DNA of 38,856 bases from a virus: IMG/VR virus record IMGVR_UViG_3300028162_000242, positions 1-38,856 of that record; one strand, written 5' to 3'. Made by a program: the position numbers and the translations under genes. Shown here in pieces: positions 1 to 38,856 of this stretch (its first letter is position 1; each line of letters starts with the position of its first letter). The notes below the pieces were generated by a model that saw nothing but the letters and a program-made list of their open reading frames with translations, was not told the DNA's origin and searched no databases.

Positions 1-591
1 ATGAAAAAAACTATCGCTTTTATCTTAGTTGGTATGTTATTTTTTCTATATGGTTGTGATTTGACTCGCAACCAAAACATCCCAATCGAAGTTGGATATA
101 CAGTTGGTGGTGGAAATGCACTAGACTATCCTGGTTTTCTAGCATTTAATATAAACAATTCAGTCGGTAACTCAGATGATCCAGTGAATATATTATTTGA
201 ATATGGTCACGATTACGATTTTGAACAGTATAGTAGTTTCGATTTGATACATACTATTGTAGTTTATGTATCTAGTTCTACAGTTAATCATAACCGAGAT
301 GATGAAGCATACACTATGCTTTATGATAGTAAACTAGATGACTTTATGACAGAGGATTATAGGTGTATTGTTAACTGGTCAGATATGTTTTCTAAGGTTG
401 TTTTCAATAAATCATTTGAGTTATCAATCGCACCAGATGATGTACCCTATGAGAAAGGCATGTTGTATTTTGTCATGTATAAAGGAGATTTTGAGCCAGG
501 TCAAGAATCCATATTGCCTAGAGTATATCGAGTTATATATTTCATAAATATAGACGGAGTGTTAACTTTTACAAAAGATAATCCATTTTAA
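1..591 (+). CDS. Putative lipoprotein, unknown function
   Basis: The 196-residue protein opens with a positively charged N-terminus, a hydrophobic stretch at about residues 5-18 and a lipobox ending in Cys19 (LYGC). It should therefore be exported, lipidated and anchored on the outer face of the membrane. The rest is acidic and soluble with no motif I recognise. The ATG is the first base of the window, so the ribosome-binding site cannot be checked and a longer start is possible. The next gene follows after 16 nt on the same strand, so the two are probably co-transcribed. Lipoprotein cargo is common both in chromosomes and in integrated elements of low-GC bacteria, so this does not say which side of the attachment junction it belongs to. 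Confidence 0.75.
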   Translation: MKKTIAFILVGMLFFLYGCDLTRNQNIPIEVGYTVGGGNALDYPGFLAFNINNSVGNSDDPVNILFEYGHDYDFEQYSSFDLIHTIVVYVSSSTVNHNRDDEAYTMLYDSKLDDFMTEDYRCIVNWSDMFSKVVFNKSFELSIAPDDVPYEKGMLYFVMYKGDFEPGQESILPRVYRVIYFINIDGVLTFTKDNPF

Positions 592-607
592 ATATTAGGG
601 AGTCAAT

Positions 608-1072
608 ATGAAGAAATCATCAACAATTGTTATTTTTGCTTTGTCCATTGTCTATACATTATTGCTAGAACTTCTTTATTATTTAAGTCAATTTGAAAAC
701 GTTATAGACTTTAGATATTATATGGCATTTTTTTCGGTATTTCCCTTTATATTCATAATTGTTTCAGTAGTAATTGATGTTTTTGATAAAAATAACAAAA
801 ATTCATTAGCTAGCATTTATCTTCCTTTAGTGTTAATCTTTTATTATCTTCTTTTAGGCACATTAGATTTTTTCTATTTTTTTTCTAGTGAGTTTTTAAT
901 GTTCATAATTTTTATTGTTATTCCAAATATCATTATGATACTGGTTATAATTTTACAATTGAAGATTAAACAGATAAAATATATGAGATTTTTCATTGTT
1001 TTCAAGTATATTGTATGTATTTCATATGGATTTTATTGGTACATTATAATTGATGCTTTACCAAGAGTGTAA
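608..1072 (+). CDS. Small multi-pass membrane protein
   Basis: This 154-residue, very hydrophobic protein has about four to five predicted membrane helices (roughly residues 5-25, 38-58, 70-92, 95-117 and 127-147) separated by short charged loops such as DVFDKNNKN. GGGAG precedes the ATG by 7 nt. It follows the lipoprotein gene closely and is followed by a strong terminator at 1129-1159, so the two genes form a unit that ends before the tRNA fragment. I do not recognise a family. It could be host-borne or cargo of an element lying to the left. Confidence 0.7.
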   Translation: MKKSSTIVIFALSIVYTLLLELLYYLSQFENVIDFRYYMAFFSVFPFIFIIVSVVIDVFDKNNKNSLASIYLPLVLIFYYLLLGTLDFFYFFSSEFLMFIIFIVIPNIIMILVIILQLKIKQIKYMRFFIVFKYIVCISYGFYWYIIIDALPRV

Positions 1073-1128
1073 AAATAAGTAGAATAACTTTTGAATTGTA
1101 ATTTCAGTCAAAACAGATAAAATTAAAC

Positions 1129-1159
1129 AAAAACTAGAATTGAAATTATTCTAGTTTTT
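1129..1159 (+). terminator. Intrinsic terminator after membrane-protein gene
   Basis: A perfect 12-bp stem (AAAAACTAGAAT with ATTCTAGTTTTT) encloses a 7-nt loop and ends in a T-run. It closes the two-gene unit at 1-1072. The A-rich left arm means it may also work on the opposite strand. Confidence 0.85.
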
Positions 1160-1282
1160 TGATTTTGTTATATTAAATTACTAATTATTTATAGATCATA
1201 ATTGCAATATAAATTAAAGAAATGTCAAATCAAAAGGGCATGCTTTTTTGACTATTATAAGAAAATTTATTGTAAAAACTAT

Positions 1283-1306
1283 AGGTGTCAAAACAGGTGT
1301 CAATAC
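1283..1306 (+). repeat. Two 12-nt direct repeats, possible integrase arm sites
   Basis: AGGTGTCAAAAC is followed immediately by AGGTGTCAATAC, 11 of 12 identical. A perfect 12-bp palindrome GCTATATATAGC (1328-1339) lies between them and the tRNA fragment. Short tandem repeats beside an attachment core are typical arm-type sites of tyrosine integrases; no integrase is visible here, so this role is inferred from position. Confidence 0.4.
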
Positions 1307-1359
1307 AATAATATCGCTGTTAAAACCGCTATATATAGCCGTTCTAATTTATTAAGCCA

Positions 1360-1409
1360 CCTGCTTGACGTGCAGGGGGTCGGGGGTTCAAACCCCTCTG
1401 GCTCCACCA
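1360..1409 (+). tRNA. 3' half of tRNA-Val(GAC), probable attachment-site core
   Basis: The stretch reads as the 3' part of a tRNA: anticodon stem CCTGC/GCAGG around loop TTGACGT (anticodon GAC, valine, at 1367-1369), a variable region, a T arm with TTCAAAC loop, acceptor 3' strand TGGCTCC, discriminator A and encoded CCA at 1407-1409. The 5' partner GGAGCCA and a D arm are absent upstream, so this is not a functional tRNA. A displaced 3' end of this kind is the hallmark of an element integrated at a tRNA gene. A short open frame across it is a translation shadow. Confidence 0.85.
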
Positions 1410-1422
1410 TATAAGAAGCATA

Positions 1423-1453
1423 GGTTTGATACAACAGTATCAGGCCTTTTTTT
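1423..1453 (+). terminator. Intrinsic terminator downstream of the tRNA fragment
   Basis: TGATAC/GTATCA forms a 6-bp stem around loop AACA, extended by outer GG/CC pairs, followed by seven T. It lies 14 nt after the CCA end, as expected for the original downstream flank of a tRNA operon. Confidence 0.75.
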
Positions 1454-1548
1454 CATGCAGAAAGGGCGGTTTCTCCCTATATTCCAAATTCCATTAGTCC
1501 TGTAGAGGTTTAATGTAGAACTTTTGCAAGGCTTTTTTGCAAATGATG

Positions 1549-1566
1549 ATCAACCTTTTAACGATT
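1549..1566 (+). repeat. Left copy of 18-nt direct repeat flanking restriction island
   Basis: ATCAACCTTTTAACGATT occurs here and again, identical and in the same orientation, at 7980-7997. The pair brackets the whole restriction-modification locus. The last bases of this copy run into the first unit of the 20-nt array at 1561. Confidence 0.7.
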
Positions 1567-1627
1567 ATCTAACCATTTACACGATTACTGTACAATTTAC
1601 ACGATTACCTAACAATTTAACGATTAC
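1561..1627 (+). repeat. Iteron-like array, 20-nt period, three units plus a partial fourth
   Basis: ACGATTA recurs at 1561, 1581, 1601 and 1620, that is at spacings of 20, 20 and 19 nt. The units fit the consensus ACGATTAYCTAACAATTTAM, with a degenerate centre in the second. There are no spacers between units, so this is not CRISPR. Possible roles are integrase arm sites beside the tRNA core or binding sites for a replication or partition protein. Confidence 0.6.
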
Positions 1628-1844
1628 AGAATAAAGATTGCTTTTACTTTTACTTAAAAAAGTTCTCATACTCTAGCAAAAGTATAATTTATTCTACCTT
1701 TATAGAGATTGGAATCTCCTTTTTTTGAATGATAAAAGTATCGATCTTCTAAAACAAATCCACCCATAGAGGATAGGTTTAGTTTTTTAAGAGAATTACT
1801 ATTCAATAATTTGAAGATGTTTAAAAATCGAGAGGAGTTTCGTA

Positions 1845-2195
1845 ATGAACCGTTCGAAGCCTGGATTAAACGAACCCTTCTATAAGTGGCTGGATGATAT
1901 TCGAAGGGCGATGAGAAAAGAAAAAGAACTTCAAAAGAAATTTAAGTTCTATAATGTCAAATTGAATTCATGCAGAAGGGCATCATTTGATAGAATACGC
2001 TTTGGTAGTGTAACTTCGGAAGAAGATGAACTATTGTTTTGGATTGATAAGATAACTATTACTGAATCATTTTTTTTTGCATATCGTGGTCAAATTCAGT
2101 ATGCACAAAAATTCATGGCAATTATATCATCTCAACAACAGATTGTTTTTTCAAAGATTGTTGGAACGAAAATCAGTCTTTATTGTTTCTTCTGA
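1845..2195 (+). CDS. Hypothetical protein, 116 aa
   Basis: GAGAGGAG lies about 8 nt before the ATG, which supports translation. The N-terminal 50 residues are rich in Lys, Arg and Glu and probably helical; the C-terminal half is more hydrophobic and ends in an odd CFF tail, which could mean the frame is truncated or shifted. The segment PFYKWLDDIRRAMRKEKEL loosely resembles PFTKWIHKAMEKELLIEDM in the late regulator at 14524-14931, so it may be a decayed relative; this match is weak. It stands alone between two non-coding stretches, just inside the left 18-nt repeat. Confidence 0.4.
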   Translation: MNRSKPGLNEPFYKWLDDIRRAMRKEKELQKKFKFYNVKLNSCRRASFDRIRFGSVTSEEDELLFWIDKITITESFFFAYRGQIQYAQKFMAIISSQQQIVFSKIVGTKISLYCFF

Positions 2196-2584
2196 ACTTA
2201 GTATTACCAGAAATCGGGGTTATCAAATAATTAATGAGATTGTCACTCTTTAAGAAAATATATGAACATTTCATTATTATGAAATTAATCGGGATCACAA
2301 CATTTAGGATTAATCTTTACTTGAAGAAGAGTATGATTATTTACTTTCAAAAATTTCAATTGTATGCTAAAATGATACCCAAAGAGTTCAAAAAAACATG
2401 ACATTTATAATAAAGTGCATTTATGAGAGAAAATTTGAATTGGTGAAGAATTTGTGTCAAAGAAATAGGAGTAAATATTGTTAATTTATTCCGTTTAAAA
2501 ATGACGCTTACCTTATTTTTTTGACAAAAACATTAATGCTCAATTTTTGGCAGAGGCTATACAATATTGAGGTAGTTAAAAAAT
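2196..2584. other. AT-rich gap without a gene
   Basis: No convincing reading frame is present. ATTGTATGCTAAAAT near 2357-2371 has an extended -10 look and could start transcription toward vsr, but no good -35 accompanies it. The stretch probably holds the promoter for the methyltransferase operon. Confidence 0.3.
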
Positions 2585-3031
2585 ATGATGAAAAAAACAC
2601 GCGAACAAATATCTAAAAATATGCGATCTGTTAAAAATAAGGACTCGAAAATAGAAATATTATTGCGTAAAGAATTATGGAATCGTCACTTGACATACAG
2701 GAAAAATGACAATAGTATTGTTGGTAAACCTGACATAGTTTATAAAGGATTAAAATTGGCTATATTTTGTGATGGTGAGTTCTGGCATGGATACCAATGG
2801 GAGGCAAAAGGAAAAGAAGAGCATAAAAGCAATGAAGAATTTTGGCAAAAAAAGATTGAACGAAATATGCAACGCGATAAAGAGGTTACCTCATTACTTG
2901 AAAGCCTGGGGTGGACAGTCTTACGGTTTTGGGGTAAAGAAATTAAAAAAAATGTTTCAGGATGTGCTGATATCATACAAAACAAGATAGAGGAGCTTAA
3001 AAATGGAAAACAAAAAGTACAAAATAATTGA
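2585..3031 (+). CDS. vsr: Very short patch repair (Vsr) endonuclease
   Basis: The protein is a full-length Vsr homologue of 148 residues. It begins with the family's TREQISKNMRSVKNKDSKIE stretch, continues with GKPDIVYKGLKLAIFCDGEFWHG carrying the catalytic Asp and the FxDGxFWHG signature, and ends with the conserved RDKEVTSLLESLGWTVLRFW. Vsr nicks next to T:G mismatches created when 5-methylcytosine deaminates, protecting the sites of a C5 methyltransferase. It is translationally coupled to the methyltransferase, whose ATG lies inside the vsr 3' end (29-nt overlap). Two adjacent ATG codons are possible starts. Confidence 0.92.
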   Translation: MMKKTREQISKNMRSVKNKDSKIEILLRKELWNRHLTYRKNDNSIVGKPDIVYKGLKLAIFCDGEFWHGYQWEAKGKEEHKSNEEFWQKKIERNMQRDKEVTSLLESLGWTVLRFWGKEIKKNVSGCADIIQNKIEELKNGKQKVQNN

Positions 3032-4130
3032 CTTGTTCGCAGGTATAGGGGGTATTCGTCGTGGGTATGAACTCACTGGAAGTTTTGAGAATGTCTTATC
3101 TGCAGAAATAGACAAGTATGCTTGTTTGACATACGAACATCTTTTTGGTGAAAACCCATACAATGATGTGACAACAGAGGAATTTAAGAGCAAGGTCAGT
3201 CAAACGCAGTATGATATATTGCTTGCAGGCTTTCCATGTCAGGCATTCAGTCGAGCTGGAAGACAGGAGGGTTTTAAAGATAAAACGCGTGGAACATTGT
3301 TCTTTGATATAGCAGACATCATAGATAGAACACGTCCAAAAGCATTTATGCTGGAAAATGTTGACAGCCTTCTTAGTCATGAAAAGGGCGCAACATTCAG
3401 AACAATACTAGAAGTTTTAGTAAATGATTTAAATTATAAAGTCTTAGGAGTAGAAAAAAACATATTAGGGGACTTGATTTATGACACGAAGGTCTTTATG
3501 AGGAATACAAGATACTTCGGTCTACCGCAAAACCGTCCAAGGGTTTACATAATGGGCTTTGATATGAAGCGGTATGCAAACTTCGAGAGATTCTTAAACG
3601 AAAAAAAACTCCCGATAGGCAGGAGCAAAGCTTCAATATACAAAGATTTGAACGACCTATTGGAATTTAACGCTGATATTGAATACTACATCGCAAGTGG
3701 CTACATGACTACTTTGGAAAAGCACAGAGCGCGTCACGAGGGCAAGGGCAACGGTTTTGGATACATGATTGTAAACTCACTGGATGTCAAGAATCCTTAC
3801 TCAAATACTATCCTTGCAACTGGCGGCTCAGGAAAAGAAAGAAACCTTGTTTATGATCCTAAGGAAGGCGTCGCAGGTCAAATCGTAAAAGGTAAGCAAA
3901 CTCCGATTAATGATAAAGGTATCCGTCACATGACTCCCAGAGAATGGGGCAAGCTGCAGGGGTTTATAAATTACGGCTTTATCCATGAGGGTAAGGATAA
4001 TTTCAGTTTTCCACCAGGAATTTCTAAGGCGCAACAATACAAACAATTCGGCAACTCGGTATCGATTACGGTTGTCGAGGAAATGTCCTTACTAATGAAG
4101 GAAATTTTGGCGGTTTTAGATGGGGAATAA
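3003..4130 (+). CDS. DNA (cytosine-5) methyltransferase, type II R-M
   Basis: The 375-residue protein has the C5-methyltransferase motifs in order: motif I DLFAGIGGIR (SAM binding, residues 10-19), motif IV GFPCQAFS with catalytic Cys79, motif VI ENV (Glu118), motif VIII near RNTRYFGLPQNRPRVY, a target-recognition region at about 190-310 and motif X KQFGNSVS near the C-terminus. It transfers a methyl group from SAM to a specific cytosine and so protects DNA from the partner nuclease. AGGAG precedes the ATG by 8 nt. It overlaps vsr upstream and the second methyltransferase downstream, so all three form one operon. The target sequence cannot be read from the protein. Confidence 0.93.
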   Translation: MENKKYKIIDLFAGIGGIRRGYELTGSFENVLSAEIDKYACLTYEHLFGENPYNDVTTEEFKSKVSQTQYDILLAGFPCQAFSRAGRQEGFKDKTRGTLFFDIADIIDRTRPKAFMLENVDSLLSHEKGATFRTILEVLVNDLNYKVLGVEKNILGDLIYDTKVFMRNTRYFGLPQNRPRVYIMGFDMKRYANFERFLNEKKLPIGRSKASIYKDLNDLLEFNADIEYYIASGYMTTLEKHRARHEGKGNGFGYMIVNSLDVKNPYSNTILATGGSGKERNLVYDPKEGVAGQIVKGKQTPINDKGIRHMTPREWGKLQGFINYGFIHEGKDNFSFPPGISKAQQYKQFGNSVSITVVEEMSLLMKEILAVLDGE

Positions 4131-4959
4131 ATTCAAATTTATTGATTTTTTTTCAGGCATCGGCGGATTCCATTACGGCCTTTCGCAGATAGGCGGCGAG
4201 TGCGTAATGGCAAGCGATACTAATATTGTGACGACCGAGACATATAAATTAAATTATGGCATGGTTCCGCATGGAGATATAAACGATATTAAGTCAGAAG
4301 ATATCCCTGACTTTGATATTCTCTGCGGTGGTTTTCCGTGCCAAGCATTCAGCGTGATTGGCCCACAGGGTGGATTTTCAGATCCTCGCGGAATTTTGAT
4401 TTTTCAAGTTTTCCGAATTCTTAGGGATAAGCAACCTAAGGCATTCATTTTAGAAAATGTAAGGGGCTTGATTTCGCACGACGGCGGTAAAACATATGAG
4501 TTCATTGTAGCTGAACTCAACAAGTGTGGTTACAACGTATCATGCAAGATACTTGAAGCCAAGAATTATGGACTGCCGCAAATAAGAAAAAGACTTTTTT
4601 TTGTAGGCATTAGAAAAGATTTTGAGGTACAGTTTGAGTTTCCCCAACCCATCGCATGTGATATATTACTCGGCGATATTCTTAAGGGAAAGACAAACCG
4701 GGATTATGCATTTACGATCAGAATCGGTGGTCGTAATTCCGGTATCAACAACAAGTACAATTGGGACAGTTACTATGTAGATGGAAAGGTGCACGCAATA
4801 ACACCAAAAGAATGCTTGCAAGTACAAGGGTTTCCTGAAGACTTCAAACTTGCTGGGAATCTTGATGAAAAATATAAACAGGTCGGCAACAGCGTGCCGA
4901 CCACGATAATTCGAGAGATAGGAAAAGAAATATTAAAGACAGGAATTTTCAATTGCTGA
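4120..4959 (+). CDS. Second DNA (cytosine-5) methyltransferase
   Basis: The 279-residue protein is a compact C5 methyltransferase: motif I FFSGIGGFHYG (10-20), motif IV GFPCQAFSVIGPQGGFSDPR with Cys74, motif VI LENVRG (Glu112), motif VIII NYGLPQIRKRLFFVG and motif X KQVGNSVP. The recognition region (about 180-230) is short. It overlaps the preceding methyltransferase by 11 nt, so the two are co-translated. Two C5 enzymes in one locus usually mean either an asymmetric target with one enzyme per strand, or two interleaved R-M systems. Its 3' end overlaps by 11 nt the end of the convergent minus-strand nuclease gene. Base composition here seems richer in G+C than the surrounding phage. Confidence 0.93.
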   Translation: MGNKFKFIDFFSGIGGFHYGLSQIGGECVMASDTNIVTTETYKLNYGMVPHGDINDIKSEDIPDFDILCGGFPCQAFSVIGPQGGFSDPRGILIFQVFRILRDKQPKAFILENVRGLISHDGGKTYEFIVAELNKCGYNVSCKILEAKNYGLPQIRKRLFFVGIRKDFEVQFEFPQPIACDILLGDILKGKTNRDYAFTIRIGGRNSGINNKYNWDSYYVDGKVHAITPKECLQVQGFPEDFKLAGNLDEKYKQVGNSVPTTIIREIGKEILKTGIFNC

Positions 4960-6079
4960 AGCGTATGCCATCAGCAATTTTTTTGTATATAACAAGCTTT
5001 ATTTTTTCCTCATATCCAATAGGAACAAAGTATCCGATTTTTACCTCAGAACCGATGATGTTGGCGTATACTTCTTTGCGATCAGGGAATATGTGCTGTA
5101 GCAAGTCTATGTAACGTTTGGCTTGTTCAATTGCACCTTGGTCGATTGCGTCTTTTTTTACCTCGATAAACAACATTGTGGATTCATCACCGGTTTGCAG
5201 CACAATATCCATTTCATCTTGTAAATGAGGAGAGAGAACAACTTCCATCATCGAGTTTGCAAGCAAAGAATCAAAGCTTATTCCACTATTTATCTTTTTG
5301 AAGTCAGAGATGATTTGTTTTGAAAGAGCAGAATCTCGACCACAAAAAGCGTTTAATAAATATGCATATAAATATGCCTCATCCTTGACTGTGTTATTAT
5401 TAAAAAACTTGTCGTCAGCAAGATAAGCTTCGCTAAACTTCATAATTGAAGTATTGTTTTTGTAGTTGTCGAGAGCGATCTGAGAGGGAATATTTAAAGG
5501 ATAACTTTGGTGGCACTCATTGCGGAGCAACTTGAGAATTTCGACAGTACTTTTTATAGTGAATGAGGATATGGACTTCTTTCTTGCTGCGCCGATATTC
5601 ATTACAGCGGGATGACGATACCCCCAAACTAACTTATTCTCATATTTTTCTATGAGCTTAAAGTTATCGGAAATTGTATATACTTTTGCAGTAATACGCT
5701 TGAATAAGAAACGCATCGGACAATCGTTTTCGAGGTTTTTGCCTACTTTTATCGGCAGTGTCTTGCTGTTTGCCTCGTAGTAAATAATAGGATTATTTTT
5801 ATCATCGCAATATATTTGAAATGGGCCATGGATTTCTTTACCGCCAGTAACGTTCTCATCTTTCATTCTATAGATGAAAATGAGATCGTTTTTTCCAATA
5901 TTATAAAGACTAGCCATCGATCTTATAAAAGACTTAGTATAAAGTCCGCCTCCAGTAGGAAAACCATATACACCATTGTTAAGCGTTGCGTCAAATACCG
6001 CTGAGTTGCATATACAAATATGCGATTGGCAACCAGTTCTATTAACGTATTCTATTACCTCATCTATATTATTATACAT
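4949..6079 (-). CDS. Putative restriction endonuclease, PUA/EVE-like plus PD-(D/E)xK
   Basis: The 376-residue protein appears to have two parts. Residues about 15-100 (ICNSAVFDATLNNGVYGFP..., NDLIFIYRMK, EIHGPFQIY) resemble the layout of EVE/PUA-like DNA-base readers. The C-terminal part carries EMDIVLQTGDESTMLFIEVKKD, a D-x(n)-ExK active site of the PD-(D/E)xK nuclease fold, followed by a helix AIEQAKRYIDLLQ. It is the last gene of a minus-strand operon with two more putative restriction genes, and starts 2 nt after the stop of the upstream gene. The likely role is cleavage of unmodified (type II) or possibly modified (type IV) DNA. The domain calls come from motif reading only. Confidence 0.65.
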   Translation of the reverse strand: MYNNIDEVIEYVNRTGCQSHICICNSAVFDATLNNGVYGFPTGGGLYTKSFIRSMASLYNIGKNDLIFIYRMKDENVTGGKEIHGPFQIYCDDKNNPIIYYEANSKTLPIKVGKNLENDCPMRFLFKRITAKVYTISDNFKLIEKYENKLVWGYRHPAVMNIGAARKKSISSFTIKSTVEILKLLRNECHQSYPLNIPSQIALDNYKNNTSIMKFSEAYLADDKFFNNNTVKDEAYLYAYLLNAFCGRDSALSKQIISDFKKINSGISFDSLLANSMMEVVLSPHLQDEMDIVLQTGDESTMLFIEVKKDAIDQGAIEQAKRYIDLLQHIFPDRKEVYANIIGSEVKIGYFVPIGYEEKIKLVIYKKIADGIRFSN

Positions 6080-6081
6080 AT

Positions 6082-6861
6082 TTATTTTTTCGCTCTGATA
6101 TGGAGCGCGCCCCTATATTTGCCGCTTGAATATCGAACCCAAATTTTTATACTTTCTGCACCTACTCGATCATAAATATGCACATCATAGTTTTTTGGCA
6201 TACCCTTTGTAGCTCTAACACTGAATACCAGTTTCTCCCACATTGAATTGAGCGCGGTAATTTTATCATATCTTTGCCATGTAGAGTCAAGAAACGGGTT
6301 TAAGTATTCCAATATATATTCAGCGGGAAAAGGTGATAGTCCACTACCTGTTCCGCTGAACAAAAAGTAGTTTAGTATGGGACGCATATAATCTAGCGAA
6401 CAAGCAAATGGGGAGTTGGGATTGATATTCCCAACGTCCTCACTAATAGTTCCACTATTGCGTAAAGTCCAATATGTATCAATCATATTATCGAGGGATA
6501 GAATACTTGATTTTGCATGTGTGCATGCAGTCTCAAAACCTGGACGAGTTGTATGATTTACTAATGCGGGCGGTGCATCTGAGAGTGATTTTAGTGAATA
6601 CCCCTTGTTATTTATGTAAACATCACTTTTATAATTTGCTGGAGCTTTAACAATTCCAACAATATTACAAAATTTTACGATATCAACATCGCATTTTTTA
6701 ATTATTGAAAGGTCAGTTCCTTCCGGAAAAGAAGCATAAATCACTTCTCCAAACCCAAGCTGATTAATAGGCTCATTTAAAAAAGATGGAATTATACCGT
6801 TATCACGCATCTCGATTAACCTAAGCTTGATGAGTAATTCTCCTCGTTCGCCTTTGTTCAT
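6082..6861 (-). CDS. Putative type II restriction endonuclease
   Basis: The 259-residue protein contains SDVYINNKGYSLKSLSDAPPALVNHTTRPG at about residues 79-108. This looks like a PD-(D/E)xK-type site in which the Glu of ExK is replaced by Ser (D...SLK), a variant seen in some type II enzymes whose sequences carry a similar 'SLKS' element followed by a conserved NHTTR loop. The C-terminus is basic (RYSSGKYRGALHIRAKK), fitting DNA contact. Its ATGA start overlaps the stop of the upstream gene, so translation is coupled. Convergence with two C5 methyltransferases makes a restriction role likely; the exact family is not identified. Confidence 0.65.
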   Translation of the reverse strand: MNKGERGELLIKLRLIEMRDNGIIPSFLNEPINQLGFGEVIYASFPEGTDLSIIKKCDVDIVKFCNIVGIVKAPANYKSDVYINNKGYSLKSLSDAPPALVNHTTRPGFETACTHAKSSILSLDNMIDTYWTLRNSGTISEDVGNINPNSPFACSLDYMRPILNYFLFSGTGSGLSPFPAEYILEYLNPFLDSTWQRYDKITALNSMWEKLVFSVRATKGMPKNYDVHIYDRVGAESIKIWVRYSSGKYRGALHIRAKK

Positions 6862-7508
6862 TTTTCCTCCAGTTGATGTATTTTATCAACGATTGTTCCT
6901 ATTTCTCTTTCGGAATAAAGAAAGTAATTTCCACATACTTTACTTCCTCTAAAATCTATCGGTATTTCGTAGCAAGTATAATCAAAAGCTTTCTTAGCAC
7001 GAAATTCTTTGACCGCTCTTGCATGCTCTGCAGCTTTAGTTTTTGTAAACAAGTTCAACCCAATGAAAACTCCGTTTGGTTTTTGAATGAGTAAGTCGAT
7101 TCCATATTCTATATCCAAAATCACGTTATAAAAAACAGAAGAGAAACAATTTCTTTCTTTTAAATATAAACCAAAATGCAAATCTCTTATAAGCGAAGGG
7201 TAAGTTCGATATACTCTCGCTCGAACTCCAATTTTTTCTTCCATAGTGAGATTGAGATTTGTCAAATATTCTTTGTTTTCGGAAACATAAAATTGCAAAT
7301 AATCATCTTGGCTAGGAATTGAGTTCTTTGTTATGATATAGTTGTAAAAGGCTATAACAAACATCGGTAATTTTATTTGCCACTCGATTTTTTCATTTCT
7401 TACTTGCTCGAACTTCATGCTAAAATTGCATATCTGCTTCTCTATGGCAGTTGAAGTAAGAGTAATTTCGTCAAAAAGATTTATCATATTATTGATCACA
7501 ATCTTCAC
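6858..7508 (-). CDS. Restriction-operon protein, nuclease-like fold without full active site
   Basis: The 216-residue protein is first in the minus-strand restriction operon. Near residues 132-172 it has DIEYGIDLLIQKPNGVFIGLNLFTKTKAAEHARAVKEF, which has the strand-turn-strand-helix shape of a PD-(D/E)xK core: Asp is present but the ExK position reads GLN. It may be an inactive or accessory subunit, or a family whose catalytic residues I misplace. Two GTG codons are possible starts (7508 and 7499); the second has AGGG at better spacing. Its TGA overlaps the next ATG. I do not recognise a named family. Confidence 0.55.
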   Translation of the reverse strand: MKIVINNMINLFDEITLTSTAIEKQICNFSMKFEQVRNEKIEWQIKLPMFVIAFYNYIITKNSIPSQDDYLQFYVSENKEYLTNLNLTMEEKIGVRARVYRTYPSLIRDLHFGLYLKERNCFSSVFYNVILDIEYGIDLLIQKPNGVFIGLNLFTKTKAAEHARAVKEFRAKKAFDYTCYEIPIDFRGSKVCGNYFLYSEREIGTIVDKIHQLEEK

Positions 7509-7828
7509 CCTACTTAATTATATCAAACAAAAACAACTATTACGATAGTAAAATGTTATTTGATGGCAAAAAAGTGAACATTATGTATGATTCTTTGCTA
7601 TATGAGGAAGGCATAACGTTCTTTTAGTATCGATTTTACTTACCTAAAAGTAGAATGGCTCAATTTAAAGAATTATTTGAATATATAAATGCCTTCAGAA
7701 ATCCTGTGGGAAATCGAAATTCCGATAATTACTGTGAACGGTGACGCCAAGTGTATGCCAATACGCTGTCAACATGCGTTCGAGTAGTTGCCAAGTAGTC
7801 GGCAATTCTTTTAGGAATACTTAGATTC

Positions 7829-7906
7829 ATGTTGAATTTTGAAGGAACAGCAATTCTAACAGCTGCAGGTTTCATAATCTGGTTAATTGGGCAGATAAAA
7901 AATTAA
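7829..7906 (+). CDS. Possible 25-aa hydrophobic peptide
   Basis: The frame encodes one membrane-spanning stretch (TAILTAAGFIIWLIGQI) with a short polar tail ending KN, directly followed by a terminator at 7934-7970. AGGAA lies 12 nt upstream, which is a weak fit. Size and shape recall type I toxin peptides or small phage membrane peptides, but nothing else supports expression. Confidence 0.25.
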   Translation: MLNFEGTAILTAAGFIIWLIGQIKN

Positions 7907-7933
7907 AAATATCTCTATACATTAAAATTTTAG

Positions 7934-7970
7934 CGACCCAGCTCTTAATTGAGTTGAGTCGTTTTTTTTA
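7934..7970 (+). terminator. Intrinsic terminator
   Basis: CGAC...CAGCTC pairs with GAGTTG...GTCG around a short AT loop, followed by eight T. It ends rightward transcription just before the right copy of the 18-nt repeat. Confidence 0.75.
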
Positions 7971-7979
7971 ATTTATCCC

Positions 7980-7997
7980 ATCAACCTTTTAACGATT
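7980..7997 (+). repeat. Right copy of 18-nt direct repeat flanking restriction island
   Basis: This copy is identical to 1549-1566 and in direct orientation. Chance occurrence of an 18-mer twice in this AT-rich window is unlikely but not excluded. It may mark the boundary of an island insertion or a recombination event. Confidence 0.7.
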
Positions 7998-8033
7998 TCG
8001 TCTAGTTATCGTAAATAAAATATAGATTAATGA

Positions 8034-8153
8034 ATAATCAACTGTTATAATAATTACGAAGAACATAAAATACTTGAAGATGGTAAATATATTTATGAGC
8101 TGTTAAACATTTCTGATGCTGGATTGGAAACGAAAATTAGAAATATTAGGTAA
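8034..8153 (+). pseudogene. Remnant of a protein-coding gene lacking its 5' end
   Basis: A stop-free frame runs from after a TGA to TAA at 8151-8153. Its end reads like real protein (NYEEHKILEDGKYIYELLN, ISDAGLETKIRN), but there is no ATG, GTG or TTG with a ribosome-binding site. It begins about 37 nt to the right of the 18-nt repeat, as expected if a gene was cut when the restriction island arrived. The family is not recognised. Confidence 0.4.
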
Positions 8154-8188
8154 AAAAGTCTTCCTAAACTTATATGAGGTGTATTAAT

Positions 8189-10114
8189 TTGGGTAATAAG
8201 CCTAACACTTTTTTAGATTATCTTGAAAATAATATATTTTATGATAAGATATATGATTCTATTTTTTCATGGTGCAAAAATCACAAAAAACTATTGGAAG
8301 ATAGAGTAGATGGCTATAATGTTAGTTATATTTCTGAAATTGAAGACCTTGATCTGGATTATCAAAATGTATTTATTGACAGCAAAGAAGGTACAAAAAT
8401 TGAATTTGATATTACTATCGAAGTTACAGTAAACGTAGAAGGAGTTGCTGGCAAATACCAGGATAGGGATTCATACAGCGCTCGTCTATGGGTTATGGTT
8501 AGTTGTTCAGGCTCTTTAGGTAAAAAACTTAAAGATTTTTATATTATCGGAGTAGACGAATATATCAAAACAAAGCCAATAAAACCACTTTCTGGAGACT
8601 TTTATCCATATATCAAAAGAATTGATTATGATGAATATGCTAATGCAATATTAGAAAAGTATTACTTTAAATACCATCCAGAATCAAAAACAAATCCAGT
8701 ACCAATTAATGTGGATGAACTTGCTGCTAAAATGGGATTAACAATTCAAAACACTTCTATATCTAAAGATAGAAGTATATTTGGACAGATTTTCTTTGCA
8801 GATGTAGAAGTCGAGTTTTATAATTCTGAAAAATCAGTACTTGAAAAAAGAAAAATTAGCAAAAATACTATACTAGTTGATACTGAGGCAGCATATTTAC
8901 GTTCATTTGGATCTCGCAACATGACAATTGCACATGAGTGTGTACATTCCTATTATCACAGAAAAGCATTTTTATTCGCACGTATGCTAAAGCTAAAAGG
9001 GGATCTTCATTATATTGAATGTCAGGTAAATGGAGTAATGAAGAATGGTGATACAAACTCAACTGCCGAATGGATGGAAATACAAGCAAACGGTCTTGCA
9101 CCATACATACTTATGCCAAAAGAATCATTTGAAGCATATGCAAAAAAGTTATTCGAATTTTATAGTAAATCAAGCGGTTTAGTGACCTATACAATAAGAG
9201 AAATCATTGATAAACTTGCAGGCACCTATGAGGTTACTACATACGCTGCAAGAAAAAGACTTATTGATTTAGGCTTTGAACTTGCAATAGGAGCTTATAA
9301 TTGGGTTGATGGTCATTACGTAAAATCATATACATTCAAAAAGGGATTCCTCGAAAGTAATGAAACATTTACTGTAAGCTACAAGGACGTTTATAAAAAA
9401 ATTTTTACAAATCAAACCATATTAATGGCAGTTTACAATAATCAGTATGTCTTTGTAGATAATCACCTTTGTATAAATGATCCTAAATATATTGAAAAAA
9501 ATCAAAATGGTGAATTAATATTATCTGATTATGCATTGTATCATATGGACGAATGTTGCGTTAAATTTAGATATAATACGATTAAAGGTTTTAATTCAGG
9601 GTCTAGTTTAGGACTCATGTGTTATCTCAGTAGAGATTTGAGTAAAGAAATTGAATTTGATTTGGAGATAATAAATAATCCTGCTATTGTTCATGATTCT
9701 AAATTTATAGAAAGATACAGTATTCACTCGGAAAATGTTGCTGAAGTAGTAAAAGAGATCACTTTTATGTCTTTTGGAAAAATCATAAAATATTTGATGA
9801 AATATCTAAAAATAAAATTATGTGATTTGGAAGTTGATGCAGACCTTGAAGAAAAGACAATACGAAGATATACTAGTGGTGAAAATAAAAAACCTGATAA
9901 GAGAAGCGCTATTGCAATACTAAGGGCATTAAATCTTCCACCAGCCATATCGTCTTTAGCTTTGAAACAAGCTGGCATTGCATTTGTAAATGGAAATGAC
10001 GAAGACGATGCTTTGTTATGTGTGCTGATGACTTTAAGAAATGGTAGCGCAAAAGATGCCAATGATTTTATGATATCGATTCAACAAGGACTACTTACAA
10101 AAAATAAAAAATAA
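8189..10114 (+). CDS. ImmA/IrrE-family metalloprotease with C-terminal XRE-like domain
   Basis: The protein of about 641 residues carries a zinc-protease site AHECVHSYYH (HExxH, His254/Glu255/His258 counted from the upstream ATG), with a downstream Glu in WMEIQANGLA as probable third ligand. This is the ImmA/IrrE type that cleaves phage repressors. The C-terminus (about 545-615) looks like an XRE helix-turn-helix: KIKLCDLEVDADLEEKTIRR then KPDKRSAIAILRALNLP. Protease and DNA-binding parts thus seem joined in one chain, probably acting in the lysogeny switch. I prefer the TTG at 8189, because GAGGTG stands 7 nt before it; the ATG at 8174 has no ribosome-binding site. Two palindromes follow the gene. 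Confidence 0.8.
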   Translation: MGNKPNTFLDYLENNIFYDKIYDSIFSWCKNHKKLLEDRVDGYNVSYISEIEDLDLDYQNVFIDSKEGTKIEFDITIEVTVNVEGVAGKYQDRDSYSARLWVMVSCSGSLGKKLKDFYIIGVDEYIKTKPIKPLSGDFYPYIKRIDYDEYANAILEKYYFKYHPESKTNPVPINVDELAAKMGLTIQNTSISKDRSIFGQIFFADVEVEFYNSEKSVLEKRKISKNTILVDTEAAYLRSFGSRNMTIAHECVHSYYHRKAFLFARMLKLKGDLHYIECQVNGVMKNGDTNSTAEWMEIQANGLAPYILMPKESFEAYAKKLFEFYSKSSGLVTYTIREIIDKLAGTYEVTTYAARKRLIDLGFELAIGAYNWVDGHYVKSYTFKKGFLESNETFTVSYKDVYKKIFTNQTILMAVYNNQYVFVDNHLCINDPKYIEKNQNGELILSDYALYHMDECCVKFRYNTIKGFNSGSSLGLMCYLSRDLSKEIEFDLEIINNPAIVHDSKFIERYSIHSENVAEVVKEITFMSFGKIIKYLMKYLKIKLCDLEVDADLEEKTIRRYTSGENKKPDKRSAIAILRALNLPPAISSLALKQAGIAFVNGNDEDDALLCVLMTLRNGSAKDANDFMISIQQGLLTKNKK

Positions 10115-10119
10115 AAAAT

Positions 10120-10134
10120 GGACAACCCCTGTCC
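10120..10134. promoter_or_regulatory. Operator-like palindrome 1 (GGACA-N5-TGTCC)
   Basis: GGACAACCCCTGTCC is a perfect 5+5 inverted repeat, extended by T and A outside. A second palindrome with the same arms lies at 10239-10253. It sits just after the protease-repressor stop codon and before its terminator. Confidence 0.65.
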
Positions 10135-10168
10135 AGAAAAAATGAGAAAATATATGCGAAAATAGATT

Positions 10169-10194
10169 TAGAGGACTTTGTTCCTCTTTTTTTT
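10169..10194 (+). terminator. Intrinsic terminator of the protease-repressor gene
   Basis: AGAGGA and TCCTCT form a 6-bp stem around a 6-nt loop, running into eight T. It isolates the repressor transcript from the early operon promoter. Confidence 0.8.
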
Positions 10195-10238
10195 ATGCTT
10201 TATTGCAAGAAATAGTGAAAAAATAGAACGTTTTTGAC

Positions 10239-10253
10239 GGACAATACCTGTCC
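10239..10253. promoter_or_regulatory. Operator-like palindrome 2 at the early promoter
   Basis: GGACAATACCTGTCC has the same GGACA/TGTCC arms as palindrome 1. Its right end touches the -35 region that matches the -10 at 10276-10281, so a bound protein should block RNA polymerase. Confidence 0.7.
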
Positions 10254-10272
10254 ACACGACACGAAATTTATG

Positions 10273-10281
10273 TGTTATACT
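10273..10281 (+). promoter_or_regulatory. Extended -10 promoter of the early operon
   Basis: TGTTATACT is a TGn extended -10 element. The -35 position (about 10253-10258) is poor, as is common with extended -10 promoters. Predicted transcription starts near 10288, exactly where the inverted-repeat leader begins. Confidence 0.6.
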
Positions 10282-10287
10282 CATTTT

Positions 10288-10510
10288 GAATTAAGGAATA
10301 GCTATCTTAATTCGTACTTCACAGCCCTTGCTAAGCTGGTCACAATGAAGTACAAAATCACAATTTAATAATGCAGTTCGATCTATTGTGAAGAGAGGTC
10401 TGTAATTTGAAATGGAGCTTAACCGCCCTTCTTTTTGCTGACGCCTACGAACTGCCCACACTGCAAGAAAAGAGTATCTCCATTTTTCAAAAACAAATCT
10501 GAATTGGAGG
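10288..10510 (+). ncRNA. Structured 5' leader of the early operon, candidate cis-regulatory RNA
   Basis: Four inverted repeats follow one another from the predicted transcription start: GAATTAAG/CTTAATTC (10288-10295, 10306-10313); GTACTTC/GAAGTAC (10314-10320, 10347-10353) with an inner CAGC/GCTG; CACAAT/ATTGTG (10359-10364, 10385-10390), for which 10341-10346 offers a second CACAAT; and AAATGGAG/CTCCATTT (10410-10417, 10478-10485) with a nested TTTTTGC/GCAAGAA. CTCCA (10478-10482) can instead pair with TGGAG (10505-10509), which contains the ribosome-binding site of the next gene. The layout suggests a choice between exposing and hiding that site. The class is unknown to me. A 29-aa frame with CPHC (10435-10524, TTG start) also crosses it. 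Confidence 0.5.
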
Positions 10511-10520
10511 TATTTTTTTT

Positions 10521-11105
10521 ATGAAATTAACAAAGTCTGAAAAGAATCAAAACCCAAGACATTATTGCTATGGCTGTCCGAAAGAGTTGCTTAATGATCC
10601 TAATCAACCCTTAAAACACTATGTTGCTTTCAGAGATAAAGATGGTGATGTTAGGTATGAACCCTGTACTGAAGAGTATTTTCATAAACACAGAAATGAA
10701 GAGCGTAACGAAATACGCAGAAAAGACACGGAATCAAGATGCATGATTCCATCAAAAAAATTCGGACTTGTTAAGTGTCGAGCTGATTGCAACCAGTGTT
10801 CCAAAGTCAGAGATGGCTTTTCTATATCTATGGATTATATGCGCGAGAATTACGAGTTTGAGTTTGCTGATAGATCCTATGAAGAAGAACGCGAGAAAAG
10901 AGCTGAACAAACCCAAAGTGATTTTATTTGGAAGCTTGTGCGTGAGTTTAACGAAACTGATCAACTTATCCTTAAGTACTTCAACGATGGAAAAACAGAT
11001 GCTGAAATTGCTGAAGAAATGAAGAAATCAAGAAGTAGAATCCAAGAACGCAGAATTCAGCTTGTGCAGCTCTTGAAAGAAAAATTAAAAAAATACAACG
11101 AATAA
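10521..11105 (+). CDS. Sigma-70 region 4-like regulator with Cys-rich N-terminus
   Basis: This 194-residue protein has clustered cysteines (CYGCPKELL near 12-15, C74, then CRADCNQCSK at about 87-95) that could bind metal. A C-terminal helix-turn-helix (NETDQLILKYFNDGKTDAEI, then AEEMKKSRSRIQERR) resembles sigma-70 region 4. Similar proteins occur in early operons of Bacillota phages and integrative elements and are thought to regulate transcription. TTGGAGG lies about 10 nt before the ATG. It is the first gene after the structured leader, which may control its translation. Confidence 0.7.
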   Translation: MKLTKSEKNQNPRHYCYGCPKELLNDPNQPLKHYVAFRDKDGDVRYEPCTEEYFHKHRNEERNEIRRKDTESRCMIPSKKFGLVKCRADCNQCSKVRDGFSISMDYMRENYEFEFADRSYEEEREKRAEQTQSDFIWKLVREFNETDQLILKYFNDGKTDAEIAEEMKKSRSRIQERRIQLVQLLKEKLKKYNE

Positions 11106-11185
11106 CCGGCAAACGATAGGATACCTTGCCATTTAACTAGTGAAGAGGAAAAGCGACCTTTTCAAAACCAAAAGGAGGTTTAGAA

Positions 11186-11362
11186 ATGCAAAAAGAAAAA
11201 ACAGCCAATAAACCCTATCTCACCGATAAGGATTTAGTTGAAACGCTACTACTGATTAGCGAAACGACTAAAACATTGGCACTCGAAGTGATGTTGCTTC
11301 CAGTCGAGGCAGATAGTAATGGAGGTAAAGACGATGTCAAGAAGTCCAACGATTCACAGTAG
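11186..11362 (+). CDS. Small early protein, 58 aa, unknown
   Basis: A strong AAAGGAGG stands 7 nt before the ATG of this short gene. The product has a charged start, a helical leucine-rich middle (DLVETLLLISETTKTLALEV) and a polar end. Position between the sigma-like regulator and the DUF669-like gene, on the same strand, fits an early phage operon. No family recognised. Confidence 0.65.
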   Translation: MQKEKTANKPYLTDKDLVETLLLISETTKTLALEVMLLPVEADSNGGKDDVKKSNDSQ

Positions 11363-11404
11363 TTAAAAAATAGAAAGAAAAATTAAACAAGGAGAAGAAT
11401 AACC

Positions 11405-11860
11405 ATGAATGAAAACAAAGATATGTTAATGGATTGGAACGACTCGATTGAAACCGATGGACAGGAGTATGTCTTATTTCCAGAGGGTGATTACAACTTT
11501 ACTGTAACACATTTTGAACGCGGAAGATTTAATGGTAGTGCAAAAGTTCCAGCATGTAATAAAGCAACAATTCATGTTCAAGTAGACACAAAAGAAGGGA
11601 TCGCTAATGTGAAGTTTGATTTGATTTTATATCGTACACTAGAGTGGCGCATTTCTGCATTCTTTAGATGTATCGGGCAGAAGAAACATGGTGAGAAGCT
11701 CACGATGGATTGGAGTAAAGTGATTGGTTCAAAAGGTAGGGCACATTTCAAACAACGCACCTATATTAATCAAAACGGTGAAGAGAAATTCATCAACGAT
11801 ATTGAACGCTTCATAGATTATAACGAAGAACACATTGTTCCAGATGATCTTCCATATTAA
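11405..11860 (+). CDS. DUF669-like phage protein, possible ssDNA-binding
   Basis: The 151-residue protein resembles phage DUF669 proteins: an N-terminal PEGDYNFTVTHFERGRFNGS, a mid-region KATIHVQVD...LILYRTLEWRISAFFRCIG and an acidic end with IVPDDLPY. These proteins are regularly found next to phage helicase-primase or recombination genes and are presumed to act in replication, perhaps as single-strand binding proteins; the acidic tail would suit that. AAGGAGAAG precedes the ATG. It lies 11 nt upstream of the primase-helicase, in the same operon. Confidence 0.7.
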   Translation: MNENKDMLMDWNDSIETDGQEYVLFPEGDYNFTVTHFERGRFNGSAKVPACNKATIHVQVDTKEGIANVKFDLILYRTLEWRISAFFRCIGQKKHGEKLTMDWSKVIGSKGRAHFKQRTYINQNGEEKFINDIERFIDYNEEHIVPDDLPY

Positions 11861-11871
11861 GGAGGGTTATA

Positions 11872-13878
11872 ATGGACATCATTTTAGAAGCTTTAAAACA
11901 AATCGATGTTTCAAAAACAACGTATCAGGAATGGTTACATGTAGGTTTAGCTTTACATGGAGAGGGTTATGAATGTTCAGTATGGGACGAGTGGAGTAAG
12001 AATGATACTCGTTATAAAGATGGTGAATGCGATAGAAAATGGAGGAGCTTTAGCGGCTCCTCTCATCCCGTATCCGGTGGAACAATCGTAAAACTAGCTA
12101 AAGATGCTGGTTGGATACCTCCCACAAGAATAAACGATGGCTTGATGGAATGGGACGATATCATCGAATATGATGGTGATGGCACGATCTATGATCCAAA
12201 GGTTGATAAGAAATCTAACGAACAGTTAATCACTTATCTTGAAACCCTATTTAAAGATAACGAATACGTTGGTTATGTGACAAACGATGTATGGCAGAAT
12301 AGTGAAAGCAAATGGATGCCAGGAAAAGGACAGTTTGATCGAACAGCAAAAGAATTAATTACATTACTACAAAAACATCCAGATGACATAGGTGCAGTCT
12401 TAGGTGATTGGAAAGATGAATGTGGAGCTTGGATTCGGTTCAATCCAGTAGATAGTAGTGGTGTTAAAAATGAAAATATTACAAGGTTCACCTATGCTCT
12501 AGTAGAATCTGACGATATGCCAATTCCTGAACAAGACGCTTTGTATCGTAAGTTTGAACTTCCTATTGCATGTTTAGTTCATAGTGGTAGTAGAAGCCTA
12601 CACGCAATCGTTAAGGTAGATGCAAGAGATGCAGATGAATACCGTAAACGTGTGGACTATTTATATGATTTCCTAGACAAGAATGGACTTAAGGTAGATA
12701 AAGCAAATCGAAATCCATCAAGGTTATCAAGAATACCTGGAGTGACTAGGAAAGGCATCGTACAAACTTTGGTTGACACCAATATCGGAAGACGAAACTG
12801 GAATGAATGGTTAGATTTTGCAGAAGGAATCATGGACGAATTACCTGCACTTACTTATTTGGATGAAGCATTATTAAACCCACCAAAACTACCACTTGAA
12901 CTTATTGAAGGCATCGTTAGAGTTGGTCATAAAATGCTTATTTCAGGATCTTCAAAAGCGGGGAAAAGTTTCTTGCTAATGGAACTATCTATAGCATTAT
13001 CAGAAGGCATGAAATGGCTAGGTTTTCAATGCAAAAAATCAAAGGTACTCTATGTGAATTTAGAAATTGATGCAGCAAGTTGCATTAATCGTTTTGCTGA
13101 AATCTACAAAGCACTAAAATTTAAACCAAAATACAGTCATGACATTGTTCTATGGAATCTGCGTGGTCGAGCAATGCCTCTAGATAAGCTTGTACCGAAG
13201 TTAATTCGTAAAGTAGTAAATCAAGGCTATGATGCCATCATCATCGATCCAATTTATAAAGTGATTACAGGTGATGAAAACAACGCGTCTGAAATGGGTG
13301 CATTCTGTAATCAGTTCGATAAGATTTGTAATGAAACAGGATGCGCGGCTATTTATTGTCACCATCATTCCAAAGGCTCACAAGGATTCAAAAAAGCAAT
13401 GGATAGAGCATCTGGATCAGGCGTTTTTGCACGCGATCCTGATGCACAACTCGATATGATTCAGCTTGAAACAAGTGAAGAATTCATGGCGCTTAATGCA
13501 GATGTAATGACATCAACTGCGTGGCGATTAGAGAGTAGTCTTCGTGAGTTTCGTAACTTCAAGCCAGTCAACTTTTGGTTTGAATACCCAATACATCGAA
13601 TTGATGATAAAGGCATACTCGCTAAACACTATGCAAATGGAGATCCTAAAGCAAACTTAGAGAAAAGTGGTAAAAGAAAACAAACGCCTGAATCTCGAAA
13701 ACAAGAATTTGATGCAGCATTTGACATTAGTAAGCAAAATGATGGAACATGCTTGTTATCGGTACTCGCAGAATATTTAGGAGTTACAGATCGTACAATC
13801 CGAAAAAGAATTACAGAATTTAGTAATGAATACGATATTTCGAACAGTGTCATATCACGAAAAAAAGTGAGTGAATAA
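11872..13878 (+). CDS. Primase-helicase, PriCT/AEP-like with RepA-type ATPase
   Basis: The 668-residue protein looks like a bifunctional phage replication enzyme. Residues about 5-85 match the PriCT_2 type (YQEWLHVGLALHGEG..., WDEWSKND, DRKWRSFSGSSHPVSGGTI). The middle (about 190-310) has features of an archaeo-eukaryotic primase: acidic ALVESDDMP, SGSRSLHAIVKV and RNPSRLSRIPG. Residues about 355-560 form a RecA-like ATPase of the RepA/AAA_25 type, with Walker A SGSSKAGKS at about 358, Walker B AIIIDP near 454 and YCHHHSKG after it. A short C-terminal HTH (YLGVTDRTIRKRI) ends it. GGAGGG precedes the ATG. It should unwind and prime phage DNA. Confidence 0.85.
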   Translation: MDIILEALKQIDVSKTTYQEWLHVGLALHGEGYECSVWDEWSKNDTRYKDGECDRKWRSFSGSSHPVSGGTIVKLAKDAGWIPPTRINDGLMEWDDIIEYDGDGTIYDPKVDKKSNEQLITYLETLFKDNEYVGYVTNDVWQNSESKWMPGKGQFDRTAKELITLLQKHPDDIGAVLGDWKDECGAWIRFNPVDSSGVKNENITRFTYALVESDDMPIPEQDALYRKFELPIACLVHSGSRSLHAIVKVDARDADEYRKRVDYLYDFLDKNGLKVDKANRNPSRLSRIPGVTRKGIVQTLVDTNIGRRNWNEWLDFAEGIMDELPALTYLDEALLNPPKLPLELIEGIVRVGHKMLISGSSKAGKSFLLMELSIALSEGMKWLGFQCKKSKVLYVNLEIDAASCINRFAEIYKALKFKPKYSHDIVLWNLRGRAMPLDKLVPKLIRKVVNQGYDAIIIDPIYKVITGDENNASEMGAFCNQFDKICNETGCAAIYCHHHSKGSQGFKKAMDRASGSGVFARDPDAQLDMIQLETSEEFMALNADVMTSTAWRLESSLREFRNFKPVNFWFEYPIHRIDDKGILAKHYANGDPKANLEKSGKRKQTPESRKQEFDAAFDISKQNDGTCLLSVLAEYLGVTDRTIRKRITEFSNEYDISNSVISRKKVSE

Positions 13879-13936
13879 AGGAAATTTAGAAGCTTCACTC
13901 ATGAATTATGCAATTTTGGAAGAAAGGGAAAAAACT

Positions 13937-14067
13937 CCTATATTCAACATTGAATAAAATCGTGAATATAGGGCTTATATATAGTTGATTCATTCAACCG
14001 CTGACGCATCGTTTGTAGGATAGGGCTTTAAGCCATGCCCTATCCCAAACAAATGCATCATCGTCAG
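13937..14067. other. Two inverted repeats, candidate replication origin or structured RNA
   Basis: CCTATATTCA (13937-13946) pairs perfectly with TGAATATAGG (13963-13972). After it, a long hairpin runs from CTGACG (14001-14006) to CGTCAG (14062-14067), with GTTTG/CAAAC and a perfect GGATAGGGC/GCCCTATCC stem (14018-14026, 14037-14045) inside. The stretch between primase-helicase and rusA has no gene. No T-run follows, so it is not a terminator. Confidence 0.5.
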
Positions 14068-14110
14068 CACTCGCCTTTCTGCACTAAAAAAATCGAAAAA
14101 GGAGAAAGCA

Positions 14111-14521
14111 ATGAAAATATTCCTGCTACTAGATCCACCAACAATTACCGCACAAGAGAACAAGGTTGCTCTTGTTAATCATAAACCGATATTTTATAAA
14201 CCAGAAAAATTGAAACAGGCAAGAAGAACACTCATTACTCATTTGAAACCTTTTAGGCCAGAAAAACCAATGGAGGGTCCACTAGAGTTAAATGTCATAT
14301 GGAGATTTCCTAAAGGTAAAAGACATAGCCATTATGAGTGGAGAGTTACAAAGCCTGATACAGATAACTTAGAAAAAATGTTAAAAGATTGTATGACGGA
14401 AGTTGGCTTTTGGATAGATGATGCGCAAGTAGTCGTAGAGCATGTTGAAAAGTTGTGGTCTGATGAACCGACAGGTATTTCAATTGAAATAAAATTATTA
14501 AGTAAAATCAAGGAGGAATAG
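14111..14521 (+). CDS. rusA: RusA-family Holliday junction resolvase
   Basis: The 136-residue protein shows the RusA pattern: an N-terminal phosphate-binding start (LLLDPPTITAQENKV), then KPDTDNLEKMLKDCM with the catalytic acidic pair and Asn, and GFWIDDAQVV with further acidic residues, ending in the EIK strand. RusA dimers cut four-way junctions formed during phage replication and recombination, preparing branched DNA for packaging. AAAGGAG precedes the ATG. It is followed after 2 nt by the RinA/ArpU-like regulator. Confidence 0.9.
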   Translation: MKIFLLLDPPTITAQENKVALVNHKPIFYKPEKLKQARRTLITHLKPFRPEKPMEGPLELNVIWRFPKGKRHSHYEWRVTKPDTDNLEKMLKDCMTEVGFWIDDAQVVVEHVEKLWSDEPTGISIEIKLLSKIKEE

Positions 14522-14523
14522 AG

Positions 14524-14931
14524 ATGAATGTAAAAGACTATCTAAGTAGATATCATTACACAGAACTTAAGATTCAAAGCATGCAAGAAGAAGTCTATGA
14601 ATACAACCGTCTAGCAAACTCAATTCCTGGTTGTAATTTTGATGCGATTCGTGTTGATGGTACTAAGAGTTTAGATGCACCCTTTACTAAGTGGATACAT
14701 AAAGCTATGGAAAAAGAACTATTGATTGAAGACATGAAAAGAAAACTTCCAATCATTAAATGTGAAATCATATCTGTTATTGATGAGCTCGAAGATACTG
14801 AACTCAAAAGGTTACTCATCTACCGCTACATTGATTGGTTAAGTTGGAGTGATATTGCAGCAAAGATGTATGTTTCTTTATCGACACTAAAAAGATGGCA
14901 TAAAAACGCTATAAGTTTATTGAAAATTTAG
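14524..14931 (+). CDS. RinA/ArpU-like late transcription regulator (DUF1492 type)
   Basis: The 135-residue protein has an N-terminal helical part (YLSRYHYTELKIQSMQEEVY) and a C-terminal sigma-like helix-turn-helix (LKRLLIYRYIDWLSWSDIAA, then KMYVSLSTLKRWHKNAI). Proteins of this type (DUF1492, ArpU, RinA) close the early operon in many Bacillota phages and switch on packaging and structural genes. Place and size fit. AAGGAGG stands 9 nt before the ATG. Candidate target sites include the inverted repeat at 15701-15727. Confidence 0.8.
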   Translation: MNVKDYLSRYHYTELKIQSMQEEVYEYNRLANSIPGCNFDAIRVDGTKSLDAPFTKWIHKAMEKELLIEDMKRKLPIIKCEIISVIDELEDTELKRLLIYRYIDWLSWSDIAAKMYVSLSTLKRWHKNAISLLKI

Positions 14932-14947
14932 AAGAACATTGTATAAT
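14920..14947 (+). promoter_or_regulatory. Promoter of the 235-aa membrane-protein gene
   Basis: TTGAAA (14920-14925), a 16-nt spacer and TATAAT (14942-14947) form a good vegetative promoter inside the end of the preceding gene, about 39 nt before the ATG at 14986. Confidence 0.65.
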
Positions 14948-14985
14948 ATAATAAAACACATTGTTGCTATTGGAGGTGCATTTTA

Positions 14986-15693
14986 ATGGCAGTAATTCAA
15001 CCAACGTTTGAGATTAGTGATTTAGCAGCTGCTGGGCTTGCTGTTGGCAAGTACGTTAGAACTGGTGGCGTCATTAGGAATGCTAGTAGTGGTCAGATTA
15101 TAGAGCATTTAAAAGATACTTTTGGCAATGATAAAGTTAGTTCAAGTTCGGCTATTTTAGAGTCTGTAGACGTTGCTAGTGTTGCTAAATCATCAACAAG
15201 AGTTGCGGTTAAAGAAATCACATCCGTATCATTAGCTAGAAAATTTGCTGTTGGAACTTTAATCGTTGTCGGTGTTGCAGCAATTGGGTATGGATCGTAT
15301 AGACTATTTACATATTTAAAAAAACGTACAGAGGATAATAAACAAATTGAAGTAATAAATGAAAACAATGATGTGATTGAATATAATCCTGAGTTGACTG
15401 AGTACTTTAACAACATGCAAACTCAAAGTATGACATTGGATTCTATCAAGGATGTTGCCAAGTTTTTCGAAACCTATAGTAACGGTGATATAGAAATTGA
15501 GATAACTGATGAAGAAATGAGAGTTATGAGAAATCTTATTGTGAGATACACGATCAAACTGTGTGAATCAAACAAGATTAGTCTTGAAAGTAGACAACTA
15601 GATACTGAGACCAACATAATAGATGCCAATGATTTACTAGAAGAAATATTATATGCAACCAAAGTCCAAGAAGAAATTTTTGCTCTTGCGTAA
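14986..15693 (+). CDS. Single-pass membrane protein, unknown function
   Basis: The 235-residue protein has an N-terminal domain of about 85 residues rich in Ser, Ala and Val, one membrane helix (AVGTLIVVGVAAIGYGSYRLF, about 87-107), a basic stop-transfer KKR and an acidic C-terminal domain (EIEITDEEMRVMRNLIVRY). It has its own promoter and a strong TGGAGGTG 8 nt before the ATG, and is followed by an inverted repeat and a terminator. This independent unit between replication and packaging genes looks like a cargo gene, perhaps expressed in lysogeny. No family recognised. Confidence 0.65.
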   Translation: MAVIQPTFEISDLAAAGLAVGKYVRTGGVIRNASSGQIIEHLKDTFGNDKVSSSSAILESVDVASVAKSSTRVAVKEITSVSLARKFAVGTLIVVGVAAIGYGSYRLFTYLKKRTEDNKQIEVINENNDVIEYNPELTEYFNNMQTQSMTLDSIKDVAKFFETYSNGDIEIEITDEEMRVMRNLIVRYTIKLCESNKISLESRQLDTETNIIDANDLLEEILYATKVQEEIFALA

Positions 15694-15700
15694 ATTGAAC

Positions 15701-15727
15701 CACAATGGACCGTCGTGAACCGTTGTG
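15701..15727. repeat. Inverted repeat, possible operator
   Basis: CACAATGG (15701-15708) and CCGTTGTG (15720-15727) pair at 7 of 8 positions across 11 nt. It lies upstream of a TATAAT (15752-15757) and of the packaging genes, where a late-gene activator could bind. Confidence 0.35.
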
Positions 15728-15832
15728 AATCTGTCAAGGGTGTGATAAGATTATAATGTACAAAGGTGTAGCCGCAGAGCAACACATTAAAATTATGGAA
15801 TACTGGCTTTAGAAACCAGCCTAGAAATAATG

Positions 15833-15857
15833 AGAATTCAGAAATGGATTCTTTTTT
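15833..15857 (+). terminator. Intrinsic terminator
   Basis: AGAATTC pairs with GGATTCT (one G-T pair) around AGAAAT, followed by a T-rich tail. It separates the membrane-protein unit from the packaging and methylation genes. Confidence 0.65.
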
Positions 15858-15931
15858 ATTTTTGCAGAGATACTTGTAGTATTCCAACTGGTGAGTTATT
15901 ACAGTTTTTTATCTACAGTTGGAGTGATTAA

Positions 15932-16453
15932 ATGAAAGGAAAAATGCTAGACCTATTCGAAAAATGGGAGACGTCAGGACATCTTGATGAAAAGCTCAAG
16001 TCGATATCTGAGATGGTATCCAAAAGAGCAACCCAAAGACAGGTCGCTGAATATCTAGGTATCACAGAAAAAACGATTATCAAATTAAAAAAAGTTCATC
16101 CAAAACTGAATAATGCCTTTCAGTATGGTGATGAGGAGTTAAAACACAAGCTTCTCGATGCGGTGTATCGAAGAGCAATTGGATTTGAATATGAAGAAAC
16201 ACAAACAGTGATTGAAGAGACGAAGATTGGAACTAAGAAACGTATTACTAAGTTCAAGAAACAGTCGCTACCAGACATCGCAGCTATTAAATACCTACTC
16301 ATCACGAAGTTTGGTCTTGAGTATAACGAAAAGAAAGCAGAAATTGAACTTATGGCCAAACGAATAGAAAATGGTGAGGAGGTTTGGGTAAATGAATATC
16401 GTGATGAAGAAAGTAACAGAACTCCAAGAGTACGAAAACAATCCAAGAAATAA
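15932..16453 (+). CDS. HTH protein resembling phage terminase small subunit
   Basis: The 173-residue protein has a helix-turn-helix near residues 33-52 (TQRQVAEYLGITEKTIIKLK) and a helical region ending in LPDIAAIKYLLITKFGLEY, an element typical of small terminase subunits. Such proteins bind the packaging start site on phage DNA. The large terminase gene is 6 kb away and has its own small upstream partner at 22141-22464, so the role here is uncertain; it could instead guide the ParB-methyltransferase whose gene overlaps its 3' end by 62 nt. Start is the ATG at 15932 after TTGGAGTG. Confidence 0.6.
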   Translation: MKGKMLDLFEKWETSGHLDEKLKSISEMVSKRATQRQVAEYLGITEKTIIKLKKVHPKLNNAFQYGDEELKHKLLDAVYRRAIGFEYEETQTVIEETKIGTKKRITKFKKQSLPDIAAIKYLLITKFGLEYNEKKAEIELMAKRIENGEEVWVNEYRDEESNRTPRVRKQSKK

Positions 16454-17603
16454 TGAGTCTGCTATTGATGCGGTTGCTAATAGTATCAAAGAGTTTGGAT
16501 TTAAAGTTCCGATTGTCATTACAAGTGACAATGTAATTATCGCCGGCCACACTAGGGTCAAAGCGAGCCTTAAATTGGGTCTAGCCACTGTTCCTTGCAT
16601 TGTTGCTGATGACCTCACAGAAGGGCAAATAAAGGCCTTTCGTTTGGCAGATAACAAGACTGCAGAACTTGCGACTTGGGATTTCAGTAAACTTGAAGAA
16701 GAACTTTTAAATATTGATATGGATATGCTTCAGTTTGGATTTGAGGATTTACATTCAGATGTTCCAGATAATGCCAGTGACGATGACTTTGATCCTGATT
16801 CTGAATTAACTGAAACGCCATATACAAAACTTGGAGATGTTTATTTATTGGGTGATCACCGAGTCATGTGTGGTGATTCAACGTTAAAAGAAGATGTGCA
16901 CGTATTACTTGATGGAAAGAAAATAGATATGATCTTTACAGATCCACCTTATAATGTGGATTACGAAGGAACTGCAGGTAAAATCAAAAACGATAAGATG
17001 GAGGATAAAACTTTCTATCTTTTTTTACTGAGCGCATTTACGCATATGTTTGAAGCAACAAAAACTGGCGGTGCCATTTATGTTTGTCATGCTGATACTG
17101 AAGGACTTAACTTTAGAAACGCATTTAAAAACGCTGGCTATAAATTAGCTGAATGTTTAGTTTGGGTTAAGAATGCTTTGGTATTAAGTAGACAAGATTA
17201 TCACTGGAGACACGAACCAATTCTATATGGTTGGAAAGAAGGCGCAGCGCATTACTTTATTGATGACCGCACTCAAGACACCATATGGGAATATAACAAG
17301 CCAAAGAAGAATGAAGAACATCCTACAATGAAACCGCTAGAATTATGTGGTAGGGCTATTAGCAATTCTTCGAAGGTTGGAGAATATGTTCTAGATTTGT
17401 TTGGTGGTTCTGGATCAACTATGATTGCAGCTGATCAACTTCAACGAAAGGCATTAATTATGGAGCTTGATGAAAAATATGTTGATGTGATTGTCAAGCG
17501 ATACATCAGATATAAAGGTTCAACTGAAAACTGCTTCTTAATTAGCAATGGTGAGAAGCTTCCATTAGATAGTATTCCAGAATTTCAAAATAACTCACTA
17601 TAG
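16392..17603 (+). CDS. ParB-like domain fused to DNA N6/N4-methyltransferase
   Basis: Residues 1-90 form a ParB/sulfiredoxin-like domain (YENNPRNN, SIKEFGFKVPIVI, IIAGHTRVKASLKLG, FRLADNKT). Residues about 145-395 form a beta-class DNA methyltransferase with motif IV TDPPYNVDY (DPPY at 184-187) before motif I DLFGGSGST, near residue 350. It methylates adenine N6 or cytosine N4 with SAM as donor. Such fusions are common in Bacillota prophages, with no paired restriction gene, and are thought to protect phage DNA or mark packaging sites. GAGGAGG precedes the ATG by 8 nt. Confidence 0.9.
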   Translation: MNIVMKKVTELQEYENNPRNNESAIDAVANSIKEFGFKVPIVITSDNVIIAGHTRVKASLKLGLATVPCIVADDLTEGQIKAFRLADNKTAELATWDFSKLEEELLNIDMDMLQFGFEDLHSDVPDNASDDDFDPDSELTETPYTKLGDVYLLGDHRVMCGDSTLKEDVHVLLDGKKIDMIFTDPPYNVDYEGTAGKIKNDKMEDKTFYLFLLSAFTHMFEATKTGGAIYVCHADTEGLNFRNAFKNAGYKLAECLVWVKNALVLSRQDYHWRHEPILYGWKEGAAHYFIDDRTQDTIWEYNKPKKNEEHPTMKPLELCGRAISNSSKVGEYVLDLFGGSGSTMIAADQLQRKALIMELDEKYVDVIVKRYIRYKGSTENCFLISNGEKLPLDSIPEFQNNSL

Positions 17604-17677
17604 TAGCGAATTAACTTGCTATTAAGTGCCTTTAGAGTGATATATGTAGTAACTCATAAAGACAAAGGAGAAAAACA

Positions 17678-18055
17678 ATGTTTACAGAATTCAATGCACA
17701 TCCAAAAGGACTCAAAACGTCTGACTGTGTTGTAAGAGCAATCTCGACTTCTGGAAATACCGATTACAACGAGTGCAGGCGCGAACTCAATCAACTCAAA
17801 AGAGATTGGGGATTTACAGACTATAAAGACACAAAGTTTTTGTACAAGTATTTTGAAGGTTATCCAAGACTTATCTTTAAAGCAATTAAAGGAGAGCCTA
17901 GAATCAAAGGGTCAGACTTTACAGAGCTTCATCCAGTAGGAACATACATTTTAAAGATGGCTGGCCATGTTACATGTTGCAAAGATGGAGTTATCTTGGA
18001 TACTTGGGATTGTAGTTATAGAAGTGTATACACAGCATGGGAGATTACAAAATGA
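17678..18055 (+). CDS. Papain-like cysteine-protease-fold phage protein
   Basis: The 125-residue protein has an N-terminal SDCVVRAIS with Cys17 at the head of a helix, then GTYILKMAGHVTCCKDGVIL with His97, then DTWDC with Asp108 or Asp111. This Cys-His-Asp order matches a papain-like fold, and I recall similar small proteins in many Bacillota phages and integrative elements. The activity is unknown; it may cut a protein or a peptide bond in an unknown host target. AAAGGAG precedes the ATG by 9 nt. Its stop overlaps the next start (ATGA), so both genes are translated together. Confidence 0.65.
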   Translation: MFTEFNAHPKGLKTSDCVVRAISTSGNTDYNECRRELNQLKRDWGFTDYKDTKFLYKYFEGYPRLIFKAIKGEPRIKGSDFTELHPVGTYILKMAGHVTCCKDGVILDTWDCSYRSVYTAWEITK

Positions 18056-18348
18056 AAACAAACTTTATAAGAAAAGCAACAAGTGATGAACTCATACCAC
18101 AAGATTCGTTCGTCATTGAAAAGACGATTGTCCTCGACAAAACCTTGTTCGACCGTTTCATTCAGGATCCGCTCAATGATTATGATTTTATCAAAGAAAA
18201 TGTTGAACTCATGTATTGTGATAAAGACGAAGTATTTCATTGCATCTTTGTGACGTCGGATGAACATGACTTCGGGATAATCGTAGAAAGCTCTGGATAT
18301 TATTATGCCAGATATGCAGCATATATCCCCAAAAACTATTGTAAATAA
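18052..18348 (+). CDS. DUF6329-type phage protein
   Basis: The protein of 98 residues matches the pattern of DUF6329: FIRKATSDE near the start, FVIEKTIVLDKTLFDRFI, DYDFIKENVELMYCDKDEVF with HCIFV, and a conserved end YYYARYAAYIPK. The function of this family is unknown; it occurs in mobile elements of Bacillota. I take the ATG at 18052, which overlaps the stop of the previous gene; a longer frame from 18037 is open but lacks a ribosome-binding site. Confidence 0.75.
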   Translation: MKTNFIRKATSDELIPQDSFVIEKTIVLDKTLFDRFIQDPLNDYDFIKENVELMYCDKDEVFHCIFVTSDEHDFGIIVESSGYYYARYAAYIPKNYCK

Positions 18349-18368
18349 ACTATATTACATGTTATAAT
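18339..18368 (+). promoter_or_regulatory. Promoter of the 137-aa gene
   Basis: TTGTAA (18339-18344), an 18-nt spacer and TATAAT (18363-18368) preceded by TG (extended -10) form a good promoter only 24 nt before the ATG at 18392. Confidence 0.7.
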
Positions 18369-18391
18369 TTCAGCAATAGGAGGGGATATTC

Positions 18392-18805
18392 ATGTTTATA
18401 ATTTATGATGAAAAAGCAAGGAAAGTTACAGTTCAAGGAAAGAGAGCGGAAGGATTCATTCCGATTATCGAATTTGTTTGTACAACTGACAGATTGAATG
18501 TAACATTTGAAGACCATTCTTTCTCTTTAGGGTTAAAAGATATTATTGAATTAGACTTACAAGATGACCTTCCTGAAAAATCTATTAGCTTAGATATCAA
18601 GACGAACACAACAAAGATTTATATGGATCATTTCGAGCATAGTACTTTCGTTGAAATTCATGATCCGGATTTAAGAAACGGGAAACACATTATAAAAATA
18701 AAAGATGGGTTCTTCATTAGGCTAAACACAATTATTATTAATGGAGAGAATTTTTTCCTTGAACTTCATCAATACATTGAAGGATGTAAATTTTACTGCA
18801 AATAG
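18392..18805 (+). CDS. Hypothetical protein in its own transcription unit
   Basis: The 137-residue protein alternates hydrophobic and polar residues (KARKVTVQGKRAEGFIPIIE, KSISLDIKTNTTKIYMDHF), suggesting a beta-rich fold. It has one Cys early and a CKFYCK end. AGGAGGGG lies before the ATG. A dedicated promoter and an immediate terminator make it a monocistronic cargo gene (moron), probably expressed in the lysogen. No family recognised. Confidence 0.6.
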   Translation: MFIIYDEKARKVTVQGKRAEGFIPIIEFVCTTDRLNVTFEDHSFSLGLKDIIELDLQDDLPEKSISLDIKTNTTKIYMDHFEHSTFVEIHDPDLRNGKHIIKIKDGFFIRLNTIIINGENFFLELHQYIEGCKFYCK

Positions 18806-18825
18806 GAGCGATTGCTCCTTTTTTA
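18804..18825 (+). terminator. Intrinsic terminator of the 137-aa gene
   Basis: AGGAGC and GCTCCT form a perfect 6-bp stem around GATT, followed by a run of T. The stem begins at the stop codon. Confidence 0.85.
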
Positions 18826-18834
18826 TGAAACATA

Positions 18835-18863
18835 TTTACCAATTTGAATAATAATGGTATAAT
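18835..18863 (+). promoter_or_regulatory. Promoter of the SAM riboswitch-metK unit
   Basis: TTTACC (18835-18840), a 17-nt spacer and TATAAT (18858-18863) predict a start near 18870, directly at the first aptamer base. Confidence 0.75.
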
Positions 18864-18870
18864 TAAAGCA

Positions 18871-18990
18871 CCATAAAGAGTGTACGAGAGACTGGCTCAT
18901 TGACTACACAGCAACCTATCCGTCGGGTAAGGTGCTAAATCCAGAATGATGGCATTTTTTTTATTGGCCTGAAACTCCTCACTCTTATGG
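18871..18990 (+). promoter_or_regulatory. SAM-I-type riboswitch aptamer upstream of metK
   Basis: The conserved SAM-I elements appear in order and at the expected distances: AAGAG (18876-18880); the kink-turn GA...TTGA around GAG-ACTGG-CTC (18888-18898), with loop ACTGG for the pseudoknot; GCAACC (18911-18916); P3 ACCT.../...AGGT; then GGTGCTAAATCCAG (18931-18944) and a P4 arm CAG/CTG with GAAA after it. AAGAG to CTC spans the same 18 nt as in the well-studied SAM-I aptamer. P1 is short (CCATA/TATGG, 18871-18875 with 18986-18990) and its right strand lies inside the terminator. It senses S-adenosylmethionine and controls the SAM synthetase gene next to it. Confidence 0.85.
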
Positions 18991-19013
18991 AATCATAGAG
19001 AAGGAGTTTTTTT
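18972..19013 (+). terminator. Riboswitch-controlled intrinsic terminator
   Basis: AAACTCCT pairs with AGGAGTTT, then CTCT...ATG with CAT...AGAG, closing a GAAT loop, followed by seven T (19007-19013). The left strand can alternatively pair with the first 12 bases of the aptamer. Confidence 0.85.
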
Positions 19014-19063
19014 GTTATATGAAAAAGCACAAACCACACACAAGTAAAGGGGAATTCAACAAA

Positions 19064-20203
19064 GTGAAAGTAATAACCAGTGAATCGGTATTTAGCGGAC
19101 ATCCGGATAAGATGTGCGATCAAATTAGCGATGCGATATTGGATGCTATCCTAGAACAAGATCCGAATGCAAGAGTAGCAGTTGAATCAGCTATCAAAGA
19201 TGATTTGGTTTTTATATTCGGAGAAGTTACAACTTCAGCAACCGTGAACTATAGTAAAATCGCTAGAGATACAATCAAAGAAATTGGCTATGATGAAGAA
19301 TTTATTGTCATGGAAAAGATATCAAAACAATCACCAGATATCGCTCAAGGAGTCGATGAAACAGGAAGTCACAAACAAGGTGCTGGCGACCAGGGCATGA
19401 TGTACGGTTATGCTTGTAACGAAACACCAGAACTTATGCCACTTCCAATTGTTGTTGCACATGATATTGCGAAACAGCTAGATTCACTACGCAAGAATAA
19501 GTACTCGCATATTTTTGGGCCAGACGGTAAATGCCAAGTATCTGTTAGATACGAAGACAATGAACCAATAGCTTATGAAACGATAATCGTGTCAGCACAG
19601 ACTAAACCAGGAGTAGAACTCTCTATTGCAAAACAAATTATCATGCATGAAGTTCTCCATCCACTTCTTGGTAAAGATTTATCAAATATCAATGTTTTAA
19701 TCAATCCTACTGGTGTTTTTGTTATAGGTGGTCCTTTTGGTGATTCCGGATTAACTGGAAGAAAGATAATTGTAGATACTTATGGTGGATACTCAAAGCA
19801 TGGTGGCGGTGCTTTCTCGGGCAAGGACGTAAGCAAGGTTGATCGTAGTGCGGCTTATTACGCGAGGTATGTAGCAAAAGCCCTTGTGGAGGCAAAATTA
19901 GCGGACAGGTGCGAAGTTTGCGTGTCCTATTCAATAGGAGTTGCTGATCCAGTTAGTTTATCAATAGATACATTTGGAACAAGCAAGTTGAATGACGTTG
20001 AGCTGCTTGAACTTGTAAAAAGTCATTTTAATTTTACACCATCAAATATAAGAAAAGAACTTGAATTCGAAAAAGTCAAATTCAAGTCCTTAGCTGCTTA
20101 TGGTCATATTGGTAGAGAAGATCTTCCAGTTCGTTGGGAACATGTAGAAGACAAAGCACAAGAACTTAGAGTTGAGCATGAAAAAACCAAAGGCTCTGCA
20201 TAA
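19064..20203 (+). CDS. metK: S-adenosylmethionine synthetase
   Basis: MetK makes S-adenosylmethionine from ATP and methionine. The product has the usual length (about 380 residues) and all signatures: KVITSESVFSGHPDKMCDQI at the start, the hexapeptide GAGDQG, GPFGDSGLTGRKIIVDTYG, GGGAFSGKDVSKVDRSA and a C-terminal REDLPVRWE. It appears intact. I choose the GTG at 19064, because it gives the family's normal N-terminus and AAAGGGG precedes it; the in-frame ATG at 19019 lies just after the terminator and would add 15 unusual residues. It is rare cargo in a phage. Neighbouring methyltransferases use its product. Its 3' end overlaps the HNH gene. Confidence 0.95.
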   Translation: MKVITSESVFSGHPDKMCDQISDAILDAILEQDPNARVAVESAIKDDLVFIFGEVTTSATVNYSKIARDTIKEIGYDEEFIVMEKISKQSPDIAQGVDETGSHKQGAGDQGMMYGYACNETPELMPLPIVVAHDIAKQLDSLRKNKYSHIFGPDGKCQVSVRYEDNEPIAYETIIVSAQTKPGVELSIAKQIIMHEVLHPLLGKDLSNINVLINPTGVFVIGGPFGDSGLTGRKIIVDTYGGYSKHGGGAFSGKDVSKVDRSAAYYARYVAKALVEAKLADRCEVCVSYSIGVADPVSLSIDTFGTSKLNDVELLELVKSHFNFTPSNIRKELEFEKVKFKSLAAYGHIGREDLPVRWEHVEDKAQELRVEHEKTKGSA

Positions 20204-20462
20204 TTTCTATAAGTCAGATGTTTGGAAGTTAGCAAGAGAAATCAAAATAATGAATATGAATGGGCGATGCGAGCGATGTGGCGGAATCGGAGTTGAAGTT
20301 CATCACATCCAGAGGCTCAATGTGGATAACGTCAAAGATGCATCTGTCAGCATTAATCCAGAGAACCTAGAGTTGCTTTGTAGAGAGTGTCACAACAAAG
20401 AGCACAAACGATTCTCTAAAGAAAAACAATTTGATGAAGAGGGTAATTTAATTTCACGATAA
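20178..20462 (+). CDS. HNH endonuclease, packaging-associated
   Basis: The protein of 94 residues has the HNH order: CERCGG zinc knuckle, VEVHHIQRL (first His), then NPENLELLCRECHNKEH (Asn and last His with the second CxxC). Small HNH nucleases next to terminase genes cooperate with the large terminase in cutting concatemers in cos-type phages. Here two cargo genes separate it from the terminase. The start is taken at ATG 20178, inside the metK 3' end; a TTG two codons upstream is also open. Confidence 0.88.
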   Translation: MKKPKALHNFYKSDVWKLAREIKIMNMNGRCERCGGIGVEVHHIQRLNVDNVKDASVSINPENLELLCRECHNKEHKRFSKEKQFDEEGNLISR

Positions 20463-20486
20463 ACCTCGTTATTATATTACATTTTT

Positions 20487-20494
20487 GCTATAAT
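20487..20494 (+). promoter_or_regulatory. Extended -10 promoter for the DUF5677-like gene
   Basis: GCTATAAT, preceded by TT so that TGC stands next to TATAAT, gives an extended -10 element 25 nt upstream of the chosen start. The -35 is poor. Confidence 0.5.
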
Positions 20495-20518
20495 TAAAAT
20501 ATAGTGGAGATGATTAAT

Positions 20519-21622
20519 ATGGATATGAATGATAACATTTTTGAGGGAATAAGTATAAACGAATTGGTTGACAATATAGTTGATGATAAGTTTGGTGAAG
20601 ATAATTTAATAGAGTTTGAAGGTAGATCATTTGATAAAGGATCATACAGGATCTTTCTTTTGTCAGACTTAAAAAATAGAATTGGGGAGTTTTTTACAAT
20701 TGATTTGCTTGCAGATGTAGATGAACAGAGAAAATATTATAACTCCTTGATGGCTGCTAGAAAAAGACGAATTGATAATAAGTTGAACAAAACCCTATCT
20801 CTAATAAAGTCAATAATCCTAAAGAGTTCAGAAGTTGGAAAATCTATACATAATACTATAAAAATCGAAAAAAACGATAATTCTGCAATAGTACCTGATG
20901 AAGAAATGATTAAATTCGTCCTAATGAAAATACACTCAAGAGCTATGGAAGTATGTGGTGAGATTTTAGTTTTATTGGATTATGGTTTTATTTTAGGAGC
21001 TTTGGCTAGATGGAGATCATTGTTTGAATATACGGTCATAGCACAAATACTGATTGATCTTAATGACACTGAAGTGGCATATATGTATTTAAAGCATGAT
21101 ACTGTTTCATACTATAAATCGGCAAATGACCTCTATGCATACGCAAAACATAAAGTGCCCGATTTTAAAGATATTGAGGAAGATTATCTTCAGTTAATAG
21201 AAAAATATGGTGAAGGTTATACTAAGAACTATGGATGGTATAAGCCAAACCAAAAAATGGATTTTATAAGTCTTGTTAAGAAACATAAAATGACTACTCT
21301 ATTAGGTTATTTTAGAGAGTCTAATATGCCGAACCATGGGTCAGCATTTAGGATATTTGAGGGTAATCAAGATATAAAAGAGAAGATTAATAGTTATGAA
21401 ATTCCAGTACAGAACCTAGTATTATCGATTGGAACATTAAATCAATCTATTCTACAATACTTTATGGGAACGCAAAGAGAACCGTCATTAGGCTTTGTAA
21501 CATTTATGAATTTCTTTGGAACTGCAATAGAACAAGTTACAAAGTCATTTTTTGAAGAAAGAAAAAAAGTTGATAAGAGTAAACCTTCCTATGAAGAACT
21601 CCCCCCCTTCAATAAAGAATAA
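20519..21622 (+). CDS. DUF5677-like protein, possible cargo/defence gene
   Basis: The 367-residue soluble, helical protein has a central part ILGALARWRSLFEYTVIAQI followed by DTEVAYMYLKHDTVSYYKSA and MPNHGSAFRIF, which I recognise as the DUF5677 pattern. That family has no settled function. GGAG stands 9 nt before ATG 20519; two earlier in-frame starts (GTG 20504, ATG 20510) overlap that site. It has its own promoter and sits in a spot where phages often carry extra genes, next to a HEPN-like gene. A run of Pro (PPF) ends it. Confidence 0.6.
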   Translation: MDMNDNIFEGISINELVDNIVDDKFGEDNLIEFEGRSFDKGSYRIFLLSDLKNRIGEFFTIDLLADVDEQRKYYNSLMAARKRRIDNKLNKTLSLIKSIILKSSEVGKSIHNTIKIEKNDNSAIVPDEEMIKFVLMKIHSRAMEVCGEILVLLDYGFILGALARWRSLFEYTVIAQILIDLNDTEVAYMYLKHDTVSYYKSANDLYAYAKHKVPDFKDIEEDYLQLIEKYGEGYTKNYGWYKPNQKMDFISLVKKHKMTTLLGYFRESNMPNHGSAFRIFEGNQDIKEKINSYEIPVQNLVLSIGTLNQSILQYFMGTQREPSLGFVTFMNFFGTAIEQVTKSFFEERKKVDKSKPSYEELPPFNKE

Positions 21623-21712
21623 AGTTGTTAGGGGTACCGTACAGGTGGGCAATTAAAAAACACGAGCCATATTTTTTGAAAATCTGAGATTTAATTTTGA
21701 GAAGGTGAAAAT

Positions 21713-22144
21713 GTGCAAGCGTTAGAAGAAAACTATCTAAGAAGCATAATGCAATTAGAGTTTATAACAAAGAAAATTACTGATAGGTACACTCAATTAG
21801 AAATTTCTAAAGAAAACTTTGCTCGGATTCATCCTGCATATATAGAGTTGAATATGTCGTTCTATCATCTAGCAATCTTTCAAGCTAGAAAGTTATATGA
21901 AGCAAAATTAAGAGATGGTCTTTCAGATGAAGAATGGCAAAAGTTGAGAACATTTCGACATGAAGTTACACATGCTCGTGATCCAGAATCAAAGGATATA
22001 AAAAAGATTGGTGACCTAAATGAAGAGTTGATACCGTTGTTAAATAAGTTAACTCAAACAATCTATAAGAAGTACAACTTAGATAATAATGTTGAATATC
22101 AGCAATTTGTAAATACATATTTTGAGGATTTAAACAAGCTATGA
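21713..22144 (+). CDS. HEPN-like helical protein with Rx4H motif
   Basis: The 143-residue, all-helical protein carries LRTFRHEVTHARD at 79-90, in which Arg82 and His87 form the R-x4-H motif of HEPN ribonucleases. Helices before it (YHLAIFQARKLYEAKL) also fit a HEPN bundle. HEPN proteins often act as RNA-cutting toxins in abortive infection. AGAAGGTG stands 6 nt before the GTG start. Its stop overlaps the next gene (ATGA), so it is made together with the terminase proteins. The assignment rests on one motif. Confidence 0.45.
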   Translation: MQALEENYLRSIMQLEFITKKITDRYTQLEISKENFARIHPAYIELNMSFYHLAIFQARKLYEAKLRDGLSDEEWQKLRTFRHEVTHARDPESKDIKKIGDLNEELIPLLNKLTQTIYKKYNLDNNVEYQQFVNTYFEDLNKL

Positions 22145-22464
22145 AAATAGAACAAGAATACAAGCGATTAAAGTCGCTTTTTTCTTTGGTTGATGAATCA
22201 AAGACAGAGTTAGTTGACAACCTAATTAATCAAGCTGCATTTATGAAAGTGGAACTTGATAAGTTACAAGAGCAAATTAGAAAGCATGGTGCTATCCAGA
22301 TATCAATCAAAGGAACGCAACGACAAACCGAAGCAGCCAAGTATTATACAAAACTTGTGAATTCTTATGGAACTGTTATTAAAACACTAAATACAATTCT
22401 TGGTACACAAGTAGATGATGGAGATGATGCATTTGATGAATTTCTTAAGAGAGCAAATGAATGA
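22141..22464 (+). CDS. Probable terminase small subunit
   Basis: The 107-residue helical protein contains KLQEQIRKHGAIQISIKGTQ and YYTKLVNSYGTVIKTLNTIL, features of small proteins directly upstream of HK97-type large terminases (P27-like). It would recognise the packaging site and load the large subunit. Its stop overlaps the terminase start (ATGA), which is the usual arrangement. The HTH protein at 15932-16453 is a rival candidate for this job. Confidence 0.65.
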   Translation: MKIEQEYKRLKSLFSLVDESKTELVDNLINQAAFMKVELDKLQEQIRKHGAIQISIKGTQRQTEAAKYYTKLVNSYGTVIKTLNTILGTQVDDGDDAFDEFLKRANE

Positions 22465-24104
22465 ATTATTTAATCGAATACTACAATGAAATTGAAAAAG
22501 GAAACATCATAGCTGGAGAAGAACTTAAGACTCAATTAAATCAACTCATACGTGATTTGGATAATCCGGAATACATCTTTGATGAGAAACCAGGCAATTT
22601 AAGAATCGATTTCATTGAAACCTTTTGTAAACACACGAAATCTCCATTCAACAGTTTGCCATTTATTCTTGAACTTTGGGAGAAGGCATTAATTCAAACA
22701 GCATATGGATTCAAGATGGCTGATACTGGATTACGAAGATTCAATGAAGTAATTTTACTAATCGCAAGAAAAAATGGTAAGACTACATTTGTTGCAGGTA
22801 TCGATTTAGCTGAATTCTTTCTATCAAGTGGTGGTGTTGATATTGTTTGTGCTTCTAATACAACAGAACAAGCGAACATCCTTTTTGAAGAGATAAACAA
22901 TATGAGAGAACAATCTCCTGCCTTATCAAAAGAAACCAGAAGCAAGAAGAATATTTTTCACATCTATTCTCCAAAAACAAAAAATAAGATAAAGAAACTA
23001 TCAGCTCAATCAAGAAACAAAGACGGATATAACATTGAAGTAGGGTGTATTGACGAAGTGCATGAAATGACCGATTCAAAAGTTTATGATGCGATCAAGC
23101 AATCTCAATCAACCAAGAAAGAACCACTCATATTTATCATAACCACTGAAGGAACAACCATCGGTGGTTTTTTAGATAGCAAACTAGACTATGCTAGAAA
23201 GATGTTGAAAGGTGAAATCCAAGATGAAAGAGTACTAGCTTGGTTATATACTCAAGACTCAACTAAAGAAATCTATGAAGATACTTTGACTTGGCAAAAA
23301 TCAAATCCAAGTATTGGTGTAGTTAAAACTCCTTCATACTTAGAAGATGTCATGAATAAATCTAAACATGATTTATCGACAAGAGTGACGATGCTTTGTA
23401 AGGATTTCAATATCAAACAAGCAGACTCTGGTTCTTGGTTATCGTTTGAAGATTTAAATAATGAAGATGCTTATACAATTGATGAGTTAAGAGATTCTTA
23501 TGCAATTGGTGGTGTGGATCTATCTTCAACAACCGATCTAACTGCAGCAGTCCTAGTGATTCAAAAAAGAGATAGCAACAAAAAGTATGTAATTCCACAT
23601 TTCTTTATGCCAAGCGAAGTTGTAGAGAAAAGAATAAAGGAAGATAATTTTCCATATGATATTTGGATCAAGAAAGGTTTTGTGACGTTAACTGAAGGAA
23701 ATCAAAACGACTTTAGTTTGGTTACTCAATGGTTCATGAAGATGATTCAAACATATGGCATTAGACCTTTATGGGTAGGATATGATCCCTGGAATTCACA
23801 GTATTGGATTAAAGAAATGGAAGACTTAGGATTCAATATGGGTAAAGTTAGGCAAGGAATCTATTCATTATCTGAACCGATGAAAATCTTGGAAGCGGAT
23901 TTAAAAAACAACTTAGTGAATTACAACAACAATCCAATCATGAAATGGTGTTTGTCTAATACACAAGCTAAGGTTGATTTAAATGGAAATATTCAACCAT
24001 CAAAGCTAAACTCGAAATACAAACGCATTGATGGTACAGTTGCCTTAATCATTGCTTATGTTATTTTGAATAGATTTAAAACTGATTATGAGAATATGAT
24101 ATAG
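22461..24104 (+). CDS. terL: Terminase large subunit
   Basis: The 547-residue packaging motor has an N-terminal ATPase with Walker A IARKNGKTTF (about 101-107) and Walker B GCIDEVHEM (about 196), a coupling motif IITTEGT, and a C-terminal RNase H-like nuclease with first acidic residue in GGVDLSSTTDL and the last in RIDGTVALII. It pumps DNA into proheads and cuts it. The sequence looks like the HK97/Terminase_1 family. It appears intact. The portal, normally next, is displaced by a 1.5-kb minus-strand cassette. Confidence 0.93.
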   Translation: MNYLIEYYNEIEKGNIIAGEELKTQLNQLIRDLDNPEYIFDEKPGNLRIDFIETFCKHTKSPFNSLPFILELWEKALIQTAYGFKMADTGLRRFNEVILLIARKNGKTTFVAGIDLAEFFLSSGGVDIVCASNTTEQANILFEEINNMREQSPALSKETRSKKNIFHIYSPKTKNKIKKLSAQSRNKDGYNIEVGCIDEVHEMTDSKVYDAIKQSQSTKKEPLIFIITTEGTTIGGFLDSKLDYARKMLKGEIQDERVLAWLYTQDSTKEIYEDTLTWQKSNPSIGVVKTPSYLEDVMNKSKHDLSTRVTMLCKDFNIKQADSGSWLSFEDLNNEDAYTIDELRDSYAIGGVDLSSTTDLTAAVLVIQKRDSNKKYVIPHFFMPSEVVEKRIKEDNFPYDIWIKKGFVTLTEGNQNDFSLVTQWFMKMIQTYGIRPLWVGYDPWNSQYWIKEMEDLGFNMGKVRQGIYSLSEPMKILEADLKNNLVNYNNNPIMKWCLSNTQAKVDLNGNIQPSKLNSKYKRIDGTVALIIAYVILNRFKTDYENMI

Positions 24105-24190
24105 GTAAAAATGGTTACGGTGTTTTCTGCTGTAATACAAAAAATTCAAGGAAAATTTTTTTTATTTGAAGTTAAATTCCTTATAAAAAC

Positions 24191-24215
24191 AAAAAAAGCC
24201 ATCAATAACGATGGC
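24191..24215 (-). terminator. Terminator of the minus-strand cassette
   Basis: On the minus strand GCCATC-GTTATT-GATGGC is followed by seven T. On the plus strand no T-run follows the stem, so it should not stop late transcription. Confidence 0.85.
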
Positions 24216-24239
24216 AAATAAAATATGTGTAAACTGAAA

Positions 24240-24431
24240 TTATAAATATGGGTCTTTAGTATAACTTTTACATGTTGCTGAAAGACCAACTATATTACCA
24301 CTATAAGTTTTCATGCATGGTGCTTTTGAATCTACCTCAACTACTTTTCCAAACATTATCAGTTTTTTTTTAGATTGATAATATTTACATGTTGCACACT
24401 TTTTCAGATTGACTACTAATTTACTTTTCAT
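24240..24431 (-). CDS. Small Cys-rich protein, possible zinc ribbon
   Basis: The 63-residue protein has four cysteines (CATCKYY at 12-15, Cys39, Cys54) that could bind zinc, and many Lys. GAGGG stands about 9 nt before the ATG. It is the last gene of a minus-strand cassette and is followed by its own terminator. No named family. Confidence 0.6.
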   Translation of the reverse strand: MKSKLVVNLKKCATCKYYQSKKKLIMFGKVVEVDSKAPCMKTYSGNIVGLSATCKSYTKDPYL

Positions 24432-24495
24432 ACTGAATCCCTCTTATATAGATTTAAATATACATACTGGGTAGTCTTAAATTATGAAACTAATA

Positions 24496-25050
24496 TCAAC
24501 TATAATAATCCATTATGAATTTTTGAATAGTTGGATTTTCAAAAAAAATGTATGGTGATTTGTATCCGTCTAATACTAAGTTCTCATTAAAAGCAAGGAG
24601 AAAAATTTGCGGAATATCAAGCGGTCTTTGAACGTCATCATATTTGTTGCATATAGTGGCAGCTAAATCACACAAAACGTTGATACACTCATCGTTTTTA
24701 TACTTGAAATCCATATTTATTGCATATGATTTTAAATCTTTCGCATTGTGGACAATTGATGCAGAATCATTCAGAAAACTCATTTTATGAATAAGGTTAT
24801 ATGCTACAACTGGAACGGAGCATGAGTTCAATAAATCAGCCAAATTATCAACATTTGTACCAGTGAATCCAGAAGCCTTTTTAGATTTGCTTCGTCTCCT
24901 CAAAATAAAATATCCAATTAGCATTACAACCATAACAGAACCAGCAATTAGTTTTACTTGCGTAGTTTCACCAGATGATAGCCCACCAATCAGAATTAAA
25001 ATTATCAGCCAAAAGAATATATTGAAGATTAATTTACGTGATCTTTTCAC
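24496..25050 (-). CDS. Two-helix membrane protein, unknown function
   Basis: The protein of about 184 residues has two N-terminal membrane helices (LIFNIFFWLIILILIGG and LIAGSVMVVMLIGYFIL), a basic RRRSKSKK segment and a soluble domain of about 120 residues. The latter has PVVAYNLIHKM and CINVLCDLAATICNKYDD. AAGGAGG stands 8 nt before the GTG at 25050; a GTG three codons earlier overlaps that site. It sits in the minus-strand cassette. It may act at the membrane in exclusion of other phages, a role guessed only from layout. Confidence 0.6.
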   Translation of the reverse strand: MKRSRKLIFNIFFWLIILILIGGLSSGETTQVKLIAGSVMVVMLIGYFILRRRSKSKKASGFTGTNVDNLADLLNSCSVPVVAYNLIHKMSFLNDSASIVHNAKDLKSYAINMDFKYKNDECINVLCDLAATICNKYDDVQRPLDIPQIFLLAFNENLVLDGYKSPYIFFENPTIQKFIMDYYS

Positions 25051-25134
25051 ATTGGTCACCTCCTTCCAAAATATATTTAATTGTTACATTATAAGTATTA
25101 TCCTGTCTATTAATAACAAAATATTATAATAAGA

Positions 25135-25506
25135 TTATTCAACAAAAATTAAAGCAAGATCAAATTTATCACTATCATAATCAAAATCTACTTGCCAATT
25201 TATATGATAATCAAGATAATTTGTTTTAATTGATACTGTATCAGTTATTGTTTCTACATCAGCTTTTAATAAATCTATACTTGATTTTATATAAATTATA
25301 ATTCTGCTTGAATGTATAATTAATGATTCGTCTATAGAAATGTAATCTAGTTTATCAAGTTCAAATCTACTTAACAATTTAAAGTCGACAATGCAATGTA
25401 TATACTCGATATCTTTATAATAAGATTTGTCAATTCTTTGTAAAGATGGTTTGTCAATTTCACATAATATATTTGAGATTTCATCCTTGCTAGTTATAAT
25501 ATTCAT
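25135..25506 (-). CDS. Hypothetical protein of the minus-strand cassette
   Basis: The protein of 123 residues, acidic and probably alpha/beta, has repeated Ile-rich strands (RIIIYIKSSIDLLKADVETI) and an acidic C-terminus. I take ATG 25506, with GGAA about 10 nt upstream; the longer frame from 25539 lacks a ribosome-binding site. It is the most upstream gene of the cassette. No family recognised. Confidence 0.5.
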   Translation of the reverse strand: MNIITSKDEISNILCEIDKPSLQRIDKSYYKDIEYIHCIVDFKLLSRFELDKLDYISIDESLIIHSSRIIIYIKSSIDLLKADVETITDTVSIKTNYLDYHINWQVDFDYDSDKFDLALIFVE

Positions 25507-25614
25507 TTTGATCGGTTTCCTTATCAAGACACTTATCAATTTCTACAATATGCCTATGTTTATTATTAAAATTATAACATTTACTTTTCAGTATGTAAAG
25601 GAGGGGATTATAAC

Positions 25615-26832
25615 ATGTCCTTTTTAAAACGAAAAAGCAAAACTGGATCATTTGATGCTCTACAGTTAATAAGTAATTTAAACACTTTCTACACACCATT
25701 TGGAACTAACATTTCAAAGAGTGATGTGGTGAAGATATGTATTGATCGAGTGGCTAGCCAATGTGCTAAACTCAAACCGAGATACATCAAAACTGAATCA
25801 GATAAGACAGTTACCGAGAAAAGTGGTAAACTGTCTTTTCTTTTAAAACATCACCCAAACCCACTTATGACTCCGTACAACTTTGTATATAAGATTGTCA
25901 CATTGCTATTGCTGAATGATAACGTATTTATCTATCCGATGTTTGATTCGCAAAACGGAAGTATCAAAGCACTCTATCCACTAAGACCAATTCTTGCTGA
26001 AGCATTGGTTGATAATCAGGACTCATTTTATATCAAGTTCTATTTTGATGATGGTAGACAATTCACATTACCCTATGAAAATGTCATCCACTTAAGAAAA
26101 TACTTCGGTTCGAATGATATCTTTGGTGGAACTGGATCAAGTGGTGATCATGAAGCAATCTTAAAAACAATATCAATCAATGAGAATGTTCTACAGGGTA
26201 TTGAGAATGCAGTCAAATCATCTATGCAAATCAAAGGGATCATCAAGATGAATGGCATGCTATCAGAAGTGGATAAAAAGAAACAACGCGAACTATTCGA
26301 TATCGCACTAAATGATTCAATATCAACAAAAGGTAGTTCAATTATTCCTATTGATCTAAAGTCGGAATATGTACCTTTAAGAGTAGATCCAAAATTGATT
26401 GATAAAGAAACACTCGAGTTCTTACAATCAAAGATTTTGGACTATTTTGGAGTATCTGCGCCGATATTTGCGAACAAATATACTGAAGAGGATTTTAACT
26501 CTTTTTATGAATCAACGATTGAGCCTCTAGCGATTCAACTATCAGAGGCTTTTTCTTTGGGATTACTCACCGAAAACGAATTGTCTCGTGGTGAGGAGAT
26601 TATTTTTTATAGTGAGCGATTGCAGTATGCAAGTTGGAATACAAAAGTGAGTGCCATCGAAAAACTGATGAGCCTAGGGATCATGACCTTAAATGAATCC
26701 AGAGCATTACTCGGACTAGAACCCATTGAAGGGGGAAACAAGAGACTGCAATCTCTCAACTTTGTGGATGCAGATAAGGCCAATATTTATCAAGTAGGAG
26801 AGGAAATGAAAAAAAATGAAAGTAACAGTTAA
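25615..26832 (+). CDS. Portal protein, HK97 family
   Basis: The 405-residue protein matches HK97 portals: SKSDVVKICIDRVASQCAKL at the start, NPLMTPYNFVYKIVTLLLLN, then HLRKYFGSNDIFGGTG and a C-terminal FGVSAPIFANKYTEEDF. The portal ring occupies one capsid vertex and passes DNA from the terminase. AAGGAGGG precedes the ATG. The gene overlaps the next frame by 17 nt. Confidence 0.93.
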   Translation: MSFLKRKSKTGSFDALQLISNLNTFYTPFGTNISKSDVVKICIDRVASQCAKLKPRYIKTESDKTVTEKSGKLSFLLKHHPNPLMTPYNFVYKIVTLLLLNDNVFIYPMFDSQNGSIKALYPLRPILAEALVDNQDSFYIKFYFDDGRQFTLPYENVIHLRKYFGSNDIFGGTGSSGDHEAILKTISINENVLQGIENAVKSSMQIKGIIKMNGMLSEVDKKKQRELFDIALNDSISTKGSSIIPIDLKSEYVPLRVDPKLIDKETLEFLQSKILDYFGVSAPIFANKYTEEDFNSFYESTIEPLAIQLSEAFSLGLLTENELSRGEEIIFYSERLQYASWNTKVSAIEKLMSLGIMTLNESRALLGLEPIEGGNKRLQSLNFVDADKANIYQVGEEMKKNESNS

Positions 26833-27013
26833 TGGAACGATTTCTAAAGATGCACTCAAAGTCATCTTAGAAACGCAGAAAGAAAAAACAAAAATCATCG
26901 ATGAGTTTTGTAAAGAAAACAAATTCACGCAATTTTGTTACAAGGATTCAGAACTAGAGTATTCGCTTGATAAACAAATCAAAGCGAAAGTGGAGGTCAG
27001 AACTAATGATTAA
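26816..27013 (+). CDS. Small protein between portal and protease
   Basis: The 65-residue, Lys-rich protein starts in the end of the portal gene (GAGG before ATG) and overlaps the protease start. It has KVTVNGTISKDALKVILETQ at the start. Small frames like this are common between portal and protease in related phages; the function is unknown. Confidence 0.6.
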   Translation: MKVTVNGTISKDALKVILETQKEKTKIIDEFCKENKFTQFCYKDSELEYSLDKQIKAKVEVRTND

Positions 27014-27596
27014 AGAGACTAGGCTAGCTGACGTTAAATTTGAAGAAACCGAAGGTAAGATGACCCTAGAAGGTTATGCTATTGTTTTTAATCAAGAAAC
27101 CATCATTGGAGATGAAGCATATGGCTTTACAGAAGAAATCGATCGGAATGCGCTTCAAGATACCTTAATGAAAGATGTACCGATGAAGTATAACCACATG
27201 GATTCCTTTCTGATTATCGCAAGAACCAAAAACAAGTCATTATCGCTATCTGTAGATAATATTGGATTGAAAGTTCGTGCTGAACTATTAGATACCAATT
27301 CAAACCAGGATATCTATAAAATGGTCCAAAGTGGACTCTTAGATAAAATGAGTTTTGCTTTTACGGTTGATGAACAAACATGGAATCGTGAAGGAAAAAT
27401 TCCAAAGAGGATTATAACAAAAATATCTAGGTTGTATGATGTCTCGGTAGTGAATACTCCGGCATATGATTCAACTAGTATATACGCTCGTTCTTTAGAA
27501 TCCATGGAGTTGGAACTAAAGGCTATGGATGTAGCTGAGCAGGAAGAACACGTCATTACATTGAAACACCGTATCAAAATAAAAACAAAATATTAA
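27006..27596 (+). CDS. Prohead protease, HK97 family
   Basis: The protein of 196 residues has the HK97-type serine protease signature: EGYAIVFNQE, PMKYNHMD (catalytic His), GLLDKMSFAF (catalytic Ser) and LYDVSVVNTPAYDSTS. It matures the capsid by cutting the N-terminal delta domain of the major capsid protein. The start is ATG 27006, after GGAGG; the longer frame from 26967 is only an overlap. Confidence 0.92.
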   Translation: MIKETRLADVKFEETEGKMTLEGYAIVFNQETIIGDEAYGFTEEIDRNALQDTLMKDVPMKYNHMDSFLIIARTKNKSLSLSVDNIGLKVRAELLDTNSNQDIYKMVQSGLLDKMSFAFTVDEQTWNREGKIPKRIITKISRLYDVSVVNTPAYDSTSIYARSLESMELELKAMDVAEQEEHVITLKHRIKIKTKY

Positions 27597-27613
27597 TCGT
27601 GGAGGATTAAACA

Positions 27614-28747
27614 ATGAATTTAGAAAAAAGACGTAAAGAAATTGAAGTCAGACTTACTGAAATCCGTAATCTTGTAGAAGCGGAAACGGATGTTGCCAAA
27701 CTTGAAGCATTTGACACTGAATGTACAGGTCTTCAAGAAGAAAGATCTATGATTGAACGTAAAATGTCAATTGCAAGCAAAGTAGAAATCAAACCTATTG
27801 TTATTGATACAAGAACAGATGTAACAAAAGAGGTTCTTGAACTCAGAGGTAAGAGTCTAAAAGAAAATCGTGTGATTCAAGTATCAAGCACGGATGTTCT
27901 ATTACCAGAAACTGTTGCAGGATCTTTAGCACCCGTACCATACGCTCAAGTATCTGGACTTGTTGACAAAGTCAATGTTGTAAATTTAAACGGTGGAGAG
28001 ACCTACAAGAAATCATTTGTCAAAGGCAATGGCATTGCTGGAACGACTCTTGAAGGTGCAGCTTATACTGAAACGGAACCTGCGTTTGGTTATGTAACCA
28101 TCACCAAAGTCAAAGTAACTGCTTATACAGAAATTACTGAAGAACTAGAAAAGCTTCCAAGTATTCCATATCAAGCAGAAGTACTCAAAAACATCAACGT
28201 ATCGCTTAAGAAAAAAATCTCTGAACAAATTTTAAGAGGTGCAGGAACTTCGAATACTTTCACAGGTATCTTTTGTGATACAGCAGTTGCACTTGCCGAT
28301 TCAACACCTATTGAATTAGCTGCAATCACCGATTCAACCTTAGATGACATTATCTTTGCTTATGGTGGCGATGAAGAAGTCGAAGGCGGAGCAATCCTTA
28401 TTTTGAACAAGAACGATCTGCGTGCATTTGCAGGACTTCGTACTTCTGAAGGACGCAAGGTTCATACGGTTGACTATATCAGTCAAACAATTGATGGCAT
28501 TCCTTATGTGATCAACTCACATTGTAAAGCGATCTCTGATGCTGCAACTATTGCAGGAGAATATGCAATTGCATATGGTGCACTCAAAAATTATGAAGTT
28601 CCAGTTTTCTCTCCTGTAGAAATCAGCAAATCAACAGACTACAAATTTAAAGACGGCATCATCTGCTATAAAGCATCCGTATTCACAGGCGGAAATGTTG
28701 TCGGTTACAACGGATTCTTAAGAATCAAGAAAAAAGCAGCAGCTTAA
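27614..28747 (+). CDS. Major capsid protein, HK97 fold
   Basis: The 377-residue protein has an N-terminal coiled-coil scaffolding (delta) domain at about 1-75 (LEKRRKEIEVRLTEIRNLVE) and then a typical capsid domain: LLPETVAGSLAPVPY, YTEITEELEKLPSIPY and LRAFAGLRTSEGRKV. A cut near residue 85-110 would release the mature subunit. GTGGAGG precedes the ATG. Confidence 0.93.
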   Translation: MNLEKRRKEIEVRLTEIRNLVEAETDVAKLEAFDTECTGLQEERSMIERKMSIASKVEIKPIVIDTRTDVTKEVLELRGKSLKENRVIQVSSTDVLLPETVAGSLAPVPYAQVSGLVDKVNVVNLNGGETYKKSFVKGNGIAGTTLEGAAYTETEPAFGYVTITKVKVTAYTEITEELEKLPSIPYQAEVLKNINVSLKKKISEQILRGAGTSNTFTGIFCDTAVALADSTPIELAAITDSTLDDIIFAYGGDEEVEGGAILILNKNDLRAFAGLRTSEGRKVHTVDYISQTIDGIPYVINSHCKAISDAATIAGEYAIAYGALKNYEVPVFSPVEISKSTDYKFKDGIICYKASVFTGGNVVGYNGFLRIKKKAAA

Positions 28748-28775
28748 GTAGCTGCATAAGATAAGGCGGATAATT

Positions 28776-29072
28776 ATGGCGATACTTGATATAGTTAAAA
28801 AGGGATTATTAATCCCGCTTACTGAAACCTATGCAGATGATGAACTTTCCTCACACATTGAAGCTTGCAAAGAACTATTGAAATCTGTTGGAGTAGATGA
28901 GACTGTGGTTTCTTCGAATGTGAATCCAATTGTTGATTCATTAATTCTCATTTACTGCAAGACTTTCTTCGGGTTCAAGAATGATGGTAGTGTAAAAGAG
29001 CTCCCTAAGAGTTTTGATATGCTACTCACTCAACTCGCATTAACAAAAGGAATTCAAGCCAATGTTTCCTAG
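28776..29072 (+). CDS. Head-tail connector (gp6-like)
   Basis: The 98-residue helical protein has YADDELSSHIEACKELLKSV and SFDMLLTQLALTKG, the pattern of gp6-like adaptor proteins that form a ring under the portal. Its place directly after the capsid gene fits. It overlaps the next frame by 11 nt. Confidence 0.8.
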   Translation: MAILDIVKKGLLIPLTETYADDELSSHIEACKELLKSVGVDETVVSSNVNPIVDSLILIYCKTFFGFKNDGSVKELPKSFDMLLTQLALTKGIQANVS

Positions 29073-29391
29073 TTCACCTAACATCCGCTTTATTTTGCTT
29101 AAACTTAATACGATTCAAGATTCTATCGGAAACAAACAGTTTATGTTATTAAACTCCAAAGAAGTGATAGGGATTAATCTCTCGATCACTTCTAAAGAGT
29201 ATTACGACAGCAAGAAACAAGACATCAGAATTGATGTTGCATTAAAGATACAAAGTTTTTTGTATGATAATAGCAAGCATGCAATCATTGAAGATACAAT
29301 CTATAAAATAGAGCGAACTTATCTGAATGGACAATTCATTGAGCTTTATCTAGTTGAAACGAAAATGAAACTAGGTGATATCATTGGTTAA
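29062..29391 (+). CDS. Head closure (head-tail joining) protein
   Basis: The 109-residue protein is beta-rich (ISTIDV-like strands: DIRIDVALKIQSFLYD, IEDTIYKIERTYLNG, FIELYLVETK), like small head-closure proteins in second place after the capsid gene. It would form the ring below the adaptor. The assignment rests on size, fold pattern and gene order. Confidence 0.7.
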   Translation: MFPSSPNIRFILLKLNTIQDSIGNKQFMLLNSKEVIGINLSITSKEYYDSKKQDIRIDVALKIQSFLYDNSKHAIIEDTIYKIERTYLNGQFIELYLVETKMKLGDIIG

Positions 29392-29767
29392 CTTGGATGA
29401 GTTGGGACTTCGGATTTCGGAACTAGTTGAAGAATATACAGATAATATCATATTGAAAATGGGAAAAGTACTTGATGAAACAGCAGAAAAGGCTTTAGCA
29501 TACATCAAATCGAATGCACCAAGGAGTGGAAGGACAGATAGTTTTGCGGACTCATTTGTCGCAGTTCCACATGGAGAAGGCATCAATAAAACAATAACTA
29601 TCTACTCAGAAAAAAAAGGGAGACTGACTCATTTGCTTGAATTTGGATTTACACACCGAAGCGGTAAGTTTGTATCCCCTAAACCTTTTATGAGGCCAGC
29701 TTTTGATACTTTCACTCCTGAAATGCTTTCTGATATTATAAAAATTATTGAAAGTGGTGGAAACTAA
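29384..29767 (+). CDS. HK97 gp10-like tail completion protein
   Basis: The protein of 127 residues has the gp10-like order: a long helix LDETAEKALAYIKSNAPRSG, then HLLEFGFTHRSGKFVSPKPF and MRPAFD. It finishes the head-tail neck. AGGTG lies 6 nt before TTG 29384, which I prefer; GTG 29375 is also in frame. Confidence 0.82.
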   Translation: MVNLDELGLRISELVEEYTDNIILKMGKVLDETAEKALAYIKSNAPRSGRTDSFADSFVAVPHGEGINKTITIYSEKKGRLTHLLEFGFTHRSGKFVSPKPFMRPAFDTFTPEMLSDIIKIIESGGN

Positions 29768-30108
29768 TGCCAACAACACTGGAAAAGATTTACCAATTAC
29801 TAAATGAGGTTCTTCCTGGCAAAGTGTCCTATGGAACTAACATCATAGATGCTTTAGCCAACGATGTATTGCCTTTTATCGTCTATCAGGAAATCAGCGA
29901 TCGTGCGACTACATACGCAGATAATGTATCGGTTCTAAGGATTGTGACGATACAAATTACCCTCGTCACAGAAAAGAAAGATCCATTACTTGAAAGCAGA
30001 TTAGAAGAAGCATTGTATTTGGCAGGCTTTAATTATCAAATGGTTACAGAATATTTAAATGATGACAACTCGGTCAATCGAGTCTATGAAATTAAATTGG
30101 AGGAATAA
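29767..30108 (+). CDS. Tail terminator-like protein
   Basis: The 113-residue alpha/beta protein has FIVYQEISDRATTYADNVSV and RIVTIQITLVTEKKD, the pattern of DUF3168-type tail terminators that cap the tail tube. It starts in the stop of the preceding gene (TAATG). Gene order supports the call. Confidence 0.75.
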   Translation: MPTTLEKIYQLLNEVLPGKVSYGTNIIDALANDVLPFIVYQEISDRATTYADNVSVLRIVTIQITLVTEKKDPLLESRLEEALYLAGFNYQMVTEYLNDDNSVNRVYEIKLEE

Positions 30109-30111
30109 GAA

Positions 30112-30678
30112 ATGAATAACAAGATTACATTTGGTCTAACTAATGTCCATTACTCCCTAGCAACGCAGGACGCGGATGGGACATGGACTTTCACATTACC
30201 TAAAAGGCTCATTGGAGCTCAAGAAATCACCACTGAAGCAATCGGTGGAAGCACTCAAGTTTATGCAGATGATAAAGTTATTGCAACACTAGTCTCTAAT
30301 TCAGGAACAACTGTATCACTTAAGTTTACCGAAATTGATGATGAATTTAAAAAAGATATCTTTGGTTTTAAAACCGATACAAACGGAAATTATGTTGAAG
30401 TGATCAACAGTGAAACAAAGACATTTGCATTGGGTTATGAAATTCAAGGTGATTCAAAAGCCAGACGTATTTGGTATTATCTTTGTACAGCGACTCCTTC
30501 AGGAGATGCAAGCAAATCAAAAGCAGATTCGATTGAAGCAAATTCAATCTCGCTGTCTATTACAGCCAGACCGATTGAATCCGGAGATAACCTGGTAATT
30601 AGAGTAATTGCGTCAGTTGGAGACACAAACTATACAACTTTCCTAACAACTGCACCGGCATTGCCAACATTTATTTAG
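30112..30678 (+). CDS. Major tail (tube) protein
   Basis: The 188-residue protein opens with KITFGLTNVHYSLATQDADG and has many Gly/Thr/Ser beta strands (VSLKFTEIDDEFKKDIFGF), as in tube proteins of Gram-positive siphophages. Hexamers of it stack to form the tail tube. It follows the tail terminator and precedes the chaperone gene, the standard order. GGAGG precedes the ATG. Confidence 0.88.
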   Translation: MNNKITFGLTNVHYSLATQDADGTWTFTLPKRLIGAQEITTEAIGGSTQVYADDKVIATLVSNSGTTVSLKFTEIDDEFKKDIFGFKTDTNGNYVEVINSETKTFALGYEIQGDSKARRIWYYLCTATPSGDASKSKADSIEANSISLSITARPIESGDNLVIRVIASVGDTNYTTFLTTAPALPTFI

Positions 30679-30688
30679 GAGTTGGAAT

Positions 30689-31042
30689 ATGGAAAAAACA
30701 CTAAAATTGGGCGAGAAGGAGTACAAACTCCACTCGTCTTTATTTACCATAATTGATTACCGTAATGTATTTGGAACTGAACTATTCAGTGATATCAAGA
30801 AACTCGAAAAGAGTAACAATATCAAAGAAGAAGATTTCTCTGCGGTGATTGATACTATATTCCGGATAATCTATGTTCTACACAGGCCATTTAGTAAAAC
30901 ATCATATAACGATTTTTTGATGTCACTAGATTTTTCAATATTGAGCAATCCAGAAGAATTGCAACTATTATCTTCAACAATTGCAGAGATGTTAGGAACA
31001 CTTACAAAAGGTCAATTGCCTTCCCCACAGTTCAAAGGATGA
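30689..31042 (+). CDS. Tail assembly chaperone G
   Basis: The 117-residue protein lies between the major tail protein and the tape measure and has a helical make-up (SLFTIIDYRNVFGTELFSDI) usual for gpG-type tail chaperones. It helps wind the tail tube around the tape measure. AGGAG precedes the ATG. A second frame (31038-31229) without a start continues where it stops, implying a longer frameshift product GT. Confidence 0.82.
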   Translation: MEKTLKLGEKEYKLHSSLFTIIDYRNVFGTELFSDIKKLEKSNNIKEEDFSAVIDTIFRIIYVLHRPFSKTSYNDFLMSLDFSILSNPEELQLLSSTIAEMLGTLTKGQLPSPQFKG

Positions 31043-31229
31043 GTCCGAGTTTGGTGCAACAGCAAACATAATCTTTAACTTGGCTCATCTAGGACTTTCT
31101 ATAGAAGATTCAAAGTATTTTGATATAAATACATATTTGCAAATTGTGGAACTCGAAATGCAAGTTATAGGTGGTAAGAGCGGAACCAAAAAGGCATCCC
31201 AATCAGACATTGATGCTTTTTTAATCTAA
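31038..31229 (+). CDS. Frameshift extension (T part) of the tail chaperone
   Basis: From GAT at 31038 a frame of 63 codons reads DESEFGATANIIFNLAHLGL, then SIEDSKYFDINTYLQIVELE, ending in TAA 18 nt before the tape measure start. It has no start codon with a ribosome-binding site; relative to G it needs a +1 (or -2) shift. AAAG just before the G stop (31034-31037) would let a lysine tRNA slip from AAA to AAG. Such G/GT products are conserved in long-tailed phages, although -1 is the more usual direction. Confidence 0.65.
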   Translation, partial: DESEFGATANIIFNLAHLGLSIEDSKYFDINTYLQIVELEMQVIGGKSGTKKASQSDIDAFLI

Positions 31230-31246
31230 TGAAGGAGGTGTGATTG

Positions 31247-33262
31247 ATGGCAGAAACGGTCAAAGGACTTAATATAAAACTTAGCCTTGATGGTAGAGAT
31301 CTTGAAAACGAGCTTAAAGAGATACAGTCAGATTTAAAAGAACAACAAAAAGATCTCAAAGCAATCAACACAAATCTGAAGTATGATAGCTCGAATGTGG
31401 AAAAGTGGAAAACTAAGCAATCTAAACTGAATGACATCCTTCAAACCACAAAAAAGAAACTTGAAACTCAAAACCTTGAACTTGAGAAAGCTAAACAAGC
31501 AGTTAAAATAGGTGACATGAGCGAGACTGAATTCAACAAACTTGCTCGCAACGTATCTTATACAGAAGCGGAAGTATCCAAGCTTAATAACGAACTCAAA
31601 AACACCCGAGGGAAGATTACTGAACTTGGAAATGCAAACTTTGAGAAGATAGGAAAACTTGGTAGCACTTTAACAAAGTCGATAACACTGCCAATTTTAG
31701 GTGCTATATCAGCTCTATCTGGATTAGCTGTAAAGACAGCAATCACTGCCGATGAAATTGGCGATTCAGCCTCTAAAATCGGCCTCAGTGCTGAGAGTTT
31801 ACAAGAATGGAACTACGTTGCAAGAATCTCCGGAAGTTCCACAGAAAGCCTAAATAAAGCCTTTGTGAAGGTCAACGGCATCCTTGGTGATATTGCTACC
31901 GGTAATGGAGACAAGGTATCAGAAAGCCTAGCTATAATTGGACTAACAGTCGATGATCTTAAAGGCAAAAAAGCTGATGAGGCATTTGATACTATTAGAG
32001 ATGCTTTAGCTGGGGTAAAAGACGAAGCTATTAGAGTTGGGGTGGCCAACGAGTTCTTTGGTGAAAAAATAGGAACTGAGATTATACCGATTCTTTCTAG
32101 TGAAAAGACAGCTATTTCTAACTTAAGACAAGAAGCCAGGGAATTAGGAATCATCACCAATGAGCAAGCACAAGTTGCTGGCAATTTTACAGATTCACTA
32201 GACCAGACCAAACAAGCATTATCAAGTCTTGCAATGAATATATCGATGACAGTACTTCCCATTTTACAAACACTGCTTCAAAAAGTGCGAGATGAAATTA
32301 TTCCAACAATTAAAAGTTGGATTGATAAATGGATTAACTTAGATGATAACACAAAAAAGATCATCATCACTTTAGGTGCTGTGGTTGCTGCTGTAGGACC
32401 TGTGCTATCCATTGTAGGAAAAGTGGGACCTTTATTAAATATGGTTTCGATGGTTTTAAAAGGTGTTGGAACATCCGGATTGTTTGCAGGTACAGGTATC
32501 AACTTTGCTACACTTGGTATTGGTGCACTAATTGCAATACTTGCTATGGCTTTATTTCAAAGTGAAGATTTTCGTGCATTACTTGCTAGATTAGGTGAGA
32601 CACTCATGCAATTGTTACCACCAATCATGCAGATAGTAGATAGCCTAATGACGGCATTATCTCCGATTCTTGATGTTATCATTGAACTTGTCGTTATGCT
32701 TGTTGATATGCTTGTTCCGATCATTGATATCATCCTCCAACCACTCTTGATGCAAATTGGATTTATTGCAGAAATTCTCGAGTTAGTAGCTCCGCTTCTT
32801 GAAGTGATTGGGAATGTTCTCCAAGCAATTCTCGTGCCTGCAATCAAAGTATTACAAAAAGTGCTTGAACCGGTTATGGCTGTTGTACAAAAGATTGTCG
32901 AGTTTTTATCGACAATTTTTGCTTGGATTGGCGATCTTGGACCTAAGATGACAGCCATAACTGGTAATTTTGGAGACATGATTGGAAATATCACAGGAAA
33001 CATAAAAGGCTTTGCATCAAATATTGCTTCAGGAATAGGTAATTTTGTCGGGAACGCAGCTGATAAAGTGGGTGGATTTTTTAACAATATTGGTAGTTGG
33101 TTTGGTGATGCCTTCAATTTGAAAAAAGCTCAAACCGTTTCGAATAACACAAATAACACTTCCTCAAGTTTAGCCACCACCAACAATATCACAATAAATA
33201 CAACTTCACCGACATTTGATATTGATTCTATCAATCGAGCATTAGGCGGAAATGTAATATGA
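31247..33262 (+). CDS. Tape measure protein
   Basis: The 671-residue protein has a long N-terminal coiled coil (about 10-110), helical repeats, and hydrophobic stretches at about 375-440 and 470-580 (IIITLGAVVAAVGPVLSIVG), as is usual for tape measures, which set tail length and later help DNA entry. The length suggests a tail of roughly 100 nm by the usual residue-to-length rule. AAGGAGG stands 8 nt before ATG 31247. The C-terminus is Gly-, Asn- and Thr-rich. Confidence 0.92.
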   Translation: MAETVKGLNIKLSLDGRDLENELKEIQSDLKEQQKDLKAINTNLKYDSSNVEKWKTKQSKLNDILQTTKKKLETQNLELEKAKQAVKIGDMSETEFNKLARNVSYTEAEVSKLNNELKNTRGKITELGNANFEKIGKLGSTLTKSITLPILGAISALSGLAVKTAITADEIGDSASKIGLSAESLQEWNYVARISGSSTESLNKAFVKVNGILGDIATGNGDKVSESLAIIGLTVDDLKGKKADEAFDTIRDALAGVKDEAIRVGVANEFFGEKIGTEIIPILSSEKTAISNLRQEARELGIITNEQAQVAGNFTDSLDQTKQALSSLAMNISMTVLPILQTLLQKVRDEIIPTIKSWIDKWINLDDNTKKIIITLGAVVAAVGPVLSIVGKVGPLLNMVSMVLKGVGTSGLFAGTGINFATLGIGALIAILAMALFQSEDFRALLARLGETLMQLLPPIMQIVDSLMTALSPILDVIIELVVMLVDMLVPIIDIILQPLLMQIGFIAEILELVAPLLEVIGNVLQAILVPAIKVLQKVLEPVMAVVQKIVEFLSTIFAWIGDLGPKMTAITGNFGDMIGNITGNIKGFASNIASGIGNFVGNAADKVGGFFNNIGSWFGDAFNLKKAQTVSNNTNNTSSSLATTNNITINTTSPTFDIDSINRALGGNVI

Positions 33263-34086
33263 TAAGAAGACTATATTTAGAAAACGTCTATGGAACCAGG
33301 TTCCACTTTAATTACCAAAGCGGAGTGTTGATAAGTATGCTAAGTGGACTTGGATTTTCAAATGAGTATACTTACTTGAAATATGAAAACCAATATGATC
33401 AAGTCGAAAGAGTTATTCCCCTAACAGAAATAAGCGCAATGCTTACGTTTTTGAAAGGTTATCTAGGTTACAAGTGTTTTTTGGATTATATACAGCAAAA
33501 TGAACAAAATCTAAAATTACATTATCAAACCATTGAAACAGCGTTTTGTTATATCGATATCAAATCACTTAGTAAAAGCGCGCTTATCGGTGGCGCGCTT
33601 CAAAGTGAGATTAGCTTTAATAAAAAATCATTATGGTTAAAAGAAAAAGCAATTTCAATAGATGTCAACACTGATTGTTTCGGAAAAGTATTTCCATACA
33701 GTTACCCATTTATTTACTCAAGCGCTTATGAAGGAAAAGTATCAATCGCTAACAAAGGTATTGTAAAAGCGCCTCTGAAAATCGAAATGTATGGGGCTGT
33801 TGATAATCCGGAAGTAAATATCTTAAAAAACGGGGAAATTGTCTCATCACTAAAACTCAACGTGTCAAGTTTAGATTGCGCGATTACAGTATCTTCGAAT
33901 CCAACGATTCAATATATGTCAATGAATGAAGCTGGAAATATAACAAATATATACCAAGATCAAGATTTCACATGTGACAATTTTCTGTTTTTAGGTGTAG
34001 GAGAATATGAAATTGAATATAAACCAGGCGTAAGCACTCTGACAAGTTGTCGGATTACAATTCTAGAAGGATATTTAGGAAATTAG
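33259..34086 (+). CDS. Distal tail protein (Dit)
   Basis: The 275-residue protein follows the tape measure with a 4-nt overlap, the position of Dit in Gram-positive siphophages. It has an N-terminal beta part (MIRRLYLENVYGTRFHFNYQ) and a C-terminal galectin-like part (GIVKAPLKIEMYGAVDNPEV, ...VGEYEIEYKPG). Dit hexamers form the baseplate centre. The family call depends on position and overall pattern. Confidence 0.78.
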   Translation: MIRRLYLENVYGTRFHFNYQSGVLISMLSGLGFSNEYTYLKYENQYDQVERVIPLTEISAMLTFLKGYLGYKCFLDYIQQNEQNLKLHYQTIETAFCYIDIKSLSKSALIGGALQSEISFNKKSLWLKEKAISIDVNTDCFGKVFPYSYPFIYSSAYEGKVSIANKGIVKAPLKIEMYGAVDNPEVNILKNGEIVSSLKLNVSSLDCAITVSSNPTIQYMSMNEAGNITNIYQDQDFTCDNFLFLGVGEYEIEYKPGVSTLTSCRITILEGYLGN

Positions 34087-34087
34087 T

Positions 34088-35212
34088 ATGCAATTGATAT
34101 TCTTGGACAGAAAGACCTTGGCTTACAAAGACAATGGATTTGTTGAAAACACATTTGAAATCAATCTTGATTTAGTTATTCATCAAAAATCGTCATTTAC
34201 AGTAAATAAACGAAATATAAACACCAATATCGGGGATATAGTCGCGCTAAAAGATATGAGCTTTTTTTATCTAGGCATCATTGAAAGTATCGAATTAGCT
34301 GATGTTTATACGGCGTGCATTCAGGTTGTAGACATATGCGATATTTTCAATATTGAAGTGCCGGTTGTTAGTTATACTGGAGATCTTGCATTATATCTTG
34401 AAAATCTTATTAGCACCTTCTTCATCAATTCAAACGACACACTTCAAAACCTGCCATACTTATCAATCACAAGAGAAACATGTGTAATAGGCGAGTTAAT
34501 ATTTGAACCAGATAAGATTATGGCAATATCTAGTGTAATTGAATTAATCTCAAAATCCTATGGAGTGAACTTGAAACCCGAAGTTGTTTTTCTAAGAGGG
34601 AGAATTATCGGTATCAAGATTCGAATTGTCGAGGTGCAAAGAGGAATAAAAATAAAAAGTAATTTGTCATCAATTATGGATTTAGTTGTGAATGACAGTT
34701 CAAGCCCGGTAATCAATAAAGTAATTTATTATCCAAAATTAGAAAACATTACCTCTAAAACAACTCAGAAATATTATCTGTTAACAACCGGAGAAATCTC
34801 ACAAAATGCAACAAGTGAGTTTCGATATCAGACAGTTAAAATGAAATCAATCAGCTATTCTGATGCTGATTTTTTGCAGCTATTAACGAAAGCAAAAAAC
34901 GAAATGATTAGCTCAAAGCTGGATCATAATATTTCGTTTAATTTAAAAACTGAAAACAACGTGATTAAGCCGCTAGAAAACTTAAATTTAGGGGATTTTG
35001 TTGAATTCATAAAAGAAGATGTTATCTACGATACTGTAGTAACCGGTATAAAATTTAAAGATGGATTTTATCAAGCAAGCATTACTTTGGGTGAGTATCG
35101 TATCAGACTGACCGAGAAAATTCAATTACTCAATAAAAGTGTCAATACTGCAATTAGTAATATTTCCGTAATAAGTGGTGGAAGCACAGATTTGGATGGA
35201 GGAGAGTATTAA
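34088..35212 (+). CDS. Tal/gp27-like baseplate hub protein
   Basis: The 374-residue protein follows Dit directly and is beta-rich, with FEINLDLVIHQKSSFTVNKR and GDIVALKDMSFFYLGIIESI near the start and NLGDFVEFIKEDVIYDTVVT in the C-terminal half, as in the hub part of tail-associated lysin proteins. No peptidase or lysozyme domain is attached, so it is probably purely structural. It overlaps the next gene by 1 nt. Confidence 0.7.
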   Translation: MQLIFLDRKTLAYKDNGFVENTFEINLDLVIHQKSSFTVNKRNINTNIGDIVALKDMSFFYLGIIESIELADVYTACIQVVDICDIFNIEVPVVSYTGDLALYLENLISTFFINSNDTLQNLPYLSITRETCVIGELIFEPDKIMAISSVIELISKSYGVNLKPEVVFLRGRIIGIKIRIVEVQRGIKIKSNLSSIMDLVVNDSSSPVINKVIYYPKLENITSKTTQKYYLLTTGEISQNATSEFRYQTVKMKSISYSDADFLQLLTKAKNEMISSKLDHNISFNLKTENNVIKPLENLNLGDFVEFIKEDVIYDTVVTGIKFKDGFYQASITLGEYRIRLTEKIQLLNKSVNTAISNISVISGGSTDLDGGEY

Positions 35213-35988
35213 TGGGAATACAAAAGATAACATTTGATGGTGCAAATGTAACATCGAAAATCGATGCTGATTTGTATCATTTTTTATTTTCAAATGAAGT
35301 TGGCATTTTATTTGGTTTAAAAAACACTGTAAGTTATTCACTTGCAAATAATATCGTCACATTTCAAGATGGATATATTGGAATATATGGCAGAATTATT
35401 TATATTGAGAACGGGACTCAAATAACAATTACTCCGGACTCGGTCAAAAACGGATTTGTTGTTCTTGGAGTCAACACAGAAGACAATTCTGTTTCGCTGT
35501 ATCTAAGAGAACAAGCATCTGGTTATCCGACCTTGTCAAAAACAAATCTTGTGACATCAAATGGGTTATGCGAACTTGCATTGTGCGCCTACACAAAAAC
35601 GGCAACGTCAATAACATTAAATGCATCCTTTACCAGGGAAATAATAACGAGTTCAAAAGAACGAACAAATTTTATCGAAGCTAGTATCTATGCTAATTTT
35701 AAACCGGTGCGTGTTCCTGTAACCACAGTAACCAACGGAACTTATAGATTTAGTGGATATGATTCGAACCAACTTGAAAATGCATTGATGCTTGTAGTTG
35801 TAAACTATAACAATATCGTATCCGTTCCTGGCACAATTTTATTTCATGAGTCCGGTTCGGCCGCCTCTGTTAATTATCGATATGGAAATAGTGATTACTC
35901 ATTATTTATCACATATAATGACAGCATCGTAACCTTGATTTGTGGATCAACCATCCAAAGAGTTACATCAGTAATTATCTTTAAATAG
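35212..35988 (+). CDS. Baseplate/minor tail protein
   Basis: The 258-residue beta-rich protein starts with GIQKITFDGANVTSKIDADL and has NNIVTFQDGYIGIYGRIIYI, as in N-terminal modules of Gram-positive baseplate upper proteins. The C-terminal half (TYRFSGYDSNQLENALMLVV) looks like a separate beta domain. It lies between hub and receptor-binding genes and probably links them. No enzymatic motif. Confidence 0.6.
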   Translation: MGIQKITFDGANVTSKIDADLYHFLFSNEVGILFGLKNTVSYSLANNIVTFQDGYIGIYGRIIYIENGTQITITPDSVKNGFVVLGVNTEDNSVSLYLREQASGYPTLSKTNLVTSNGLCELALCAYTKTATSITLNASFTREIITSSKERTNFIEASIYANFKPVRVPVTTVTNGTYRFSGYDSNQLENALMLVVVNYNNIVSVPGTILFHESGSAASVNYRYGNSDYSLFITYNDSIVTLICGSTIQRVTSVIIFK

Positions 35989-36003
35989 AAAGAAGGAGAA
36001 CCC

Positions 36004-36855
36004 ATGGCAACAATTCAAATAAAAAGAAGAACAACCGCAGGTACGGGACCACTTATTGGATCAGTGGGAACAGTTAAGGCCGGAGAGCCGTTAATCGATT
36101 TTAATGGCGAGCATTTATATATTGCAAAAGCAGATAAGGTCGCGAGTGTAGGCACTCCATTAGCGACAGTGGATTATTTAGAGATTCCATCTACCGGAAA
36201 AGTAAATACGCAAATTGATGCAAAGATCACTGCGATCGGACTTGGAAGTGCTTCAACAAAAAACACCGGTACTGAGTCTGGGAATGTGCCTGTTTTGGAC
36301 GCTTCAGGCAAATTGGTCGACTCAGTAATTCCCAAAGTTGCCATAACAAATACCTTTGTGGTCGCAAGTCAAACTGCGATGCTTGCATTATCAACGGCAC
36401 AAGAAGGTGACGTGGCTGTAAGAACCGATATAAATAAATCATTTATTCTTAAGACTACAGGTTATTCAACGCTGGCAAATTGGCAAGAGTTATTATCACC
36501 TACAGATGCCGTTCAAAGTGTGAATGGGAAAACAGGAACTGTTACTATTAATTTGAGCGAACTTGGTGGGACAGCGGCAATTGATTTTGTGGATCACGCA
36601 CAAAGTGATGTGCATCTTTCAGAAAATCAAAAAGAAATCATTGCCAACACAAATAATTCGCACATTATGACAGATGTTGGCCTCTCATATGTCATTATGA
36701 AATCTGCATGGGATGCGCTAGTAGTGCCGGATGGATTGAAACTATTCAACAGTTTAAACACTAACTACAGCCCTAATATCGTTCAATACTATTTGGGGAT
36801 TGATAATACAAAAGTGTTACAGCCGTCTTCTGTTATTGATGGTGGGACCTATTAA
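36004..36855 (+). CDS. Tail fibre / receptor-binding protein with Mtd_N-like start
   Basis: The 283-residue protein opens with MATIQIKRRTTAGTG, then GEPLIDFNGEHLYI, a pattern like the N-terminal domain of phage fibre and tropism proteins (Mtd_N-like). The middle (GKLVDSVIPKVAITNTFVVA, NGKTGTVTINLSELGGTAAI) resembles fibre shaft segments. It probably helps bind the host surface. AGAAGGAG precedes the ATG. The next gene begins with a related module. Confidence 0.72.
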   Translation: MATIQIKRRTTAGTGPLIGSVGTVKAGEPLIDFNGEHLYIAKADKVASVGTPLATVDYLEIPSTGKVNTQIDAKITAIGLGSASTKNTGTESGNVPVLDASGKLVDSVIPKVAITNTFVVASQTAMLALSTAQEGDVAVRTDINKSFILKTTGYSTLANWQELLSPTDAVQSVNGKTGTVTINLSELGGTAAIDFVDHAQSDVHLSENQKEIIANTNNSHIMTDVGLSYVIMKSAWDALVVPDGLKLFNSLNTNYSPNIVQYYLGIDNTKVLQPSSVIDGGTY

Positions 36856-36857
36856 TA

Positions 36858-37538
36858 ATGGCTACTATTTGTGTTAAGCGAGGAACAACAGCACCCACAA
36901 CATCAAATTTAACTCATATTGGTGAATTGGCATATGATTACAACAATAATCATCTTTACGCTAGAAGTTCAGCATCGGTAGTTAAAATCGGAGGAGAGCT
37001 GGAAAAAGTTTTCAGTTATGAAGGTTCAGCATATTATTACAGTTTAGTGTATCCTTTTGATCCGAGCTATATCTATAAAGTGCACGTCATTGCCTCGACT
37101 TATGGTACTGCCTCAGACACTTCGAATACTTATCTATACTATAAAACCTCGAGTTTATCTAATCTTTACGGATCCAACTTAAATATTAAGCACACCGATT
37201 CAGACAGTGGAGTAACGATTTTTTCTGTTAAAAATGTCACAAGTCAGAATATAAATGATGCGTTTAATACAAGCGTTACTCTGACAAGCGGAATATCAAA
37301 AGTAATTGTTTTCGAAATTTCTCCAACTTTTAATAACGGATTAATGGATAGTGTTCAATGGGTTTCAACAGGAAGATCAATTGCAACGGTTTCTGGTCAA
37401 TCAGATGCTTCTATATGTGTTTCTGACTTTGTTCATGTCGTATATGGCCCCTTAGGAGCTTTATATATAAATCCAGGATTAAATTCAGGATCACCTGATT
37501 CAATAGCAATAACAATATATCGGACAAAAAGAAAGTAG
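36858..37538 (+). CDS. Second tail fibre-like protein with the same N-terminal module
   Basis: The 226-residue protein starts MATICVKRGTTAPTT and continues with GELAYDYNNNHLYA, clearly related to the start of the preceding protein. The rest differs: a Ser/Tyr/Thr-rich beta domain (VIASTYGTASDTSNTYLYYK) that could be a receptor-binding head. The two genes are 2 nt apart. Confidence 0.65.
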   Translation: MATICVKRGTTAPTTSNLTHIGELAYDYNNNHLYARSSASVVKIGGELEKVFSYEGSAYYYSLVYPFDPSYIYKVHVIASTYGTASDTSNTYLYYKTSSLSNLYGSNLNIKHTDSDSGVTIFSVKNVTSQNINDAFNTSVTLTSGISKVIVFEISPTFNNGLMDSVQWVSTGRSIATVSGQSDASICVSDFVHVVYGPLGALYINPGLNSGSPDSIAITIYRTKRK

Positions 37539-37545
37539 GAAAAAA

Positions 37546-37884
37546 ATGGCCATTATAAAAGAATTAAATTCAAGTTATGGGTGTTTAATTGCATACCATC
37601 GAATCACATCTATTAATATTCATTATCAAGCAAAAAAAATTGTGCTGTGTGTTGCATCTTATCTATCAAAAGAAACAAGAGCAAATCAAATGGAACCTCT
37701 AGAAGAGATCGATATTGAAGTTCCGATTTCTGACTTTTCCATATTTAAAAATACTAATGTCATCGAAACGGGCTATATCTGGCTTAAAAATAATGTGATT
37801 GGATTCGAAGATTCAGTTGATGATTTTGATGTATTATCAAGTGAAATTCATCCGGTTCAAGAACTGCTTGAAGTTGATGAATAA
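37546..37884 (+). CDS. Hypothetical protein before the nucleotidyltransferase
   Basis: The 112-residue acidic protein has IHYQAKKIVLCVASYLSKET near the middle and ends with HPVQELLEVDE. It lies in the slot between fibre and lysis genes and its stop overlaps the next start (TAATG), so the two are co-translated. Similar small proteins occur at this place in other phages, without known function. Confidence 0.55.
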   Translation: MAIIKELNSSYGCLIAYHRITSINIHYQAKKIVLCVASYLSKETRANQMEPLEEIDIEVPISDFSIFKNTNVIETGYIWLKNNVIGFEDSVDDFDVLSSEIHPVQELLEVDE

Positions 37885-38543
37885 TGGAATTTAAGTATTC
37901 TAAAAATCAAATTATCGAAATTATCAAAGAAATGTTTCCGAAACAGAAAATCATGTTTGCCTATTTTTGTGGTTCAATAGCTTATCATACATTTGATGAA
38001 ACGAGCGATATTGATGTCTCTGTTATTATAGATGATTTTTCAGGATCCATTCATATGGAAGCCGATGGCATTGATTTTTTTGCCTATGGAATAGATTGTT
38101 ATTTAGGAAAACAACAACTCAAGCCAGAGATTCCAAACTACTACAAAATGCATATTGACGACGTTATAGAAATCGACAAGAACTTAATCTATCTTAATAG
38201 GGAATATTGTGAAGCCTTTAATGCATATAAAACCATTGATTGGAAAAATGGTTTAGGTGGGTTCTTAGATTCATTCACGTCGTTTCATGACTCCAGAATG
38301 GAAAAGACAGGAACTCTATCAAAGCGTTTATATCATGTGTTTCGAATAAGGGGAATGTTAGACCACTATGATGAATCAGGGTGCTTTGAACATATAGTCA
38401 AAGAACCATGGAAAAGTTTCATGCTCGATTATAAGAAAAATTGGAATAATCCATCCGCTGGGAAATATCGGACATTAATATGCGAACAATTGGAGTATAT
38501 CAAACAATATTCAGAAAGGACTCGAGATTATGAACTGGGATAA
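37884..38543 (+). CDS. Predicted nucleotidyltransferase (pol beta superfamily)
   Basis: The 219-residue protein has the signature G-S-x10-D-x-D of minimal nucleotidyltransferases: CGSIAYHTFDETSDIDVSVI at 29-48, with Ser31, Asp42 and Asp44. A later KRLYHVFRIRGMLDHYD and downstream helices resemble the RlaP/PF10127 type. Such enzymes attach a nucleotide to a protein, RNA or small molecule; the target here is unknown. It lies between the tail and holin-like genes, so it should be expressed late. It is probably cargo and not a structural gene. It overlaps the next gene by 14 nt. Confidence 0.75.
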   Translation: MEFKYSKNQIIEIIKEMFPKQKIMFAYFCGSIAYHTFDETSDIDVSVIIDDFSGSIHMEADGIDFFAYGIDCYLGKQQLKPEIPNYYKMHIDDVIEIDKNLIYLNREYCEAFNAYKTIDWKNGLGGFLDSFTSFHDSRMEKTGTLSKRLYHVFRIRGMLDHYDESGCFEHIVKEPWKSFMLDYKKNWNNPSAGKYRTLICEQLEYIKQYSERTRDYELG

Positions 38544-38856
38544 TCTTTTACATTTATTTAGAATGGAAAACTTAATTTATTGGATTGTGACTATGGTAGT
38601 AGTCATTCTAACCACTATCAAACAATTTAACAGACAAGACAAAAACAATAAATCAAATAATGATGAAATCATGGTTAATTTACAAAGAATTGAAAAGCAA
38701 AATGTAAAAATGATTAACCTGCTTGAATTACATTCACAAGACATCAAAACATTAAAAAAGGATGTCAATGTTTTAGAACATCGGGTATCCAGATTGGAAG
38801 ATTCGCATGTCAATATCTATAAACACTTAGGAGGAAAAGAAAATGACAACACTTGA
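38530..38856 (+). CDS. Holin-like membrane protein with coiled coil
   Basis: The 108-residue protein has one membrane helix (ENLIYWIVTMVVVILTTIKQF, about 13-33) followed by a charged coiled coil (MVNLQRIEKQ..., LKKDVNVLEHRVSRLEDS), the layout of BhlA-type or hemolysin XhlA-like lysis helpers of Gram-positive phages. It should act in the membrane at lysis. AAAGGA precedes the ATG. The TGA is the last codon of the window. Confidence 0.65.
   Translation: MNWDNLLHLFRMENLIYWIVTMVVVILTTIKQFNRQDKNNKSNNDEIMVNLQRIEKQNVKMINLLELHSQDIKTLKKDVNVLEHRVSRLEDSHVNIYKHLGGKENDNT
38843..38856 (+). CDS. Start of the next lysis-region gene, cut by window end
   Basis: AGGAGG (38829-38834) stands 8 nt before an ATG inside the end of the preceding gene (reads MTTL). 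By position it may be the holin or endolysin gene. Only four codons are visible. Confidence 0.4.

Follow-up and report, generated by a model that had tools for sequence, protein, structure and literature searches.

The window, which is the whole 38,856-nucleotide stretch of IMG/VR virus record IMGVR_UViG_3300028162_000242, contained an early-operon leader between an upstream regulator gene (8174–10114) and a gene for a sigma-like protein, whose TIGR02937 match lay below the cut-off (Table 1). Transcription was predicted to start at about 10288 from an extended -10 element, which the consensus scan passed over for want of a good -35 element. Two operator-like palindromes, GGACAACCCCTGTCC (10120–10134) and GGACAATACCTGTCC (10239–10253), flanked the early promoter region and are likely repressor sites, for example of the IrrE/M78-HTH-like protein encoded at 8174–10114. 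A terminator-like hairpin on the plus strand (AGAGGA..TCCTCT with T8, 10170–10196) probably ends the transcript of that gene. Elsewhere in the window, a SAM-I riboswitch (RF00162, 53.5 bits, 18868–18955) was located directly before a phage-borne S-adenosylmethionine synthetase gene (19019–20203). The genome also had several DNA methylase genes, and two overlapping C5 cytosine methylase genes lay in tandem at 3003–4130 and 4120–4959.

Table 1. Features of the leader and the gene behind it.
Feature	Position	Strand	Evidence
Putative extended -10 promoter element, TGT TATACT	10276–10281	+	sequence read directly
5'-terminal hairpin, GAATTAAGG..CTTAATTC (8-bp stem, 10288–10295/10306–10313)	10288–10313	+	fold, z=-5.0; some relatives only
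P1 arm: outer stem GTACTTCA (10314–10321)/TGAAGTAC (10346–10353), inner stem CAGC/GCTG, 3' bulge TCACAA	10314–10353	+	fold; relatives
PK1 5' arm, TCACAA	10340–10345	+	pairs with 10386–10391; compensatory changes, permutation test
Unpaired linker, ACAAnnnAATA; candidate site for a ligand or a tertiary contact	10360–10370	+	conservation
P2 stem, GCAGTTCG (10373–10380)/CGAACTGC (10448–10455), 8 bp, encloses central domain	10373–10455	+	repeats list, fold
PK1 3' arm, TTGTGA	10386–10391	+	compensatory changes, permutation test, independent DUF2800-type alignment
Decoy (D), GAAATGGAG, mimic of the Shine-Dalgarno sequence, pairs with the anti-Shine-Dalgarno strand	10409–10417	+	covariation
Sequestor/terminator-like hairpin, CTCCA..TGGAG, with A-rich:U-rich flank extension and T8 end	10467–10520	+	fold, A:S covariation
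Anti-Shine-Dalgarno strand (A), CTCCATTTT, common to two competing pairings	10478–10486	+	permutation test, covariation
Shine-Dalgarno sequence, GGAGG, 10 nt before ATG 10521	10506–10510	+	sequence
Regulated gene, 194-residue Cys4 and sigma-70 region 4-like protein	10521–11105	+	phrog_1740, E=6e-4; TIGR02937, E=1e-4

The fold of the whole leader, computed on 253 bases from 10288, had an energy of -60.8 kcal/mol, compared with -47.1 ± 4.4 kcal/mol for 200 dinucleotide shuffles (z -3.1), none of which was as good. The inverted repeats listed in an earlier note on this DNA were found at their coordinates in a fold exceeding chance. Of the stem lengths given there (8, 7, 6, and 8 bp), all four stems were present, and the third proved to be 8 bp instead of 6. 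The stems had also been described as consecutive, but the last one crosses the third, its 5' strand occupying the loop that an inner stem (10402–10405/10435–10438) closes, and the arrangement is therefore a pseudoknot.

Relatives of the leader and the conserved core

About 45 relatives were compared. When IMG/VR was searched with the sigma-like protein and a degenerate leader pattern, nine more distinct leaders of the window type were recovered (L006–L014), and L015 repeated L007; the chance matches of L016 and L017 to the first pattern were discarded. DUF2800-type leaders were taken from DUF2800 RNA (RF02960), listed in Rfam as a cis-regulatory orphan family: Rfam-positive RNAs of phage records and of genomes (L049, L063, L064, L065, L070, L072, L075, and L076; 98–148 bits) and weak matches (L050, L062, and L066; 31–34 bits). 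A genome-wide DNA pattern scan gave 21 matches, none with the leader architecture, the viral pattern CTGATCA..GCTCAA..TTGAGCAGG gave chance matches only, and a phage-record protein search with the sigma-like protein of the window gave no match.

The 5'-terminal hairpin had a counterpart with altered bases in L006, L007, and L014 and was missing in L008–L013. L011 and L012 had complementary but unrelated sequences in place of the outer stem of P1 (GTGTTT/AAACAC and GATAGTTCTG/CAGAATTATC, respectively), and the inner stem of P1 was changed to CAAC/GTTG in L010 and L014. PK1 showed compensatory changes at six of six positions among 21 leaders, with an arm spacing of 34–41 nt and 5'-arm types including TCACAA, TCACAT, TCGTAA, GTTCAG, GTTCGT, GCTCAA, and TCCGAT; its register in this comparison was set by hand, also in L011, where the segment from the alignment columns was too short. 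Double changes were found in five of the six pairs of PK1 in the DUF2800-type alignment alone.

The linker was located between the two PK1 arms. Positions A62, A63, A67, A68, and T69 of the aligned window were invariant in 19 leaders, and the linker was also conserved in the DUF2800-type alignment. Two copies of CACAAT had been read earlier as alternative partners. Only the first (10341–10346), which lay within the conserved pseudoknot with ATTGTG (10385–10390), was a conserved partner; the second (10359–10364) overlapped the single-stranded linker, and its pairing was not conserved. Within P2, the inner stem (GTAA, 10402–10405, with TTGC, 10435–10438) appeared as GTAAA/TTTAC or GCAAA/TTTGC in relatives, and the central domain held the decoy in its loop.

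A pattern describing the central core only, free of the anti-Shine-Dalgarno strand, the Shine-Dalgarno site, and PK1, was then searched in IMG/VR as a test on new loci. It gave 24 loci, which were partly related to one another and are not 24 independent events. An anti-Shine-Dalgarno strand pairing with the decoy at 8–9 of 9 positions was present in all 24 (18% in shuffled sequences), a perfect 6-bp PK1 in 22 (5% in shuffled sequences), and an open frame just behind the leader in all 24. This frame was not the Cys4 gene in L079/L081/L089 and L091.

A conserved protein frame across 10410–10520, which the earlier note had regarded as evidence against its proposal, was looked for and was absent. 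Indels between leaders were not multiples of three and an in-frame extension was present in L006 only, so the leader was considered non-coding. Upstream-ORF attenuation was also rejected: the AUG of the decoy opened frames of unrelated length in window-type leaders (M-E-L-stop in L012, nine codons in the window), and this AUG was absent in the DUF2800 type.

Competing pairings at the ribosome-binding site

CTCCA (10478–10482) and TGGAG (10505–10509), the Shine-Dalgarno strand (S), were located exactly where the earlier note had placed them. The anti-Shine-Dalgarno strand formed an 8-bp stem with the decoy (AAATGGAG, 10410–10417, with CTCCATTT, 10478–10485), and the hairpin with TGGAG (10462–10520, ending immediately before the start codon) had an energy of -17.5 kcal/mol (z=-3.8). 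This hairpin was not listed by the consensus terminator scan because its loop exceeds the limit of the scan.

Among 19 leaders, 97.6% of the cells in the D:A columns were paired, with double changes in three pairs, and none of 500 shuffles was as good for either the cells paired or the covariation score. The A:S columns were paired in 97.9% of cells, with double changes in one pair. The GGAG of the Shine-Dalgarno sequence was invariant in these leaders, and the GGAG/CUCC positions, which never vary, are silent on pairing.

The duplex energies of 11 representatives with their own and with swapped partners were compared in a permutation test (20,000 permutations), in which three control pairings gave no signal. 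The energies with own and swapped partners were -7.6 and -3.8 for PK1, -13.9 and -10.3 for D:A, and -17.3 and -11.5 for A:S, and no permutation was as good for any of the three. For the decoy with its local 3' partner (D local), the values were -6.6 and -4.9, and nine permutations were as good. Inside the DUF2800 type alone, the permutations as good numbered 4 for PK1, 8 for D:A, 1 for A:S, and 6 for D local of 20,000. Inside the window type alone, covariation was weak because of the few distinct sequences; this set was too uniform to prove the pairings, and the DUF2800-type set was therefore needed.

Covariation among homologous leaders, which had been suggested as a check, was thus found at both competing pairings, in agreement with the earlier proposals that CTCCA chooses between an upstream partner and TGGAG and that the structured leader is able to hide a ribosome-binding site. 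The pairings, PK1, the linker, and the position of the leader before the gene were established at the level of sequence comparison. The computed A:S energy was slightly to clearly stronger than that of D:A in 10 of the 11 representatives, as for a switch that is set kinetically or by a ligand.

Relation to RF02960 and to other leaders

At the gathering cut-offs of Rfam, nothing was found in the leader, and the SAM riboswitch was the only match in the window. At a lax threshold, RF02960 matched 10309–10458 over model positions 1–158 of 158 with 28.4 bits (E=0.0047), which falls below its gathering cut-off of 60.2 bits. A covariance model, R1, built from 22 DUF2800-type leaders only, recovered the leader of the window from end to end (10307–10520; E=8e-8, 35.1 bits, for a search of 260 kb) and seven more of the window type at their proper positions (L007–L010 and L012–L014), and missed L006 and L011 at their leaders. 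On unrelated loci, R1 gave no match below E=0.7; one misplaced match (E=0.01) was located in L006. The homology of the leader to DUF2800 RNAs was well supported by these comparisons of sequence, and since the Rfam cut-off was missed, the leader is a divergent relative and not a member. The earlier statement that no known RNA family explains the leader was wrong in part, given this sub-threshold relation to an orphan family.

The leader shared with DUF2800 RNAs the P1 hairpin with a 3' bulge pairing ahead in PK1, tested as a class feature, the linker ACAAnnnAAUA and the core CUGYAA..GAAAnGGAG (in full, CUGYAAnYYGAAAnGGAG), both seen in an alignment of the two types, and the platform of decoy, anti-Shine-Dalgarno strand, and Shine-Dalgarno site. 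Its subgroup differed in being A+T-rich, in the sequences of P2 and P3, in its own inner-stem arrangement, in a U6–U9 tract in all members, and in a sometimes present extra 5' hairpin or merged P1 arm. DUF2800 together with 'RNA motif' was not found in the literature searched.

The position before a sigma-like gene of the early operon was also common to both. Many DUF2800 RNAs were located directly before a gene with a Cys4 motif and a sigma region 4-like end, and the first gene behind them was homologous to the sigma-like gene (hhalign profile comparison, probability 99.3%, E=3e-20). A DUF2800 gene (PF10926) belonged to the operon of the window-type locus L015, and the early genes scanned in the window gave no DUF2800 match. 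In L007, L010, and L015, the leader stood before a different gene, whose 210-residue product had a sigma-70 region 4 domain. Since the same leader precedes unrelated first genes in these loci and in L079/L081/L089 and L091, it behaves as an independent module, moving separately from the gene behind it.

Homologues of the sigma-like gene in L101, L103, L105, and L107 had other leaders. In L101, L105, and L107 (about 1210–1521), another structured leader with GGCTCC facing a AAGGAGTC ribosome-binding site had no Rfam match and is possibly a separate unnamed class that uses a platform of this kind. A third kind, also with no Rfam match, preceded related genes in L068, L069, L071, and L103, and possibly L048; it contained a terminator (GGTCTGTG..CACAGACC-T5) followed by a hairpin hiding the Shine-Dalgarno site, such as GTCCTTCCGCC..GGCGGAAAGGAC.

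Proposed switch and its significance

The leader that opens the early operon is quite probably a cis-regulatory RNA switch, related by homology to the DUF2800 class and operating by competition among decoy, anti-Shine-Dalgarno strand, and Shine-Dalgarno site. P1, P2, and PK1 would form a compact core holding the decoy GAAATGGAG in its central loop. The anti-Shine-Dalgarno strand CTCCATTT, transcribed next, could pair with the decoy first, cotranscriptionally, leaving the site open (ON), or could pair instead with TGGAG in the hairpin that hides the site (OFF). Local closing of the decoy on itself would release the anti-Shine-Dalgarno strand and favor the OFF state, and a ligand or protein that stabilizes or melts the core would set the balance. 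The closed hairpin of window-type leaders, with its T6–T9 end, resembles an intrinsic terminator and may also terminate transcription. We infer the assignment of the ON state, the trigger, and the main output, translation versus termination, and the core would act as an aptamer.

A transcription attenuator, in which the U-tract hairpin is an intrinsic terminator, D:A is the antiterminator, and hiding of the ribosome-binding site is a by-product, is a real possibility. A tract of T6–T9 directly follows the hairpin in all window-type and most DUF2800-type leaders, and the U-tract is paired by the A-rich 5' flank. However, L050, L062, L064, and L066 had no U-tract and kept the hairpin pairing with the Shine-Dalgarno site, which in L064 also covered the start codon, and the conserved part of the hairpin was the Shine-Dalgarno sequence itself. 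Termination is therefore not the conserved output, and hiding of the ribosome-binding site is. Autogenous control, with the sigma-like protein of the first gene binding its own leader, would agree with the usual position of the RNA directly before a Cys4 and sigma region 4-like gene, and with the other sigma-70 region 4 protein encoded behind it in L015. It is unlikely, because the first genes behind the same leader differ and are non-homologous, and homologues of the sigma-like gene use the other leaders described above.

The put RNA of phage HK022 is a phage leader antiterminator. Like it, the leader is a compact structured RNA in an early operon right behind the promoter, and a processive antitermination RNA acting on RNA polymerase, not on the adjacent gene, would occupy such a place. 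Such an RNA would not account for the conserved competition with the neighboring Shine-Dalgarno site, a local feature by which the leader differs from put, and no sequence or structural match was found in Rfam; this reading is quite improbable. Chance complementarity, or an operator or terminator region having no RNA function, would draw on an A+T-rich region where short repeats abound (22 inverted pairs of six or more bases in 301 bases), but it was refuted by the covariation with controls, the recurrence out of sample, and the homology, and hardly deserves consideration.

Returning to the switch by competing pairings, SAM-I and preQ1 are examples of riboswitches with platforms of Shine-Dalgarno sequestration or of terminator and antiterminator. 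The leader resembles such riboswitches in that a compact domain with a pseudoknot precedes helices that exclude each other and share one strand; this platform, tested as a feature of metabolite riboswitches, was present by covariation. It differs in that the decoy is inside the folded core and any ligand is putative, and no known riboswitch family in Rfam matched it. Tentatively, the DUF2800-type leaders, including the divergent subgroup, may be a riboswitch class carried by phages, sensing either a small molecule or the state of the host and gating the first early regulator in temperate phages, among them Ca. Heliusvirales, which is widespread in the human gut.

The carriers include Ca. Heliusvirales gut phages. 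In the related family Ca. Heliusviridae, DUF2800 is among nine core genes, and the family was found in 190 of 196 people (PMC9226167). The present comparison extends the class to a subgroup that is not accepted by the Rfam model. The class would also gain a testable mechanism, in which the Shine-Dalgarno decoy inside a pseudoknotted core competes for the anti-Shine-Dalgarno strand just before the first early gene. If a signal is sensed, very common temperate phages would begin their early expression with a decision made by RNA.
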